Below are positions 1 through 64,000 of a DNA stretch of 64,000 nucleotides, one piece after another. The DNA lies in contig JAJRWB010000041.1 in NCBI GenBank assembly GCA_024276995.1, forward strand, positions 1-64,000. The letters are read 5' to 3'. The stretch comes from Candidatus Eiseniibacteriota bacterium. GTDB lineage: Bacteria; Orphanbacterota; Orphanbacteria; Orphanbacterales; Orphanbacteraceae. The position numbers were made by a program, and so were the translations under genes. Position 1 is the stretch's first letter. Each line of letters starts with the position of its first letter. Below the pieces are notes generated by a model. It was not told the origin of the DNA and did no database searches. It was given only the letters and a program-made list of their open reading frames with translations.

Positions 1-98
1 AGGATCGCGCCGGGCGCGATGTCGCTTCGGGGGTCTATTTCGCAAGGCTCGTCTCGAACGGCGATGCGGTGGTGCGAAAGATCGTGCTCATCAGGTGA
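1..98 (+). CDS. C-terminal end of a secreted protein with FlgD-like / T9SS type A sorting domain (partial)
   Basis: Only the last 31 codons are present, in the frame starting at base 3, with a TGA stop at 96-98. The residues include ASGVYFARLVSNG and end VVRKIVLIR. This matches the final beta strands of the FlgD-like / T9SS type A sorting domain that also ends the M1, M28 and M36 peptidases in this window. The body of the protein lies outside the window, so its enzymatic role is unknown. It converges on the minus-strand membrane protein gene that ends at 114. Confidence 0.75.
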   Translation, partial: DRAGRDVASGVYFARLVSNGDAVVRKIVLIR

Positions 99-113
99 GT
101 CTTCCCCCGCCCG

Positions 114-1667
114 TCAGTTCACGCCGCCCGGTGTTTCCGTTAGCGCGGGCGTAACGGCGTAGAGGAGCAGACTCCCATTTCGGCCGACCGGTTCTCCACA
201 CCCCGTTTCGACGCCTCCACCTTGCGCCCCTTCCAGGTCGGCCCGGATCGCGCCGGCCCTTTCACCGTCTCGCCCTATGTCGAGCAGGACGTGGGTAACG
301 CCGTACTCGGCGAGAATCTCTCTTCGCTCCCACGACGCGGTTGCCGGATCGAAGAATCGCTCCCCGGCGGAACGTCGTCTTTGTGCTTCGCCGATGATCA
401 GCGGGTTCGGCTTCGTCGTGACGCTGCGCGCCCCGGTCAGCGCCGGGATGACGAGCATCCCCTTTTCCGAAAGAACGATATCGCCTTCATGCAGCAATGG
501 ACGGAGGAAGAGGTATTCCCCGGCCGGACCGACCCGCCCGGCTCCGGCGCCGTCGAAGGAGATCCTGCCGGCATGGGCGCGGATCCCCGACACGCGGCTC
601 GTGACGGCGGGAAGGAGAAGCACGATCATCGGTGCCACGAGCCACCGGCGGCGCGAACGCCATGTGTTGTGAAGAGTCGCCGCGATGGCGAGGTGGAGGA
701 AGAGCGCGCCGTAGAGAATGAACCTTCCCCCGATCGCCACGCCGGCGGCGAGGGAGAAGAAGTAGATGGCGGCGCAGATGACGATTCCCGCGAGAGGGAG
801 CGATTTTCCCCGGTTCCATGCGAGGTGGATCGCCGCGGGAACTCCGTAGAGCGCCGTGCCGAGGCCGCTCACCTGGTGGCGGAAAAGAGGGGTGTTGAAC
901 CAGCTGCTCCGCGTCCCCCGTGTGAAGATGGTCCAGTAGTCGAACCAGGGCCAAGCGAAAGTGGCGAGGAACGCCGCGGCCGGTACGACGAGGAAAAGGG
1001 CGGCACGTCTCGTGTTTCGTCGCGCTTCGGGGAGGGCGAACACGGCGGCGAAACAGAAGACACCGGTGATCGGATGGGTGATGAAGAGCGTCACCGCGAG
1101 CAGCGCGAAGAGCGTTCCCCGCATGTGTCCTCCCCTTTCCAGCCAGTCCGACACGAGGCGGAGAACGTGGAGGGATAGGGCGAAGGCGAATGTGCCGTAG
1201 TAAGAAAGCACGATCGGGAAGAGTTCAAGGTGATACGCGTTCGTCCAGTTCCACGATCGACCCCACACGAGGAGCATGACGAGAAGCGCGACGGCTGGAA
1301 GAGAGCCGTTTCCGATTTCCTTCGTGACGAAGCGCCATAGGCCGGTTACGAAAAGAAGGAGATTCACCGCCGCCGCCAGCTCGAGAACACGGAAGACGTC
1401 CAGCCCGGTGATGCGCATCACCGATCCCCAGAAGAAAATGTACGGCGTGAAACGGGGGGACGTGTTACCGGGAAGATCGATGATCGGGTTCGTCGGGTGG
1501 AGTGGGTGAAGAGATGCCTCGCGCACCGATGCGGCGAGTTCCCAGTAGTCGTAACTCGTCTCCCACGGAATCGTCCGTATGGCGAAGAGGGAGAACGCCA
1601 GGAGACCGGCGGAGAGAAGAACGTAGAAAAGCGCCCCGTTTCCGGTAAACGTCGACCGGTGTTTCAA
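114..1667 (-). CDS. Polytopic membrane protein, GT-C glycosyltransferase-like, with soluble C-terminal domain
   Basis: I read 517 residues from a TTG at 1667, preceded by GGAGG five bases upstream. The frame stays open further upstream, with an ATG at 1829 as an alternative, but the sequence there looks non-coding and further up it would overlap the HDOD gene. About ten hydrophobic segments follow, starting with FYVLLSAGLLAFSLFAI near residue 15. An early loop contains DLPGNTSPRFTPYIFF. The last 130 residues are soluble and resemble the extracytoplasmic domains that follow the membrane part of GT-C enzymes. A sugar or lipid-linked substrate is plausible, but no catalytic motif is clear enough to name a family. 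It is divergent from the HDOD gene. Confidence 0.65.
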   Translation of the reverse strand: MKHRSTFTGNGALFYVLLSAGLLAFSLFAIRTIPWETSYDYWELAASVREASLHPLHPTNPIIDLPGNTSPRFTPYIFFWGSVMRITGLDVFRVLELAAAVNLLLFVTGLWRFVTKEIGNGSLPAVALLVMLLVWGRSWNWTNAYHLELFPIVLSYYGTFAFALSLHVLRLVSDWLERGGHMRGTLFALLAVTLFITHPITGVFCFAAVFALPEARRNTRRAALFLVVPAAAFLATFAWPWFDYWTIFTRGTRSSWFNTPLFRHQVSGLGTALYGVPAAIHLAWNRGKSLPLAGIVICAAIYFFSLAAGVAIGGRFILYGALFLHLAIAATLHNTWRSRRRWLVAPMIVLLLPAVTSRVSGIRAHAGRISFDGAGAGRVGPAGEYLFLRPLLHEGDIVLSEKGMLVIPALTGARSVTTKPNPLIIGEAQRRRSAGERFFDPATASWERREILAEYGVTHVLLDIGRDGERAGAIRADLEGAQGGGVETGCGEPVGRNGSLLLYAVTPALTETPGGVN

Positions 1668-1884
1668 CAATGCCTCCGATCCGGACCCGCACCGTACTAT
1701 TTTCCCCGATCCGCAGCCGCCGAACCAGCGAAAATCGTTCGTTCCCGGCGAAGCGGCGGGGGGAAGAGGCGCGGGCGGACCGGTTTCGACGATTGTCCGC
1801 TCCAGTCCCCGCCGTTCCTGTAAGCGCATCGTCGTCGCTGCCGAAAATCGGTATGGACGACGGATCTTCACGGAAGGAGTCGAG

Positions 1885-2733
1885 TTGGAGCAGCGGATCG
1901 ACCGGATCACGAGAAGCGCGGGCGATCTACCCGCCCTCCCCGCGGTAGCTTCCCACGTGATGCGTCTCGTCGCCGATCCCGATACGTGCGCCGAAGATCT
2001 GGAACGGGTGATTCTCCGCGACCAGGCGATGACGGCGAAGGTGCTCAAGATCTCCAACTCGGCGCTCTTCGGTGTGCGCCACAGGATCGGCACACTCAGC
2101 CAGGCGATCCCGATCCTCGGTCTTCGCACGCTCCGCTCCCTCGTGGTGGCGGCGTCGACGGAGTCGCTCTTCCGGTCGAAGAATTCCTGTTTCAAGGAGA
2201 AGATTCTCTGGGAGCACTCCCTCGCCGTGGCGCTCGCGTCGAGACTCCTCGCCCGGGAAAGCGGCTACCGCGAGACGGAGCAGGCGTTCGTGGCGGGGCT
2301 GATCCACGATATCGGAAAGCCGGTGCTCGACAAGACGCTCGGCGACGAGTACCAGGAAATCGTGGAACATGTGTACAACAACCCGGAGACGACGTTCCAC
2401 GAAACGGAAATGGAAAAGCTCGGCTTCGACCACAGCGAACTCGGCGCCCTGGTGGTGAACAAGTGGAAGCTCTCCGGCGGATTGGAGGAGACGGTGCGGC
2501 TTCACCACGCCCCGAAGAGCGCCGTCCTCGATCCCCATCTCTGCGCGGTGGTCAGCCTGGCGAACCTGATCTGCGTGAAGCTCGAGATCGGCCCGGAGAA
2601 GAGACCCGACCTCGACTTGTCGTTCACCGACGCCACGGCGATGCTCGATGTCGATCCGGGACAACTCGACCTGATCTTCAACACCGTCGAAGAGACGCTC
2701 GCCATCGAAAAGGAGATGTTCAGCATCAACTGA
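1885..2733 (+). CDS. HDOD domain protein (signal-transduction output domain)
   Basis: 282 residues starting at TTG 1885, with AAGGAG five bases upstream. An HDOD domain fills residues about 10-210: it opens with the typical pattern LPALPAVASHVMRL and includes NSALFG, a QAIPILGLRTLRSL segment and LIHDIGKPVLDK. HDOD proteins are HD-fold domains in two-component and c-di-GMP networks, and most are thought to be regulatory rather than catalytic. Here the HD pair is preserved in HDIGK. There is no attached receiver, GGDEF or EAL domain, so the partner must be elsewhere. It stands alone, about 130 bases before the cysteine synthase gene. Confidence 0.9.
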   Translation: MEQRIDRITRSAGDLPALPAVASHVMRLVADPDTCAEDLERVILRDQAMTAKVLKISNSALFGVRHRIGTLSQAIPILGLRTLRSLVVAASTESLFRSKNSCFKEKILWEHSLAVALASRLLARESGYRETEQAFVAGLIHDIGKPVLDKTLGDEYQEIVEHVYNNPETTFHETEMEKLGFDHSELGALVVNKWKLSGGLEETVRLHHAPKSAVLDPHLCAVVSLANLICVKLEIGPEKRPDLDLSFTDATAMLDVDPGQLDLIFNTVEETLAIEKEMFSIN

Positions 2734-2805
2734 CATCCCCGCCTGTCGCCCCGTCCCCGTCGGTTCGCGCCCGATTTCTTTCCGGCCGAAACGCCCGACG
2801 TGCCG

Positions 2806-2811
2806 TATAAT
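2806..2811 (+). promoter_or_regulatory. Candidate -10 element upstream of the cysteine synthase gene
   Basis: A perfect TATAAT lies about 55 bases before the ATG at 2866. The position 17 bases upstream (around CGGCCG) is not a recognisable -35, so this is a -10 match only. Confidence 0.35.
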
Positions 2812-2865
2812 TCCCTGGAATGGGAACCGTTTTTCATCCCCTTCTTTCGGAAAAGAGGTCTGTCG

Positions 2866-3750
2866 ATGAACATCCTGGATCATGTGGGGAACACGCCGCT
2901 CATCGAGCTGAAGAAGACGGGCACCGATCGGGCCGTCCATATCTTCGCGAAACTGGAACTGCTCAACCCCACCGGCTCCCTCAAGGATCGGATCGCCCTT
3001 CGGATGATCACCGAGGCGGAGAAGAGGGGGGAGCTGAAACCGGGCATGACGATCATCGAGGCGACGAGCGGCAACACGGGGATCGCCCTCGGCATGGTGG
3101 CGGCGGCGAAGGGATACGCGCTGAAGCTGTTCATGTCGGAGCGCAAGACGATCGAGCGGCGGAAGATGCTTTCCTATTGGGGCGCCGAGGTGGTGCTCAC
3201 ATCGAAGGACAATCCGGACAGCCATATTTTCGCCGCCAAGGAACTCGCCGCCGCCGAGCCGGAGAAATACTTCTACATCGACCAGAACGAGAACGAGGAC
3301 AACGTGCTCGCCCACTACCACGGCACCGGCCGGGAGATCGTCGAGGCGCTCGACGGGAAGGTCGACGCTTTCGTCACCGGCTTCGGGACGGGCGGGTGCC
3401 TGATGGGCTTCGCCCGCTACTGCCGTGACCATGGAGTGGAAGCGGCGATCCACGCGGTGGAGCCTGCGGGCACGCCGAGCCGGATCGACGGGTTGAAGCA
3501 CGGCTCGGAGGCGTACCAGCCGCCGATCTACGACCGCTCGCTGCTTTCCGGCACCATCGGGGTCGGCGATACCGACGCGATCGTCGCCGCGCGCCGGCTC
3601 GCCCGCGAGGAAGGGCTCATCGCCGGGATCTCGTCGGGCGCGAACCTGCACGCCGCGGTGCAGGTCGCGTCGCGAATGGAGAAGGGAAACGTGGTGATCG
3701 TCGTGTGCGATCGCGGGGAACGCTACTTCAGCACCGATCTGTTCGCGTAA
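2866..3750 (+). CDS. cysK: Cysteine synthase / O-acetylserine sulfhydrylase family, PLP-dependent
   Basis: 294 residues. The family makes L-cysteine from O-acetylserine and sulfide. The PLP-binding lysine is K40 in NPTGSLKDR. The substrate loop is TSGNTG at about 67-72, the phosphate-binding loop is GTGG at about 174-178, and SSGAN lies near 255. The ATG at 2866 follows AAGAGG and starts directly at the conserved NILDHVGNTPLIEL. The open frame extends back to 2800, but the extra residues are unlike the family. No CBS or C-terminal regulatory domain is present. CysK and CysM types are hard to separate by eye, so the symbol is approximate. Confidence 0.9.
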   Translation: MNILDHVGNTPLIELKKTGTDRAVHIFAKLELLNPTGSLKDRIALRMITEAEKRGELKPGMTIIEATSGNTGIALGMVAAAKGYALKLFMSERKTIERRKMLSYWGAEVVLTSKDNPDSHIFAAKELAAAEPEKYFYIDQNENEDNVLAHYHGTGREIVEALDGKVDAFVTGFGTGGCLMGFARYCRDHGVEAAIHAVEPAGTPSRIDGLKHGSEAYQPPIYDRSLLSGTIGVGDTDAIVAARRLAREEGLIAGISSGANLHAAVQVASRMEKGNVVIVVCDRGERYFSTDLFA

Positions 3751-3789
3751 GAACGCGGACCGCCGATCGGCTCTCACCGCGCCGTACGT

Positions 3790-4842
3790 TCAGCGCCGTT
3801 TCGCCTTGCGATGATCGTGCCGCCCGGACGTTTTCCCGTTGCTTCGTTCCGATGAGTGACCGCGCTTCGCCTTCGCCGCGTCGTGGCGGGTGACTCTCTT
3901 CAGCGTCGAACCGGAAGCGCGCGAGAACGACGCGAGCCCGACCGCCCTGCTCCTCCCTGCGCGGATCTTCGCTTTTTGTCCCACCGGCCGGTATCGCTCC
4001 ATCTTTCTCCTACCGACGCGGTAGACCGACCGTTCCATCGAGACGGCGCTCACCCGCCGGGGCGAGATCTTTCTCACGTAATCGATGTCGAGCCGCGTGC
4101 CGGCGGGGAGTACCCGCCGGGTGGTGAAGAAGCGCCGCGACCGGTCGACCGGCAGTGCGCGGCCGCACACCGGCGTGTCGTAGAAGTAGCGATTCTCCAC
4201 GAAGATCCAAAGGTCGAAGCCGACGCCGCTCCGATCATAACCGTGACGGTTGTCGTAACCGTAAGCCCAACGGTCGCCGCCGAACGAATACGAGATGCGG
4301 CTTTCATAGCGGAAGGTCGCGGGCGGGAGCGGCGCCCAGCCGACATAGCCGTCGACCACGCCCCACGTGACCCATGCGGGCGCGTAGTCGTATCCCGGAA
4401 TCCAGCCCCACCCGCGTGAGCCGAAATGGACCCATCTACCGTAATGATGGGGTAGCCATCCCCATGGCTCGTAGGAGACCCATGTGATTCCGCGGTTCGT
4501 GTAGATCCAGTGACCGTTCAAGTACGGACGCCATGAATGGTCGACAATCGGGAACCAGACGTCGACGCCGACGGAAGGCTCAAAGTTCCACCAGCCGTAT
4601 CCGTCGAGCGCTTCGTGGTAGCTTCCGGAGATTCCGATCTCGAAAAACGATGTCGCCGGTGCGGTATGTCCTGCCGACAGATACGGCCCGCGGCACGACG
4701 CGTCGAGGATTTCGCCGGCAACGAACCGAAGTACGTCGGCGCCGATGACCAGGCGGAAATCGGCTTGTGCGCGCGTTGTCGAAAAGGAGAGGGCGATCAC
4801 CGGAAGGGCGATCATCACGGCGAATCGGTTTCGCTTCTGCAT
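3790..4842 (-). CDS. Secreted Trp/Tyr-rich repeat protein (DUF6600-like)
   Basis: 350 residues with a Sec signal peptide (basic MQKRNRF, hydrophobic stretch, TTRAQA). The start at 4842 follows GGAGG; the open frame continues further upstream without support. Residues about 65-210 are dense in W, G and Y, with recurring short units such as GYGWWNFEP, WRPYLNGHWIY, WVSYEPWGWLPHHYGRW and WGWIPGYDYAPAWVTW. This pattern is typical of DUF6600-type cell-surface proteins. The last 100 residues are very rich in Arg, Lys, Ser and His, suggesting binding to polyanions or envelope polymers. The function is unknown. It stands alone between cysK and the thioesterase gene. Confidence 0.8.
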   Translation of the reverse strand: MQKRNRFAVMIALPVIALSFSTTRAQADFRLVIGADVLRFVAGEILDASCRGPYLSAGHTAPATSFFEIGISGSYHEALDGYGWWNFEPSVGVDVWFPIVDHSWRPYLNGHWIYTNRGITWVSYEPWGWLPHHYGRWVHFGSRGWGWIPGYDYAPAWVTWGVVDGYVGWAPLPPATFRYESRISYSFGGDRWAYGYDNRHGYDRSGVGFDLWIFVENRYFYDTPVCGRALPVDRSRRFFTTRRVLPAGTRLDIDYVRKISPRRVSAVSMERSVYRVGRRKMERYRPVGQKAKIRAGRSRAVGLASFSRASGSTLKRVTRHDAAKAKRGHSSERSNGKTSGRHDHRKAKRR

Positions 4843-5071
4843 CGGTTGCCTCCTTCCATCGGGCGGTGCTTCTGTCCCTTGGAAAGGCAACCACCGTGCC
4901 GAAAGGAACGCGCCGGCACGACTTCCTTCAATTCGTTTTCCCGGAGCGGTTTGGAGCGGCGGCGTGAGACGGCGCGAACAAGCGCGGCCGGCACCTCTGC
5001 GCGCGACGTGGGGCGAAGAGACACGGCGGCGCGTCAGATCCACACGGAAGAGCGGTCTTCTCCCCGCCCCG

Positions 5072-5449
5072 TCATGCGATCGGCACCGGCTTGCCCGTCT
5101 TGTCGACGGCGACGAACACCACTTCCGCTTCGGTGACGGCGTGGGTATCGTGTGGTTCCCTCGCCCGCTCCGCCTCGACGAGCACCTTCGTGGTGATCGA
5201 CGTGGTGCCCGTGGCGGTCACCTCGGCATAGAGGGAGACGAGGTCGCCCACGTAGACCGGCTGGCGAAAGATCACTTCCTTCATCGAAACGGTGACGATG
5301 CTGTGTTTCGTCATCCTCTTGGCGGCCACCGCCGCCGCTTGGTCGATGTACGACAGTATGATCCCACCGAAAATCGTGCCGTATCCGTTCGTGTCTTTCG
5401 GGAGAAGCACCACGCGGATGGCGGGATCGCGGAACTGCTGATTCTTCAA
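5072..5449 (-). CDS. Acyl-CoA thioesterase, hotdog fold (YciA/BACH type)
   Basis: 125 residues from TTG 5449, which has GGAGG six bases upstream; an ATG at 5488 in the same frame is a weaker alternative. Members hydrolyse acyl-CoA thioesters in the cytoplasm. The motif NGYGTIFGGIILSYIDQAAA carries the conserved N-x-x-G-x-[LI]-F-G-G and the active-site Asp on the hotdog helix. It continues with VSMKEVIFRQPVYVGDLV, the typical second half. The length is right for a single hotdog domain. It is divergent from ispG; both use TTG starts 87 bases apart, so the two promoters must overlap. Confidence 0.88.
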   Translation of the reverse strand: MKNQQFRDPAIRVVLLPKDTNGYGTIFGGIILSYIDQAAAVAAKRMTKHSIVTVSMKEVIFRQPVYVGDLVSLYAEVTATGTTSITTKVLVEAERAREPHDTHAVTEAEVVFVAVDKTGKPVPIA

Positions 5450-5536
5450 GGACGGCCTCCTTCCGATTTCACCTTGCATTTGTATCACGATTCGCCCCGT
5501 TTCACCCTATATTGATGGGAGGAAGGAGGGTGGTCC

Positions 5537-7516
5537 TTGAGCGAGCGGCGAAAAACGACCGAAGTGAGAATCGGCGGCGTCGTCATCGGCGGCGACCACC
5601 CGATCGCCATCCAGTCGATGACCGTTTCCGATACGAACGATGTGGCCGCCTCGTCGGCGGAGGTGATCCGCCTCGCCACGGCGGGCGCGTCGATCGTCCG
5701 TCTCACCGTGCCGTCGATGAAGGCGGCCGACGCGATGGCGAGAATCCGCGAGCGCGTGCGGGGCGAAGGGTGCGATGTTCCTCTCGTGGCGGACATCCAT
5801 TACACGCCGAACGCGGCGCAGCGCGTGGCCGCCGTGGTGGAGAAGGTGCGCGTCAACCCGGGGAACTTCGTCGATCGTCCGGGGAAGAATCTGGGCGGCG
5901 TCACGTTCGAAGAGGGCGCCGCGCGGGTGGCCGAGATATTCGGCCGTCTCGTGGAGACGCTCAAGGAGCATCGCGTCGCTCTCCGTGTCGGCGTCAATCA
6001 CGGATCGCTCTCGGAAAGGATGACGAGCCGCTACGGCGATTCCCCGGAAGGGATGGTCGAATCGGCCCTCGAGTACGTGGCGGTGTGCGAAACGCACGGC
6101 TTTCGGGACGTGGTCGTCTCGCTCAAGTCGTCGATCCCGGCGGTGACGGTGGCGGCGAACCGGCTTTTTGCACAGAGGGCGGACCGGGCCGGATGGCGTA
6201 CGCCGCTCCATGTGGGCGTCACCGAGGCGGGGATGGGCGACGAAGGGCTTCTCCGGTCGGCGTCGGGTATCGGAACACTCCTGGCCGAGGGGATTGGAGA
6301 CACGATCCGCGTGTCGCTCACCGGCGATCCGGCGACCGAGATACCCGCGGCGCGGAGGATTCTCGATGCGGCCGGTGTCATGCGGGGGATGCGACGTGCC
6401 TCGGGGCGGCCGGGCGTCGTGAGGGGAAGAGAGACCGAGGCGGTTCGCATCGGTCCGTCGATCGTCGGCGGAGATGCGCCGGTGGCGGTGCTCGCGCCGC
6501 TCGTGGCACGGCCGGCGCGAGGAGGCGCGGATAGATCGGAAGAGGGCCCGGGCGCCGGCTTCGAAGCGGGCGAGCCGCCCGACATCGTGATCGCCGGCGA
6601 AGGGGTTGGGGAAGAGCCTCGGCGCGGCGCGGCGCCCGGGAAGGGCGTTCTGCACGTCGCGCGCACGGCGGCGGACATCGTGCGGCTTGCACAGAAAGGA
6701 GCGGACGCCGTCTGGTTCGTTTTCGACCGGGGCGATTGCGCATCGAGCGCCGCCTGGAGCGACGCGGCGAAAGCGATCGCCGGTTCGGGAACGGTCCCGG
6801 TGGTCACCCTCTCCACCACCGCCTCCCCGGGTCGCGCCGGCGACACGCCCGGTCGCACGTTCGGGGCGCTCCTCGATGATCTCCTCGACGCGATGCCCGG
6901 CGCCTTCGACAAGGGGGCGCTCGTCGCGGCCGCCGGCGCGCTTCCGATCGACACGGCTCCCGCCCTCGAGATGGCCCTTGCGAGACGGAAGCTCCGCTGG
7001 CCTCACCTTCTCGTCATGGGCGGGGAAGAAGACGTTCTCGCCGACGTGATCGCCTTGTCGCCCCCTCTCCTCGACGGCATCGGCCACGCGGTCGCCGTGC
7101 GCGCCGCACCCGGCGCGGGAAGCGACGCGGCGGCCGAGCGCGCCTGGCGCCTCCTCCAGGCGACGCGCAGGCGACTGATCCGCATCGAATATATCTCGTG
7201 CCCGTCGTGCGGCAGGACGCTCTTCGATCTCGACGAGGTTACCGGCGCGATCCGGAATCGAACTTCCCATCTCAAGAATGTGAAGGTGGCCGTCATGGGG
7301 TGTATCGTGAACGGTCCGGGCGAGATGGCGGACGCCGACTTCGGTTATGTCGGAAGCGGTCCCGGGAAGATCGATTTGTATGTCGGGCGCGAGAAGGTGA
7401 TGAAGAACGTGCCGGAAGGAGATGCCGTGGAGAGGTTGGTCCACCTGATCCGCGAGCGCGGCGCGTGGAGCGAGCCATGCGCACCGGGCGATCCGATCGG
7501 GCCGTCGGCGGCCTAA
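5537..7516 (+). CDS. ispG: 4-hydroxy-3-methylbut-2-enyl diphosphate synthase, large three-domain type
   Basis: 659 residues from TTG 5537 behind GGAAGGAGG. IspG converts MEcPP to HMBPP in the MEP isoprenoid pathway. The N-terminal TIM barrel (about 1-270) begins VRIGGVVIGGDHPIAIQSM and contains VADIHY and VRVNPGN. The C-terminal iron-sulfur domain has C555, C558 and C589 (CPSC and MGC) as [4Fe-4S] ligands and E596 in NGPGE. About 270-550 is an extra insert domain, as in plant, Chlamydia and Bacteroidetes IspG; the short proteobacterial form has about 370 residues. The insert is unusually rich in Gly, Ala and Arg between about 300 and 360. Its 3' end overlaps the convergent TPR-like gene by four bases. 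Confidence 0.93.
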   Translation: MSERRKTTEVRIGGVVIGGDHPIAIQSMTVSDTNDVAASSAEVIRLATAGASIVRLTVPSMKAADAMARIRERVRGEGCDVPLVADIHYTPNAAQRVAAVVEKVRVNPGNFVDRPGKNLGGVTFEEGAARVAEIFGRLVETLKEHRVALRVGVNHGSLSERMTSRYGDSPEGMVESALEYVAVCETHGFRDVVVSLKSSIPAVTVAANRLFAQRADRAGWRTPLHVGVTEAGMGDEGLLRSASGIGTLLAEGIGDTIRVSLTGDPATEIPAARRILDAAGVMRGMRRASGRPGVVRGRETEAVRIGPSIVGGDAPVAVLAPLVARPARGGADRSEEGPGAGFEAGEPPDIVIAGEGVGEEPRRGAAPGKGVLHVARTAADIVRLAQKGADAVWFVFDRGDCASSAAWSDAAKAIAGSGTVPVVTLSTTASPGRAGDTPGRTFGALLDDLLDAMPGAFDKGALVAAAGALPIDTAPALEMALARRKLRWPHLLVMGGEEDVLADVIALSPPLLDGIGHAVAVRAAPGAGSDAAAERAWRLLQATRRRLIRIEYISCPSCGRTLFDLDEVTGAIRNRTSHLKNVKVAVMGCIVNGPGEMADADFGYVGSGPGKIDLYVGREKVMKNVPEGDAVERLVHLIRERGAWSEPCAPGDPIGPSAA

Positions 7517-8895
7517 CCTCCCAGTTTCGCCCTGATCTCCACCGCTTCCGCCGGCACCGGGTCGATCCGCTCCATCTCCTCGGCAATCCTCTCCGCGTCT
7601 TCCTCTTTTCCCATGGCGATCAGCGCGAAGGCGAGTTTCTTTCGCATGCGAAGCAATTCGTCGAGGGGGATCGGTTCGCTCGTCGTCTGCGCGGCGCGTG
7701 TGAGGGCGAGCGCCCCCTTTTCGTAGAAGGTCGCCGCCTTCTTCCATTCACCGATGCGGCCGAAGAAGTCGGCCGCCCTCTCGAAGTCGGCCGGTTCGGG
7801 ACCTCGCCGCGCCGTGCCGTGGCCGACAATCGTGCCGCCCACTCCCTGGGGATCGAGGAACACCTCCCAGACGGCCGCCGCCGTGTCATGGTCGCCGAGC
7901 CCCTCGGCGATCCGCGCTTCGAGAGAAAGATCGCCGTCGAGGAGCTTTTCGCCGCGCACCTTCCGGTAGAGTTTTTCCGCCTCCGCCGCATCGTCCGCCG
8001 AGAGGAGGGCGTCGATCGTGTGGACAAGCACGTCGGCGCGCCGCCTCGGGCCGAACCGGTCGGGGTATTGCAGCACGATGTCGCACAGTTTGCCGAGCAT
8101 GTCGGCCGCCTCCCGGGGGCGATCGAGATCCTTCAGGATGATGCCCCTCGAAAGGGTGGCAAGAACGAGGGAAGGCTCGCTCCGGATCGCTTCGCCGAGC
8201 AGCTTGACGCCCTCTTCTTTCGCCCCCGATCCCGCGCGGGCGAGCCCGAGAAAGAGGAGCCCGTACGGATCGTGGGGGGCGTTCTCGATAAACTCTCCGA
8301 GCAGCTCGGCGGCGTCCTCGAACCGCCCTTCGCTCCATAGGACGAAACCCCGCCGGAACTTCACGGGCCGCGCGAAGATCGCCTCCTTTTCCGCCTCCTC
8401 GAGCGGTTCGGTATACGAGTCGGTGAGTGCGGTGATCAGGTCGTCGTCGCGGTGATCGACGCTCGCCCTCTTCGCGCGAATATCCGACGCCGTCTCGCTT
8501 CCGGGCGTGGTCGCCGCCGCTTCTCCCGCCGCGATTGCCGGCGTGCGGGCCAGCCCGTTCGGCCGCCAAAGGAGTGTCTCGAACCGCGCCTTTTCCGCGT
8601 CATCCGCCGCGAACGAAAGGGCGATGTCGAGCAGTTCCCGTGCATCGTCGAGGTCGCCGTCGCCTTCGAGAGTCGCAATGGCGTCCACGAGGTGTTCCTT
8701 GTAATTGGAAGTGAGTTCCGCCAGGAGTTTCTCTCCCCGCGCGCGGCCCTCGCGATCGTTCTCCGGCAGCCGCCCGAGAGCCTTCTCCACCGTCGAGATC
8801 GCCTCGGGCCAGCACTCGTCCCGGCCGAGCGCCTCCGCCGTTTCGAAGAGCTTGTCCGCTCCGCCTCCGAAGAATCTGTTCCACATGCCGGTCAT
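7513..8895 (-). CDS. TPR-like repeat protein, cytoplasmic
   Basis: 460 residues without signal peptide or membrane segment. Helix-turn-helix pairs fit divergent tetratricopeptide repeats: WPEAISTVEKALGRLPEN near residue 30, GDLDDARELLDIALSF near 85, and the clear unit FRRGFVLWSEGRFEDAAELL near 185 followed by PYGLLFLGLARAGSG and EPSLVLATLSRGIILKDL. More repeats run to about 440. Such proteins are scaffolds; no partner is evident. Starts at 8895 or 8886 are both possible, and neither has a good Shine-Dalgarno site. A TATAAT ten bases upstream hints at a near-leaderless mRNA. Confidence 0.75.
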   Translation of the reverse strand: MTGMWNRFFGGGADKLFETAEALGRDECWPEAISTVEKALGRLPENDREGRARGEKLLAELTSNYKEHLVDAIATLEGDGDLDDARELLDIALSFAADDAEKARFETLLWRPNGLARTPAIAAGEAAATTPGSETASDIRAKRASVDHRDDDLITALTDSYTEPLEEAEKEAIFARPVKFRRGFVLWSEGRFEDAAELLGEFIENAPHDPYGLLFLGLARAGSGAKEEGVKLLGEAIRSEPSLVLATLSRGIILKDLDRPREAADMLGKLCDIVLQYPDRFGPRRRADVLVHTIDALLSADDAAEAEKLYRKVRGEKLLDGDLSLEARIAEGLGDHDTAAAVWEVFLDPQGVGGTIVGHGTARRGPEPADFERAADFFGRIGEWKKAATFYEKGALALTRAAQTTSEPIPLDELLRMRKKLAFALIAMGKEEDAERIAEEMERIDPVPAEAVEIRAKLGG

Positions 8896-8904
8896 GATCG
8901 GTTG

Positions 8905-8910
8905 ATTATA
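8905..8910 (-). promoter_or_regulatory. Candidate -10 element of the TPR-like gene
   Basis: On the minus strand this is TATAAT, only about ten bases from the ATG at 8895. No good -35 is seen 16-18 bases upstream. If real, transcription would start within a few bases of the start codon, consistent with the absence of a ribosome-binding site. Confidence 0.3.
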
Positions 8911-9128
8911 GCCGAATTCACCGGGGCGGAGGGGTTTTCGGAAAGAGGGGGGCTCTCACATTCCTGGAAGATGTGCGGCGTTCCGCCGCTTCCAACCGAC
9001 CGATCGGCCCCTTGCGCCGATCGTACCGGCCACCCATCGCACCCCACCTATCCGATCCCAACGCCGAAAAATCGTTTATACTGGCGGCAATGCCGGGGCG
9101 CTTCCCGGCGGAGGCGACGGATCGAATC

Positions 9129-10493
9129 ATGAATGAGAAGAAAGAACAGCGCGGACATCTCGACCTGGCGGTCGAAATCAGCCGGGCGGTGCGCGGCGCA
9201 GGCGGGCGCGCCCTCGCCGTGGGGGGGTATGTGCGCGACCGGCTCCTCGGCATCGAGCGCGAGGATGTCGACCTCGAGGTGTTCGGCGTCGAGTCGCGCC
9301 GTCTTGTCGAGATCCTTTCCTCCTTCGGGCGTGTCGACCTCGTGGGAAAGGCGTTCGGCGTGCTCAAGGTGGGCGGTCTCGACGTGTCGCTTCCGCGACG
9401 GGAGACGAAGACCGCCGCCGGCCACAAGGGGTTCCATATCGATTCCGATCCGTCGATGTCGTACGAAGAGGCGTCGCGCCGGAGGGACCTGACGATCAAC
9501 GCGATGGCGGAGGATCTTCTCACCGGCGAAATCCTCGATCCCCACGGCGGCCGGAAGGACCTCGACGAGAGGATGCTCCGCGCCGTCGACGAAGACCACT
9601 TCGGAGAGGATCCCCTGCGCGTCCTCCGGGTCTGTCGCTTCGCCGCGCGCTTCCTCTTCCACGTGGAGAAGAAGACCGCCGCACTCTGCCGCACTCTCGA
9701 TCTTTCCGAGCTTCCGGCCGAACGGCTCTTCGAAGAGTTCTCCGGCATGCTCCTCCAGCCGCACTTCCCGTCGGTGGCCTTTCAGACGATGCGCATCGTC
9801 GGGGCGGTCCGCTTTTTCCCGGAACTCGAGGCGCTCATCGGTTGTGAACAGGAATACGAATGGCACCCGGAAGGGGACGTCTGGGTCCACACGCTCCTCG
9901 TAACGGACGCCGCAGCGGAGCTGAAGACGGGCGATCGGTACGAGGACCAGGTGCTGATGTTCGCGGCGCTCTGTCACGACTTCGGGAAGCCGGCCACAAC
10001 GAAGTTTGAAGACGGCCGGATCCGGTCGATGAACCATGAAGCGCTCGGCGAAGCGCCGGCCCGTTCCTTTCTCGGGAGGCTGACGCGGGAGAAGCAGCTC
10101 ATCGATGACGTGGCGGCCCTCGTGGTGTACCACCTGAGACCGCACATGCTCCGGAAGGGAAGCGCCGGTCCCGCGGCGATCCGCCGGCTCGCCACGAAGA
10201 TCCCGATCGAGCGACTCGTCCGCCTCTCCCGCTCCGATCACTACGGTCGGACGACGCCCGACGCCCTGGCGCGGATCTACCGGGCGGGTGACTGGCTCCT
10301 CGAACGGGCGCGCGAGCTGGAGGTGGCCGAAAGCGGTCCGAAGCCGATCCTGATGGGGCGCCACCTGCTCGAAAGGGATGTCGCGCCGGGACCCGAAATG
10401 GGAAGGATTCTCGCCCTCGCTTTCGAGGCGCAGATCGAAGGGGAATTCGACGATCTCGAAGGAGCGATCCACTGGTTTGAGACGAGGAGATAA
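9129..10493 (+). CDS. cca: tRNA nucleotidyltransferase (CCA-adding enzyme family) with HD domain
   Basis: 454 residues. The family adds or repairs the 3'-CCA of tRNA. The nucleotidyltransferase core has [11 protein letters not shown] (31-41), the metal-binding DVD at 46-48, RRDLTINAM (118-126) and the neck region [15 protein letters not shown] (161-175). An HD phosphohydrolase domain follows, with CHDFGKP at 282-288 and NHE and H-rich positions after it. Head plus HD is the organisation of bacterial CCA-adding and related A- or CC-adding enzymes, so specificity cannot be decided by eye. ATG 9129 was chosen because homology begins a few residues later; its Shine-Dalgarno site is weak. clpB starts four bases after the stop. 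Confidence 0.9.
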
Positions 10494-10497
10494 AGCT

Positions 10498-13093
<2,596 letters not shown>

Positions 13094-13122
<29 letters not shown>

Positions 13123-15418
13123 CCTCGAAGGCGCCCGATACGAGCTTGAGGAAGTAGATCCCCGGCGCGACGGTGTCGCCCGAGTCGTTCCTTCCGTCCC
13201 ACTCGACGAGTCGCGAGAACCCGGCGGAGAATTCGCCGTCGTACGCGGTGCGTACCAAACGTCCGGCGATGCTGTAGATCTCGATCCGCACCTCTCCCGA
13301 CACGGGAAGATTGAAACGGATCTTGTACGGTTCGCCCGACGTGAGAAGATATGGGTTCGTCGAACCGGCGAATGTGTCGTCGCCGAATAGGAGCGCGTAC
13401 TCCGACGGCGTGGCCGCCTCGACGACCGCCGACGGCATCGATTCGTAGCCCGGCAGCGAATCGGACAGGGTGCGCAAACGGAAGTATCGATAATCGGATG
13501 GCGCGCCCGCGTCGTACTCTCCCGCGGCGGCGGCAAGGGGCGCACGGTTCATCTTCTCCCACGGACCGGCCGCCGACATCGCGCGATAGAGGTTCACACC
13601 GGTGGCGAAGCTGTTCTTGACGATCCACTTCAGTTTTACGCCGTTCGTTTCGTCGACGACGAGCACCGAGTCGGGATCGACCTCGCCGAAGGGGAAGAAG
13701 CCGCCGTCGAGGAGCCACTCGTCGGGATCGTAGGCGAGACTCTCCGCACCGGCCGCGAGATGGAAGAAGAACGTGTCCGCCGGCGCGCCCGAAGTCCGCA
13801 CGGTGATCGTCGTGTCGTTTCCATCGGCGAGAAAAACGCGAAGATCGACGGGGGCGATGAAAGGGGAGATCGAGTCGGCGTGCGCCTGGGTGAGGCGCAC
13901 CCAGAGCGATTCGCCCGACGCGCCGGCGTAAGGATCGACGATGAACGTCGGTCCCCCCGTGCCGTAGATCCACTGGTCCCAGAAGTAGTCGAGGTCGAGA
14001 CCGGTCACCGCCTCGCACGAGGCGCGGAACTGTTCGGTATCGGCGAACCCCCCCCGGGCGAGGGCGTCCTCCATGTGGCGGTCGAGGGAGGCGAAGAAGA
14101 GCGAGTCGCCCACGGTGCGCCTGAGCTGGTGAAGCGCCCACGCGCCGCGGTGGTAGACCGCGCGGAAGTAGGGCGCCGTGAAAAGGCTGTCGAGGTCGGG
14201 CACCCGCTGGATATAGGGTGAATAGATCGCCTCGAAGGACGACTCCTCGAGATCTCTCATGAAGTTGGAGAGCGATTTGCCGCCGAACCACGCCTCGCGG
14301 CGGAGGCCTTCGACGAAGGTGGCGAACCCTTCGTTCAGCCACAGGTCGGGCCAATCGGCGCACGTCACGAGATCGCCCCACCACTGGTGCGCCAGTTCGT
14401 GCATCACGATGTCGTCCCCCCCCCGGTTCGGAGAGATCAGCGCGTGGCCCCAGCTCGTGATCGTGTTGTGCTCCATCGCTCCCGCGCCGCGCACTTCGGC
14501 ATGGCCGTACTTTTCATCGGAAAACGGGTACGCACCGAAAAGATTCTCCGCGGTGGCCATCATCCCGGGAAGGAGGGCGAACGTCGATTCCCCGAAGAGG
14601 GCGTCTTCCGGGTAAACATAATTCTCGAGCGGCACGACGTTCCCTTCCTTCGTCACGTAGCTGTCCTCGAGGCGGACGTAATTCGTGGCGGCCACCGAGA
14701 TGAGGTACGGCGGGATCGGGTGGCGGGTGATCCATTCATAACTCTTCCACCCGGGCGTGGTGACCGAGTCGACTGCGACGAGTACGCCGTTCGAAACGCC
14801 GGTCATCGTTGCGGGAACACGGATCGTCACGCGCGACGAGTCGGCCTTGTCCCACGGCACGTCCTTGCACGGCCACCAGTAGCTCGCGAAGAACGGTTCT
14901 CCCATGGAGAAGATGAGAGGCTCGTCGCCGTGGAGCCGGAAGTTCATCCCCATGCCCTTGAACGATACCGCCTGGCCGCCGTAGACGACTCTCACCATGA
15001 ACGACTCGCCCGAGGTGTACGTCTTGTCGAGGGTGACGGTGATCAGGCTGTCGGCGTGGACGAAACCGGCCGCGTCGCCGGTGACCGAATCGACGGGCAG
15101 TTCCTGCACGAGGTCGAGGGTGATCTTCGAGAGCGTGTCGACGAGCGAGCGGGCGTGGACTTCCACCACCCCGGCGAGGGAGGAATCCGCCGGGTCGAGC
15201 TTGACGTCGATGGCGTAATGGTAGACGTCGTACACCGGAAGGTGGGACGGGATCTTCGCCGCTTCGATCTCCCCCTGGCGCGCGATGCGCCGCGCCCGCC
15301 ACTCCCACTCGGCTTTCCTGAAGTCGTCGTTCGCCGCGGTGTCGGGCGGCGATCCGGCGTGGGCTCCGACAGAGGGAAGCAGAAGAAAAGCGGCGATGAG
15401 AATTCGGATCGGCATCAT
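13094..15418 (-). CDS. Secreted M1-family zinc aminopeptidase with C-terminal sorting domain
   Basis: 774 residues. The signal peptide ([16 protein letters not shown]) supports export. The M1 N-terminal beta domain covers about 55-250. The catalytic domain has GAMEH (313-317), the zinc site H340-E-x-x-H344 in [10 protein letters not shown], and E363 in NEGFATF. The C-terminal part (about 690-774) is a FlgD-like / T9SS type A sorting domain: [15 protein letters not shown], then [20 protein letters not shown], ending RKFVVLQ. The start at 15418 has AAGGA six bases upstream; a second ATG follows immediately. It probably degrades peptides outside the cytoplasm, and it is the first of several such secreted peptidases here. 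Confidence 0.9.
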
Positions 15419-15525
15419 ATTTATTCCTTGCAATGTAAGAGGGGATCGTCTTGCATGTGTCCTTCCCGGCCTGACGGGGAACGACGACGATCATACCTCG
15501 GAAAAGAGGTGAAATCCTTTTTTAT

Positions 15526-15554
15526 TTGACACGTCGCCATGGGGCGGCTACTTT
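15526..15554 (+). promoter_or_regulatory. Orphan sigma70-like promoter facing right
   Basis: TTGACA at 15526-15531, a 17-base spacer and TACTTT at 15549-15554. The next plus-strand gene is fumarase, 2.8 kb away, so the promoter has no obvious target. It could drive a short RNA ending at the hairpin at 15666-15693, or be a chance match. Confidence 0.35.
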
Positions 15555-15665
15555 GATCGCAAAGGGAGCAGCCTGCCATCCCGCCCGACATCGGTATCCC
15601 CCTTTCACAAAGAGTGTTCGAATCCCGCCCGCTTGTGCTCTGCCCTCCAAAGCGGTTCGGGAACG

Positions 15666-15693
15666 CCGGGCGCGGGAGAGATTCCGCGCCCGG
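15666..15693 (-). terminator. GC-rich hairpin just after the lipoprotein gene stop
   Basis: A perfect 10-bp stem (CCGGGCGCGG paired with CCGCGCCCGG) with an 8-base loop begins four bases after the stop codon of the minus-strand lipoprotein gene. There is no T-tract on either side, so it is a hairpin-only terminator or a 3'-end stabiliser rather than a canonical intrinsic terminator. Confidence 0.45.
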
Positions 15694-15697
15694 CCGT

Positions 15698-17392
15698 CTA
15701 TTCGTCGGTCCGCCGGGAAGGTTGTTCCGCCGCGGCGGGCACAATCCGCACGGCCACCGTGTCGGCGGCGGTCGCCCCTTTTCGGTCGGTGCCGGCGGCG
15801 ATGACGTCGACCACCGTGGTATCGCTCAATCCCTCGTCGATCACCCCCGTGTACGACCACGACCCGCCCCCCTTCACCCGGCCGCCGATGAGATCGCCCA
15901 CGACGACATCGACCGAATCGGGTTTCGATACGCATGACTGCGACACGAGGGAGCCTTCCACCTCGATCGAATCGCCCCCGGCGAAAGTGTCGTACGAGAC
16001 GGATGTATCCTGCCGGCTTGTGATGGTGGTGTCCGGGATTTCCGGCTCGGTATCGATGGTCGTGTCGCTCACCGTGGTGATCGTCGTCTCCGGCGGCGCG
16101 GGGGACGTGATCACGAGCGCCAGTTCACGCGGCGCGAAGGTGATCGTGTCCCTTGCCGGCACGGGGGCCGTGCTGAAGAAGTCGTTCGAGAACTGCACTT
16201 CGAAGATGAAATCTCCCGCCGTCGTGTCGGGAAGGATCACCACGAACGAACTGTCGTACGGTTCCCATCCGTCGGCGGGGAAGCCCGGCTGATAATTCAT
16301 CAGCGTCGCGTTGGCGTGAAGAGCGGCGGTGAACACGCACACGTCGGTCGTGGTCTCCCCGTTCGCCAGGACGACGCTGACGTCGAGGAGCGAGTCGGGA
16401 AGCACCGTGTCGGCGGCCGTTTCGGCGCCGAAGGCGTTGGCGAACCGGGCGTGAAGCGTTTTTGCCGTGGGAGTATCGTCGAACTGCCACTGGAACAACG
16501 TGTCGATCTTGTCGACCGAGTCGGCCGGGTCGATCAGGATGATCACGTCGCCGGAATCGCCGTAGAGGGTGTCTTCGCTGATAAGAATCGTGTCGACCAC
16601 CCCCGACGTCACCCGAACATCGAGCAACGAGAGGGCGACGATCGAATCTCCGCCGGCGAGTTCGATCGCCCCGGACGGCCGGACGGGGGCGGCGAAGTTG
16701 CTCACCGTGTCGGACGGCCCTTCCCCCGCGCGCATGACGGCGGCATAGAAGGTGATCGTGTCGAAAGAAGCGTCGAGCGTCCACGGCTTCTCTTCGGCAT
16801 ACGCTTCCCATGTGGCGCCGGAGAGAAGAGAATCGACGGAGACGATCATCGAATCGGCATCCTCGGCGAGGATGCGAAGGGTGATCTCTCTTCGCCTGAC
16901 CGACGAACCGCCCGACACCGCGATGTGCGGCGGCACGGTCACCGTGTCGATGCCGCGCCCGGCGGTGTCCGATTCGGCGCCCGACGCTCCGATGGCGGCG
17001 ATCCGGTACGTGGAGAATGTGAAGTAAGCGGGGGCGGTGTCCTTCCACTGGATCGCATCGGCGTCCGCGCTGTCGAGTCGCGCGAATACGCTCTCCCGGT
17101 CCGACATGCGGAAAAGGGTGAACCCAGCGAGTCCGGGAACGGCGATTTCGTTCCACCCGAGTGACACGCCGCCGTCCTGGTACACGGCGGTGAGATTGAA
17201 CGGATCGCCTCCCGTATCCGGGTTGAGAGGATCGAAAGGGTTGTCCGCCACCGGTTCGCTCGGCTTCGAATCGCACGCGAAAAAGAGCGCCGCCGGCGGG
17301 AGAAGAAGGAGGCAGAACACGAGAAGCGTGCGCCGCGGCGCGGGGATCGAACGTCGGAAACCGCTTCTCTTCCTCTTATTGCCCGGGTTCAT
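15698..17392 (-). CDS. Large secreted lipoprotein with repeated beta-sandwich (FN3/Ig-like) domains
   Basis: 564 residues. A basic N-terminus and a hydrophobic stretch end in the lipobox LFFAC, followed by DSKPSEP, so the mature protein is lipid-anchored. Next comes DNPFDPLNPDTGGDPF, a linker common in FCB-type lipoproteins, and then an FN3-like domain (LTAVYQDGGVSLGWNEI at about 70). The rest is Thr-, Asp- and Val-rich beta repeats. A low-complexity segment of ETTITTVSDTTIDTEPE type lies near 430, and a final beta domain ends at RRTDE. No catalytic motif is present. ATG 17392 sits behind AAGG; GTG 17398 is the alternative. It lies 19 bases downstream of the PEGA gene, probably in one operon. 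Confidence 0.75.
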   Translation of the reverse strand: MNPGNKRKRSGFRRSIPAPRRTLLVFCLLLLPPAALFFACDSKPSEPVADNPFDPLNPDTGGDPFNLTAVYQDGGVSLGWNEIAVPGLAGFTLFRMSDRESVFARLDSADADAIQWKDTAPAYFTFSTYRIAAIGASGAESDTAGRGIDTVTVPPHIAVSGGSSVRRREITLRILAEDADSMIVSVDSLLSGATWEAYAEEKPWTLDASFDTITFYAAVMRAGEGPSDTVSNFAAPVRPSGAIELAGGDSIVALSLLDVRVTSGVVDTILISEDTLYGDSGDVIILIDPADSVDKIDTLFQWQFDDTPTAKTLHARFANAFGAETAADTVLPDSLLDVSVVLANGETTTDVCVFTAALHANATLMNYQPGFPADGWEPYDSSFVVILPDTTAGDFIFEVQFSNDFFSTAPVPARDTITFAPRELALVITSPAPPETTITTVSDTTIDTEPEIPDTTITSRQDTSVSYDTFAGGDSIEVEGSLVSQSCVSKPDSVDVVVGDLIGGRVKGGGSWSYTGVIDEGLSDTTVVDVIAAGTDRKGATAADTVAVRIVPAAAEQPSRRTDE

Positions 17393-17411
17393 AACCACCT
17401 TCTGTCACCGT

Positions 17412-18134
17412 TCAGAAACGGAAGCGAATCGCCAGGGCCGCCGGCGAGGTGTCTCCTCCACCGATCGAAGGAGCCAGCACGATCCGGGCGCCGTCGTTCC
17501 CGGCGAAGGGGAAACGGTACCAGCCGTCGACGGCCGAAAGGAGCTGTATGATCGCCGCCGCGTAGATCGCGCCGTTTCGTTTCGTTTCGGAAGAGGAGAG
17601 ATCGTCGTACGCCGCGTCACGCTCGGCCCGGGTTTCTTCGATTTCCGCCGCGCCGACGGCCGCGGCATAGCGCGATTCCGCCTCGTCGTAAACGTTCCGG
17701 TTGTCGCCGAACCGGCGGTTCTGGTCGATGGCGTACGCGGCGAGCGCCGTTTGAAGCGCAAGGTAGCCGAGCGCCTCCCGCCGCTTCCCATTGTAGAGCG
17801 AGCCCCAGCCGGGAAAGGCGAGGTTTCTCAGCGCGGCGCCTTTCCTGGTTTTCGGCTCCAGGTAGAGAACCACCGTCGCGCCGTGGATCGAGCGAAGGTA
17901 GACCCGCTCGCCGGCGGATCGAAAGCCCGCCCTCGAAAGGGTGATCGAGTGTTTCCCCTTCGCCAGGTTGAGCGGGGAAAGGGGAATCGTGCCGGCGATC
18001 TTCCCGTCTATCCGCACGGTGGCGCCTTCCGTTCCGTGGACCACGAGCGTCCCTTCCTGCGCGGACGCGAGGCCCGCGGCGCCGGCGACGGCCATGAAAA
18101 AAACGGCGCTGAATATCGGAAAGAGCCGCGGCAT
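17412..18134 (-). CDS. Secreted or membrane PEGA-domain protein with DUF5683-like C-terminus
   Basis: 240 residues. A signal peptide ends at about LASAQ. Residues 24-90 are a PEGA domain (GTLVVHGTEGATVRIDGK, then the typical SITLSRAGF), a surface-layer-like beta domain. From about 100, FPGWGSLYNGKRREALGYL matches the start of DUF5683-type membrane proteins; further hydrophobic segments lie near 120 and 185 (AIYAAAIIQLLSAVDGW). The role is unknown, probably envelope-associated. It is followed 19 bases later by the lipoprotein gene and is divergent from fumarase, sharing a 180-base intergenic region. The open frame continues upstream to 18263 without family-like sequence. Confidence 0.78.
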   Translation of the reverse strand: MPRLFPIFSAVFFMAVAGAAGLASAQEGTLVVHGTEGATVRIDGKIAGTIPLSPLNLAKGKHSITLSRAGFRSAGERVYLRSIHGATVVLYLEPKTRKGAALRNLAFPGWGSLYNGKRREALGYLALQTALAAYAIDQNRRFGDNRNVYDEAESRYAAAVGAAEIEETRAERDAAYDDLSSSETKRNGAIYAAAIIQLLSAVDGWYRFPFAGNDGARIVLAPSIGGGDTSPAALAIRFRF

Positions 18135-18313
18135 CGATGATCCCCCGTACGGTTTTCGCCACGGGCGATTGTACCCCCCGTTTCGGAACACCTCAACGAA
18201 AACCGCCCGGCCGAAGACGGCGCATCCGGTTACGGTGTGGGCGAAGCGGGTTTGGTGTATCATGGCGGGTGGAGGGGACCGGAAGCGAACAGGGCGACGG
18301 AGGAAGGAGAGCG

Positions 18314-19196
18314 ATGAAAACGATACCCGATCTCGAGAAACTCGTGGTGGAACTGATCCGCCTCGCGTCGACCGAATTGCCGGCGGACATCACCGAGGCG
18401 CTGGAAAAGGGCCGCGCGGCGGAGGAGGACGATTCCGCCGCCGAGGCGACCCTCCTCACGATTCTCGACAACGTGAAGCTCGCGAAGCGAAAGGTCACGC
18501 CGATCTGCCAGGACACGGGGACACCCGTGTTCTATGTACGCCATCCGTGGGATTACCCCGACCGGCCGTTCCAGGAGGCGTTTCACGCGGCGGTGAAGGC
18601 GGCGACGAAGAAGAACTATCTCAGGCCGAACGCGGTGGACAGCATCACAGGCGAGAACAGCGGCGACAACACGGGGCTCCACTTTCCGGCGGTCTATTTC
18701 GAGCAATGGGATAAGGAGGACGAAGTCCGCATCGACCTGATGTTGAAAGGGGGCGGAAGCGAGAACCAGGGGATCCAGTATTCGCTCCCCCATGCAGGTC
18801 TCGCCGCCGGGCGCGACCTCGACGGTGTTCGGAAGGTGATACTCGACGCCGTGGTGAGAGCCCAGGGACTGGGGTGCGGTCCTGCCGTTCTCGGCGTGTG
18901 TATCGGCGGCGACCGGTCGAGCGGTTACGCTCTCGCCAAGGAGCAGGTGATGCGTCCGCTGGCGGACGAAAGCCCCGATCCGGTACTCGCGGCTTTGGAG
19001 AAGGAGATGGTGGAAAAGGCGAACACCCTCGGTGTCGGGCCGATGGGCTTCGGCGGGAGAACCACCGTTCTCGGCGCGAAGATCACGAAGGCTCACAGGG
19101 TACCCGCCAGTTTTTTCGTTTCCATAATCTACATGTGTTGGGCGGCGCGGCACAGGAGCCTGACCGTATGTGGCGGCGAGGTGAGCTATGACTTAA
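18314..19196 (+). CDS. Class I fumarate hydratase (fumarase), alpha-domain part; apparent frameshift at its end
   Basis: The alpha domain of the [4Fe-4S] class I fumarase (fumarate to malate), starting at ATG 18314 behind AAGGAGA. Recognisable parts are TPICQDTGTPVFYV (C65), ENSGDNTG, the GGGSEN segment, GLGCGP with C188, GVCIGGDRSSG with C196, and ASFFVSIIYMCWAARH near the end. Similarity holds to YDL at 19187-19195. The conserved continuation LSIPITEEEIR is then in another frame (from 19197). Read straight on, the same frame stays open to 19840, but as Arg/Gly-rich shadow sequence. One extra base around 19190-19197 explains this. The gene is either a fused 500-residue enzyme with a sequencing error, or inactivated. 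Confidence 0.8.
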
Positions 19197-19802
19197 CTGA
19201 GCATTCCGATTACGGAAGAAGAGATACGCGCCTTGAAGGTGGGCGATATGGTGTCCCTTTCGGGGACGATGGTTACGGCGCGCGACGCGGCCCACAAGTA
19301 CATCATCGATCGGTGGATCGACGAAGAGCCGAAGGGAGAGGACGCAAGGCTGAGACAGGTTCTCGGCGAGGTGCTCTCGAACGGCGTGATCTACCATTGC
19401 GGTCCGGTGGTCCGGAAGGACGACGGGGGGAAGTGGCACTTCATCGCGGCGGGACCGACGACCTCGATCCGCGAGGAGCCTTACCAGGGCCGCGTGATCG
19501 GCGCGCTCGGCGTGCGCGCCGTGATCGGCAAGGGAGGGATGGGAGAGAAGACACTGGCGGCGTGCAAGGAGCATGGCGCCGTCTACCTTCACGCCGTCGG
19601 GGGCGCCGCGTCGCTCATCGCGCGGTGCGTGGAGGAGGTAGAGGATGTGTACAAGACCGAATTCGGTCTTCCCGAAGCGTTCTGGCGGATCCGGGTGAAG
19701 AACTTCGGGTGCGTGGTGACCATGGACAGCCATGGCGACAGCCTGCACAAGGACATACTCGAGAAGAGCCGCGGCCTCTACAACGAGATGTTCGGGCTCT
19801 GA
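19197..19802 (+). CDS. Class I fumarate hydratase, beta-domain part (C-terminal, out of frame with alpha)
   Basis: Reading from 19197 gives LSIPITEEEIRALKVGDMVSLSG, the canonical beta-domain opening. It continues with TARDAAHKYI, HCGPVV, AGPTTSIRE, the KGGMGEKTL loop, HAVGGAAS and the C-terminal NFGCVVTMDSHGDSLH. The domain is complete, ending at 19802. In this frame a TAA lies immediately before (19194-19196), and the first usable start is TTG 19233, which would lose the first strand. Two-subunit fumarases exist, but there the alpha gene ends before beta begins; here alpha has no stop. I therefore treat both pieces as one frameshifted gene. Confidence 0.8.
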   Translation: MSIPITEEEIRALKVGDMVSLSGTMVTARDAAHKYIIDRWIDEEPKGEDARLRQVLGEVLSNGVIYHCGPVVRKDDGGKWHFIAAGPTTSIREEPYQGRVIGALGVRAVIGKGGMGEKTLAACKEHGAVYLHAVGGAASLIARCVEEVEDVYKTEFGLPEAFWRIRVKNFGCVVTMDSHGDSLHKDILEKSRGLYNEMFGL

Positions 19803-19937
19803 GCGGGAGAGGACCGGCGAGAACGGCGTCGTCGCGATGAAGGGGAGGAGTACCGCCATGGTCATCGACGGAGATGCGCCGTCGCGTCGCCCCCGGGGCA
19901 GTGTCCTTCGAGCTGCGGCGCGGGCGCAGGCGCGAAC

Positions 19938-21908
19938 GTGAGTGCCGGCGCGATCGCGGACGCTCGAAGCGACCTCTTCCCGGCGCGACCGGCGGTCGCC
20001 TGGATCATCGCCGTCGCGGCGACCTGTTTCGCCGCTTCGTGGACGACATCCGCCTTCTGGTGGGGTTTCCACCAGGGCGCGTTCCTTCCGTTGTGGGAAC
20101 GGTTGCTCCTCGGCGTTTTCCCTTTCGTTGTCGCATCGGCGGCGCTTGTTTTCCGGCGGGGAGCGTCTTCATTCGGTGATCCCGTGTGCGGCCGCGCCGG
20201 CGCGCACCTGTTCGCCGCCGCCGTGATCGCGGCGCTCACGGCGCTCCTTTGGTTCTTCCGGGACACGACCCACTTTCTCGGCGACGGGATCCTCATCGAA
20301 AACGCGGCGCAGAACGGAAGCGTCTTCTCCCGAAGTTCTCCGCTCGCCAACGCGATCTGCGTCGCCGTCGTCTCCCGGTTCGGCGCGGCCGCGCCCGGTC
20401 ACGCTCTTGAAATCTTAAGCGTATTGCTCGGCGTCCCCTTCATGATTCTCGCCTGGCTGATCGCCGGTGAGCTGGCCGGCGCAGGCCGGCGGCGCCTCAT
20501 CGGATTCCTGCTCTTCGTCGTGCAGCCGCCCCTTTTTGCCTATGCCGGTTACATCGAGTTCTATCCGATCGCCTGGGTGACCACCCTCGCCGTCCTGTAT
20601 CTTTCCCTCCTCGCCGTGCGGGGTGCTCTTCCCGGGGCGGTTCCCCTCACCGCCGCCGTGCTGAACGTGGGCGTGTACGTCCCGTCGATCGTCCTCATCC
20701 CCCCGGTTCTCGCCGCCCTCGTCGTCGCACGCCGGGAGCGGTCGGGCGAGACGATCGCTCGCGCGTCGGCGCGCGTCGTGATCGACGTCGGCCTCGCCGT
20801 CGTTGCCGGTCTCGTGCTCCTCGCCCTGTTCGGCGCCGGCCCGGCGGTGCTTCGCCACGCTCTTTTCGGCGAGCAGGGGGCGCGCTTCCTTCCGCTCGCA
20901 TCGTCGGAGGATATCCGCTTTCCATACACCCTCTTCTCGCCGCTCCATTTCATCGACATGCTGAACGAGATCATCCTCGTCATGCCGCTCCTCCCCCTTC
21001 TCCCTCTCTTCCTCGCGCGCCGGCGCGGATGGCGGCGCGAACCGGAGATCGTCCTTCTCGCCGGCGCCACGCTTCTCACGGCGGCGCCCTTCTTCTTGAT
21101 GAACGCGACTCTCGGCTTCGCAAGGGACTGGGATCTGAAGGCGTTCCCCTTCCTCCCGGCGCAGCTTCTCGCGATCTTCCTGATCGTCGGTCGCGTGCGA
21201 AAGGAGGTGTCGCTTTGCGCGCCGGTCGAGCGTTTCCTCCTTCTTTTTCTCGTGGCATTCGGCCTCGCGAGGACCGTCGCATGGATCGAGTTGAATCACG
21301 ATCGCACGGCGGCGCTTGATCACGCCGCGTCGATGGCGGAGGAAGAGAGGTTGAACGCGCCCTTCTCGAGAAGCTACATGCATGAACAGCTCGGCACGAT
21401 CTTCAAGGGTGAAGGAGATTTTCGCGCGGCGTACCTGTCGGCGCGCGAGGCGGCGCGTCTCCGTCCGGAGAGCGCGAGACTCCAGGCGGCCGCCGGGTTC
21501 GCCGCCGTCGACGCCCGCCTCTTCCGGGAAGGAGAGGAACACTTCCGGAAAACCCTCGCCGTCGACGATCGGTTCCTCCCCGCCGCAGCGGGTCTCGGGA
21601 CGGTTTTTCTGGGCAGAAACGACCCGGTCGCCGCGGAAAGGTGGTTCCGCGAGGCGCTTCGTATCGACAGGGCCGACCCGCGGGCTTCGCGGCTTCTCGC
21701 CGTCGCGCTGATTCGCCAGGGAAAGGGGGCGGAGGCGGTGCGCGAGATGGCGACGATTCCTTTCTATGTAAGGGGAAAGGTCGTTGGAACGCAGCTCGAT
21801 GCGCTGGTGCGCGGGCTGGAGGTGAACGGCTTCATCGACGAGGCGGCGACGGTGAGGCGGATCTTGGCGAAGCGGAAGAGCGGGGGAGGCACAGGCGACG
21901 CCCCTTGA
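19938..21908 (+). CDS. Polytopic membrane protein with C-terminal TPR repeats
   Basis: 656 residues from GTG 19938. About twelve transmembrane segments cover residues 20-430 (for example VAWIIAVAATCFAASW, LLLGVFPFVVASAALVF, IFLIVG). Tetratricopeptide repeats follow from about 480: AYLSAREAARLRPESARLQAAAG, then LFREGEEHFRKTLAVDDRFLPAAAGLG, then AERWFREALRIDRADPRASRLLA. The layout resembles GT-C-like membrane proteins with a TPR tail, such as those used in glycosylation or surface assembly. No catalytic residue can be assigned. It lies 135 bases after fumarase and just before a glycosyltransferase gene. Confidence 0.75.
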   Translation: MSAGAIADARSDLFPARPAVAWIIAVAATCFAASWTTSAFWWGFHQGAFLPLWERLLLGVFPFVVASAALVFRRGASSFGDPVCGRAGAHLFAAAVIAALTALLWFFRDTTHFLGDGILIENAAQNGSVFSRSSPLANAICVAVVSRFGAAAPGHALEILSVLLGVPFMILAWLIAGELAGAGRRRLIGFLLFVVQPPLFAYAGYIEFYPIAWVTTLAVLYLSLLAVRGALPGAVPLTAAVLNVGVYVPSIVLIPPVLAALVVARRERSGETIARASARVVIDVGLAVVAGLVLLALFGAGPAVLRHALFGEQGARFLPLASSEDIRFPYTLFSPLHFIDMLNEIILVMPLLPLLPLFLARRRGWRREPEIVLLAGATLLTAAPFFLMNATLGFARDWDLKAFPFLPAQLLAIFLIVGRVRKEVSLCAPVERFLLLFLVAFGLARTVAWIELNHDRTAALDHAASMAEEERLNAPFSRSYMHEQLGTIFKGEGDFRAAYLSAREAARLRPESARLQAAAGFAAVDARLFREGEEHFRKTLAVDDRFLPAAAGLGTVFLGRNDPVAAERWFREALRIDRADPRASRLLAVALIRQGKGAEAVREMATIPFYVRGKVVGTQLDALVRGLEVNGFIDEAATVRRILAKRKSGGGTGDAP

Positions 21909-22016
21909 ACGGAGTGGCGGGCGATGCGATCATCGGCACTGTCGCACCGCCGGCCGGAATGAAACGCACGTCGCCGGCCGCGCGGGACGGGCGCGGACGA
22001 GAACAGCGGGGGCAAC

Positions 22017-23261
22017 ATGGCGGAGGCGGGGGAAGAATCGCGCGGGGAAAGGAGGCTGCGAATTCTCCACGCAACCCCCTTCGTTCCCTTTCCTCCCGAT
22101 TCGGGGGGGAAGCTCGTCCCCTTTCATCATGCAGTCGGACTCGCCAAGCGAGGTCACGTTGTAACGCTGGTCGCGCCGCTGCGGAGAGCGGGCGATGGCG
22201 AGAACTTCGCGCGCCTCCCCCGGGCGATTCGGAAGCTGCCGGTGGAGACGGCGAACCGGGGAATCGTTTCCACCGCCATCCGTTTCCTTTTCAGAAACGA
22301 ATCTTTCCGCGTGGCCAGGCATACGTTCCCCGCGGTGGAGCGGGCGGTGAGACGGGCCGTCGGGGACTTCGATCCGGACGTCATCCTTCTCGACTCCCTC
22401 TTCAGCGCGTACCTGATTCCCGCCATCCGCAGCGAGTCGCCGGCAATCCCCATCGTGCTGGTGGAACATAATATCGAAAGCTCTCTCTTCCGGCGGTACG
22501 CGCGAAAGCTGTCACCGCCTCTCCGGTGGATCGCCGCCGTCGAGACCGCTCGAATCACCTGGATGGAGCGGGAGTTCGCCGCCGCGTCGGACACAGTCGT
22601 GACGCTCTCCGGGGCGGACCGATCGGGGCTGTGCGCGATCTGCCCTTCTACCGACCCGATCATTCTTCCTCCCGGAACGACGATCCGGCCCGGCACGAAC
22701 ATCCCCCCACCGACCCGGCGGAATGGAATCCTCTTTCTGGGCAATTACCGGTGGGAGCCGAACCGCGATGCCGCGCGGTGGCTGGTCCGCGAGATCTTTC
22801 CCCGGATCCGGTCGACGGCCCCGGGGACGACGCTGACTCTCGCGGGCGATGATCCGACCGGCGCGATGGCGGATCTTCACGCGCCATCCCGGGGAGTCGA
22901 CGTGCGCGGCCGCGTGGCCGACCCGGGGGAAACGGTCCGGGAGCACGCCGTCGTCCTTGTACCGATGCGCCTGGGGGGAGGGGTCCGTCTGAAGATACTC
23001 GAGGCTTTCGCGAATGAACGGCCCGTGGTGACCACGTCGCTCGGCTGCGAGGGGCTGCCGGTGGAAGACGGAGTCCATCTGCTGATCGCCGACGATGCGA
23101 TTCGTTTCGCGAAGAGCGTGACGTCCGTTCTGCGGGACCGTGCCGGCGGTTTCGCGCTCGCGGCGGCGGGAAGAGAGCTTGTGGAGTCGCGGTTCGGGTG
23201 GGACCGGATCGTCGGTCGGCTCGATGAGATTCTTGCGAAAGCGATCGCCCGCTGCGGCTGA
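22017..23261 (+). CDS. Glycosyltransferase, GT4-like (GT-B fold)
   Basis: 414 residues. The N-terminal Rossmann half starts LRILHATPFVPFPPDSGGKLVPFHH, the nucleotide-sugar-side loop of GT4-type enzymes that transfer sugars to polysaccharide precursors. VLVEHNIES near 150 and WMEREFAAASDTVVTLSGADR near 185 are typical of the family. The second half has FLGNYRWEPNRDAARWLV (near 240) and MRLGGGVRLKILEAFANERPVVTTS with the E-x7-E-like donor site near 335. It is on the strand opposite to the main exopolysaccharide operon and converges on the SLBB gene with a 60-base gap. Donor and acceptor are unknown. Confidence 0.85.
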   Translation: MAEAGEESRGERRLRILHATPFVPFPPDSGGKLVPFHHAVGLAKRGHVVTLVAPLRRAGDGENFARLPRAIRKLPVETANRGIVSTAIRFLFRNESFRVARHTFPAVERAVRRAVGDFDPDVILLDSLFSAYLIPAIRSESPAIPIVLVEHNIESSLFRRYARKLSPPLRWIAAVETARITWMEREFAAASDTVVTLSGADRSGLCAICPSTDPIILPPGTTIRPGTNIPPPTRRNGILFLGNYRWEPNRDAARWLVREIFPRIRSTAPGTTLTLAGDDPTGAMADLHAPSRGVDVRGRVADPGETVREHAVVLVPMRLGGGVRLKILEAFANERPVVTTSLGCEGLPVEDGVHLLIADDAIRFAKSVTSVLRDRAGGFALAAAGRELVESRFGWDRIVGRLDEILAKAIARCG

Positions 23262-23321
23262 CGTCCTTCGGCGACTCCCTTCGTAGCGTCGCACCGCCTC
23301 CGGTGGGCGCCGGTCCGGTCA

Positions 23322-24920
23322 TTACCTGCCGGCGTTGTTGATGACGATCACCACCGTGGCGACCTGGGCGCTGATGGTCATGAAGTCCTTGAACAACGCC
23401 CAGTAATCGTGCTGGGATTTCTCGGGGATCCACACGGTGTCCCCCGGCTCGAGAGGTGTTTCGTCGCGGTCGAACCACTGTCCGGTGACGGCCTTGATGA
23501 TCCGGATTTTCCCCTTGTTCGCCCGGCGGGCGAAGCCCCCCGCCCTTTCGATGTAGTATTGGTAGTCTCGGTCTTCTTCGAAGGGGATTTTGCCCGGGTT
23601 GACCGCCTGGCCGCTGACGGTGATCGTCTTCGTCTGTCTCGGGATTTCGATCAGGTCCCCCCGGCGCAATAGGATGTTCTCCTCGCCGCTTTCATCTTTA
23701 TAGAGAGATCGGAAGTCGGTGACCACCCGATCCTTGTTTTCCCGGGATCGCATCTTGAAGTAGGCGTATTCATCGTCGGTCATGTCGGCCACCGGGATCG
23801 TCTGCAGTCTCTTGAATTCCCGGTCGATCGCCTCATCGCCGAAACCGCGTCGCGTCAGCGTGGCCGACACGAGATCGGCGTCGTCCGTGAACCCTCCCGC
23901 CCGCTCGATCAGGTCGAGGAGATGATCCTTCCCCTCCTCGATGACGTAATCACCCGGGTAGTACACTTCACCTTCGATGGTGACTCCCCTGTGAAGGTGC
24001 CACTTCGGAACTCCCCGGACATAGACTTCATCTTCCGGGTGCACGGTGAGATCGGTCTCTTCGCTCACCGGGGGGTCTGTGGTGAAGTCGACCTCGAACA
24101 TCCGCGTACGCGACGGCTCATCCTCGAGAAAGCGGCGGACCTCGACATTCTCCCGGATCGCGTCATCGAGGAATCCACCCGAGATGCGGATCAGGTCGGC
24201 GAGGCTTTCCCCCTCGACGAATTCATACGTTCCCGGAAGCCCGACCCTTCCGTGCACCACCACCCGCCTCGTGACCACCGGCACCTGGACCAGGTCCCCG
24301 TCGGCGACAAAAGGGTTCCACTTTCGCTCGCCGAGAACGTCGAACCGGACGAGGTCGGCGATGCGGGTTTCTCCCGCCGTGGAAAGAAGTCGAATGGAGC
24401 GGCGCGACCCGCCCTCGGCGAGTCCGCCGGCGAGTTGTATCACCGTCGATACGCGGGTGAGGGCGTTGACCACGTAGGTGCCCGGATTCTCGATCGCACC
24501 GTACACATGGACTTCGAAGCGGCGGAGTTCGGCCAGAACGACACGGATCTCGACGTCGTGATAGTACCTGCCGAGGGTCCGGCGGATGATCGTTTTCGCG
24601 TCGGCGAGGCTTTTCCCCCCGACGTCGATCCCTCCCGTCGGCGGCACGAGAACGTACCCCTCGGGCGAGACGGGCACCGTCTGGATCTGCTGCGTTTTTC
24701 CCAGGATCGCGATCAGGAGTTGATCGCCCGGTCCCACGACGTACTCCCCCGCATCGACCGGTCCTTCGGACACGACCGTCCCGAGCCCCGCCTCGGCGGC
24801 CGATTCCTCGCACACGACGACGCCATGGAAGGCCAACAGCGCGAGAACGGCGCACAGCGCCGCGAGAAGCGAATCAGGGGCTGTTCTTCCGATTCTCATA
24901 GGTAGCGCAGAGTATCTCAA
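23322..24920 (-). CDS. Polysaccharide export protein with SLBB domains (Wza-like)
   Basis: 532 residues; export apparatus for exopolysaccharide across the periplasm and outer membrane. A hydrophobic N-terminal signal segment (LLAALCAVLALLAFHGVVV) is followed by the poly-export domain (about 55-145: YVVGPGDQLLIAILGK, VSPEGYVLVPPTGGIDVGG, LGRYYHDVEIRVVL). Several SLBB units follow (VHVYGAIENPGTYVV near 150; VVHGRVGLPGTYEF near 225; IEGEVYYPGDYVI near 320; VSGQAVNPGKIPF near 445). The C-terminus ends in a hydrophobic segment (ISAQVATVVIVINNAGR). TTG 24920 has GGAG five bases upstream; ATG 24899 has no Shine-Dalgarno site. It is the last gene of the operon. Confidence 0.9.
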   Translation of the reverse strand: MRYSALPMRIGRTAPDSLLAALCAVLALLAFHGVVVCEESAAEAGLGTVVSEGPVDAGEYVVGPGDQLLIAILGKTQQIQTVPVSPEGYVLVPPTGGIDVGGKSLADAKTIIRRTLGRYYHDVEIRVVLAELRRFEVHVYGAIENPGTYVVNALTRVSTVIQLAGGLAEGGSRRSIRLLSTAGETRIADLVRFDVLGERKWNPFVADGDLVQVPVVTRRVVVHGRVGLPGTYEFVEGESLADLIRISGGFLDDAIRENVEVRRFLEDEPSRTRMFEVDFTTDPPVSEETDLTVHPEDEVYVRGVPKWHLHRGVTIEGEVYYPGDYVIEEGKDHLLDLIERAGGFTDDADLVSATLTRRGFGDEAIDREFKRLQTIPVADMTDDEYAYFKMRSRENKDRVVTDFRSLYKDESGEENILLRRGDLIEIPRQTKTITVSGQAVNPGKIPFEEDRDYQYYIERAGGFARRANKGKIRIIKAVTGQWFDRDETPLEPGDTVWIPEKSQHDYWALFKDFMTISAQVATVVIVINNAGR

Positions 24921-24956
24921 AACGACTCCGCCCAGTCGAGAAAAAGTCGGATTCGA

Positions 24957-26141
24957 TCATCTCCCGATCCGCTCGGCGATCTCCCGCATCCGTTTCCGAA
25001 CGTCGCCCCAGGAGAAGGTGGATCGTACGAATCGCCGCCCCGCCTCGCCGATCGTTCGTGCGCGGTCCGGGTCTTCGAGAATCCGGGAGACCTTGTCGAT
25101 CCATTCCTTCTCCGTCGACGCGACGAGATAGTCCCGTCCGGCCGTTCCGCCGATCCCCGCCGCCACATCGGGGGAGAGGATCGAGGGGGTCGCGCAGGCC
25201 ATCGCCTGGAGAGCCTTGTTCTGCGTGCCGGAGGCGAAGCGAAGGGGCGCCACGAAGAGCGCCGCCCCGCCGTAGAATCTCTTCAGGTCGGGGACGAAGC
25301 CGTGTACCACGACACCGCCGATCGATTCAAGGTGTCGAACCGCCGATGTGCATCCCGCTCCCCCGATGACGAATTCCGTGTCCGACCCGGCGCGCTTCTT
25401 GACTTCCGGAAAGATCTTCGTCGAGAAGAATCGGGCGGCGTCGATGTTGTGAAACACTTCGAGGTGGCCGAGGAAGAGGATTCTTCCTCTCTCCCGGGGG
25501 ATCTCCGCGTCCTCGATCAGCTCATCGTCGATGCCGTTCGGTACGATCCGGATATTTCCCTTCGCGCCGAGATCGGTCAGCAGTTCCTTCTCCCGCGATG
25601 AGATGACCCAACATTCATCGGCCCGGGAGACGGCGGCGGCTTCGAATCGACGAATTCTCTTCGCCTCCATCCGGTAGAGAATCCTGGGAAGGAGCGATCG
25701 GTGCGAGCTTGACTCTTCCACTTCCCGGGAAACCACGTCGGTGAAATCGAGGAGCGAGTACGCGCCCCGCGCCGAGCGGGCATAGGGAAAGATCCGGAAC
25801 AGGTGCGAGTAGACGAGATCGTATCTCCCCTTCCCACCGAGAGACGAAACGAGACCGGCCATTTTCCCGTCGCGGTAGTAGCGGACCTGAAGCGGCGCGG
25901 ACGAGAGCATCCCGGCGCCGGCCCTCAGGAGCGAGTTCCACTTCGGAAGGTGAACCGTCTCGACGCGCGCGCAGAAGGAGAGCAACCGGCGCCGGGAGTC
26001 GTCCTCCACGGGGTGATCCACGAATGAAACGAGATGCACTTCATGTTCGGCGCCGAGTTCACGGAGAACGTGGTATGCCCGGAGGCGGTCGCCCCGGTCG
26101 GGAGGGAAGGGCAATCTCGATGTGAGGAAAAGTATTTTCAC
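24957..26141 (-). CDS. Glycosyltransferase, GT4-like (sugar transferase of exopolysaccharide locus)
   Basis: 394 residues from GTG 26141, which overlaps the previous gene's stop as GTGA. The N-terminus KILFLTSRLPFPPDRGDRLRAYH is characteristic of PEP-CTERM/EPS-type GT4 sugar transferases. Also present are YSLLDFTDVVSREVEE near 130 and the acceptor-domain linker FLGHLEVFHNIDAARFF near 240. The C-terminal donor site is LRFASGTQNKALQAMACATPSI near 315. The long upstream extension of the open frame is a shadow of the GT2 gene and was dropped. Sugar specificity is unknown. Confidence 0.87.
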   Translation of the reverse strand: MKILFLTSRLPFPPDRGDRLRAYHVLRELGAEHEVHLVSFVDHPVEDDSRRRLLSFCARVETVHLPKWNSLLRAGAGMLSSAPLQVRYYRDGKMAGLVSSLGGKGRYDLVYSHLFRIFPYARSARGAYSLLDFTDVVSREVEESSSHRSLLPRILYRMEAKRIRRFEAAAVSRADECWVISSREKELLTDLGAKGNIRIVPNGIDDELIEDAEIPRERGRILFLGHLEVFHNIDAARFFSTKIFPEVKKRAGSDTEFVIGGAGCTSAVRHLESIGGVVVHGFVPDLKRFYGGAALFVAPLRFASGTQNKALQAMACATPSILSPDVAAGIGGTAGRDYLVASTEKEWIDKVSRILEDPDRARTIGEAGRRFVRSTFSWGDVRKRMREIAERIGR

Positions 26142-27100
26142 CGGCTCAACCCGAGATGCCAGGCGACGGTGCGCCAGAAGAGGACGGCTCTTCGGGCCGA
26201 CCGTCCCGTTCGGCGGCGCCGGACGAGTGCTTCGACCAGGGTCAGTGCGCTCCAGGCGACGGCGCGGATGAAGACGCCGAAGAGGAGGATCGCCTTCGCG
26301 GCGAGCGCCGTTCCGGTCGAGCCGTGGATCTTCATGTACCGGATCTTGCTTCGATGGTTTTCGATGAACATCGAAATCGCCCGGGGTTCCGTGCTCTTCC
26401 CTCCATGGTGGGTCGCGCTCCCCGTGGGGGTGTACCAGCTCTCCCACCCCTCGTCGCGCGCGCGGCGGCACAGATCGGTCTCCTCGGAGTACATGAAGAA
26501 ACCCTCGTCCATACCCCCGAGGGTCTCGTACACTTCCCCCCTGATGAGAAGGAAGGCGCCGAGGAGCACGTCGACCCGGTTCTCTTTCCCGTAGTCGAGG
26601 TAGCCGAGGTGGTAACCGCCGATGCGGCGGTTCGTCGGAAAGAGGCGGTACAGCCCGGTGGCTTCGAAGAAATACCCCGCCGTCGTCGGGAACGATCCGC
26701 ACGAGGCCTGCACCGTTCCGTCCGTGTTCAGAAGGGTCGGTCCGACGATACCCGCGCGGGGATGGCTGTCGAGAAACGCCGTCAACCCGCGCAGACAGCC
26801 GGGATGGACCTCCACGTCCGGGTTCAACAGGAGAAAGAGGTCTCCTTGCGCTTCGCGAAACGCGCGATTGCAGCCGGCGGCATACCCCCGATTCGTTTCC
26901 ATTTCAATGATACGGACTTCGGGGAACTCGCGGCGGACGAGTTCCGCCGAGGAATCGGATGAATCGTTGTCCACAACGATGACTTCCGCGCGGAGCGACT
27001 TCGTTTCCGATAGGACGGAGCGAAGGCATGCACGGAGGTATTCGGCGGCGTTGAAGTTGATGATCCCGACGGTGAGCATCGGTCGGTCGCCGTCGCTCAT
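26138..27100 (-). CDS. Glycosyltransferase family 2 (rhamnosyltransferase-like)
   Basis: 320 residues. A GT-A fold family 2 enzyme: LTVGIINFNAAEYLRACLRSVL at 9-30, VVDNDSSDSSAELV (nucleotide-binding DN-x-S), GYAAGCNRAFREAQGDLFLLLNPDVE with the D-x-D-like NPD near 95, GAFLLIRGEVYETLGGMDEGFFMYSEETDLCRR near 200 (ED catalytic region), and HHGGKST. A hydrophobic stretch near 265 suggests peripheral membrane contact. The ATG at 27100 lies one base after the stop of the Wzy gene, so translation is coupled. Confidence 0.9.
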   Translation of the reverse strand: MSDGDRPMLTVGIINFNAAEYLRACLRSVLSETKSLRAEVIVVDNDSSDSSAELVRREFPEVRIIEMETNRGYAAGCNRAFREAQGDLFLLLNPDVEVHPGCLRGLTAFLDSHPRAGIVGPTLLNTDGTVQASCGSFPTTAGYFFEATGLYRLFPTNRRIGGYHLGYLDYGKENRVDVLLGAFLLIRGEVYETLGGMDEGFFMYSEETDLCRRARDEGWESWYTPTGSATHHGGKSTEPRAISMFIENHRSKIRYMKIHGSTGTALAAKAILLFGVFIRAVAWSALTLVEALVRRRRTGRSARRAVLFWRTVAWHLGLSR

Positions 27101-27101
27101 C

Positions 27102-28511
27102 TCACTCGACCGGAACGGGCCGCTTCGCCGCTTGGCGCCGGCGGGCGTCTCTCAAAATGCCGAGCGAAGCGCCGAGGGCGAAGATGAAATAGGAAATGCT
27201 GAGCGCCTTGTCGAAAGTGAAGTTCGTCGTGGCGATGACGAGGAACTGAACGATATTCGCGGCGAATCCGATGACGAGACAGCGCGCGGTGGGATTGGTG
27301 ACATCGGCGATGCCCCTTCGCACGTTCCTGAAATACACGACGACAATCGACAAGAACGCGGCAAGACCGATGATTCCGATCTTCACGAGGAGGAGGAGAT
27401 AGTTGTTGTGGATGAACCACCAGCCGCCCTCCCGCTTCATGTAGAGCGGGTGGAAGAAGTTGAGCTGAAAACCGAACCCGTTTCCGAAGACCGGCCGGCG
27501 GGCGAACTCCGCGAACGCCAGTTTCCATTCGGTCAGCCTTACCTTCGTGGAAAGGTCGCGGCCGAGATTCGAAAACGTGAGGAACCTCTCCAGGAGCGCG
27601 CCGAAGGGGTCTTCCACGCCCATCCGGGAGAGGCCGAACACGAGCGCCGTCAGCGTGATGAGCAGCGCGGCGAGAGTCTTTGCCGCCAGGGATCGGAACG
27701 CCGGCGGATCGAGCTCCCGTGCTGCGGCGATGTACACGACGATCCCCCCGGCGAGAAAGCCGAGCCAGTACCCCCGCGTCATGCTCGCCAGGAGCTGGAG
27801 CATCATCGGCAGGATGAGCGCGGATGAGACGATTCTCGTCTTCCGGCCGGTGTGGAGCACGGCGAAGGAGAGGAGTACCACCGCGCAGAGGCCGGGATAG
27901 ATCGAAAACCGGGCGTCGAGGAGCCGAACGAATCCGTTCTGCGCGAAATAGACGATCCCGAACAACGATTCGACCGCAAGCGCCAACGCCAGGAGCGCGA
28001 AAATCAGTGTCACGCTTCGGTCGCACAGGTAGCGGATGAAGATCGGGACGAGACCGATGTAGAGATAAGGGAATGCCTCGATGGGCCATTGCCGGAACGT
28101 CGCACCGCCGGCGATCCCCAGGATGATACCCATGAGCACGCTCGCCAGGAAGAAGCATACGGGCACATCCATTACGGTTCGTTCGGGAAAGAGGAGCGAG
28201 CGAAGGGCCAGCCTGGAGTAGTCGCGAAAAACGATCACCGTGGAGAGCCCCGCCATCCCGCCGAGGACGAAGCGTTGCCTCAGGCCGGTGAAGGGAAAAA
28301 GGAAGCCCGCGAATATGAAGATTCCGAGAAGGACCGGAATGGGCATGAGGAAAAGGAGTCCCACCAGACACGCACATCCGAGGATGACCAGCTGTTCGAA
28401 GGAAAGGTGGTAGACGAGAAGGACCGCGGCCGCCTGGACGAGGACCAGGGCGGCGAGGGAGATGGTCCAGCATGTGAGCGATCGACCGCCTTGAGCCGGG
28501 GAGAGAATCAC
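27102..28511 (-). CDS. O-antigen ligase / Wzy-like polysaccharide polymerase
   Basis: 469 residues with about twelve transmembrane segments. A large periplasmic loop near residues 290-370 contains LTEWKLAFAEFARRPVFGNGFGFQ and HNNYLLLLVKIG, the Wzy_C (O-antigen ligase) signature, including the H-N-x-x-L motif. It polymerises repeat units or ligates glycan on the outer face of the inner membrane. The GTG start at 28511 overlaps the Wzz stop as GTGA. Polymerase and ligase cannot be told apart from sequence; next to Wzz, polymerase is more likely. Confidence 0.87.
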   Translation of the reverse strand: MILSPAQGGRSLTCWTISLAALVLVQAAAVLLVYHLSFEQLVILGCACLVGLLFLMPIPVLLGIFIFAGFLFPFTGLRQRFVLGGMAGLSTVIVFRDYSRLALRSLLFPERTVMDVPVCFFLASVLMGIILGIAGGATFRQWPIEAFPYLYIGLVPIFIRYLCDRSVTLIFALLALALAVESLFGIVYFAQNGFVRLLDARFSIYPGLCAVVLLSFAVLHTGRKTRIVSSALILPMMLQLLASMTRGYWLGFLAGGIVVYIAAARELDPPAFRSLAAKTLAALLITLTALVFGLSRMGVEDPFGALLERFLTFSNLGRDLSTKVRLTEWKLAFAEFARRPVFGNGFGFQLNFFHPLYMKREGGWWFIHNNYLLLLVKIGIIGLAAFLSIVVVYFRNVRRGIADVTNPTARCLVIGFAANIVQFLVIATTNFTFDKALSISYFIFALGASLGILRDARRRQAAKRPVPVE

Positions 28512-29713
28512 GGTTTCCGATTCCGGTCCCGCGAACGAGAGTCCGAGAAGACGTCGCGAAAGAAGTGGAAAGCCGATCTCATGTCGTGTCCCACCGTCGG
28601 GGAGGACGGCCGTGGGCCGGGGCGGGAACCACCCCCTTCCGCGGCGAAGGCGAGCGCGAGGCCGGACAATCCGCCGAGCACGGCCCCGGCGAGCACGATG
28701 AGAGTGCGCTTCGGTTTCTCCCGCCGGATCGGAGGCGTCGCCCGGTCGAGGATCTCGACGGTGGACACGTCTCTCGCCTCGTGGATTCTCGCCTGTTCGT
28801 ACTGCTCGATCAGCAGCGCGTACAGCTTGCTCTCCATTTCAAGCTCGCGGGCGAGCCGCAGCATCTCCATCTTGATGGACGGAATATCTTGGAGGGCGAC
28901 ATAGATCGATGCCGAATCTTGTTGAACCTGGGACGAGATCATCTCCCTCACACGCGTTTTCAATTCCCGGATCTCTCTTTTCAGGAGCTGCGCGGTCGGA
29001 TGGTCTTCGGTCAGTTCACCGCGCAGCACGTCGAGGCGGACCTCCCTGTCGGTGATCTCGGAGAGGAGGTCCGACGCCGCCTCGATCGCGGCCTTCGTCT
29101 GCTCCGGCAGCTCCACCGACGAGTATTCCTCCTCGAAAGCGCGCAGTTTCTCCTCTTTCTTCGCGAGTTCCGCCTTCGACTCCTCGAGACGGCCCTCGAT
29201 GAAGGAGCGGGTCCTGGCGGCCCGCGTCGTTCTTTGTTCCCTGTTGAACCGGTCGAGCGCATCGATGTAGCTGTTCACGATCGCCGCCGAACGCTCGGGC
29301 GATCTCGCCAGCGCGCCGACGAAAATCACCCCTTCGGGGCTGACCGAGAAGCGAGTCCGGTTCGCGAGGATCCTGGTGGCGGTCTCCAATTCGCTGGCGC
29401 GGTACACTTCCTCCAGATCGTTCTCTTCGACCACCTTTTCGCGAACCGTCCGGCTCTCCATGATGCGAACGAGGATCTCGGATGGCGTGCCCGATTGAAC
29501 GTAGGTCGCCAGCAGGGGGTTCTGGGCGACCATCGTGCTGAGCAGCGAAAGATCTCCGCCGGTGTCTTCCGGGGGTAGAATGCTCGCCTTCGCCATGTAC
29601 CATTTGGGCAGCACCAGGCTGATCACGGCGCACACCACCGCCAGCCCGGCGAGATTAGCCAAGATCAGCCGCCTGTGGCGGAAAGCGATTCGAATCGATT
29701 GGACTGTGGACAT
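28508..29713 (-). CDS. Wzz/chain-length determinant protein of polysaccharide biosynthesis
   Basis: 401 residues. The Wzz N-terminal transmembrane helix (ILANLAGLAVVCAVISLVL, 17-35) is followed by a periplasmic domain and a long coiled coil (about 160-300: AELAKKEEKLRAFEEEYSS, LKREIRELKTRVREM). A second transmembrane segment has the Pro-rich motif ATPPIRREKPKRTLIVLAGAVLGGL near 325-350. There is no tyrosine-kinase domain and no BY-kinase gene nearby. The C-terminal 45 residues are a disordered Arg/Ser/Gly tail in which the next gene's start is embedded. No clear ribosome-binding site precedes the ATG. Confidence 0.88.
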   Translation of the reverse strand: MSTVQSIRIAFRHRRLILANLAGLAVVCAVISLVLPKWYMAKASILPPEDTGGDLSLLSTMVAQNPLLATYVQSGTPSEILVRIMESRTVREKVVEENDLEEVYRASELETATRILANRTRFSVSPEGVIFVGALARSPERSAAIVNSYIDALDRFNREQRTTRAARTRSFIEGRLEESKAELAKKEEKLRAFEEEYSSVELPEQTKAAIEAASDLLSEITDREVRLDVLRGELTEDHPTAQLLKREIRELKTRVREMISSQVQQDSASIYVALQDIPSIKMEMLRLARELEMESKLYALLIEQYEQARIHEARDVSTVEILDRATPPIRREKPKRTLIVLAGAVLGGLSGLALAFAAEGGGSRPGPRPSSPTVGHDMRSAFHFFRDVFSDSRSRDRNRKP

Positions 29714-29722
29714 GGTGTTGCG

Positions 29723-29751
29723 ACGGTACTACCGCGCCGGAACAGGGTCAA
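29723..29751 (-). promoter_or_regulatory. Candidate promoter inside the EPS operon, before wzz
   Basis: On the minus strand, TTGACC (29751-29746), a 17-base spacer and TACCGT (29728-29723). The predicted start of transcription falls only a few bases before the ATG at 29713, which has no Shine-Dalgarno site, so the message could be almost leaderless. The -10 match is weak. Confidence 0.3.
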
Positions 29752-29770
29752 GAGCAAAGAGCGCGTAACC

Positions 29771-30622
29771 TTAGTATTCGAATACCTTTAGGCGGGAGGC
29801 GACGGTTCGGGCGAAGTGGAGCAGCTCGTCGTCGGTCTTCCAGGCGAAAGCCCGCGAGCGATCGGCGAGATCCGCCGCGGAGGCGAGGTCTCCGGGGGTG
29901 CATTCGAGTTCGCAGAACGAAACGATCCGGGAGAGGATCTCCTCCGGCGCGCGGAGCAGCTCTTCGAACCGAACGACGAGCCCGGAATCGCCGATCGAAT
30001 CGATGTGACGGCGGCCTTCGCGCATGTATTCCTCCCAGAGCGAGAAACCCCCTTCCAGCGACCGGCATCGGAGGGAGTCGGTGAATCCGTCGCGCCGCGG
30101 CCTGAGCCAGTACGAAGGCCCTCCCCGCCGGAGTCGTTCCGTTCGCTTCCGGAGGATGACTCCCTGCCTCACCCTCAGGCTGTTCGCCACGTCGACGCCG
30201 TGTCTTTCCACGCAGATCACCCTGGCATCGGGGAAGAGGCGCAACCACACCGGAAGGGTGATCGTGTTGCGCGGATCTTTCCAGCCCCACGGACGGGAGA
30301 TCCGGAAAACCGATCTGTCGAGAATGTACCGGGGAATCCCCAGATAGGAGGCCGCGTGGATCGTTCCGATATGCCCTTTCAGGTATCGGGTCACGGGATC
30401 GATCAGGTCGGGCCGTTCGAGGAGGGAACCGAAAGGAGACGGATTGTCCCAGGAAGCCGACGCCTGGGAGAGGAGCCAGTTGTTCAGGTTGAAGAAGAGA
30501 ACCGCCTCGTGATTGCCCTCCTTCTTCCATCCCACGAAGAGACCGAGCGATTCGAGCATACGGGTCAGGAGCGCTGTTCCCGAACGGTGCATTCCCATGA
30601 TGATGATCGGCGGGCGGTTCAT
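29771..30622 (-). CDS. Sulfotransferase-family protein (PAPS-dependent), EPS locus
   Basis: 283 residues. The N-terminal PPIIIMGMHRSGTALLTRML contains the PAPS 5'-phosphosulfate binding loop (MHRSGT, about 10-16). WGWKDPRNT near 145 and the 3'-phosphate-binding region RVICVERHGVDVANSLR near 165 complete the typical sulfotransferase pattern. VRFEELLRAPEEIL near 225 is also family-typical. In this locus the likely acceptor is the polysaccharide or its lipid-linked precursor, which is inference. The ATG overlaps the stop of the preceding glycosyltransferase (ATGA). The extended open frame upstream is a shadow. Confidence 0.85.
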   Translation of the reverse strand: MNRPPIIIMGMHRSGTALLTRMLESLGLFVGWKKEGNHEAVLFFNLNNWLLSQASASWDNPSPFGSLLERPDLIDPVTRYLKGHIGTIHAASYLGIPRYILDRSVFRISRPWGWKDPRNTITLPVWLRLFPDARVICVERHGVDVANSLRVRQGVILRKRTERLRRGGPSYWLRPRRDGFTDSLRCRSLEGGFSLWEEYMREGRRHIDSIGDSGLVVRFEELLRAPEEILSRIVSFCELECTPGDLASAADLADRSRAFAWKTDDELLHFARTVASRLKVFEY

Positions 30623-31635
30623 CGCGCTTTCCATTCTTTCACCGCCCGCTCGAACTCCGAGACGTACCGGCGGGCGGCGGACGACCAATCGAATCGCGCG
30701 GCGCGTTCGAGCCCCTTCTCCCTCATCGAGTCGCGCACGGCGCCGTCGTTCACGAGGAGCGTCATGGCGTTGCGGATCGCTCCCGTCGAGCGTGGATCGA
30801 CGAGGATGGCGGCGTTCCCGGCGATTTCGGGGCAGGCGGTCGTGTTCGACGTGATCACCGGGCAGCCGCACGCCATCGCTTCGAGAATGGGCAATCCGAA
30901 TCCTTCATGGAGCGATGGGAACACGAAGGCCGTCGCTTCGCGATAGATCCGCGCGAGTTCCGCCCGGTCGAGTTTTTCGCGGATAATCGTAACATGCTCC
31001 GAATCGACGGTGCCACCGAAGCCGGGAAGAACAAGCAGCAAACGAATCGCGCCTTTTCCGGTAATTTTCGAAAACGCTTCGACAATCCGCCCCACATTCT
31101 TGACCGGCTGGTATTGGGAGACATGAAGCAGGTAGGGATCTTTTCGCCCCGGTCGATCGTCGAGGGGGTAGAAGATCTTCCGGTCGACTCCGTGATGAAT
31201 CACTCGTATTCGGTCGGCTTCGAGACCCACGGCGCTGGATAATTCCCTTCTCGAGTAATCGGAAACGGCGATGAAGTGAAATCGCCTCGTATCGATCCGT
31301 TTCCAGGCCCGGAGCAGCCGGCGCCGTTCGACGGCACCGCGGATCCGTGCATCCCAGCCCGACCGGTACTCGTTTCCCGGGAGGGAGAAGGCGCGCGCGC
31401 CGTGAAGCGTGACCACCACGGGGGCGGCCGCTTTTTGGAGGACCGCGAGCGGGGGGTGCCCTCCCGACGCACGGTGATCCCAGAAGAGATCGACCGTCGA
31501 GTCTGCGACGCGGCACTCGTCGATGTCCACGACCCGTACGCCCCGCCGTTCCATGCCCGCGGCGATCGACTCGCGCACCGTTCTCATGCTGATCGCTTCA
31601 TCCGGTCGGCGGATCACTCCTGCAACCCATTTCAC
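30619..31635 (-). CDS. Glycosyltransferase family 4
   Basis: 338 residues from GTG 31635, behind GGAGGAG and overlapping the flippase stop (GTGA). N-terminal half: PVVVTLHGARAFSLPG, FIAVSDYSRRELSSAVGL and VIHHGVDRKIFYP, the hallmark of mannosyltransferase-like GT4 enzymes. C-terminal half: YLLHVSQYQPVKNVGRIVEAF, then ATAFVFPSLHEGFGLPILEAMACGCPVITSN with the E-x7-E donor motif (E in HEGFGLPILE), then ARFDWSSAARRY. Domain order and length are standard. Substrate unknown. Confidence 0.92.
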   Translation of the reverse strand: MKWVAGVIRRPDEAISMRTVRESIAAGMERRGVRVVDIDECRVADSTVDLFWDHRASGGHPPLAVLQKAAAPVVVTLHGARAFSLPGNEYRSGWDARIRGAVERRRLLRAWKRIDTRRFHFIAVSDYSRRELSSAVGLEADRIRVIHHGVDRKIFYPLDDRPGRKDPYLLHVSQYQPVKNVGRIVEAFSKITGKGAIRLLLVLPGFGGTVDSEHVTIIREKLDRAELARIYREATAFVFPSLHEGFGLPILEAMACGCPVITSNTTACPEIAGNAAILVDPRSTGAIRNAMTLLVNDGAVRDSMREKGLERAARFDWSSAARRYVSEFERAVKEWKAR

Positions 31636-32993
31636 CGGCGTCTCCTCCCGCGCGGAAAAACGGATCCGAGGAGCAGCGTCGCGTCGATGCCGGTCAGTTT
31701 TCCGGCGTAGAAGGCCGCGTAGAGGTTGAGGAAGAGGCTGCTCACGGCCGTCGCGGCGGCCGCGCCCTCGATCCCGTACCGCGGGATGAGTATCCCGTTG
31801 AGCGCGACGTTGAGAATCACCGCGAATGTCGCCCCGCGGGCGGCCCGTTTCTCGTGGCCCGTCATGATGAGGAGAATTCCGCCGGAGGGAGCCTGGGTGC
31901 ACAGAAGCAACCCGGTCGCCAGGATGACCAACGCCCTATACCCGCCCGGGAACTCCGGCCCGAACACCGCGAGGAATGGACCGCCCACCATCACGAGAAA
32001 GCCCCAGACGAACAACGAGACCAGGAAAGTTACTCGGGACATGCGTCTCACCAGGCTTTGCAGCCTGCTGATTTCCCCGCCGGCGAAAAGAGTGGAAACC
32101 GCCGGACCGAGGACGATGTTGGCGCACACGAGCGCCAGGAAGGCGAACCATGCTCCCCGCGCCGCGATGGCGTACACTCCAACCTCTTCCGGCGTCCTGA
32201 GGATGCCGAGCATCACCGTGTCGGTCCTGGAGCTGAGGATATGCATCCCGCTCAGGAAGAGAAGCATCCGCCCGCTCCGACGCCAGTCCGCCGACCGGTA
32301 TTCGGGCTTCGTTTCCGACACTTTCTCGGGGAGATATCGCCTCAGCAGGGCGAACGACACCCCGAGCGCAGCGGTCATGGCCGCCACATTCAACGCGAGA
32401 GCCGGCTCCGCTCCGATCCCGGGCCCCGCCAGCAGTCGGATCGCGGTGAGGGATGTGGCCAGCAGGAACGGCCGGAGGATGAATTCCGGGATTTGTCCCG
32501 GCACGACTCTGCAAAGGCCCTGGATCGCCGATTGAAGGACGCGGGTCAATGCCGCCGCCGGGATGAAGAGGAGGCCGATGAGATAGGCCCCCGGCGCGAT
32601 CGTGCCTTCACGGATCGGCGTGAAAAGGATAACCGGAGTTGCGCAGGCGATGATCGCGATCGAGAGGAGCAGCGCCCGGCGACTCGACCAGCCGAGGATC
32701 CCGCGCAGCAATCCCCACTCCGACTTCGCGACGAAGGCGGCGACCTCACGGACGAGAAGCCTGTCGAGACCGAAAAGCGCCACCATGCTTCCGATCGAAA
32801 CCCATGCCATCACGAACGAGTAGACGCCATAGTCTCCGGCCCCGAGAATCCGCGCCATGACGATGCTGTTGAGGAAAAGGAGGATCACGGAAGCGATTTT
32901 CAAGACGAACGTGCCGGCGAGGTTCCGGCCGATCGGCCGGCCGAGAACCGAATCGATTTCCCTGCCCAGGAAGGTCCGGATGGTTCCTCTCAT
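31632..32993 (-). CDS. Polysaccharide flippase (Wzx, MOP superfamily)
   Basis: 453 residues, about twelve transmembrane helices. The first is preceded by LAGTFVLKIASVILLFLNSIVMARILGAGDYGVYSF, the classic start of the polysaccharide synthesis (Wzx/MATE-like) family: ARxLGxxxYGxY. The family moves lipid-linked repeat units to the periplasmic face. It is first in the minus-strand run, so the operon promoter should lie between 32994 and 33169, a region shared with the divergent methyltransferase gene. No convincing -35/-10 pair was found there. Confidence 0.9.
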   Translation of the reverse strand: MRGTIRTFLGREIDSVLGRPIGRNLAGTFVLKIASVILLFLNSIVMARILGAGDYGVYSFVMAWVSIGSMVALFGLDRLLVREVAAFVAKSEWGLLRGILGWSSRRALLLSIAIIACATPVILFTPIREGTIAPGAYLIGLLFIPAAALTRVLQSAIQGLCRVVPGQIPEFILRPFLLATSLTAIRLLAGPGIGAEPALALNVAAMTAALGVSFALLRRYLPEKVSETKPEYRSADWRRSGRMLLFLSGMHILSSRTDTVMLGILRTPEEVGVYAIAARGAWFAFLALVCANIVLGPAVSTLFAGGEISRLQSLVRRMSRVTFLVSLFVWGFLVMVGGPFLAVFGPEFPGGYRALVILATGLLLCTQAPSGGILLIMTGHEKRAARGATFAVILNVALNGILIPRYGIEGAAAATAVSSLFLNLYAAFYAGKLTGIDATLLLGSVFPRGRRRR

Positions 32994-33169
32994 GCCCTAT
33001 CGATAGGACGGGACCCTGGAAAAGAAAAGAAGTTTTTCCGGTGGAAGGCGCATGCTCGAACGACTTTCGACGCGGCCCGCATGGCACCTTCGCTCTTCGA
33101 CGCCGACCATGTAGAATGGGTGACACTCTGTTCTCCCGTGATCCGGCGGCCTGATCAGACAGGATCGAT

Positions 33170-34237
33170 GTGAAGATGGAAACGTCATTTCACGGCTACG
33201 CGTGCCCTTCGTGCGGCGAAAGCCCTGGCTTTTCGGGCGATTCACCCTCCTGCGCCCGGTGCGGCGCCGCCTGGAGCCGCTACGGTGGCGTTGTCGACTT
33301 CACCGGAAAGGAACAGTACTGGGGAGAGATTCCGCGATCGGAGATGGAGGAACTCGTTCGACGCGCCGAGAGGGATGGATGGCGCCGGGCGCTCGCCGGG
33401 GGCTACGGCGGGCTCGATGCGTACAACCGGAAAGTGTACGTGGACAAGGAGAAGCGGCGCGGCGATTTCAAGCGGCTCTTGCCGATGACGCGGGAGTGGC
33501 GCGTGCTCGATGTCGGCTGTGGCTTGGGGAGCATAACGGCGTCGCTCGCGCTGGACGCGGCGGAAGTGTACGCCTTCGATCCGGCGCGGGAGCGGGCGGC
33601 GTTTTGCGCCCTCAGGGCCGGGCAGGATCGTCTCGACAACGTTACCGTCGCGGCGGCGGACGTATTCAACGCCCCTTATCGCGGCGGATATTTCGACATG
33701 GCCGTCGTATGCGGCGTTATGGAGTGGTTCGCCGAGTTCCGCGGGGGAGGCGATCCCCGTGAAGTGCAGCGCGACGGCCTCGCGCGCATTCTCTCCCTTC
33801 TCAAGCCGGGGGGATACCTTTACCTCGCCATCGAGAATCGATTTGGTCTCAACTATCTCCTCGGCCATCCCGATCCGCATTCCGGCCTCCGCTTCGCCAC
33901 ATTCCTTCCGCTCGCCGCTGCGAATATCTACTCGAAACTGGTTCGACGAAGGCCGTATCGCGTCCCGATCCACTCCCCCCGCGGCCTGAGCCGCCTGGCC
34001 GCCGACGCCGGATTTATCGTGGACCGCCTCTATTATCCCGCGCCCCACTATCACCTGCCCGTCTATTTCCTCCCGCTCGAATCGCGCGACTCGTGGCGTT
34101 TCTTCCTCGACGGGATCGCCATTCGAAACTCGATCTCGAAGGAGATCGCACATTTCGGCGCGCGGGCCGCCGCCTTCCTCGGGATGCAGGGGACGGTCGC
34201 GCCGGCCATCGCCATGATCGCGAGGAGACCGGCATGA
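33170..34237 (+). CDS. Class I SAM-dependent methyltransferase with N-terminal zinc ribbon
   Basis: 355 residues from GTG 33170 (ATG 33176 possible). A CxxC...CxxC zinc ribbon uses C12, C15, C28 and C31. The Rossmann methyltransferase domain has motif I VLDVGCGLGS at 112-121, the acidic end of strand 2 in YAFDPA, motif IV-like FDMAVVCGVMEWF and post-motif LSLLKPGGYLYLAIEN near 225. The C-terminal 100 residues (GLNYLLGHPDPHSG, YYPAPHYHLPVYFLPLESRDSW) resemble methyltransferases from surface-polysaccharide loci. Its stop overlaps the start of the kinase-fold gene (ATGA), so the two probably work together. Confidence 0.85.
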   Translation: MKMETSFHGYACPSCGESPGFSGDSPSCARCGAAWSRYGGVVDFTGKEQYWGEIPRSEMEELVRRAERDGWRRALAGGYGGLDAYNRKVYVDKEKRRGDFKRLLPMTREWRVLDVGCGLGSITASLALDAAEVYAFDPARERAAFCALRAGQDRLDNVTVAAADVFNAPYRGGYFDMAVVCGVMEWFAEFRGGGDPREVQRDGLARILSLLKPGGYLYLAIENRFGLNYLLGHPDPHSGLRFATFLPLAAANIYSKLVRRRPYRVPIHSPRGLSRLAADAGFIVDRLYYPAPHYHLPVYFLPLESRDSWRFFLDGIAIRNSISKEIAHFGARAAAFLGMQGTVAPAIAMIARRPA

Positions 34238-35073
34238 TCGATCGGATCATCGAGCTTCTCGAACGGACCGGACTCGACACGTCTTCGCCCCCCTCGCTCG
34301 ATCGGCGCCGGGTGGTGGTCGAGGCGACTTCGAAGGCCGTCGTCTACTTCCTCCTCGAGCCGGAGGCGGTCGTCGCATCGCTTGTCGCCAAGCTCTCCCA
34401 CCATCCGCGTTTCGATGAACCGATTCGCGCCGAGGCGAGACGGATGGAAGAGCTGCGATCGAGATGCGGCGACCGCCGGATCGGTATTCCGAGGGTTCGC
34501 CTGGTCGGTGAGTTGGAAGGGAGGGCGCTCGTGGTCACCGACGGAATCCCGGGGCGGAACATGGCGAGCGAAATCCGCGCGGCGGTGTTCGGCGGCGGGA
34601 AGAGGATGAACCGCCATTTCCGGGCGGCCTCGAACTGGCTGCGGTCGTTTCGATCGGTCCTCGCCGTCGGGCCGGATACCGTGCCGGCCCACGGCGACTT
34701 CGGACCCCGGAATATCCTCGTCGGCGGGCATTCGGTTTCGGGCGTCGTCGACTGGGAGTACTTCGAAACGAGCGGCGATCGGGCGCTCGATGCGGGCAAT
34801 TTCGTCCTCAATTACCTGAAGCTTTCCCGTCCGAAAAGGTCCGGGTCGTTCCCGTGGCGCGGCATCGAGAAAGTGCTGGCCGGGAAGGGGGAAGCGACCC
34901 GAATCGCGACACGGTTTCTCCGGGAACACGGAACCGCGGGGGGGAAGGATGGGGCGAAGGAAGTTCTACGTCGATTCGGAGAACTCGCCTTCGAAGAGGG
35001 AAACCGCCTACCCGTCTTTTCCGCGATCCGCTCGGAACCGGATCGATGGAAAGAGCTTCTCGATCGAATGTGA
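34234..35073 (+). CDS. Phosphotransferase of the APH/choline kinase fold
   Basis: 279 residues, ATG overlapping the methyltransferase stop, with GAGGAG upstream. The protein-kinase-like fold is shown by VVASLVAKLSHHP (candidate ATP-binding Lys) near 50, the Brenner-type catalytic loop HGDFGPRNILV near 150 (catalytic Asp in HGD, Asn in RN) and VVDWEYFE, the metal-binding Asp, near 170. Such enzymes phosphorylate small molecules or sugars. Next to a methyltransferase and an EPS locus, a sugar or lipid-carrier substrate is more likely than an antibiotic; this is inference. Confidence 0.8.
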   Translation: MIDRIIELLERTGLDTSSPPSLDRRRVVVEATSKAVVYFLLEPEAVVASLVAKLSHHPRFDEPIRAEARRMEELRSRCGDRRIGIPRVRLVGELEGRALVVTDGIPGRNMASEIRAAVFGGGKRMNRHFRAASNWLRSFRSVLAVGPDTVPAHGDFGPRNILVGGHSVSGVVDWEYFETSGDRALDAGNFVLNYLKLSRPKRSGSFPWRGIEKVLAGKGEATRIATRFLREHGTAGGKDGAKEVLRRFGELAFEEGNRLPVFSAIRSEPDRWKELLDRM

Positions 35074-35117
35074 CGCCGGCGTCGGCGACGGATCATTCGC
35101 GGCGCCGTTTTCGATGA

Positions 35118-37646
35118 TCACCGAACGAGCAGCATCTTCCTCGTTTCCGAAAAATCGCCGGTCCGAAGTCTGTAGAAGTAGACTCCCGACGCTGCGGCGT
35201 CTCCCGTCGCCGCGTCGCCGTCCCACACGACTTCGTGCGCGCCGGCATCGGCGGCGCCGTCGATGAGCTTTCGCACGAGCCGCCCGCGCACATCGAATAC
35301 GGCCAGTTCCACGTGGTCGCTAAACGGGATCTCGTAGCGGATCACGGTGAGCGGGTTGAACGGGTTCGGCCTGTTGGCGTGGAGGATCACCCGCGCGGGA
35401 GGCGCCACTCCGGCGACGCCGGTCGGAGTACCCGGCCCGATACCGGTGATTTTCACGTCGTCGATATTCCACCCGCCGAAGGTGACGGAGACGTCGGAGT
35501 GGAGCACGAACCGGACGGCGACCGCCGGGTTGTTGTCGGCGAGCGCCGAGATATCGATCTGCTGATCGATCCACGCCCCATCGTTCAGGTCCGCTCCCGA
35601 AGGGGACTGCCACACTTCCGTACCGTTCACCTCGATCGAGGCGTGGTCCCACTGCCCGCCGTTAGAGCGCTCCACGGCGAGCCATCGCCTGAGGGCGAGG
35701 GTGACGCCCGTGTAGTCGGTGCAGTCCACCGTGGGGGAGAGGAGCCAGTTATCGGCGTTGTTCTCGTACCGGCCCGAAGCAGAGCCGAGGCCGGTGAGAT
35801 CGTTGCCGTAGACGTTCGTTCCAGAGTACGCGGCCGACGGATCTTCTGTGAGGCCCTGCGGTGCGCCGAGCTGCCAGTCATCCTGCGTTCCACCGTGGGT
35901 CCACCCGGCTCCGCCCGACTCGAAATCCTCGAAGAGCACCGTCTGCAGTGAACCGATGCTGAAGGAGTGGGTCGACGCCGGCGCGCCCGATGGAGAGTCG
36001 GCGTGACGTCCGGCGTTGTCCGCGGCGGTGATGTAGTAATCGATCGTCGTATTCGCCGGTTGACCCGGGATGAACGCGTGAAACTCGTCCGGTTGTCCGG
36101 TGGCCGTCATGAGCGATTCGACGTACGGCCCGCCGGTCGAGTAGTGAAGCCTCAGGGAGTCGGCGATCAGCGGGTCGACCGAGACGATCTGCGCTATCAC
36201 TTCGTACGGCCCGATCTGGTCCTCGGTGCTCGCCAGCGGCGTGTGGCTGATCCCGAGGCCGAGAGGCACGGCGAGATGTCCCACCGTGGCGATGATCGCC
36301 CTCGTCACCTCGACGCCGAAGTTGCCGTCATTGTTCTCGGTGGTGTCGCACAGCTGGTGGTAGCACGGATAGCTGCCGTACTCGCTTTCGATGGCGAGGA
36401 ACGCGGGAAAACCGTTATTCTGGAACGAAACGTGGTCCGAACCCCAACTGCCGAAAACCTGGTTCGTCGCCAGCGCTGTGTACTGGGCGCATGCGTCGTC
36501 CATCACCTGCATGAGCGCCGAGTAGGCGGTCTCCCCCTCGATGTCGATCTGGTACTGATTGTTCCACCATGCGACCATATCGGTGATCACGGCGCCCTGG
36601 ATCTGGTCGCCGTTCGCCGCCGCACGGGCGGCGTAGTCGGCGGATCCGTAAAGACCCTGCTCCTCGCCGGTGAAGGCGATGAACTTGATCGTCGATTCGA
36701 ACTGGTAATCTTTCAGAATCCGGGCGGCTTCGAGCACGGCGGCGGTGCCGCTGGCGTTGTCGTTCGCGCCGGGCGCCGGGTCGTGGGGTGATGTCGCTTC
36801 CCGCGAGTCAACGTGGCCGCCGATGACGTAGATCAGGTTCGGCGTCACCGTTCCGGGGAGGGTGGCCACGATGTTTCGCGCGTTGGTCGTCGAAAACGAG
36901 TACGGGTCGAACTGCACGTCGGTGAACCCCATCGCCTGGAAGCGTTCGTAGACGTATCGCTCCACCGTGTCGCACTGGGCGTTCGACGTGTAGCGGGTGG
37001 TCAGGTTCACCGGCCCGCCGCCGATGGTGACCGGGTTGTTGCTCCCGGCCAGGTTGCCGATCCATTGCATGTAGGACGCGGAGTCGACGAGATCGACCAT
37101 CTGCTGGATCACCGGCTCGAAAACGGTGGCCTGCGCCTTGAAACGATCGACCGCCACCGCCGCGCGCGGGACGCGGATCGGGAGTGTTCGCAGCTCGCGC
37201 CCCTCTGCGGCGACGGTCGTTTCGTCCGGAACGCCCGATCCGCGAGACGCGAGTATGACCGTCCTGCCGCCCGACCAGATCATCTCGATGCCTGCGGCGG
37301 CGAGCGCCGCGTCATCGGGCATCGAGAAGACGCCCCGCTTCTCTTTCAGGTAGTGGAGCGACACGATGCCGGCGCCGTCGATCGGAAACGGCCCATCCAC
37401 CGTCGCGCCGAGAGACTCGAGGGCCGCCGCCGACGCGCGGTCGCTCACGATGAGCGCGTCGGGTGTTCTGTCGAGCACCACGGCGCCCGCCTTCCATGCC
37501 GATTCGAGGGTGACGCCGTCCCGGAGCGGTGCGACCCACAGGGTGTGAGGCGCCAGGTCGGAAAGCGCCGGTGTCGTCGAAGGAAAGATCACGAGGGCGG
37601 CGAGCAGCGCGCACGCCACCGGGAGAGATGTGGGTTTTCTGATCAT
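35118..37646 (-). CDS. Secreted M28-family zinc peptidase with Ig-like, jelly-roll and sorting domains
   Basis: 842 residues with a signal peptide (PVACALLAALVIFPSTTPA). The M28 domain (about 180-455) keeps the expected metal and catalytic residues: H278 (GGHVDS), D296 (PGANDNASG), E328-E329 (TGEEQGLYGS), D356 and H430. An Ig-like module (about 465-560, starting HTPLASTEDQIGPY) is shared with the neighbouring M36 protein. A MAM/jelly-roll-like domain (565-735: LFEDFESGGAGWTHGG, WNIDDVKITGI) follows. The T9SS/FlgD-like sorting domain (760-842) contains NRPNPFNPLTVIRYEIP and ends RKMLLVR. It probably acts as an extracellular aminopeptidase. It lies 85 bases after the M36 gene and may be co-transcribed with it. 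Confidence 0.9.
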   Translation of the reverse strand: MIRKPTSLPVACALLAALVIFPSTTPALSDLAPHTLWVAPLRDGVTLESAWKAGAVVLDRTPDALIVSDRASAAALESLGATVDGPFPIDGAGIVSLHYLKEKRGVFSMPDDAALAAAGIEMIWSGGRTVILASRGSGVPDETTVAAEGRELRTLPIRVPRAAVAVDRFKAQATVFEPVIQQMVDLVDSASYMQWIGNLAGSNNPVTIGGGPVNLTTRYTSNAQCDTVERYVYERFQAMGFTDVQFDPYSFSTTNARNIVATLPGTVTPNLIYVIGGHVDSREATSPHDPAPGANDNASGTAAVLEAARILKDYQFESTIKFIAFTGEEQGLYGSADYAARAAANGDQIQGAVITDMVAWWNNQYQIDIEGETAYSALMQVMDDACAQYTALATNQVFGSWGSDHVSFQNNGFPAFLAIESEYGSYPCYHQLCDTTENNDGNFGVEVTRAIIATVGHLAVPLGLGISHTPLASTEDQIGPYEVIAQIVSVDPLIADSLRLHYSTGGPYVESLMTATGQPDEFHAFIPGQPANTTIDYYITAADNAGRHADSPSGAPASTHSFSIGSLQTVLFEDFESGGAGWTHGGTQDDWQLGAPQGLTEDPSAAYSGTNVYGNDLTGLGSASGRYENNADNWLLSPTVDCTDYTGVTLALRRWLAVERSNGGQWDHASIEVNGTEVWQSPSGADLNDGAWIDQQIDISALADNNPAVAVRFVLHSDVSVTFGGWNIDDVKITGIGPGTPTGVAGVAPPARVILHANRPNPFNPLTVIRYEIPFSDHVELAVFDVRGRLVRKLIDGAADAGAHEVVWDGDAATGDAAASGVYFYRLRTGDFSETRKMLLVR

Positions 37647-37686
37647 TTGTGCTTCTACTCCCCGGCTCGACAGTGCCGAATGCGGC

Positions 37687-37715
37687 GCGGCGGGGGCGGC
37701 CGATGCCCCCGCCGC
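37687..37715 (-). terminator. GC-rich hairpin between the M36 and M28 genes
   Basis: A perfect 11-bp inverted repeat (GCGGCGGGGGC / GCCCCCGCCGC) with a 7-base loop, 17 bases after the M36 stop on the minus strand. There is no T-tract, so it may attenuate read-through into the M28 gene or protect the upstream message. Confidence 0.5.
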
Positions 37716-37731
37716 TTCGTTGCGATTTACA

Positions 37732-40700
37732 TTATCGGATCAACGCGATCTTTCTCGTGCTGTTGAAATCTCCCGCCTCGATACGGACGAAATAGACGCC
37801 CGACGAAACACCCTGTCCCGAGTCGTTCGTGCCGTCCCATGTCGCTTCACGTACGCCGGCATCGACGGTGCCGTTCACGAGGGTGCGAACGAGCCGTCCG
37901 TTGGCGTTGTAGATCGCCAAGCGGACGAGTGAGCGTCTCGGAACGTCGAAGGCGATGGTGGTCACCGGATTGAACGGGTTGGGCCTGTTCGGGCCGAGGG
38001 CGAACGATCGGGGAAGAGCGCCCGCCTCGTTCACCTCGGTGGAGATGCTTCCGTAGGTGTAGATCAGGCACCAGCCGTTCAGCTTGCCCGTGTCCCCCGC
38101 CGCGTTGTCGGTGATCGACAGGTACCACGTGCCGAGTGTCGATTCACCGAGGAAGTCGGCCATCGTTCCCGGGCCGTCGGGCGCGGTGAGCGCGTCATAG
38201 GTGGTGACGATGTTGTCCGTACCGCTGCCGGTCCGGTTGTGGAGTGTCACCACCGTACCGGCCGGCGATTCGATATGAACTCTCAGATCGCCGATATATG
38301 TGTGGGTGATGTCCACCGACACGTCGAGATCGGAGACCGTGAGATCACCGGATATGGTGATCGCCGAGGCGAGGGTGTCGTTGTCGTTGATCACCAGGGC
38401 GGATCCATTGCAGAGCGTATCGATGGTGATCGGGGAAAGGGTGAAGTCGATGTTCGGCGTATTCTGTGCCTCGAGGACGACCACGCCGGTTTGCGTCCCG
38501 GTTGCGAAACCGGGCTTCGAGGCGGTCACCGTATATGTCGCCGCGTAGAGTCCGTTGATCTGGTAGCTCCCCGCCGCGTCGGTGGTATCGGAAACTCCTC
38601 CCGCCGTGACGATCGCACCCGAGTCATCGGCAAGCCCCACGAGATCGACGCTTCCGCTGATCGACCCGGACGCCGTTCCCTCCGAAGCAAGAAGGAAAGC
38701 GCCCGTATTCGCGAGAAGCTGCGTGCGCGCGGCCGAATCGGCGAATGCCGAGTAATTGAAGGCGAAGTAGACGATCTGCGCGCTCCCCGGCGCAGGATTG
38801 TCGTCGTACACGAGTACGCCGCCGCTCCCCGGGTCGGTTGCGGTTTCGAGAACGACATAGGTGCTCGCATCCGCCGGCGTGATCGCGTCTTCATCGCCGT
38901 AGCCCGCGTAGGCGATGGTGAACGGCCCGGTGAGTATGTTCGGCGTCGTCACGATCGGATGGGTCGATTGCCCGGCGACGACGCTCAAGTTCCCCGCGTT
39001 GTCGGCGTTCCATCCGCCGCCGTGAAGGACGTTCGCGGCGAACGTCGGATAGCCGGGCGAGCTGATCGCGTCGTACCCTACCTCGCCCCCTTCGATGATC
39101 AGCTTACCGCCGCCGGCGACATAGTTCTCCAAGTTCGTCCGGTAGGTGGCGTCCGCCACGGGCGACGTGTTCGCCCCGCTCGTGGAAACGAGGAAGCTGT
39201 ACGATCCCCACGTGAGCGGGTCGCTCGTCGCGGCCGCCTCCGTCGTGGCGACATATCCGAGACCGTTGAGCGCCGCTTCGATATCGACGGCGGTCTTGCC
39301 GATCGATGAGGGGTCGCGTTCGGGCGCGAACTCGTCCGGCCGACCCTTGACCGCCTTGATTCCGGGCGCTTCCTTCGGCACGCCGTCGTCGTCGAGAACG
39401 AGCACCACGCCGAGGGCGGCGATCAGCTTGAAGGCGTGGAATCCCGAGGCGGGATCGGCGGCGATATTCTCGTTCGTCGAGATATCGCGGGCGACCACCT
39501 TGTACTCGATCACATCGCCGATGATCGCCGAAAGGGTGTCCGACGGGAAGGACGCGGAGTAGGTGTCGGTCGCGCCTTGGCGGACGAGGGGGAACCTCCC
39601 CTGTGAGACGGTATTCTGCCGCCACTCGACCCAAACGGAGTCGGGGTTCACGCCGAGGTTGTCGGTCACCGTGGCGCTCACCGGTGCGGGCCACCGGATC
39701 CACGGGAAGTCGGAAATCACGCCGTGGACGATCACCGGCGGAACGAGATCGCTTCCCACGTGGAATTGGTGGAAACTCGCCGGCGCGCCCGATGGATCGG
39801 TCGCCGAGCCGCCGCCCGAATCGGCGGCGGTGATGTAGTACCGGACGTCCACGTTGTTCAGCGGCCCGGGGATGTCGGCGCTGTACTCGTTCGGATTCGC
39901 CGTGGGCGTCATGAGAAGCGTGTCGGTGAAGCTACCCGCCGTGCCGTAGATCACGTTGAGCGACGCCGGGTCGAGGGGCTGCACCGACGTGATCACGGCG
40001 GTTACCGTGTACGGGCCGATGCCGTCTTCGGTGTCGGAAAGCGGCGTATGGGTGATCGTCGGGATGAACGCGGCGGGATCGACCATCCCCCAGTACCCGA
40101 ATATCGTCACCAGCGTCTGCACGTGGGCGCCCCCGAAGATGGCGATATCGGAATTGATCACTTCGTTCGCCGCGTCGGCCATCGTTGCCGACGTGGTGAG
40201 GGCGAAGTGGTGGTCGATCACGATCGGATCGACGACGCCGCGCCCGAGAACCTTGAACTGGTTCCACAGGGAGGAGCACCAGAGCGTTCCCGAAGCGTGA
40301 ACCTCGCCGTTCGCGTCCTCGGGGTAGTGGAGCGTCGAGTCGATCATCACCCGTCCCGCCCAAAACGAGTTGTGGCCGTCCCAAGTGAACACCCAGTCGG
40401 GATGGAACAGCGGGTTGATCGAGTAGCTGTAGCTCCCGGCGAGGTAGTCGCCGAAGCCCTCGCCCATGGCGCCTTCCTGCCCGCCGCCCCAGCCCGGAAC
40501 GATGTTGTCCTGGATGGCGTGGCCGTACTCGTGGATGATCACGTCGGCGTCTTCGGCATCATCGACGCCGCCGTCGCCGAATGCGATGTTGCCCGTGGAA
40601 GGAACGTAATGCGAATTGTCGTCCCCGCTGAGCCCGTGGGCATCGATCGGTTGCTGTCTCGCGTTTGCATTCGTGAATCCGAGACTCTGGATGTAGCTTT

Positions 40701-41754
40701 GGATATTTGTGATCTGGAAGTAGCAGTTCACCGCCTCGAATTCGTCCGGATTCCGCGTGTAGATGAAGGCGTTCGGATCGGCGAGTGTCGGCGGCGCCAC
40801 GGTGGGCAGTTCGTTGTCGATGATCGACGCCCACGTTCCGCTGAGCGAGTAGAGACCCCCGACAGCCGCATCGAGATCGGTAAGGGTGCGCGTATCGTAG
40901 CCGCCCGCCGGGATCGCCGCGTCGGCATCGTTCTGATCGGTGAGCGTGTCGTCGTTCAGCTTCGTCATCGGGTCGGGGTCGAAGACTTGGCCGGTGCCGG
41001 TGGCGTACATCGCCTGGTCGTGCACGGAAAGAACATCGCCCGTGCGCGCGTCCACGACGACCACCCAGTCGCCCATCGGCTCGTCCGCGGGAACCGTCAC
41101 CCGGCGAACGAGGCGATACGTTCCCTCGATATCCATCACGTAGAGGTCGCTCTTCACATCGCCGATCAGGTGCGAAGGGGCGATCGTTTCGAGCGCCGTT
41201 CTCTTCGCGGTGACGGCGTCGATCACCGGTGCCACGTCGAGAGAGATATTTCGTCTATAATCGTTGAGCACCGAATAGACCATGTTGTCGCCGGTCATGT
41301 TCACGACCACCTCGCCCCTGAAGACGGGTACGCCGCCCACGGTCTGGCGGAACGTTACATGATGGCCGCTCAAACTCTGCCGGGATCGCGCCACTTCCAG
41401 ATCGTTAATGCCGGTTTTTGCCCGCGCCGCCTGCAGGCCGAGACGGTCCGCGTTCTCCATCAGGAAGTCCCGCGCGACGACGACAGGGTCGTCCCCGATC
41501 CTCGTGGGCAGGACATGATTGAAGTCGCGCCTGTAAAGACGTGTGGCGAAGGTTCCGGTTCGATCGGTCCTGTACCGCCAATCGGCGTCGGTCCGCATCG
41601 GTTGCTCCGCCGGCGCGCCGCGCGCCTTCATCCTCGACGGTTCCGGGGAGTTCTCCGTCGTCGTTTTGGAGAGAGTCGGCGCCGGGAGGAGAAGGAGGAA
41701 GATGGTGAGGAGAAAGGAGACGGGGCGAATCGATCGCGGTATCCGGTTACGCAT
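37732..41754 (-). CDS. Giant secreted M36 (fungalysin-like) metalloprotease with P-domain and sorting domain
   Basis: 1340 residues. Signal peptide (FLLTIFLLLLPAPTLSK). An FTP/PepSY-like propeptide region covers about 80-250 (VTFRQTVGGVPVFRGEVVVNM). The M36 catalytic domain follows, with H408-E409-x-x-H412 in HEYGHAIQDN and the third ligand E432 in GEGFGDYLAG. After it come an Ig-like module (about 565-665) shared with the M28 neighbour, another beta domain, and a ThuA/GATase-like Rossmann segment (about 778-1000: VVLVLDDDG, NLENYVAGGGKLIIEGGE). Then a carboxypeptidase-regulatory-like domain (1030-1095), a proprotein-convertase P-like domain (1110-1235: TYIGDLRVHIESPAGTVVTL, GTWYLSITDNAAGD) and the sorting domain (1255-1340, ending RKIALIR). 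Expressed from the promoter at 41843-41872. Confidence 0.9.
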   Translation of the reverse strand: MRNRIPRSIRPVSFLLTIFLLLLPAPTLSKTTTENSPEPSRMKARGAPAEQPMRTDADWRYRTDRTGTFATRLYRRDFNHVLPTRIGDDPVVVARDFLMENADRLGLQAARAKTGINDLEVARSRQSLSGHHVTFRQTVGGVPVFRGEVVVNMTGDNMVYSVLNDYRRNISLDVAPVIDAVTAKRTALETIAPSHLIGDVKSDLYVMDIEGTYRLVRRVTVPADEPMGDWVVVVDARTGDVLSVHDQAMYATGTGQVFDPDPMTKLNDDTLTDQNDADAAIPAGGYDTRTLTDLDAAVGGLYSLSGTWASIIDNELPTVAPPTLADPNAFIYTRNPDEFEAVNCYFQITNIQSYIQSLGFTNANARQQPIDAHGLSGDDNSHYVPSTGNIAFGDGGVDDAEDADVIIHEYGHAIQDNIVPGWGGGQEGAMGEGFGDYLAGSYSYSINPLFHPDWVFTWDGHNSFWAGRVMIDSTLHYPEDANGEVHASGTLWCSSLWNQFKVLGRGVVDPIVIDHHFALTTSATMADAANEVINSDIAIFGGAHVQTLVTIFGYWGMVDPAAFIPTITHTPLSDTEDGIGPYTVTAVITSVQPLDPASLNVIYGTAGSFTDTLLMTPTANPNEYSADIPGPLNNVDVRYYITAADSGGGSATDPSGAPASFHQFHVGSDLVPPVIVHGVISDFPWIRWPAPVSATVTDNLGVNPDSVWVEWRQNTVSQGRFPLVRQGATDTYSASFPSDTLSAIIGDVIEYKVVARDISTNENIAADPASGFHAFKLIAALGVVLVLDDDGVPKEAPGIKAVKGRPDEFAPERDPSSIGKTAVDIEAALNGLGYVATTEAAATSDPLTWGSYSFLVSTSGANTSPVADATYRTNLENYVAGGGKLIIEGGEVGYDAISSPGYPTFAANVLHGGGWNADNAGNLSVVAGQSTHPIVTTPNILTGPFTIAYAGYGDEDAITPADASTYVVLETATDPGSGGVLVYDDNPAPGSAQIVYFAFNYSAFADSAARTQLLANTGAFLLASEGTASGSISGSVDLVGLADDSGAIVTAGGVSDTTDAAGSYQINGLYAATYTVTASKPGFATGTQTGVVVLEAQNTPNIDFTLSPITIDTLCNGSALVINDNDTLASAITISGDLTVSDLDVSVDITHTYIGDLRVHIESPAGTVVTLHNRTGSGTDNIVTTYDALTAPDGPGTMADFLGESTLGTWYLSITDNAAGDTGKLNGWCLIYTYGSISTEVNEAGALPRSFALGPNRPNPFNPVTTIAFDVPRRSLVRLAIYNANGRLVRTLVNGTVDAGVREATWDGTNDSGQGVSSGVYFVRIEAGDFNSTRKIALIR

Positions 41755-41842
41755 CAGGAATAACCCCTTTCATGGGCTGGAGGAGAGGCCCATCGGCCTG
41801 CAATGGCTGTAAACAGATTACCCGTTCGGACAATTCCAGCGA

Positions 41843-41872
41843 ATCATAGCATTTTATGTGGGTATAAGTCAA
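41843..41872 (-). promoter_or_regulatory. Sigma70-like promoter of the M36 protease gene
   Basis: On the minus strand, TTGACT (41872-41867), an 18-base spacer and TATGAT (41848-41843). Transcription would start near 41836, giving a leader of about 80 bases before the ATG at 41754. Confidence 0.6.
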
Positions 41873-41943
41873 TATAATGTAGTCATATAGGAGGGTGTCG
41901 GCGTGGGGGTTCCGCTCGGGCCATGGGCGGGGGGACGAAAAAA

Positions 41944-42002
41944 GGGTATGCTCTCTTGAGTCGTGGTGCGGAAAGCAAGGCTTGAGCAGCGAGAGCATAC
42001 CC
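41944..42002. repeat. Palindromic element: 12-bp perfect inverted repeat with 35-base loop
   Basis: GGGTATGCTCTC (41944-41955) and GAGAGCATACCC (41991-42002) are exact complements. The loop carries two direct copies of CTTGAG and an AAGC/GCTT mini-stem. It sits between two divergent promoters and transcribes into neither gene as a terminator would. It could be a REP/MITE-like repeat, a protein-binding site, or a structured leader. Confidence 0.65.
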
Positions 42003-42074
42003 GTTGGGATTCGATCGAAACTGGTTAATATGTTAGCATGTAGCGAGGTTTCTTGCAAGGAAAATCCAGTTTCT

Positions 42075-42102
42075 TTGCATTTGTCCACTATAGCTGTAAT
42101 CC
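42075..42102 (+). promoter_or_regulatory. Weak candidate promoter of the tricorn gene
   Basis: TTGCAT (42075-42080), a 16-base spacer and TAATCC (42097-42102), each matching the consensus at four of six positions. The start of transcription would be near 42109, 78 bases before the GTG. Confidence 0.3.
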
Positions 42103-42186
42103 GCGATTGTCGGGTGAATGGCCGGAAGGGGGCTTTCTCGCCCAGGGGATCATACCGTAAGGTGCATAATTACAGGGGGATATGAC

Positions 42187-45100
42187 GTGAGAATCAAATC
42201 GGGTGCCGCCTTGGCGGCATGGCTGCTGTTCCTCGGTGCCGTGGGCGGCGCATCCGCCGGGGAGCCCGTCTTTTTCGCGCGCACGCCGGAGATTTCCCCC
42301 GACGGAAAGACGATCGCCTTCTCCTACGTCGGGGACATCTGGGTCGTGGATGCGAAGGGGGGGGATGCGCGGCGGCTGACCGATCATGTGGCGTACGACG
42401 GCTGGCCGGTGTGGTCTCCCGACGGCTCCGAGATCGCCTTCGCCTCCGACCGGGAGGGGAACTTCGACGTATACGTCGTCGCCGTGGAGGGGGGTGATCC
42501 GGTGCGGATCACATTCCACTCGAACACCGACATCCCCTCCGACTGGACGCCCGACGGTGAAATGATTCTCTTCGAAAGCCGGCGGGGTGGATCGGAGGAT
42601 CTCTGGCTCGCTTCCCGCCGCGGAGGAACGCCGGTCCGGATCAGCGGTGTTTTCCTCGAGCGTGAAGCGTTCGCCGATCTTTCGAGCGACGGCACGAAAC
42701 TCCTCTACAACGACAACCGGTGTACCACCGGATGGTGGCGGCGCAATATGCACTCGAGCGATGCGGCCGAGATTCACATCGCCGATTTCGGCACAAACGG
42801 CATCGAACCGAAACGGCTCACGAGGAACGAGGTCCACGATCTGTGGCCCCATTTCTCCGCCGACGGCAACATGATCTACTACGCGTCGGGCGACGGCGAA
42901 CCTCGCGGCATCTGGAGAATGCCCGTGACGGGCGGAGCCGCCGTGCGCGAGGTGCTCGGCGCCGACGATGTGACGTGGCTTTCCCTCTCGAGCGCCACCG
43001 AGACGATGGTCTGGACGAGCGGCTTCGACGTCTGGTTCAAGAGGCTCGGAATCGGCGAGCCGGAGCGCGTGGAGATCCATTGCGCCACCGAGCCGAAGGA
43101 AAGCGTGGTCGAGCCGGAAGTCTACCGCGCCGGGGCGACGGAGTACCGCGTGTCTCCCGACGGGAAGAAGGTCGTCTTCGCGGTTCACGGCGAGCTGTTC
43201 GTCGTTCCCGCGGGAGAGGGAGGGAAAGCGCGCCGGATCACGAACACGCCTTGGCGGGAAGGTCAGGTCCGTTGGCTTTCCGATTCGAGGAGGGTGGTCT
43301 ACACGTCGGACCGCAACGGCGCGCTCGATCTCTTCGTCTGCGACACCCGTGACGTGGAGGAGAAACCGCTTACCTCAGGAGAAGCGAACGACTCGAGGCC
43401 CCTTCCATCGCCCGACGGGAAGTGGATCGCCTTCTACCGGGGCAACGAGTCGATCATGCTCCTCCCGGTCGACGGAGGCGAGCCGCGTCTCCTGGCGGCC
43501 GGTCGCTTCCTCGATCTTCGCCTCGAAGACCATATGGAGTTCTCGTGGTCGCCCGATTCGAAATGGCTCGCCTACACGGCGTATGCCGAGGATTTCCACA
43601 CCGATATCCGGGTGCACAACGTGGAGGACGACACCGACGAGGCGGTGAGTTTTCTCGCCGGCTGGAATTATCGTCCCATCTGGTCGGTCGACGGCGAGGA
43701 GATCTATTTTACTTCGCGTTTCAATAAGTCGGCCGACACCTATCGAATCCGTCTCCGGGAGAAGAAGCCCCGGTTCGAGGAGGATCTCCTCGACAGCCTT
43801 TACGATTCGGCCGGGAAGGAGAACAAGGAGGAGAAAGGAAACGGCGAAGGGAAAAGGGACGATGAAGTGAAGCCGGTGAAGATAGATTTCGATCGTATCG
43901 ATCTTCGTGCTCAGGCGTTTCCGAATCTCGCGAACGACGAGAACGGTCCGGTTCTTTCCGAGGACGGCAAGCTGCTCATCTTTTCGGCCAACGTGCTCGG
44001 GAACGGCAAGTTCGATCTCTGGTCGTTTCCCGTGGATGACGACTCCGACGACAAGAAGCTCAACCAACTCACCACCACATCCTCCGCGAAAACCGATCTC
44101 CAGGTGGCCGGCGCCGACGTGTGGTATCTCGAAGGAGGGAAGATCCGGTCGGTCGGTGTGGAGGGGGGAAAGGGAAAGACACTCTCCTTCGAAGCGGACA
44201 TGGAGGTGGATCACGACGCGGAGAGACGCCAGATGTTCCTCGAGGGTTGGTCGATTCTCAAAGACCAGTTCTACGATATCGACTATCACGGCGTGAACTG
44301 GAACCGTGTGAAGGGGAAGTATGCCCGCGTGCTCCCCTACGTGAGGACCCGCGGCGACTTCCAGACGTTCATGCGCATGATGATCGGCGAACTCGACGCG
44401 TCGCACCTCGATTTCCGCCCCTCGGAAAGTGCCCATCGCGACTTCACCGGCGAGCTGGGCGTCGATCTCGACTACCCCCTTCTCGCGTCGGGCGGGGGAT
44501 TCCGTGTCGCCTCGGTGCTTCCCGATTCTCCCGCGGATCTCGACGAGTCGCGCATCGAGCCGGGGGAGTATCTCATCTCGGTCGACGGCGTTCCCCTGAC
44601 CGATGAAACGAATCTCTTCGCCCTCCTCGAAAGGAAGGTAGGCGACCGCGTGACCATCGAGGTCGCTTCCGACCGTGACGGCCGTCGCGGGCGAACGGTG
44701 GAGATCAAGCCGGTCACCCGCCCGGTGATCACCCGGCTGAAGTATCGGGCCTGGGTGAACGAGCGGCGCGCCATGGTGGACAAGTGGAGCGGGGGACGGC
44801 TCGCCTATCTCCATATTCGGGGGATGGGGGCGGCCGATCTCGTCCGTTTCCGGAAGGAACTGGTCACTATGGCGGATAAGAAGGAGGGTGCCGTCATCGA
44901 CGTGCGCTACAACGGCGGGGGATCGGTGGCGGTTCATATCCTCGGAATCCTCGAGCGCCGTCCCTTCTTGATGCGCAATTTCCGCGGCACGCCGGTGACT
45001 TCGGAGACGAAGATGCGCTCGTACGGGTACGAGAAGCCGACATCCCTTCTGATCAACAACCATTCGTATTCGAACGCGGAGATCTTCGCCGAGGGTTTCC

Positions 45101-45366
45101 GGCGCCTCGGCCTCGGTCCGATCGTCGGCATCCCGACGGCGGGCGCCGTGATCGGCACGAGCCAGGTGAAGCTCCTGGACGGTTCGACATTCCGCAAACC
45201 GTCGTGGGGCGCTTTCACCGTGGACGGCGAGAATCTCGAGAACAACGGGAGGGAGCCGGACTTCTACGTGGAGAACAGCTACAGCGACTGGATGGCGGGG
45301 GATGACCCGCAGCTCCGCAAGGCGGTGGAGGAACTGCTCAAGTCACTCGACACGAAGGTGAAATGA
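42187..45366 (+). CDS. Tricorn-type protease (S41-related), exported
   Basis: 1059 residues from GTG 42187 behind AGGGGGA. A signal peptide (AALAAWLLFLGAVGGASAG) distinguishes it from the cytosolic archaeal tricorn. Two beta-propellers (about 25-300 and 310-700) contain repeated WSPDG / SPDGK blades, as in RTGVPGMFSPDGK-type TolB repeats. The C1 helical domain follows (about 700-780), then a PDZ domain (about 780-860: GFRVASVLPDSPADLDES) and the C2 protease core. Residues aligning with the tricorn active site are H740 (DASHLDF), S962 (HSYSNAE) and E1023 (GREPD). A Lys/Glu-rich low-complexity linker (AGKENKEEKGNGEGKRDDE) interrupts the second propeller region near 540-565. It probably degrades peptides outside the cytoplasm. 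Confidence 0.92.
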   Translation: MRIKSGAALAAWLLFLGAVGGASAGEPVFFARTPEISPDGKTIAFSYVGDIWVVDAKGGDARRLTDHVAYDGWPVWSPDGSEIAFASDREGNFDVYVVAVEGGDPVRITFHSNTDIPSDWTPDGEMILFESRRGGSEDLWLASRRGGTPVRISGVFLEREAFADLSSDGTKLLYNDNRCTTGWWRRNMHSSDAAEIHIADFGTNGIEPKRLTRNEVHDLWPHFSADGNMIYYASGDGEPRGIWRMPVTGGAAVREVLGADDVTWLSLSSATETMVWTSGFDVWFKRLGIGEPERVEIHCATEPKESVVEPEVYRAGATEYRVSPDGKKVVFAVHGELFVVPAGEGGKARRITNTPWREGQVRWLSDSRRVVYTSDRNGALDLFVCDTRDVEEKPLTSGEANDSRPLPSPDGKWIAFYRGNESIMLLPVDGGEPRLLAAGRFLDLRLEDHMEFSWSPDSKWLAYTAYAEDFHTDIRVHNVEDDTDEAVSFLAGWNYRPIWSVDGEEIYFTSRFNKSADTYRIRLREKKPRFEEDLLDSLYDSAGKENKEEKGNGEGKRDDEVKPVKIDFDRIDLRAQAFPNLANDENGPVLSEDGKLLIFSANVLGNGKFDLWSFPVDDDSDDKKLNQLTTTSSAKTDLQVAGADVWYLEGGKIRSVGVEGGKGKTLSFEADMEVDHDAERRQMFLEGWSILKDQFYDIDYHGVNWNRVKGKYARVLPYVRTRGDFQTFMRMMIGELDASHLDFRPSESAHRDFTGELGVDLDYPLLASGGGFRVASVLPDSPADLDESRIEPGEYLISVDGVPLTDETNLFALLERKVGDRVTIEVASDRDGRRGRTVEIKPVTRPVITRLKYRAWVNERRAMVDKWSGGRLAYLHIRGMGAADLVRFRKELVTMADKKEGAVIDVRYNGGGSVAVHILGILERRPFLMRNFRGTPVTSETKMRSYGYEKPTSLLINNHSYSNAEIFAEGFRRLGLGPIVGIPTAGAVIGTSQVKLLDGSTFRKPSWGAFTVDGENLENNGREPDFYVENSYSDWMAGDDPQLRKAVEELLKSLDTKVK

Positions 45367-45398
45367 TCGTCGGTCGCCGGCGCCGGGCGACGGGAGAT

Positions 45399-46631
45399 TC
45401 ATATCCCTTCAAGGGTGGCGCGGATCGTCTCCCTTGATGGAGGCGTTCCGCCGCCCAGTTCGAGTACGCGGCTGATCACCCGGCCGACCACCGAATCGGG
45501 TGTCGACGCTCCCCCGGTGATACCGACCACCTGCGGACCGGCGGGGAGCCATCCTTTCATGATTTCCGGTTCGCCGTTTTCCGGTTTCGCGCGGATCCTC
45601 TCCCTGTCGAGGAGACACTCCGCCGACTCGATGTGATAGGCGCTCACCCTGCCGAGCGAGATCTCGAGGAGGTGTCCCGTGTTCGAGCTGTTGAAGCCGC
45701 CGATCACGATCATCCTGTCGACTCCCCCGGCGATCAGATCGTCGACCGCCTTCTGCCGGTCTTCGGTGGCGCTGCAGATCGTATCGAACGCGAGGAAATG
45801 GTCGTTCAAATCTTCGTCGCCGTAGCGTCGCGCCGTGGCGCTCTTCAACACGGCCTGGATCGTTCTCGATTCCGATTCGAGCATGGTCGTCTGGTTCGCC
45901 AGGCCGATCCTTTCCAGATCCCGCTCCGGCTCGAAACGGCGACTCGCCCTGGCGGCGGGGAAGAGGTCGGAAAAAGCGGAAAAGTCGGCTTCGGCGATCA
46001 TTTCCGCGAGCGCTTCGGCCTCGTGGAGATCGCGCACCACCAGGTAGGCGCCGTCGGGACGCGCCGCGGTCACCTGCGAACAGGTGGCGATCGTCTCCTC
46101 GTGATCGTGCTTGCCGTGGATCACCGAGGTGAATTCGCGCTCCGCGTAGAGCCGCACCCTCTTCCACACGTTGAGCACCGATCCGCACGTGGTGTCGACG
46201 ATTTCGAATCCCCGGTCGAGAAGGTACGCCATCTCCCGCGCGTCGGCGCCGAATGCGGGGATCACCACCACGTCGCCCGCGGCGAGGTCGCGGTAGCGGG
46301 CCTCCCCGGCGTCGCCGGCGGGGAGGAAGCGGAAGCCCATCTCTGCGAGACGACGGTTCACCCGGGGGTTGTGGATGATCTCGCCGGTGAGGTAGATCCG
46401 CCTGTCGGGGAAGCGGTACCGCGCGGCGAAGGCGTACTCCACCGCCCGATCGACGCCGTAGCAGAAGCCGAACTCCGCCGCGAGCCGGAGCTGGATGTCG
46501 CCCGACACATATTCATACCCGGTGGCGCGGAGATAGCGGACGAGGTCGGAGCCGAAATCGTATTCGAGCAGCTCGTCCACCGCGCGGCGCAGCTCCGGCG
46601 CGGGAGGTTTGTTGGTTTTTCCCGGTTTCAT
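45399..46631 (-). CDS. ispH: 4-hydroxy-3-methylbut-2-enyl diphosphate reductase, long plant/cyanobacterial type
   Basis: 410 residues; converts HMBPP to IPP and DMAPP, the last MEP-pathway step. The three [4Fe-4S] cysteines are C57 (FGFCYGVDRAVEYA), C149 (DTTCGSVLNVWKRV) and C286 (DTICSATEDRQKA). IHGKHDHEET near 171-180 carries the catalytic Glu region, and GGFNSSNTGHL and GASTPDS give the substrate Ser/Asn set. The N-terminal extension of about 50 residues and the inserts make it the long form seen in plants and cyanobacteria rather than the 315-residue E. coli type. It sits downstream of the putative ncRNA terminator and has its own promoter candidate. Confidence 0.93.
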   Translation of the reverse strand: MKPGKTNKPPAPELRRAVDELLEYDFGSDLVRYLRATGYEYVSGDIQLRLAAEFGFCYGVDRAVEYAFAARYRFPDRRIYLTGEIIHNPRVNRRLAEMGFRFLPAGDAGEARYRDLAAGDVVVIPAFGADAREMAYLLDRGFEIVDTTCGSVLNVWKRVRLYAEREFTSVIHGKHDHEETIATCSQVTAARPDGAYLVVRDLHEAEALAEMIAEADFSAFSDLFPAARASRRFEPERDLERIGLANQTTMLESESRTIQAVLKSATARRYGDEDLNDHFLAFDTICSATEDRQKAVDDLIAGGVDRMIVIGGFNSSNTGHLLEISLGRVSAYHIESAECLLDRERIRAKPENGEPEIMKGWLPAGPQVVGITGGASTPDSVVGRVISRVLELGGGTPPSRETIRATLEGI

Positions 46632-46658
46632 CGGTTGACGGACCTTTCAGTGGGATTG

Positions 46659-46687
46659 AATATAGTCGATCCGTCTCATCTTGTCCC
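46659..46687 (-). promoter_or_regulatory. Candidate promoter of ispH
   Basis: On the minus strand, GGGACA (46687-46682), a 17-base spacer and TATATT (46664-46659). It lies 28 bases before the ATG at 46631 and directly after the terminator at 46714-46744, so ispH would be transcribed separately. Confidence 0.4.
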
Positions 46688-46713
46688 GGGGGGCATCGGT
46701 CGCTCCCCGGGGC

Positions 46714-46744
46714 GAAAAAAAAGGGGGAACCCAAAGGTTCCCCC
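46714..46744 (-). terminator. Intrinsic terminator, minus strand
   Basis: Read on the minus strand: a 9-bp stem (GGGGGAACC with GGTTCCCCC), a 4-base loop, then an uninterrupted run of eight or more T. It is the only textbook Rho-independent terminator I see in the window. It lies upstream of ispH, so it must end a transcript that starts further right. Confidence 0.8.
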
Positions 46745-47043
46745 ATGTCCCCGGCGGGTCGCCACCCCTCACGCTCCCCCATTGAGGTAAGTGACGACAC
46801 AAGGCAATGCCGAGGCCAGTACCAAAGGCCGGTCTCCCGTTCGGCCTCGCCCGTAGTTACTGCAACCGGTGTGCCAGGACGGAAGAAAAGGGGGGTGGAA
46901 ACGAATACAGTTACTATCTTATTGTGATGGAACGGGTTATTGATGCGCCCCCCCGGGGAGGGTGGTGGAACGTTGTTTCATCGGAACGATGGGCATGGCC
47001 AACTCCGGTTGGCAGCCGATGCGGTCCCGGCGAGATTCTGTTG
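46714..47043 (-). ncRNA. Putative structured non-coding RNA, about 330 nt
   Basis: Bounded by a sigma70-like promoter (47050-47078) and the intrinsic terminator (46714-46744), with no plausible protein frame in between. Internal helices include a perfect 6-bp stem with tetraloop CGGA (46998-47013), CATCG/CGATG (46979-46991) and GAGGCC/GGCCTC (46812-46848). I compared it by eye with tmRNA (no CCA end, no tag), RNase P RNA (no conserved P4), 6S and SRP RNA (no GGAAGGAAGCAGCC-like core) and found no match. It may be a known class too divergent to recognise. Confidence 0.45.
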
Positions 47044-47049
47044 TAACGC

Positions 47050-47078
47050 AGTTTATTTCAGCCGGTTATAAGCGTCAA
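47050..47078 (-). promoter_or_regulatory. Sigma70-like promoter of the putative ncRNA
   Basis: On the minus strand, TTGACG (47078-47073), a 17-base spacer and TAAACT (47055-47050). The start of transcription would be near 47043. It points away from the Nudix/MBL gene and towards the terminator at 46714-46744. Confidence 0.55.
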
Positions 47079-47181
47079 CTCCAGAGGGGCTCTTTTCGCC
47101 TATTCTGGCAAGTATAGTTGACAGTTTTGCAGTATTTATTGAATTGTCCCCCGAGGGGCATCGCAAGGAGAGGTGGGAGAA

Positions 47182-48684
47182 ATGGCCGGAAAGATGGGGC
47201 AAATGGCCAGTCGGCCTCCTCGGACGGCATCGACGGTGATTCTCGCCGGTCCCGCCGGGGTTCTTATGGTGGAACGGGCGAGGATCCTCCGTTTTCTTGG
47301 GGGTTTTCACGGATGCCCGGGGGGCGTGGTCGATCGGGGCGATGCCGCCTTGCCGGCAGATTCCACGGGAGACGGCGGAAAGCGGGCTGCGGCGCTCCGG
47401 GAGCTATTCGAGGAGACGGGACTCCTCCTCACGGCGGGGGAGGGTGATCCTGTCTCGCTGCCGGAGGAGTGGAAACGGCTCGTCGAAGGTACGTTGTCGT
47501 TCGCCGACCTCCTCGCCGGGCGGAAAGAGATTCTCGGAACCTCCCGCCTCGTGCCCGCCGGAAACTGGCTCACCCCCGCATTCTCCACCCGCCGATACGA
47601 CACCTTCTTCTATATCGTTCCGGTGAAACGCGCCGTCCCGGTGGAGATCTCCTCGCCCGAGGCGGCGTCGTGCGAATGGCTCGACGCCGGCACGGCGCTG
47701 CGCCGGTGGAAGGAGCACGAACTTCTCATGGTGCCGCCCACGTTGAACATGCTCCGCGCCCTGCGGGACGGCCGCGGCCCGGACGAATGGGCCTCCCTGG
47801 CGTGCGCACCTCCCCAGGCGCGCGCCGTGCCGACGCGGCGGATCGAAAGCCGCTTCGGTCTGATTCTTTTTCCCGTGAAGACCCGCACCCTCCCTCCGGC
47901 GACGCACACGAATACGATCCTCTTCGGCGAGGGAGAGATGATCATCATCGACCCCGCGTCGTCGCTCCCCGAGGAGCAGGAGGCGCTGCTCGATCTGCTC
48001 GCCGACCTCGATCGCGAGGGGAGGCATCTGAAGGAGATCGTTCTCAGCCATCACCATCCCGATCACGTCGGCGGCGCGGAGGCGCTTCGGAAGGCGACCG
48101 GCGTCGGCGTAGCGGCCCATCCCGCCACGGCGCTCCTCCTGCGCGGTGTGGTGCGGATCGACCGCTGTTTGAGCGATGGCGACGAGATCATCCTTGCCGG
48201 GCCTTGCGAGCGGAGACTCGAAGTGCTCCACACACCCGGCCACGCGCCGGGGCACCTCTCGTTTCACGAGCGACCGACGGCGACTATTTTCGGGGGGGAC
48301 AACGTGCTCGGCGACGGTTCGGTGCTTATCTCCCCGCCCCACGGCGACATGGACGACTATCTCCGCTCCCTCGTGAGGATGAAGCGGCTCAACGCGCGGA
48401 TTCTCGTGGCGGGGCACGGAGAGATCGAGGGGAATCCGAACGATAGGATCGATGCGTGCATCGAGCACCGGCTCGAAAGGGAGAGGATGATCCTCGCATC
48501 GATCCTCGACTCGCCGCTCGCCCCGCCGGAGATCGTGAAAAGAGTGTACACCGACGTGCCCGAGGAGATGCACCCTCTTGCGGAACTCTCCGTTCTCGCC
48601 CACCTGGCTCGCCTGGTCCGGCGAGGTCTCGCCGCGGAGAGAAAAGGTGCCTACAAGGCGCGGGCGCAGAACAAATCCTCTTGA
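47182..48684 (+). CDS. Nudix hydrolase fused to metallo-beta-lactamase-fold hydrolase
   Basis: 500 residues from ATG 47182, with AAGGAGAGG eight bases upstream (GTG 47173 is too close to it). The N-terminal Nudix domain (about 10-210) keeps the box: G at CPGGVVD, then AALRELFEETGLLL (REx2EExG). The C-terminal MBL domain (about 235-500) has SHHHPDHVGG with H290, H292, D294 and H295, a second His in HTPGHAPGHLS, D in GGDNVLGDG and H in VAGHGEI. The end resembles LACTB2-like winged-helix tails. The substrate is unknown; a nucleoside- or CoA-diphosphate product passed between sites is only a guess. It is flanked by the ncRNA and the phosphate genes. A perfect TTGACA at 47118-47123 lies upstream, without a clear -10. 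Confidence 0.87.
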   Translation: MAGKMGQMASRPPRTASTVILAGPAGVLMVERARILRFLGGFHGCPGGVVDRGDAALPADSTGDGGKRAAALRELFEETGLLLTAGEGDPVSLPEEWKRLVEGTLSFADLLAGRKEILGTSRLVPAGNWLTPAFSTRRYDTFFYIVPVKRAVPVEISSPEAASCEWLDAGTALRRWKEHELLMVPPTLNMLRALRDGRGPDEWASLACAPPQARAVPTRRIESRFGLILFPVKTRTLPPATHTNTILFGEGEMIIIDPASSLPEEQEALLDLLADLDREGRHLKEIVLSHHHPDHVGGAEALRKATGVGVAAHPATALLLRGVVRIDRCLSDGDEIILAGPCERRLEVLHTPGHAPGHLSFHERPTATIFGGDNVLGDGSVLISPPHGDMDDYLRSLVRMKRLNARILVAGHGEIEGNPNDRIDACIEHRLERERMILASILDSPLAPPEIVKRVYTDVPEEMHPLAELSVLAHLARLVRRGLAAERKGAYKARAQNKSS

Positions 48685-48793
48685 CCGCCGCGTGGGTCGA
48701 ACCTACTCTCGCGGTGTCCTTGGAAACAGAACGAAACGCCAATGTCGGAAGGGCTTCGCCGGCGGCTCGGCCCGCCTTCCGGACGGAGACGTG

Positions 48794-49915
48794 ATGCGAA
48801 TTCCAGGTCGGCTCCGCAACCCGGTGCTCGTCCTTCTTCTCCTCTACACGTTCCTGGTGAGCATCGCTCTCATCGGCACCGGTTTCAAGCTGTTCGGCTC
48901 CGGTCTCGCCGGATGGCTCTTCACGCAGACGTCGAATCCGTTCATCGGCCTCTTCGTCGGCGTGTTGGTCACCGCGCTCGTGCAGTCGTCGTCGTTCACC
49001 ACCTCCTTCGTCGTGGGGCTCGTTTCGTCCGGAACGTTGAGCGTGACCGGCGCGGTGCCGATCATCATGGGGGCGAACATCGGCACCACGGTGACGAACA
49101 CACTCGTCTCCATGGGGCACGTGACGAGGAACGACGAATTCGAGAGGGCCTTCGCCGGCGCGACGGTACACGACTTCTTCAACTTCATCCTCGTTCTCCT
49201 CTTCCTCCCTCTCGAAATCTCGACCCACTTCCTCCAGAGGACCGCCACGGCGCTTTCCTCCGCGCTCTACGGGATTTCCACGGGCGGCGGGACGTTTCAC
49301 AGCCCCGTCAAGCTCGCCGTGAAACCGGTGAAGGAGGGGCTGAAGGAACTGTTCACCCAGACGCTCCACCTAGCGCCGAGCGTCGCCGGCGTGCTGATCC
49401 TCACGATCTCGCTGATCCTTCTCTTCGTCAGTCTCACGGGGCTGGTGCGGGTTCTACGAACCATCATGAGCGACCGCGTCGAAAACGTGATCGATAAGTG
49501 GGTCTCGCGAAACGCTCTTCTCGCGGTGACCCTCGGCATGCTCGTCACGTTCTTCGTCCAGTCGTCGAGCATCACCACGTCGTTTCTCGTCCCGCTGCTG
49601 GCGGCGAACATGGTGCAACTCCAGCAGGTGTTCTATATCACCATGGGCGCGAACATAGGGACGACGATCACGTCGATCCTGGCGGCTCTCACCGGAAACA
49701 GCGCCGCACTCGCCATCGCGCTCGTGCACCTCCTGTTCAATCTTGCCGGGACCGTTCTTTTCCTAAGCGTACCGTTTCTCAGGACGCTCCCGCCGGCGCT
49801 CGCCCGAAGGCTGGCGTCGGTGGCGGTGAAGTCGAAAAGGTACGCGCTGGTCTACGTGATCGGGGTATTCTTCGGATTACCGTTGATCATGGTTCTGCTG
49901 TTCGACCTCGTGTAA
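48794..49915 (+). CDS. Na+/phosphate cotransporter (NptA / PNaS family)
   Basis: 373 residues from ATG 48794 behind GGAG; about nine transmembrane segments. The two inverted repeats each carry the family signature QSSS: Q64-S-S-S-F-T-T-S and Q256-S-S-S-I-T-T-S. Each is followed by MGANIGTTVTN or MGANIGTTITS. The family imports phosphate with sodium across the inner membrane. The PhoU-like domain that is often fused to bacterial members is here a separate gene 11 bases downstream, so the pair forms an operon. The upstream extension of the frame is not protein-like. Confidence 0.92.
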   Translation: MRIPGRLRNPVLVLLLLYTFLVSIALIGTGFKLFGSGLAGWLFTQTSNPFIGLFVGVLVTALVQSSSFTTSFVVGLVSSGTLSVTGAVPIIMGANIGTTVTNTLVSMGHVTRNDEFERAFAGATVHDFFNFILVLLFLPLEISTHFLQRTATALSSALYGISTGGGTFHSPVKLAVKPVKEGLKELFTQTLHLAPSVAGVLILTISLILLFVSLTGLVRVLRTIMSDRVENVIDKWVSRNALLAVTLGMLVTFFVQSSSITTSFLVPLLAANMVQLQQVFYITMGANIGTTITSILAALTGNSAALAIALVHLLFNLAGTVLFLSVPFLRTLPPALARRLASVAVKSKRYALVYVIGVFFGLPLIMVLLFDLV

Positions 49916-49926
49916 AGGGTGAAGAG

Positions 49927-50616
49927 ATGTTCAAAGAGCTTCTAAGAATCTGGCAGGGTGAATCGCTGCTCTCCAAGATGACGAAAAACTTCCGCAAAAT
50001 GCTTCGCAACGGACGGTGGATGTTCGAAGAGGTGACCGACAGCTGGATCACCGGTCAGGACATCACGGAGATCCGGGACGAACTGTACGACAGGGATCAC
50101 GAAATCAACCTCGCCCAACAGAAGGTGAGGCGGCGGATCGTGAATCACCTCGCGGTGAACCCGTCGGGCGACCTGGCGGCGTGCCTCATCCTGATGAGCG
50201 TCGTCAAGGATGCGGAGAGGATCGGCGACTACTGCAAGAATATGTACGAGGTGATCGAACATATCCGGCCTGAAGAAGGGGAATCCGAGGCGTTCGTCGT
50301 CCTGCAGCGGATGCGGGACGAGATTCTCGAAAGTTATCACGCCGTGATTCACGCGTTCGTACGGTCCGACGAGGAGGCGGCCCGATCGGTGATCGAAAGG
50401 AACGGGCCGCTGGCGAAGGAGTGTGACGGCTGGGTGGAGAAATACCTGAAAGGAGAGGAGGGAGGGGTGAACGCCGTGGCGTATTCTCTCTTGTTCCGCT
50501 ACTTCAAGCGGGTCTCCGGCCACCTCACGAACATCGCGACATCGGTGGTGGCGCCGGTGGACCAGATCGACTACTACGACGAAGATCCCGACCCGTCGAG
50601 GAAGCCGTCGTCTTGA
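49927..50616 (+). CDS. PhoU-like phosphate transport regulator
   Basis: 229 residues, all-helical. ATG 49927 follows the cotransporter by 11 bases. PhoU features: RDELYDRDHEINLAQQKVRRRI near 58-80 (the E/D-x-x-x-D metal-binding motif of the first bundle), then SVVKDAERIGDYCKNMYEVIE near 98, whose D-x-x-R-I-x-D signature marks the domain; a second bundle has FRYFKRVSGHLTNIATSVV near 195. It probably tunes the adjacent NptA rather than a Pst system. Its stop overlaps the phosphoesterase start (TTGA). Confidence 0.88.
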   Translation: MFKELLRIWQGESLLSKMTKNFRKMLRNGRWMFEEVTDSWITGQDITEIRDELYDRDHEINLAQQKVRRRIVNHLAVNPSGDLAACLILMSVVKDAERIGDYCKNMYEVIEHIRPEEGESEAFVVLQRMRDEILESYHAVIHAFVRSDEEAARSVIERNGPLAKECDGWVEKYLKGEEGGVNAVAYSLLFRYFKRVSGHLTNIATSVVAPVDQIDYYDEDPDPSRKPSS

Positions 50617-51704
50617 GAGGGTTCTTCTTCCACGCGAGTCGCCCCGCACGGGGCGCGGCGGCGTTCTTCCTCCTGTTCGCGCACTTTCTTCTTCTCCTTG
50701 CCGGCTGCGGCACCGTGCGCCGGGAGGGCACCGCCGACGGCATGTCCGGGAAAGCGCTCATCGCCGCCGCCGCGCCGGCGTACGGTGCGTTTTCTTTCGC
50801 CGTGATCAGCGATACCCACACGGGAGGAACGCTGAAGACGGGAAAGAAGGTATATGCACGTATCATTGATATGCTGAACGAAAGGCGGCCCGATTTCCTC
50901 GTTCATTGCGGTGACTGGATCATCGCCCCTACCTTCGACAAGGCGGGGGACGCCACGAAGGACACCTTCCTCACTTACACGGCGCTCCTCGATTCATCGA
51001 TCGGCTTCTACCCGGTGCTCGGAAACCATGAAGCGGACTACGAGGGGTTCGAGTACGCCCGTTCCGTCTTTCCGGTGTTCGGCGAGAAGGGATGGTACTC
51101 CTTCGATCACGGAAACGCCCATTTCTTCATCGTGGAGAACAACTCCGACGCGAGCGATTCCACGCTCCGCGGCTACAGAAGCTGTCGGCCGAACGGCCGT
51201 CTCAACACGCCGGGATCGAAGCAGCGGAAGTGGCTCGCCGGGGACCTCGCCGGAAGGGGAGACGGGACGATCTGGACGTTCGGCTTCGGCCACAGGGCGT
51301 ACTACGGGGCGGAGGGGTATTCGGGCAGGAAGAACGTCTTCGAAGCGCGAAGAGGCGACGGGGCGTTCTGCCGGGAGATCGAAGACTCCGGTGTGGATAT
51401 CTTTTTCAACGGCGACCAGCACTGCTACACGCGAAGCACGCCGATCCGGGACGGTGTGATGTGGAGCGAAACCGACAGCTCCACCGTCTACATCACCGCC
51501 GGCGGCGGGGGGGGACGGATCAACAGGGGGTCGAAGAAGAAACTGGAGTTTCCCGTGCTCGACGACCTGCCGGAAGGAACTTTCGTGACCGGCACGAAGA
51601 CGAAGCATTTCTTCGTCTATTGCACCGTGTCGGGACCGCTCTTCCACGCCGAGGTGATCGACACGTCGGGCGTCACGATCGACAGTTTCACGATACGAAA
51701 GTAG
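50613..51704 (+). CDS. Lipoprotein metallophosphoesterase (calcineurin-like)
   Basis: 363 residues from TTG 50613, overlapping the PhoU stop by four bases. The signal sequence ends in the lipobox LLAGC (C about 32), so it is membrane-anchored outside the cytoplasm. Metal-binding motifs appear in order: SDTH (68-71), CGDW near 95, GNHE near 132 and GDQHCY near 270, plus FGHRAYYG near 230. It resembles purple-acid-phosphatase-like phosphoesterases. Position after NptA and PhoU suggests it releases phosphate for uptake; that is inference. Confidence 0.88.
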   Translation: MRGFFFHASRPARGAAAFFLLFAHFLLLLAGCGTVRREGTADGMSGKALIAAAAPAYGAFSFAVISDTHTGGTLKTGKKVYARIIDMLNERRPDFLVHCGDWIIAPTFDKAGDATKDTFLTYTALLDSSIGFYPVLGNHEADYEGFEYARSVFPVFGEKGWYSFDHGNAHFFIVENNSDASDSTLRGYRSCRPNGRLNTPGSKQRKWLAGDLAGRGDGTIWTFGFGHRAYYGAEGYSGRKNVFEARRGDGAFCREIEDSGVDIFFNGDQHCYTRSTPIRDGVMWSETDSSTVYITAGGGGGRINRGSKKKLEFPVLDDLPEGTFVTGTKTKHFFVYCTVSGPLFHAEVIDTSGVTIDSFTIRK

Positions 51705-51723
51705 CGGCGGTTCTTCCGCACTC

Positions 51724-52974
51724 TCACGCCTTCCCGGCGCTCACCCTCGATTTCCATGTATCTCCCCGCCCCGGGTCGCGCTCCACCATGTGGATACAGT
51801 CGTCCACGGGACAGACGAGCGAGCAGAGATTGCACCCCACGCAATCGTCCTGCTTGATGCTCGGGATCATCTCCCCCCGGCGGCGCACCAGCTCGATCGA
51901 CTGGTGGGCGCCGTCCTCGCAGGCGATGTAGCAGAGCTTGCAGTTGATGCACTTCTTCCAGTCGATGCTCGCCACGATCTTGTAGCTCAGGTCGAGATTC
52001 CCCCAGTCGGTGACCGCGTTCACCGAACGGCCCCGGAAATCGTCGAGCGTTTCGAACCCTTTCTCTTCCATCCAGGTGGAAAGGCCGCTGCGAAGTTCCT
52101 CCACAATGCGAAAACCATAGTGCATCGCCGCGGTGCATACCTGGACATTCGACGCGCCCAGGAGGATGAACTCCGCCGCGTCGTCCCATCTCTCGATGCC
52201 GCCGATTCCCGAAATCGGGATCGGCGCGCCTTCGTCGGCGGCGATGGCGGAAACCATGTGCAAGGCGATCGGCTTGACCGCCGGGCCGCAGTAGCCGCCG
52301 TGGGACGACTTTCCCGCCACCGCCGGCCTGGGAACGAACGTGTCGAGATCGATGCCGGTGATCGAGTTGATCGTGTTGATCAGCGAGACGGCGTCGGCGC
52401 CCCCCTCGTACGCGGCGCGGGCGGCGAAGGTGATATCGGTGATGTTCGGCGTCAGCTTGACGATCACCGGCGTGCGGGCCACTTCCTTGACCCACGAGGT
52501 GATCATCTTCGTGTACTCCGGGACTTGGCCCACCGACGATCCCATCCCCCGTTCCGACATGCCGTGGGGGCAGCCGAAATTGAGTTCCAGCCCGTCGGCG
52601 CCGGTGTCCTCGCTCATCTTGACGAATTCGTGCCACGTTTCCCGCTTCGGCTCGACCATGAGGGAGACGATCACGGCGTGGTCGGGATAACGGCGCTTGA
52701 TCGACGCCACTTCGCGAAGATTGTCCTCCACCGTCCTGTCGGTGATCAGCTCGATGTTGTTGAACCCCATCATCCGCCTCGTACCGATGTCGAGCGAGGA
52801 GTAGCGGGAGGACACGTTCACGATCGGTTCGCCCACCGTTTTCCAAACGGCGCCGCCCCACCCGGCGTCGAACGCCCGTGCGATCTGGTACTCGCTGTTC
52901 GTCGGCGGTCCCGAGGCGAGCCAGAACGGATTGGGAGAGCGGATTCCGGCGAGGTCGGCTGTGAGGTCAGGCAT
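51724..52974 (-). CDS. preA: NAD-dependent dihydropyrimidine dehydrogenase, FMN/iron-sulfur subunit
   Basis: 416 residues. Reduces uracil and thymine to their 5,6-dihydro forms together with PreT. An FMN-binding TIM barrel of dihydroorotate-dehydrogenase type covers 1-310: NPFWLASGPPT, LELNFGCPHGMSERGMG (the Cys is the catalytic base region), VKLTPNITDI, ISGIGGI. A C-terminal two-cluster ferredoxin domain has CINCKLCYIAC (from C342) and CVGCNLCSLVCPV. The start overlaps the preT stop by eight bases. It is the last gene of the operon and converges on the phosphoesterase gene. Confidence 0.93.
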   Translation of the reverse strand: MPDLTADLAGIRSPNPFWLASGPPTNSEYQIARAFDAGWGGAVWKTVGEPIVNVSSRYSSLDIGTRRMMGFNNIELITDRTVEDNLREVASIKRRYPDHAVIVSLMVEPKRETWHEFVKMSEDTGADGLELNFGCPHGMSERGMGSSVGQVPEYTKMITSWVKEVARTPVIVKLTPNITDITFAARAAYEGGADAVSLINTINSITGIDLDTFVPRPAVAGKSSHGGYCGPAVKPIALHMVSAIAADEGAPIPISGIGGIERWDDAAEFILLGASNVQVCTAAMHYGFRIVEELRSGLSTWMEEKGFETLDDFRGRSVNAVTDWGNLDLSYKIVASIDWKKCINCKLCYIACEDGAHQSIELVRRRGEMIPSIKQDDCVGCNLCSLVCPVDDCIHMVERDPGRGDTWKSRVSAGKA

Positions 52975-54343
52975 GGGAAGCCTCCTTACTCCCCCCGATG
53001 AGGGTATGAATCGATCGTGCGGCGACCTTTCCGTCCTGCACCGCGTTGACCACTTCCTTTCCGCCGTTCACGCAATCGCCTCCGGCGAACAGACGGGGCA
53101 CAGACGTTTCCATCGTCTCCCCCTTCACCACGACCCTGCCGTGGCGGTCGGTTTTCAGCCCCTCGATGGTGGAGAGAAAGCGGATGTCCGAACGCTGACC
53201 GATCGAGTAGATCACCTGGTCGCACGCGATGGTGTGCTCCGATCCGCGCACCGGTACCGGCCTCGGGCGACCCGACCGGTCACGCGCGCCGAGCTTCATC
53301 GATACGCACCGCGCGCCGGTGACGAATGCGCGGCCGAGGAGGCGAACCGGCGCGACGAGCCACCTGAACTCGATCCCCTCCGCGAGGGCGCCCTCGTATT
53401 CATGGTTGTATGCGGGCATCTCGCCCCGCGTGCGCCGGTAGAGCACGATCACTTCCTCCGCGCCGAGCCTCTTCGCCGCGCGCGCCGCATCGATGGCGGT
53501 GTTGCCGCAGCCGATGACGGCGACCCTCTTTCCGACACGGATTTTTTCGACCTCCCGGTTGTGGAGTTCGTCGAGAAAATCGAGGGCCGCCGAGACGCCT
53601 TTCAGGTTCTCGCCCGGAATGTTGAGGCGCGTCTCCTCCCCGAGGCCGGGACCGAGGAAGACGGCATCGTACTTCTCGAGAAGATCGGCCACGGACGGTT
53701 TGCGGCCCACCTTCACCTCCCGGCGGATGTTCACCCCGAGCTTCCGGATGGCGGCGACTTCCCTGTCGATGTATTTCGGCGTCGCCTTGTAGAGCGCGAT
53801 GGCATGACGGTTGAGCCCGCCGGCGCTCTTGCGGCCGTCGTACACGGTGACCGCGTGGCCGAGCCTTGCGAGCACCGCGGCGCACGAAAGCCCCGCCGGC
53901 CCGGCGCCGATCACGGCGACGCGCGCGGCGCCATCCTCGCGCTCTTGCGCCGGGATCGGCTCGTACCGCTCGTCGAAGACATGATCGATCGCCCGGCGCT
54001 GCAGCAATCCGATCCGGATCGGCTCGCGCCCCCAGCGGTTGTAAACACACGCCCCTTCGCAGAGCGTCTCGGTGGGGCACACCCGGGCGCACGAACCGCC
54101 GAGAGGATTCTCGCTCAAGATCGTGCGCGCCGCGCCACGCAGATCGCCGAGGGCGATTTTCCGGATGAACGAAGGGATATCGATGTGGGTGGGACACTCC
54201 CCGATGCACGGCGCTTCATAGCAGTAGAGGCAGCGGTTCGCCTCGACGAGTGCCTCCGCCGCGGTGAGAGGAGGATGGATTTCCTTCCACCTCGCCTTCC
54301 ATTCCTTCGGCGTCAATCGGACCGCCAGGTTTCTTCTCTTCAT
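52967..54343 (-). CDS. preT: NAD-dependent dihydropyrimidine dehydrogenase, flavin/NAD subunit
   Basis: 458 residues, GltD-like. The N-terminal iron-sulfur domain contains CLYCYEAPCIGECPTHID (near 38-55) and the second cysteine set CARVCPTETLCEGAC (near 84-98). The FAD-binding motif AVIGAGPAGLSCA is near 142, and the NAD-binding motif VAVIGCGNTAIDAARAAKR is near 274. It ends with LFAGGDCVNGGKEVVNAVQDGK, the conserved second FAD loop. It passes electrons from NADH to PreA. Start at 54343 behind AAGGAAG; 18 bases downstream of the permease gene. Confidence 0.93.
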   Translation of the reverse strand: MKRRNLAVRLTPKEWKARWKEIHPPLTAAEALVEANRCLYCYEAPCIGECPTHIDIPSFIRKIALGDLRGAARTILSENPLGGSCARVCPTETLCEGACVYNRWGREPIRIGLLQRRAIDHVFDERYEPIPAQEREDGAARVAVIGAGPAGLSCAAVLARLGHAVTVYDGRKSAGGLNRHAIALYKATPKYIDREVAAIRKLGVNIRREVKVGRKPSVADLLEKYDAVFLGPGLGEETRLNIPGENLKGVSAALDFLDELHNREVEKIRVGKRVAVIGCGNTAIDAARAAKRLGAEEVIVLYRRTRGEMPAYNHEYEGALAEGIEFRWLVAPVRLLGRAFVTGARCVSMKLGARDRSGRPRPVPVRGSEHTIACDQVIYSIGQRSDIRFLSTIEGLKTDRHGRVVVKGETMETSVPRLFAGGDCVNGGKEVVNAVQDGKVAARSIHTLIGGSKEASHA

Positions 54344-54361
54344 CTTCTTCCTTTCGAGCTT

Positions 54362-55774
54362 CTATTCATTCGTACTCGAATCGATTCCTCGCTCCCGGTC
54401 GGTGCCCGGGATCACATTGTCGAGGGTGATGCCGATGAAGGCGGCCACCGCCATGCCTGTGGTGCCGATGGCCGAGATGATGTCGGCGATCGCCCGGGGA
54501 AAAACGGCGGCGATCTTCTCCGCCCCCGACGGATACCCCAGGGCCGGTACGCCCTTGAAGTACGCCGGCACCGAGAGCCCCATGAACAGCGAAAAACCGA
54601 TGATGAGCAGGTTCCGGTCGGAGTAGAGATCGGCCTTCGAGATCTGCTGAATGCCGATGCCGGCGATCAGCCCGAAGAGGGTGCAGTAGAGCGCCCCGAC
54701 CACCGGTTCGGGAATGGTGGCGCAAAGGGCGCCGAACTTCGAAAGGAGGCCGAGACCGATCAGGATGAACGCTCCGATCTTCACGACGTAGCGCGACGCA
54801 ACGCCGGTGATCCCCACAAGGCCGATGTTCTCCGAATAGCTCGTGCTGGCGAAGCCGCCGAGACAGCCGGTGATGAAGCAGCCGAGTCCCTCGCTTCCAA
54901 TGCCGCGGCTCAGCTGTTTCGACGTCGGATCCCCTTCGCCCGACAGGTACGACACGGCGTGGTAATCGCCCACCGACTCGACCATCGAGGCGAGATAGCT
55001 CGCCAGGACGGCGAAGAAGAAGGCGATGCTGAACTTCGGCATCCCCCACGGGAAGAGGATCGTGTCAAACGGCTTGAACCACGGTGACGCCGCCACGCCG
55101 GCGAGGGAGACGTGCGACGGATGGCCCTCGGGAAAAAGGCCTGCAAGCGAGCCGACGAGGGCGATCGCGTAGCCGAGGGCGATGGCGAGGATGATCGGGA
55201 AGAGGCGGAAGATGACGTTCCTGCGCGAGAGGATCTGCGAGAAGACGATGATCAGCGCGATCACCGTGAGCGCCACGGGCCAATGGGTGCCCGCCTTCGG
55301 AGCGCCCACCTCGAAGAGGGAAAGGCTGATCAGGATGATCACCGGCCCGATCACCACCGGCGAGAGCGCCCTGCGGATCTTGCCGACGAGGCCGAACCAG
55401 CCGACCGCCATCTCCACGAGCGAGCCGAGCAGGATGGCGCCGGCGATATAGCGCATCGAGAGGCTCGGATCGCCGGCGAAGGCGATAATCGCGAAGAAGG
55501 GACCGAGGAACGAGAACGAGACGCCCTGGATGATCGGCAACCGGCTGCCGATGGTGATCTGCACGAGCGTGGCGAAGCCGGAGCAGAGCATCACCGAGCT
55601 GATCAGCGTGGCGATCTGGCCGGCGCTCATGCCCATTACCGGGCCGAGGAGGAGGGGCACCGACACGGTGGCGCCGAACATGGTGAGCACGTGCTGCGAG
55701 GCGAGCAAGATCGCTCGGGGCAGCGGCGGCCGGTCTTCGAGGCTGTAGATGATCGTGTCCCGTCTCTTCGGCAT
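54362..55774 (-). CDS. Uracil/xanthine permease family transporter (NCS2)
   Basis: 470 residues, about 14 membrane segments. Typical NCS2 features: LLASQHVLTMFGATVSVPLLLG near 25 (the Q-H motif of helix 1), GFATLVQITIGSRLPIIQGVSFSFLGP, a central GDYHAVSYLSGEG with the substrate-binding Asp/Glu region, and SYSENIGLVGITGVASR (the family motif around the second half-helix). Placed among pyrimidine catabolic genes it most likely imports uracil or thymine with protons; the family also has purine carriers. It lies 48 bases after the aminotransferase stop. Confidence 0.9.
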   Translation of the reverse strand: MPKRRDTIIYSLEDRPPLPRAILLASQHVLTMFGATVSVPLLLGPVMGMSAGQIATLISSVMLCSGFATLVQITIGSRLPIIQGVSFSFLGPFFAIIAFAGDPSLSMRYIAGAILLGSLVEMAVGWFGLVGKIRRALSPVVIGPVIILISLSLFEVGAPKAGTHWPVALTVIALIIVFSQILSRRNVIFRLFPIILAIALGYAIALVGSLAGLFPEGHPSHVSLAGVAASPWFKPFDTILFPWGMPKFSIAFFFAVLASYLASMVESVGDYHAVSYLSGEGDPTSKQLSRGIGSEGLGCFITGCLGGFASTSYSENIGLVGITGVASRYVVKIGAFILIGLGLLSKFGALCATIPEPVVGALYCTLFGLIAGIGIQQISKADLYSDRNLLIIGFSLFMGLSVPAYFKGVPALGYPSGAEKIAAVFPRAIADIISAIGTTGMAVAAFIGITLDNVIPGTDRERGIDSSTNE

Positions 55775-55822
55775 CCTTCCCCTTTCCGCCGTGTGTTTTC
55801 GCCCCCACCGGCCGGCTCGATC

Positions 55823-57109
55823 TTACGCCATGGCGGCGAAAGACTCGTCGAGCTTCCCGAGCGCCTCGTCGATCTCCTCCTTCGTCACCGTGAGCGGCGG
55901 AGTGATACGGATCACGTTTCCGAAAAGCCCGCCCTTGCCGATGAGCAATCTTCTTTTCTTCGTCTCTTCGAAGAGCCGCACCGCCGCCTCGGGGGAGGGA
56001 TCGCGGCTCTCGCGATCCTTCACCAGCTCGATCGCCTGCATCAGGCCGATGCCGCGAACGTCGCCGATCCAATCATGTTTCTCCTCGAGTTTCTTTAGGC
56101 CTCCAAGGAAGTGTGCGCCGAGTGCCTCCACGCGCCGCGGGGCATCGCACTTCTCGAGCACCTCGATGGTGGCGAGCGCCGCCGTGGCGGACACCGGGTT
56201 CCCGCCGTACGTCGAAATGGTGAGCCCCGTGAACGAATCGGCCACCTCGCTCGTCGCCACGGTGGCGCCCATGGGCGCGCCGTTGGCGATCCCCTTCGCC
56301 ATCACCATGATATCGGGTTCGATCCCCCAGTGTTCGATGCCGAACCAGTACTTCCCCGTCCTCGCGAAACCGGTCTGCACCTCGTCGCTGATGAACAGTC
56401 CGCCGTGCTTCTTCACGATGTCGAAGATGATACGGAAGTAGTCGGGCGGCGGAATGATGAAACCGCCCACCCCCTGCACCGGTTCACCGAGGAAACAGGC
56501 GATCTTCCCCGACGTCGACGTGCGGATCAGGTCTTCCATGTCCTTCGCGCACGCCGTGCCGCACGATGAAGGGGTGAGGCCGAAGGGACAGCGGTAGCAG
56601 TAGGCGTTGTGGGCGTGCTTGATGCCGAGGATCTGCGTGCCCGACGCGCGCCATGACGCGTGCCCGGTGAGGGTCATCGCCAAGGCCGATCGGCCGCTGT
56701 AGCCGTGCCTCAACGCCATCACTTCCTGCCGGTCGGTGTGGATCTTCGCGATCATGATCGCCGTCTCGTTCGCCTCGGTGCCCGAGTTGGTGAAGAAGCT
56801 CTTCCGGAGCTTCCCCGGCGTGAGCTGCGCCAGCTTCTCGGCGAGATCCACCTGCGGTTCGGTCGGGTAGAGCGTCGATGTGTGCCCGAGCGTGGCGCTC
56901 TGCCTCGATGTTTTCTCCACGATTTCCGGGCGGCAGTGGCCGGCGCTCACCGTGAGAATCCCCCCGAAGAAGTCGAGGTACTCCGTCCCGTCGGTGTCGT
57001 AGAGCCTCGTCCCCTCGCCCCGCTCGAGGACGAGCGGATCGGCGTAGTAGTGGGCCACCGACGGCCAGATGTATTCCTTCTGTTTGCGGATGATTTCGTC
57101 GCGGTTCAT
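55823..57109 (-). CDS. Class III PLP aminotransferase (AGXT2-like, beta-alanine / 3-aminoisobutyrate)
   Basis: 428 residues. PLP site: NSGTEANETAI (108-118), SDEVQTGFARTG with D242, and the Schiff-base K272 in VMAKGIANG. The Cys-rich segment NAYCYRCPFGLTPSSCGTAC (168-187) is characteristic of AGXT2-like enzymes, which act on alanine-glyoxylate and on D-3-aminoisobutyrate. Beta-alanine and 3-aminoisobutyrate are the products of the neighbouring ureidopropionase, so this enzyme probably takes them to malonate or methylmalonate semialdehyde. 64 bases separate it from the ureidopropionase gene. Confidence 0.88.
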   Translation of the reverse strand: MNRDEIIRKQKEYIWPSVAHYYADPLVLERGEGTRLYDTDGTEYLDFFGGILTVSAGHCRPEIVEKTSRQSATLGHTSTLYPTEPQVDLAEKLAQLTPGKLRKSFFTNSGTEANETAIMIAKIHTDRQEVMALRHGYSGRSALAMTLTGHASWRASGTQILGIKHAHNAYCYRCPFGLTPSSCGTACAKDMEDLIRTSTSGKIACFLGEPVQGVGGFIIPPPDYFRIIFDIVKKHGGLFISDEVQTGFARTGKYWFGIEHWGIEPDIMVMAKGIANGAPMGATVATSEVADSFTGLTISTYGGNPVSATAALATIEVLEKCDAPRRVEALGAHFLGGLKKLEEKHDWIGDVRGIGLMQAIELVKDRESRDPSPEAAVRLFEETKKRRLLIGKGGLFGNVIRITPPLTVTKEEIDEALGKLDESFAAMA

Positions 57110-57172
57110 TTCGAAGTCCTTCCTGGCGTGCGGATTCGTTTCACGGACGATCGGTATTCGCCGCCCCGTCTC

Positions 57173-58051
57173 TTATGATTCGAGCTGGCTCGTGAGGGCG
57201 CCGTACATTTCGGGGCGCCGGTCGCGGTAGAACTGCCACACCTTGCGCACCTCGGCGATCTCATCGAAATCGAGATCCGCCGTGAGCAGTTCGCTCTTAT
57301 CGCGCGACGCCTGGGCGACGATCTTTCCCCGGGGGCTGCAGAAGTAGCTCTTTCCGTAGAACTCGCCAATCGACCACGGCTCTTCCATACCGACCCGGTT
57401 GATGGCGCCCACGAAGTAACAGTTCGCCACGGCGTGCGCCGGTTGCTCGAGTTCCCACAGGTACTCGGAGAGCCCCGCCACGGTGGCGGACGGGTTGAAG
57501 ATGATCTCCGCGCCTCCGAGGCCGAGGGCGCGCGCCCCTTCGGGGAAGTGGCGATCGTAGCAGATGTAGATTCCCACCTTGCCGATCGCCGTATCCCAGA
57601 CCGGGTAACCGAGATTTCCCGGCTTGAAATAGAATTTCTCCCAGAAGCCGGGTTGGCAATGGGGGATATGGGTCTTCCTGTATTTGCCAAGATACTTCCC
57701 GTCGGCGTCGATCAGCGCCGCGGTGTTGTAGTACGTGCCGGTGCGCTCCTCTTCGTAGATCGGAAGGACGATCACCATGCCGTGTTTCTTCGCGATTTCC
57801 TGGAAGAGCTTCGTCGTCGGTCCGCCCGGAACTTTCTCGGTGAGATCGTACCAGCGGATGTCTTGGCTCGCGCAGAAATAGGGGCCGTAGAAGAGTTCCT
57901 GGAGACAGAGGATCTGTACACCCTTCTTTCCCGCTTCTTCGATGTAGGGCATGACGAGGTCGATGTATGCCTGGCGGATCTTGTCGAGGGGTTGATCCGT
58001 CGGAATCGGGTTCGCGGTCTGGATCAGGCCGCCGCGCACGATACGAGCCAT
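57173..58051 (-). CDS. Beta-ureidopropionase (N-carbamoyl-beta-alanine amidohydrolase), nitrilase family
   Basis: 292 residues. The nitrilase-superfamily triad is E52 (LCLQELFYGPYF), K126 (YRKTHIPH) and C164 (IYICYDRHFPEGAR). The opening MARIVRGGLIQTANP and the HIPHCQPGFWEKFYFKPGN segment fit bacterial N-carbamoyl-beta-alanine or N-carbamoylputrescine hydrolases; the pyrimidine operon context favours the former. It is the first gene of the operon, 86 bases downstream of the predicted transcription start. Its ATG follows GGAGGAAAAGGAGAG. Confidence 0.9.
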   Translation of the reverse strand: MARIVRGGLIQTANPIPTDQPLDKIRQAYIDLVMPYIEEAGKKGVQILCLQELFYGPYFCASQDIRWYDLTEKVPGGPTTKLFQEIAKKHGMVIVLPIYEEERTGTYYNTAALIDADGKYLGKYRKTHIPHCQPGFWEKFYFKPGNLGYPVWDTAIGKVGIYICYDRHFPEGARALGLGGAEIIFNPSATVAGLSEYLWELEQPAHAVANCYFVGAINRVGMEEPWSIGEFYGKSYFCSPRGKIVAQASRDKSELLTADLDFDEIAEVRKVWQFYRDRRPEMYGALTSQLES

Positions 58052-58143
58052 GGAACTCTCCTTTTCCTCCCGCGGAATCGACGCATCCAGGCCACCGTCG
58101 TCCGGCGCTTCCCGCGCGGAGCTTAGCTTGTGTTTTCATTGAC

Positions 58144-58171
58144 GTTATCGGATCGGGTCGCCGACTGTCAA
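58144..58171 (-). promoter_or_regulatory. Sigma70-like promoter of the pyrimidine degradation operon
   Basis: On the minus strand, a perfect TTGACA (58171-58166), a 16-base spacer and GATAAC (58149-58144), in the 132-base gap between the rho stop and the ureidopropionase start. It separates the catabolic genes from rho. No terminator is visible between rho and this promoter. Confidence 0.6.
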
Positions 58172-58183
58172 GAAGGGGCGCCC

Positions 58184-59278
58184 TCAGTCGACTCCGGCGA
58201 GGAGCGCCTCGTTGGTCGGATGCTCGGAGAAGAGCTTGAGCATCCAGTCGATCGCCTGGTCGGGCTGGAGGTTCATGGCGTGACGGCGCAGCCGGTTGAT
58301 CGCCCCGATTTCTTCGGCGGTATAGAGAAGCTCTTCTCGCCGCGTTCCGGTGGCGGGGAGATCGATGGCGGGGAACACCCTCTTCTCGGCGAGCGCGCGG
58401 CTGAGAACGATCTCGCTGTTTCCCGTCCCCTTGAACTCTTCGAAGATCAGGTCGTCGAGGCGGGAGCCGGTTTCGACGAGCGCCGTGGCGAGCACCGTCA
58501 CCGAGCCGCCGTTCTCCACGTTGCGCGCCATGCCGAAGAACTGTCTCGGCACCTCGAGGGCGCGCGAATCGAGACCGCCCGTCATGGTGCGCCCCGAATT
58601 GGAGCGGCGATGGTTGAACGCACGGCTGAGCCGCGTGATGCTGTCGACGAGGAGCACTACGTCGTGGCCGCACTCGAGTTCACAGCGCACCTGGGCCATG
58701 CACATCGTGGCAAGGCGCACATGCTCGTCGATCGACTGGTCGCTGCTGCTCGCGAGCACCTCGGCAGGAACGCGGCGGTGGAAGTGGGTGACCTCCTCGG
58801 GTCGTTCGTCGACGAGCACCGCCACCACCCGCGTGTCCGGCGCATCTTCGTGGATCGCGATGGCCAGCTCCTCGAGGATGCGCGTCTTCCCCGCCTTCGG
58901 CGGCGATACGATCAGACCGCGCGTCCCCCTTCCGACCGGGGCGAACAGCTCCACCAGCCGCATGGTGACGTTCCCCCCCTTCCCGAGGCGGAACCGGTTT
59001 TCCGGGTTGATCGCCTGCAATCGCTTGAACTGCGTCCGGCCGCGCCAGGCGTCGACGGCGAGACCGTTCACCGATTTCACCTCGGAGAGCCTCTCGCCCC
59101 GCTTCCCCCGGGTCGACGGTCCGGTGACGAGCGCACCGGTGACGAGAGCGTTGGCGCTCACGAGCCTTGCGGGAACGTAAGGGTCGCTCTTTTCCACTTG
59201 GAAGGAACGGGCCACGTTCCTCAGGAAACCGTCGCCGTTCTTCTGCACCTCGATGACACCGGATATGCTGTCCGCCAT
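58184..59278 (-). CDS. rho: Transcription termination factor Rho, short form
   Basis: 364 residues, against 419 in E. coli. The RNA-binding cold-shock-like domain begins almost at once (SGVIEVQKNGDGFLRN at 5-21, PYVPARLVSANAL), so the N-terminal helical subdomain is absent. ATPase domain: GRGTRGLIVSPPKAGKTRILEE with Walker A at 126-132, DERPEEVTHF, Walker B VVLLVDSITRLSRAFN and the Q/R-loop region SNSGRTMTGGLDSRAL. Short Rho proteins occur in several phyla. ATG 59278 gives a start consistent with the family core; no upstream in-frame candidate adds a recognisable domain. Confidence 0.93.
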   Translation of the reverse strand: MADSISGVIEVQKNGDGFLRNVARSFQVEKSDPYVPARLVSANALVTGALVTGPSTRGKRGERLSEVKSVNGLAVDAWRGRTQFKRLQAINPENRFRLGKGGNVTMRLVELFAPVGRGTRGLIVSPPKAGKTRILEELAIAIHEDAPDTRVVAVLVDERPEEVTHFHRRVPAEVLASSSDQSIDEHVRLATMCMAQVRCELECGHDVVLLVDSITRLSRAFNHRRSNSGRTMTGGLDSRALEVPRQFFGMARNVENGGSVTVLATALVETGSRLDDLIFEEFKGTGNSEIVLSRALAEKRVFPAIDLPATGTRREELLYTAEEIGAINRLRRHAMNLQPDQAIDWMLKLFSEHPTNEALLAGVD

Positions 59279-59419
59279 GATTCGTGTTCCATTCGGCGTG
59301 GGGGAATGATCGATGATTGAGTGTCCCTCGCCCGTTCAAGTAAGCAGAAATATCCGCCTACGTCCACCAAATAAGATGCGCGGACAAGGCGGTGCACCGT
59401 CCGTCTTCTTTCGACCGCC

Positions 59420-60094
59420 CTACGGCATGGTGAACACCGCCACCGGCGAAAGGCCGATCCCGCCATCCGCTTTCTTCATCTCCACCCGCCAGTAGAACGT
59501 CTTCCCCTTCGATCTTCCCGGAAGGTCGTCGCGCTGAACGACGCACTCCGTTTCGGTGAGGCGGTCGGCGCGAAAGATCTCCTTCATCACTTCGGAAAAG
59601 ACGATCACTCCGTAAGACGTCGCGCCGGGCGCACCGGTCCACGACAGTCGCACCCCCTTGTCCACCGGCACCGGCGTGTGCGGCGCCAGCGGGTCGGTCG
59701 ACTCGAGCGGCGGACTCGCGATCGTTTCGAATATATCCTTTTCCGGCGGCTCTCTGTCGCACACTTGGATCAACGCCCACACGAGGACGAGAACGGCCCC
59801 CGTGAGAAGAATGGGCTGCGCGAGACGCTTCTTCACGCCATCCTTCCCGGCCTTTCGACGAAGGGTAAGGGGAATGCCCACCTCGTCGTCTCCGGCGATC
59901 GCCCTTCGGATCTTTTCCCTCGCACCGGCGAGGTCGGGTCCGGGGAACTTCCCCTTCCCGTCGAGGAAATCCCGGTATGCCGAGGCGAGCTTCGCGCAGC
60001 GCGGGCACGACTCGATGTGCCGTCGCCGTGGATCGGCGCCGTCGAGCTTGAGGATTTCGCCGATTTCCTCTGCGCCGTAACACCTCTCGTCCAA
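59420..60094 (-). CDS. Membrane-anchored zinc-finger (anti-sigma-like) protein with periplasmic beta domain
   Basis: 224 residues from TTG 60094, GGAAGGAG nine bases upstream. The N-terminal HxxxCxxC (HIESCPRCAKL, about 25-36) is the zf-HC2 pattern of anti-sigma factors. A transmembrane helix lies near 96-112 (PILLTGAVLVLVWALIQVC). The C-terminal 90 residues form a FN3-like domain (VRLSWTGAPGATSYGVIVF, TFYWRVEMKK). No sigma factor gene is next to it, which is unusual for an anti-sigma factor. It is divergent from the M29 aminopeptidase gene and lies 141 bases upstream of rho on the same strand. Confidence 0.75.
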   Translation of the reverse strand: MDERCYGAEEIGEILKLDGADPRRRHIESCPRCAKLASAYRDFLDGKGKFPGPDLAGAREKIRRAIAGDDEVGIPLTLRRKAGKDGVKKRLAQPILLTGAVLVLVWALIQVCDREPPEKDIFETIASPPLESTDPLAPHTPVPVDKGVRLSWTGAPGATSYGVIVFSEVMKEIFRADRLTETECVVQRDDLPGRSKGKTFYWRVEMKKADGGIGLSPVAVFTMP

Positions 60095-60185
60095 GGAAGA
60101 ACTCTCCTTCCGGCCGTCTTACCCGACGAACCTAGCACCGCCGCGCGCCGCTGTCCACCGCGCGCGGGCGGGCGAAAAACGATCC

Positions 60186-60214
60186 TTTCCCGGGGAAATC
60201 GATTCCTCTATACT
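60186..60214 (+). promoter_or_regulatory. Candidate promoter of the M29 aminopeptidase gene
   Basis: TTTCCC (60186-60191), a 17-base spacer and TATACT (60209-60214). The -10 is good, the -35 poor. The start of transcription would be near 60221, 48 bases before the ATG. Confidence 0.35.
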
Positions 60215-60268
60215 CTGGAGAATCCCGGGATCGACCTCGCTCTTTTACGCAGTATCCGGAGGAAAAGA

Positions 60269-61396
60269 ATGACCGACCCAAGAATCCGAAAACTCGCTGA
60301 TCTGCTCATCGGCCACTCCACCGCCCTTCGGAAGGGCGAGAAGATATTGATCGAAGCCACCGACGTTCCGCGCCAAATTGTTTCCGCGCTCATCGACTCT
60401 TCCGTCGAAGCGGGAGGAGTGCCGCTCGTGCTTTGGAAGGATAACCAGATCCTGCGTGATCTCTACCAGGCGGGCGATGTGGCCGCCGTGGAGGAGCGGC
60501 TCGAGGCGATGGGACGGGTCGAGCGCTTCCAGATGGAACAGGTACAGGCGTACATCGGCGTAAGGGGCGCCCACAACACGACGGAATTCTCCCAGGTGCC
60601 ACCCGAGAAGATGAAGATCTACCAGGAGAGGATCTTCTCCCACGTTCATGGAAAGTGCCGCGTGCCGAACACGCGCTGGTGCGTTCTCCGGTGGCCCACT
60701 CCCTCGATGGCGCAGCTCGCCGAGATGGGCACCGATCGTTTCGAGGACTTCTACTTCGACGTGGTGCTCGTCGACTACTCGAAGATGGCCGAGGCGGTGA
60801 AGCCGCTCGTCGAGCTGATGAGCCGCACCGATCGTGTGAGGGTCGTCGGGCCGGGCGAAACCGATCTTTCCCTCTCGATCAAGGACATCCCGGTGATCCC
60901 CTGTTCGGGCAGCCACAACATTCCCGACGGCGAGTGCTTCACGGCGCCGGTGAAGGAGAGTATCAACGGCGTAATCCGCTACAATGCGAAGACGATCTAC
61001 CACGGCGTGACTTTCGACGACATCCGCCTCGAGTTCCGCGACGGGAAGGTGGTCGGCTCATCATCGTCCAACGACGAGGCGCTCGAAAAGATTCTCGATT
61101 CCGACGCCGGGTCGCGCTACGTGGGAGAATTCTCCCTCGGGTTCAACCCGAAGATCACCCGGCCGATGTGCGACATCCTTTTCGATGAGAAGATCGGCGG
61201 ATCGCTTCACATGGCTGTGGGAAGCTCATACGACGACGCGCCGAACGGCAACACGTCGAGTGTGCACTGGGACATGGTGCTCATCCAGACCCCGGCGTAC
61301 GGCGGCGGGGAGATCTATTTCGACGACACGCTGATCCGAAAGGACGGCCTGTTCGTGGTGGACGAACTGAAGGGGCTCAACCCGGACCGGCTCTGA
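60269..61396 (+). CDS. M29-family aminopeptidase (thermophilic aminopeptidase type)
   Basis: 375 residues from ATG 60269 behind GGAGGAAAA. M29 enzymes are cytoplasmic cobalt- or zinc-dependent exopeptidases. The N-terminal domain has VPRQIVSALIDSSVEAGG; the catalytic half has IPDGECFTAPVKESINGVI with a metal-binding Glu, YVGEFSLGFNPKI with the second Glu, H314 in LHMAVGSSY and H333-x-D335 in SVHWDMV, matching the expected Glu-Glu-His-Tyr-His-Asp set. The frame is open far upstream, but that part is antisense to the zinc-finger gene. The DHH gene follows 32 bases later. Confidence 0.9.
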   Translation: MTDPRIRKLADLLIGHSTALRKGEKILIEATDVPRQIVSALIDSSVEAGGVPLVLWKDNQILRDLYQAGDVAAVEERLEAMGRVERFQMEQVQAYIGVRGAHNTTEFSQVPPEKMKIYQERIFSHVHGKCRVPNTRWCVLRWPTPSMAQLAEMGTDRFEDFYFDVVLVDYSKMAEAVKPLVELMSRTDRVRVVGPGETDLSLSIKDIPVIPCSGSHNIPDGECFTAPVKESINGVIRYNAKTIYHGVTFDDIRLEFRDGKVVGSSSSNDEALEKILDSDAGSRYVGEFSLGFNPKITRPMCDILFDEKIGGSLHMAVGSSYDDAPNGNTSSVHWDMVLIQTPAYGGGEIYFDDTLIRKDGLFVVDELKGLNPDRL

Positions 61397-61428
61397 AGCG
61401 CGCCGGACGGGGATCGGATCGACGGGAC

Positions 61429-62445
61429 ATGGCTCGAATTCCAAGACATCTGCGCGAGCTGTACCGGTGCGTTTCCCCCGGCGACGTGCTGCTCGTCGTT
61501 GTGAAACCCGATCCCGATTCCCTTTCGTCGGCATGGGCGCTGAAGAAACTGCTCGCCGGCAAGGTGCAGTCGACCCGTATCGCCCACATCGGTGAGATCG
61601 TGAGGCTGGAGAACAAGGCGATGATCCAGATATTGAAGATCAGGACCGAGCGGTTCGACAAAGTCGAGAAGGGATCTTTTTCGAAGCTCGCCCTCGTGGA
61701 CGGCCAGCCCGACCAGTTCGATCGGTACGCCCTCCCGCCGGCGAACATCGTCATCGACCACCACCCGGCGGTGACCCCCTTCGAGGCGGACTACAGCGAC
61801 GTGAGGCCGAAGATCGGCGCCACCGCCACGATCCTCACCGAGTATCTTTACCAGGCGAAGATCACGATTCCGAGGCCTCTGGCGACGGCGCTCTGTTTCG
61901 GCATCAAGACCGACACGAACGGTTTGACCCGCTCGACTTCACGCAAGGACGTGAACGCATATTCGTACCTTCTCCCCCTCGCGAATGTGAGGCACCTCAG
62001 GCAGATCGAGGACGAGAGAATCGCCAAGTCCGACCTCGATCTCATCGGCCGGGCGGTGTCGAAGATTCAGATGCGAAGAAAGTTCCTCTACTGTTTTCTC
62101 GACGGCCCTGTTCCTCCCGACAGCCTGGTAATCCTGGCGGACACGTTCATCGGCGTGGAGGGGGTCTCCGTCGCCGCGGTGGCGAGCACCTACAGGAGCA
62201 AGGCGGTGGTCATCCTTCGCGGAAACGGGCCGCGCGTCGACGTGGGGCGCATCGCGCGCAGCGGTTTTGCCGATCTGGGAAGCGCGGGGGGGCACCGCGT
62301 GGCGGCACGCGCGGAGATCCGCTTCGCCGATCTTCCCGAGACGGCCGGCGGCGGAGAGGCGGAGAAGCTCGGCCCGTGGATCAAAAAGACGATACAATCG
62401 CATCTTTTCAAGAGGAAAACCGTCTGCGCGGGGCAGGGAAAATGA
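61429..62445 (+). CDS. DHH/DHHA1 phosphoesterase (NrnA-like family)
   Basis: 338 residues. The DHH family cleaves phosphodiesters in short oligonucleotides or cyclic dinucleotides. Motifs: KPDPDSLSSAWALKKLL (D-x-D, near 27-44, where NrnA has D-G-D), LVDGQPDQFD near 90, the DHH signature VIDHHPAVTP near 108 and the ATALCFGIKTDTNGL region near 150 with the fourth metal-binding Asp. The C-terminal DHHA1 half includes GSAGGHRVAARAEI, the typical G-G-H substrate loop. Whether it acts on nanoRNA, pAp or c-di-AMP cannot be read from sequence. Its stop overlaps the Maf start (ATGA). Confidence 0.87.
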   Translation: MARIPRHLRELYRCVSPGDVLLVVVKPDPDSLSSAWALKKLLAGKVQSTRIAHIGEIVRLENKAMIQILKIRTERFDKVEKGSFSKLALVDGQPDQFDRYALPPANIVIDHHPAVTPFEADYSDVRPKIGATATILTEYLYQAKITIPRPLATALCFGIKTDTNGLTRSTSRKDVNAYSYLLPLANVRHLRQIEDERIAKSDLDLIGRAVSKIQMRRKFLYCFLDGPVPPDSLVILADTFIGVEGVSVAAVASTYRSKAVVILRGNGPRVDVGRIARSGFADLGSAGGHRVAARAEIRFADLPETAGGGEAEKLGPWIKKTIQSHLFKRKTVCAGQGK

Positions 62446-63026
62446 GAGAAATCGTGCTCGCCTCCACATCGACCCACAGGAAGGCGGTTCTCGAAAGGCT
62501 CGGAATACCGTTCACCGTTCTCGCGCCGCTGTGCGACGAAAAGGGGGCGGATCATCTCTCCGCCGAGGAGAGGGCCGTGCACTTGGCGGTGCGCAAAGCG
62601 AAGTCGCTCGCCATGAAGTTTCCGAAGGCGCTCATCATCGGGTCGGACCAGATCCCCGAGGTGGAAGGACGGATCCTCAGCAAGCCGGGGAGTTCCGAGA
62701 AGGCGCGCGCCTCGCTTCGCCTGCTGTCGGGGAAGGAGCACAGGCTGCTTACCGGGCTGGCGGTGGTCGAAGGGGGGGAGGAGGGGCGCGTGGAGACGGC
62801 GCTCGATACGTCGCGCCTGCGTATGCGCGAATTGACCGACGAGGAAATCGCGAACTACGTCAAGCGGGAGCATGTGCTGAACTGTGCCGGCTCGTACCGT
62901 GCCGAGGGGCTCGGCGCGGCGCTCTTCCGGGAGATCCACACGAAAGATCCCACCGCCGTGATCGGCCTGCCGCTGACGCTCCTCGTCAATCTCCTTGCGA
63001 AGCTCGATTTTCACATTCTCGAGTAG
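62442..63026 (+). CDS. maf: Maf-like nucleoside triphosphate pyrophosphatase
   Basis: 194 residues, standard length. Maf proteins hydrolyse non-canonical or UTP/dTTP-type nucleotides to monophosphates. Motifs: the opening IVLASTSTHRKAVLERLGIPF (usual S-x-S-x-x-R-x-x-L-L), GADHLSAEERAVHLAVRKA, IIGSDQIPEVEG (D in SDQ), RLLSGKEHRLLTGLAV and the C-terminal NCAGSYRAEGLGAALF. The usual K-P of the first lobe is KPGSSEKA. ATG 62442 overlaps the DHH stop. The SYRAEG variant suggests the YhdE/YceF branch, but substrate is not decidable. Confidence 0.92.
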   Translation: MREIVLASTSTHRKAVLERLGIPFTVLAPLCDEKGADHLSAEERAVHLAVRKAKSLAMKFPKALIIGSDQIPEVEGRILSKPGSSEKARASLRLLSGKEHRLLTGLAVVEGGEEGRVETALDTSRLRMRELTDEEIANYVKREHVLNCAGSYRAEGLGAALFREIHTKDPTAVIGLPLTLLVNLLAKLDFHILE

Positions 63027-63076
63027 GTCGCTCGCGGTACGGCGCGAACAAACGCATTCGAGACGAACCGGACCTG

Positions 63077-63700
63077 TCAGCGGAAGAGATTCTTTACCTC
63101 ACCCCACGATGACTTACCGGTGCTGGTGCTGTTCATATAAAGCATACCGTCCCACGTTTCGATATACCCCGACGGCATGCCCGGAGCGTTCACCGTCGTG
63201 CCGCCGAAAGTCCATCCGCCGGTGATCAGGTCGATCATATGGCTGCCTCCGCTGAATTCGACATTTCCCTGAAAGCTTCCGATACCCACCCCGGCGTTCC
63301 GGAACACTTCGAACGCCGTGAAGTACCCGGACAGGTAAAGCGTGCCGTTCTCGAACGTGGAAGGCGAGACGGCGTTCGGCGGATCGACCCCATAGGCGAG
63401 ATCGGGCGAACTGTCCTCCCAGATCTCGAATACTCCCGCGGTGTAGATCGTGTGTACCCACCCGCCGCCCTGATCCTCGGGGGCGCCGGGAACAAGGCCC
63501 CTGACGGAAATCGTGTACTCGTTGAGCGGGTCGGAAACGAGGGGGGCGAAGATCTGGTCAACGTTGCCGACGAGACGAAGTTCGTTCCCCGTCGTTCCCG
63601 GATCCCAGGTGTAGCCGTAGAAGTCAACAAGCTGTGCGCCGGCAAAACCGGGAAACGATAGAAGCGCCAGGACGAGAGGAAGTAATCGCATTTTCAGCAT
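63077..63700 (-). CDS. Small secreted protein of unknown function with C-terminal WGEVKNLFR tail
   Basis: 207 residues. A signal peptide (LKMRLLPLVLALLSFPGFAGA) is followed by LVDFYGYTWDPGTTGNELRL. The body is Gly/Thr/aromatic-rich beta sequence without a recognised domain (WVHTIYTAGVFEIWEDSS, TLYLSGYFTAFEVF, GGWTFGGTTVNAPG). It ends SSWGEVKNLFR, a short W-G-x-x-K-x-L-x-R tail that looks like a conserved anchor or sorting tag, though I cannot confirm this. The start at 63700 has GGAGA nine bases upstream; the frame is open to 63745. The promoter at 63855-63883 fits this gene. Confidence 0.75.
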   Translation of the reverse strand: MLKMRLLPLVLALLSFPGFAGAQLVDFYGYTWDPGTTGNELRLVGNVDQIFAPLVSDPLNEYTISVRGLVPGAPEDQGGGWVHTIYTAGVFEIWEDSSPDLAYGVDPPNAVSPSTFENGTLYLSGYFTAFEVFRNAGVGIGSFQGNVEFSGGSHMIDLITGGWTFGGTTVNAPGMPSGYIETWDGMLYMNSTSTGKSSWGEVKNLFR

Positions 63701-63854
63701 CACTGTAATTCTCCGTTCGTTTTGTCTGTCCGTCCGCCCCGCCAACCAAAGTCCGTTACAGGCGGACGGTACGACTCTATTTCGGCTCAGGAAACCGGGT
63801 GTTTTCGGTCCGGCATTCGGAGGGGAATTCCCAGATCACCACACTTCCATACGT

Positions 63855-63883
63855 AGATTACCATGGAATTACTCAATTGTCAA
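63855..63883 (-). promoter_or_regulatory. Strong sigma70-like promoter of the small secreted protein gene
   Basis: On the minus strand, TTGACA (63883-63878), a 17-base spacer and TAATCT (63860-63855). The start of transcription would be near 63848, giving a leader of about 150 bases before the ATG at 63700. The surrounding 60 bases are AT-rich compared with the rest of the window. Confidence 0.6.
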
Positions 63884-63933
63884 TCAATACTGCCGTTTCG
63901 GGAAAGAAATCGCATGTGTCCCGAAGAACGGCG

Positions 63934-64000
63934 CTACGTCCGGCGGAGTGCTGCTCGGACGGAGCGGTAGTCGGCCGGTTCATCGATGTCCACATGAATC
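63934..64000 (-). CDS. C-terminal end of a probable nucleotidyltransferase (partial)
   Basis: Only 21 codons before a TAG at 63936-63934. They read IHVDIDEPADYRSVRAALRRT. V-D-I-D-E/T-P-x-D-Y/L is the usual last motif of MobA/IspD/GlmU-like nucleotidyltransferases, so this is probably such an enzyme; the rest is outside the window. A glycosyltransferase of GT-A fold is the alternative. Confidence 0.5.
   Translation of the reverse strand, partial: IHVDIDEPADYRSVRAALRRT

Follow-up and report, generated by a model that had tools for sequence, protein, structure and literature searches.

The class I fumarase genes in the stretch of DNA analysed here (64,000 nucleotides from Candidatus Eiseniibacteriota bacterium, referred to below as the window) are best explained as an ordinary overlapping pair, encoding separate alpha and beta subunits, in which a single base has been substituted at position 19194. 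We put the probability of this reading at close to nine in ten, whether the substitution is an error in the assembly or a lesion in the cell. The first-pass annotation of this DNA had proposed instead that a one-base frameshift had split a fused protein of about 500 residues, a layout found in only two of the 100 other alpha/beta pairs that we surveyed, the remaining 98 being separate genes.

The fumarase locus as assembled

In the assembly, the alpha frame starts with ATG at 18314 and remains open past 19195 (TTA at 19193-19195, followed by ACT, GAG and so on) until a stop ending at 19840, and the beta body runs in the +1 frame relative to alpha from CTG at 19197 (LSIPITEEEIR) to TGA at 19800-19802. 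The first-pass annotation had described the alpha domain as running in one frame to about 19195 and the beta domain as beginning with LSIPITEEEIR at 19197 in another, with no alpha-frame stop between the two, and this description holds. The alpha gene is given in Table 1 as ending at the codon homologous to the alpha stop of its relatives, which is TTA here and TGA in the two nearest relatives, L033 and L034. In addition, the beta frame contains an ATG at 19188-19190, overlooked in the first-pass annotation, exactly where beta starts in the nearest relatives, and this means that no indel is needed to account for the frame offset. This ATG is followed by ACT and then by TAA at 19194-19196, so that the beta gene as listed consists of a start codon, a stop at codon 3, a body (19197-19799) and the normal stop. 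Neither the alpha nor the beta body contains any further in-frame stop.

Table 1 Features of the fumarase locus, in window coordinates
Feature	Position	Strand	Basis or remark
RBS-like GGAGGAAGGAG 5' of alpha	18299..18309	+	Read from the sequence
Alpha subunit gene, class I fumarase-type hydro-lyase	18314..19195	+	PF05681, E 2e-75; TIGR00722 above cut-off
RBS-like stretch GAGGTGAG 5' of the homologous beta ATG	19178..19185	+	Within the 16-mer at 19178-19193
8-nt alpha/beta overlap	19188..19195	+	ATGACTTA in the window, ATGACTGA in the two nearest relatives
Beta subunit gene from the homologous ATG	19188..19802	+	PF05683, E 5.5e-52; TIGR00723 above cut-off
Single differing base, T	19194..19194	+	Purine of the stop codon in 37 relatives with an 8-nt overlap
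Out-of-frame continuation of the alpha frame across beta	19196..19840	+	ORF reading

The two domains, alpha (PF05681) and beta (PF05683), lie next to one another on the same strand, as in two-subunit class I fumarases. Whilst the broader domain models TIGR00722 (alpha) and TIGR00723 (beta) are passed, all of the narrower equivalog models score below their cut-offs: alpha reaches 233.7 bits against the fumarate hydratase model (cut-off 276) and 159.1 against that for tartrate dehydratase (cut-off 365), and beta reaches 162.2 (cut-off 269) and 158.8 (cut-off 264), respectively. We therefore use 'fumarase' tentatively, as the best family-level name for an activity that is predicted only. Three alpha cysteines (in CQDTG, GCGP and CWA) align with 7xky_A, and the GPTTS and GKGGM stretches of beta align with the same solved two-chain fumarate hydratase, 7xky; we take the cysteines to be cluster-binding and the beta stretches to have active-site roles. 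The window resembles this two-subunit enzyme (7xky chains A and B) in its near-full-length domains and its gene order but differs from it in that alpha has no stop at the normal place and beta has a TAA at codon 3. Homologous domains are also found in the fused class I fumarases (the FumA type and the 604-residue fumarate hydratases such as 5l2r), which are presumably those of E. coli and Leishmania. These, however, are read in one frame as one chain, whereas the window has two frames and its relatives two genes. A fused enzyme was rejected as a description of the window, where no single frame passes through both domains.

Comparison of the window with L033 (NG86) gave dN 0.23 and dS 1.53 for alpha and dN 0.21 and dS 1.83 for beta. 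These values suggest that both subunits were under purifying selection in the past, dS being near saturation and a very recent loss being of a kind that would not show. Relaxed selection was considered and rejected: in relative-rate tests, none of the six window comparisons was significant for alpha and one of six was for beta. The latter indicated faster change in the window (chi2 9.53, against L034 with L035 as outgroup), but L035 is unsuitable as an outgroup here, L034 and L035 being 80.5% identical and closer to each other than to the window. A stretch of beta at 19311-19355 includes about 12 extra residues (in RWIDEEPKGEDARLR) that are shared with L002 and absent from L003, L004 and L006.

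The base at 19194 and the layout of related pairs

The three nearest relatives are L033 (72% identical to the window in alpha and 76% in beta), L034 (72% and 75%) and L035 (70% and 72%), with contig coordinates and sequence identifying L033 as the same place as L002 of genome G004. In all three, alpha ends with SYD and a stop, and the beta ATG overlaps this end, lying 9 nt 5' of the site homologous to 19197 and giving an 8-nt overlap. The window, L033 and L034 agree in every base of a 16-mer, GAGGTGAGCTATGACT (19178-19193), which is present in six of 122 loci, all copies of three places, namely the window (L001 and L032), G004 (L002, L033 and L118) and L034. At the base directly after the 16-mer, 19194, the window has T, whereas L033 and L034 both have G. 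This T turns the TGA of the alpha frame into TTA and the third codon of beta into TAA and, since 19194 lies inside the overlap, one substitution explains both the missing alpha stop and the premature beta stop. The window thus shares with pairs of the 8-nt class a beta ATG at 19188, inside the last codons of alpha and in the +1 frame, but has TTA at 19193-19195 where those pairs have a stop. Separate termination and initiation of the two genes are not seen: there is no alpha stop, and no ATG, GTG or TTG leads uninterrupted into beta.

Single changes were examined at the 60 positions from 19150 to 19209 (180 substitutions, 60 deletions and 240 insertions). Only two of the substitutions, both at 19194, yield an alpha stop together with an in-frame ATG, GTG or TTG start for beta. 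One open frame to 19802 results from 15 of the deletions, all at 19195 or later, and four of the insertions create an alpha stop that overlaps with an in-frame start just after 19197. Taken alone, these counts would also allow an indel; homology with the nearest relatives, which have separate genes and the ATG in common, favours a substitution.

To survey the layout of such pairs more widely, we used 110 loci: a set of 30 to which the window belongs and, out of 543 confirmed places, the best 80. Eight loci with no alpha and beta pair in the stretch and one duplicate were excluded, leaving 101 distinct pairs that are not wholly independent, some being close kin (L004 and L005, for example, or the Mucispirillum records). 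The alpha stop comes before or at the beta start in 98 of the 101; two pairs are fused in one frame, and the window alone continues past the junction out of frame. Overlaps of 8 nt account for 37 of the 98 separate pairs, overlaps of 1 or 4 nt for nine and other overlaps for eight, with no overlap in 44, although these classes are approximate because the beta start was taken mechanically as any ATG, GTG or TTG within 45 nt. The ten nearest loci (L002-L006 and L033-L037, L002 being the same as L033) were checked by eye and all have separate genes with frames offset by +1. Among the paired loci examined individually, the window alone lacks an ATG, GTG or TTG start for the beta frame. The first-pass annotation had held that this was not a normal two-gene arrangement and had suggested a search among homologues for a fused protein of 500 residues; the nearest relatives proved to have separate genes, and the ancestral layout would be just such an ordinary overlapping pair.

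The 8-nt junction itself, a start codon, two free bases and a stop sharing its T, occurs in 37 of the 100 other fumarase pairs, from several phyla judging by record titles, and may be an old feature that has been retained. A scan of viral contigs for the alpha/beta junction, with one base left free, found none. Six distant beta matches (G010, G021, G036, G052, G078 and G095) are each listed with one in-frame stop.

What would the substitution do? Ancestrally, alpha would be followed by beta as a separate gene with an 8-nt overlap, the +1 offset being part of this layout, and the normal pair would probably be translationally coupled. A study of overlapping unidirectional gene pairs (PMC10666635) describes short overlaps as coupling the translation of both genes by termination and reinitiation and as enriched for subunits of heteromeric complexes. 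In that study, the -8 overlap is described as the shortest derivable from long overlaps of its phase, as coupling less well than shorter ones and as less enriched than the commonest classes, -4 and -1. By that account, the fumarase pair fits the coupled pairs in its -8 nt class and its heteromeric subunits but, unlike them, the window overlap has lost its defining stop. With T in place of the purine, alpha would be opened and beta closed: ribosomes translating alpha would go on to read beta out of frame, and those initiating at the beta ATG would stop after two codons. Barring a restart at CTG 19197, neither subunit would be expected in its normal form.

Fumarases in the genome and the phylum

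The genome (3.76 Mb in 81 contigs, 96.17% complete) encodes one alpha and one beta subunit of class I fumarase. The first-pass annotation had suggested looking for a second fumarase, of the class II FumC type, but searches of the assembly with the fumC and Lyase_1 models found none: the only Lyase_1 match is adenylosuccinate lyase PurB, and the fumC model matches that place alone, weakly (E 7.7e-15). A second enzyme could lie in the approximately 4% of the genome outside the assembly. Citrate synthase is present, as is a malate dehydrogenase-like match that falls below its curated cut-off.

Our phylum set comprised seven genomes including that of the window, with no conspecific among them, the nearest beta being 75-76% identical. 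Four of the six other genomes encode class I alpha and beta, and five (G001, G002, G003, G005 and G006) encode a FumC-like protein (E-values no worse than 3e-136, but scores short of NCBI's cut-off). The type of fumarase is patchy even within one family, G001 and G005 having a FumC-like protein with no class I match and G002, G003 and G006 having both. Only class I is found in the window's genome and in its nearest relative, G004, whose junction is intact.

Weighing the explanations

The alpha frame crosses all 200 codons of beta without a stop, where about four would be expected. An equally open frame was seen in 0.5% of 5000 synonymous-codon shuffles (0.7% of 1000 in a second run), and in seven of the eight relatives checked the same phase contains between one and seven stops, with none in L003. 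At P 0.005 this openness at first seemed unusual enough for an extended alpha to be a real product, a candidate that we dropped after a control with 35 window genes. Of the 41 picked ORFs, seven were left out of the control set (one antisense to alpha, the other six short or poorly supported); alpha was added, and beta was taken from 19197 onwards. Across these genes, the phase beginning at codon position 3 contains 139 stops, compared with 352 expected from synonymous shuffles; the shortage reaches P<=0.05 in 24 of the 35, beta included, and 53 of 235 200-codon windows in the other 34 genes have no stop at all in that phase. Because the shortage is general in window genes, the open tail is weak evidence for a real product, and we found no evidence that the continuation is a selected one.

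This bears directly on the suggestion that the arrangement is real and functional, with beta translated from CTG 19197 after an ATG-ACT-TAA minicistron and alpha carrying a long out-of-frame tail. The CTG does directly follow the TAA and does open the conserved beta sequence, and an alpha frame this open is rare in the shuffles; set against these points are the general stop shortage and the solitary position of the window among the paired loci in having no standard beta start. We regard this reading as very improbable, and give equally little credence to the related idea that the T is fixed, that fumarase is still made by reinitiation at the non-standard CTG and that one substitution has rewired a coupled pair. 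The proposal that a fused alpha-beta gene has gained one base fares no better: it can draw on the 15 deletions that restore one frame and on the two fused pairs, but in the nearest relatives the two genes are separate, overlap and are offset by +1, neither the homologous ATG nor the 16-mer has been damaged, and fusion would also require the ancestral stop to have been lost. Only marginally less improbable is the loss of one base near 19198 from a pair in which the alpha stop lay a few codons further on and overlapped a new beta start just after 19197; although the four insertions restore such an overlap, this history requires, besides the loss, that the stop and the start had both moved out of the conserved overlap beforehand, the difference at 19194 included, and is the less parsimonious for it. 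Programmed +1 frameshifting was rejected, since the alpha frame has no stop at the junction, as the first-pass annotation had remarked, and the other pairs are overwhelmingly separate genes. Stop-codon reassignment was rejected as well, all three stops being used to end picked ORFs (22 TGA, 10 TAA and 9 TAG of 41).

The preferred reading, a substitution at 19194, leaves the origin of the T to be considered. The first-pass annotation had offered an assembly problem or a disrupted fumarase; both options survive, but the extra base that it placed around 19190-19197 is not supported, the difference from the two nearest relatives being a substitution at 19194. We infer that the T is probably either an error in the consensus or a minor strain variant that has entered the assembly, and that a real and recent lesion is distinctly less likely. 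If the T were real and fixed, which we think rather unlikely, the only class I fumarase found would have been broken recently, in a lineage that either has no working class I enzyme or has a second one that was missed. The T is, after all, in the assembly, and G001 and G005, which have a FumC-like protein but lack any class I match, suggest that class I can be absent in the phylum when such a protein is present. Single-base consensus substitutions are, moreover, uncommon in well-covered assemblies, and this somewhat favours a real variant. In the opposite direction, the genome has no strong FumC match while other enzymes of the cycle do match, both subunits appear to have been constrained until now, and their bodies are free of further stops. 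That a sole fumarase should be broken would be surprising, which argues for an error or a minor variant. No other obviously split gene was noticed in the window, a weak gauge of assembly quality given that family searches covered a minority of its ORFs. The ORF list was itself compiled greedily: an antisense ORF was picked over alpha, and a gap at 8896-10377 holds a long open frame, 8898-10493.

Taken together, these results indicate that, where two genes overlap by a few bases, a point change can look like a frameshift and break both of them at once. In the annotation of genomes assembled from metagenomes, a gene caller could turn such a locus into a 'fumarase' of about 500 residues ending in a nonsense tail, with the beta subunit missed or cut short, and metabolic reconstruction could misjudge the citric acid cycle from such a call. 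If the base is real, this would be a lineage in the course of losing the one fumarase that was found there.
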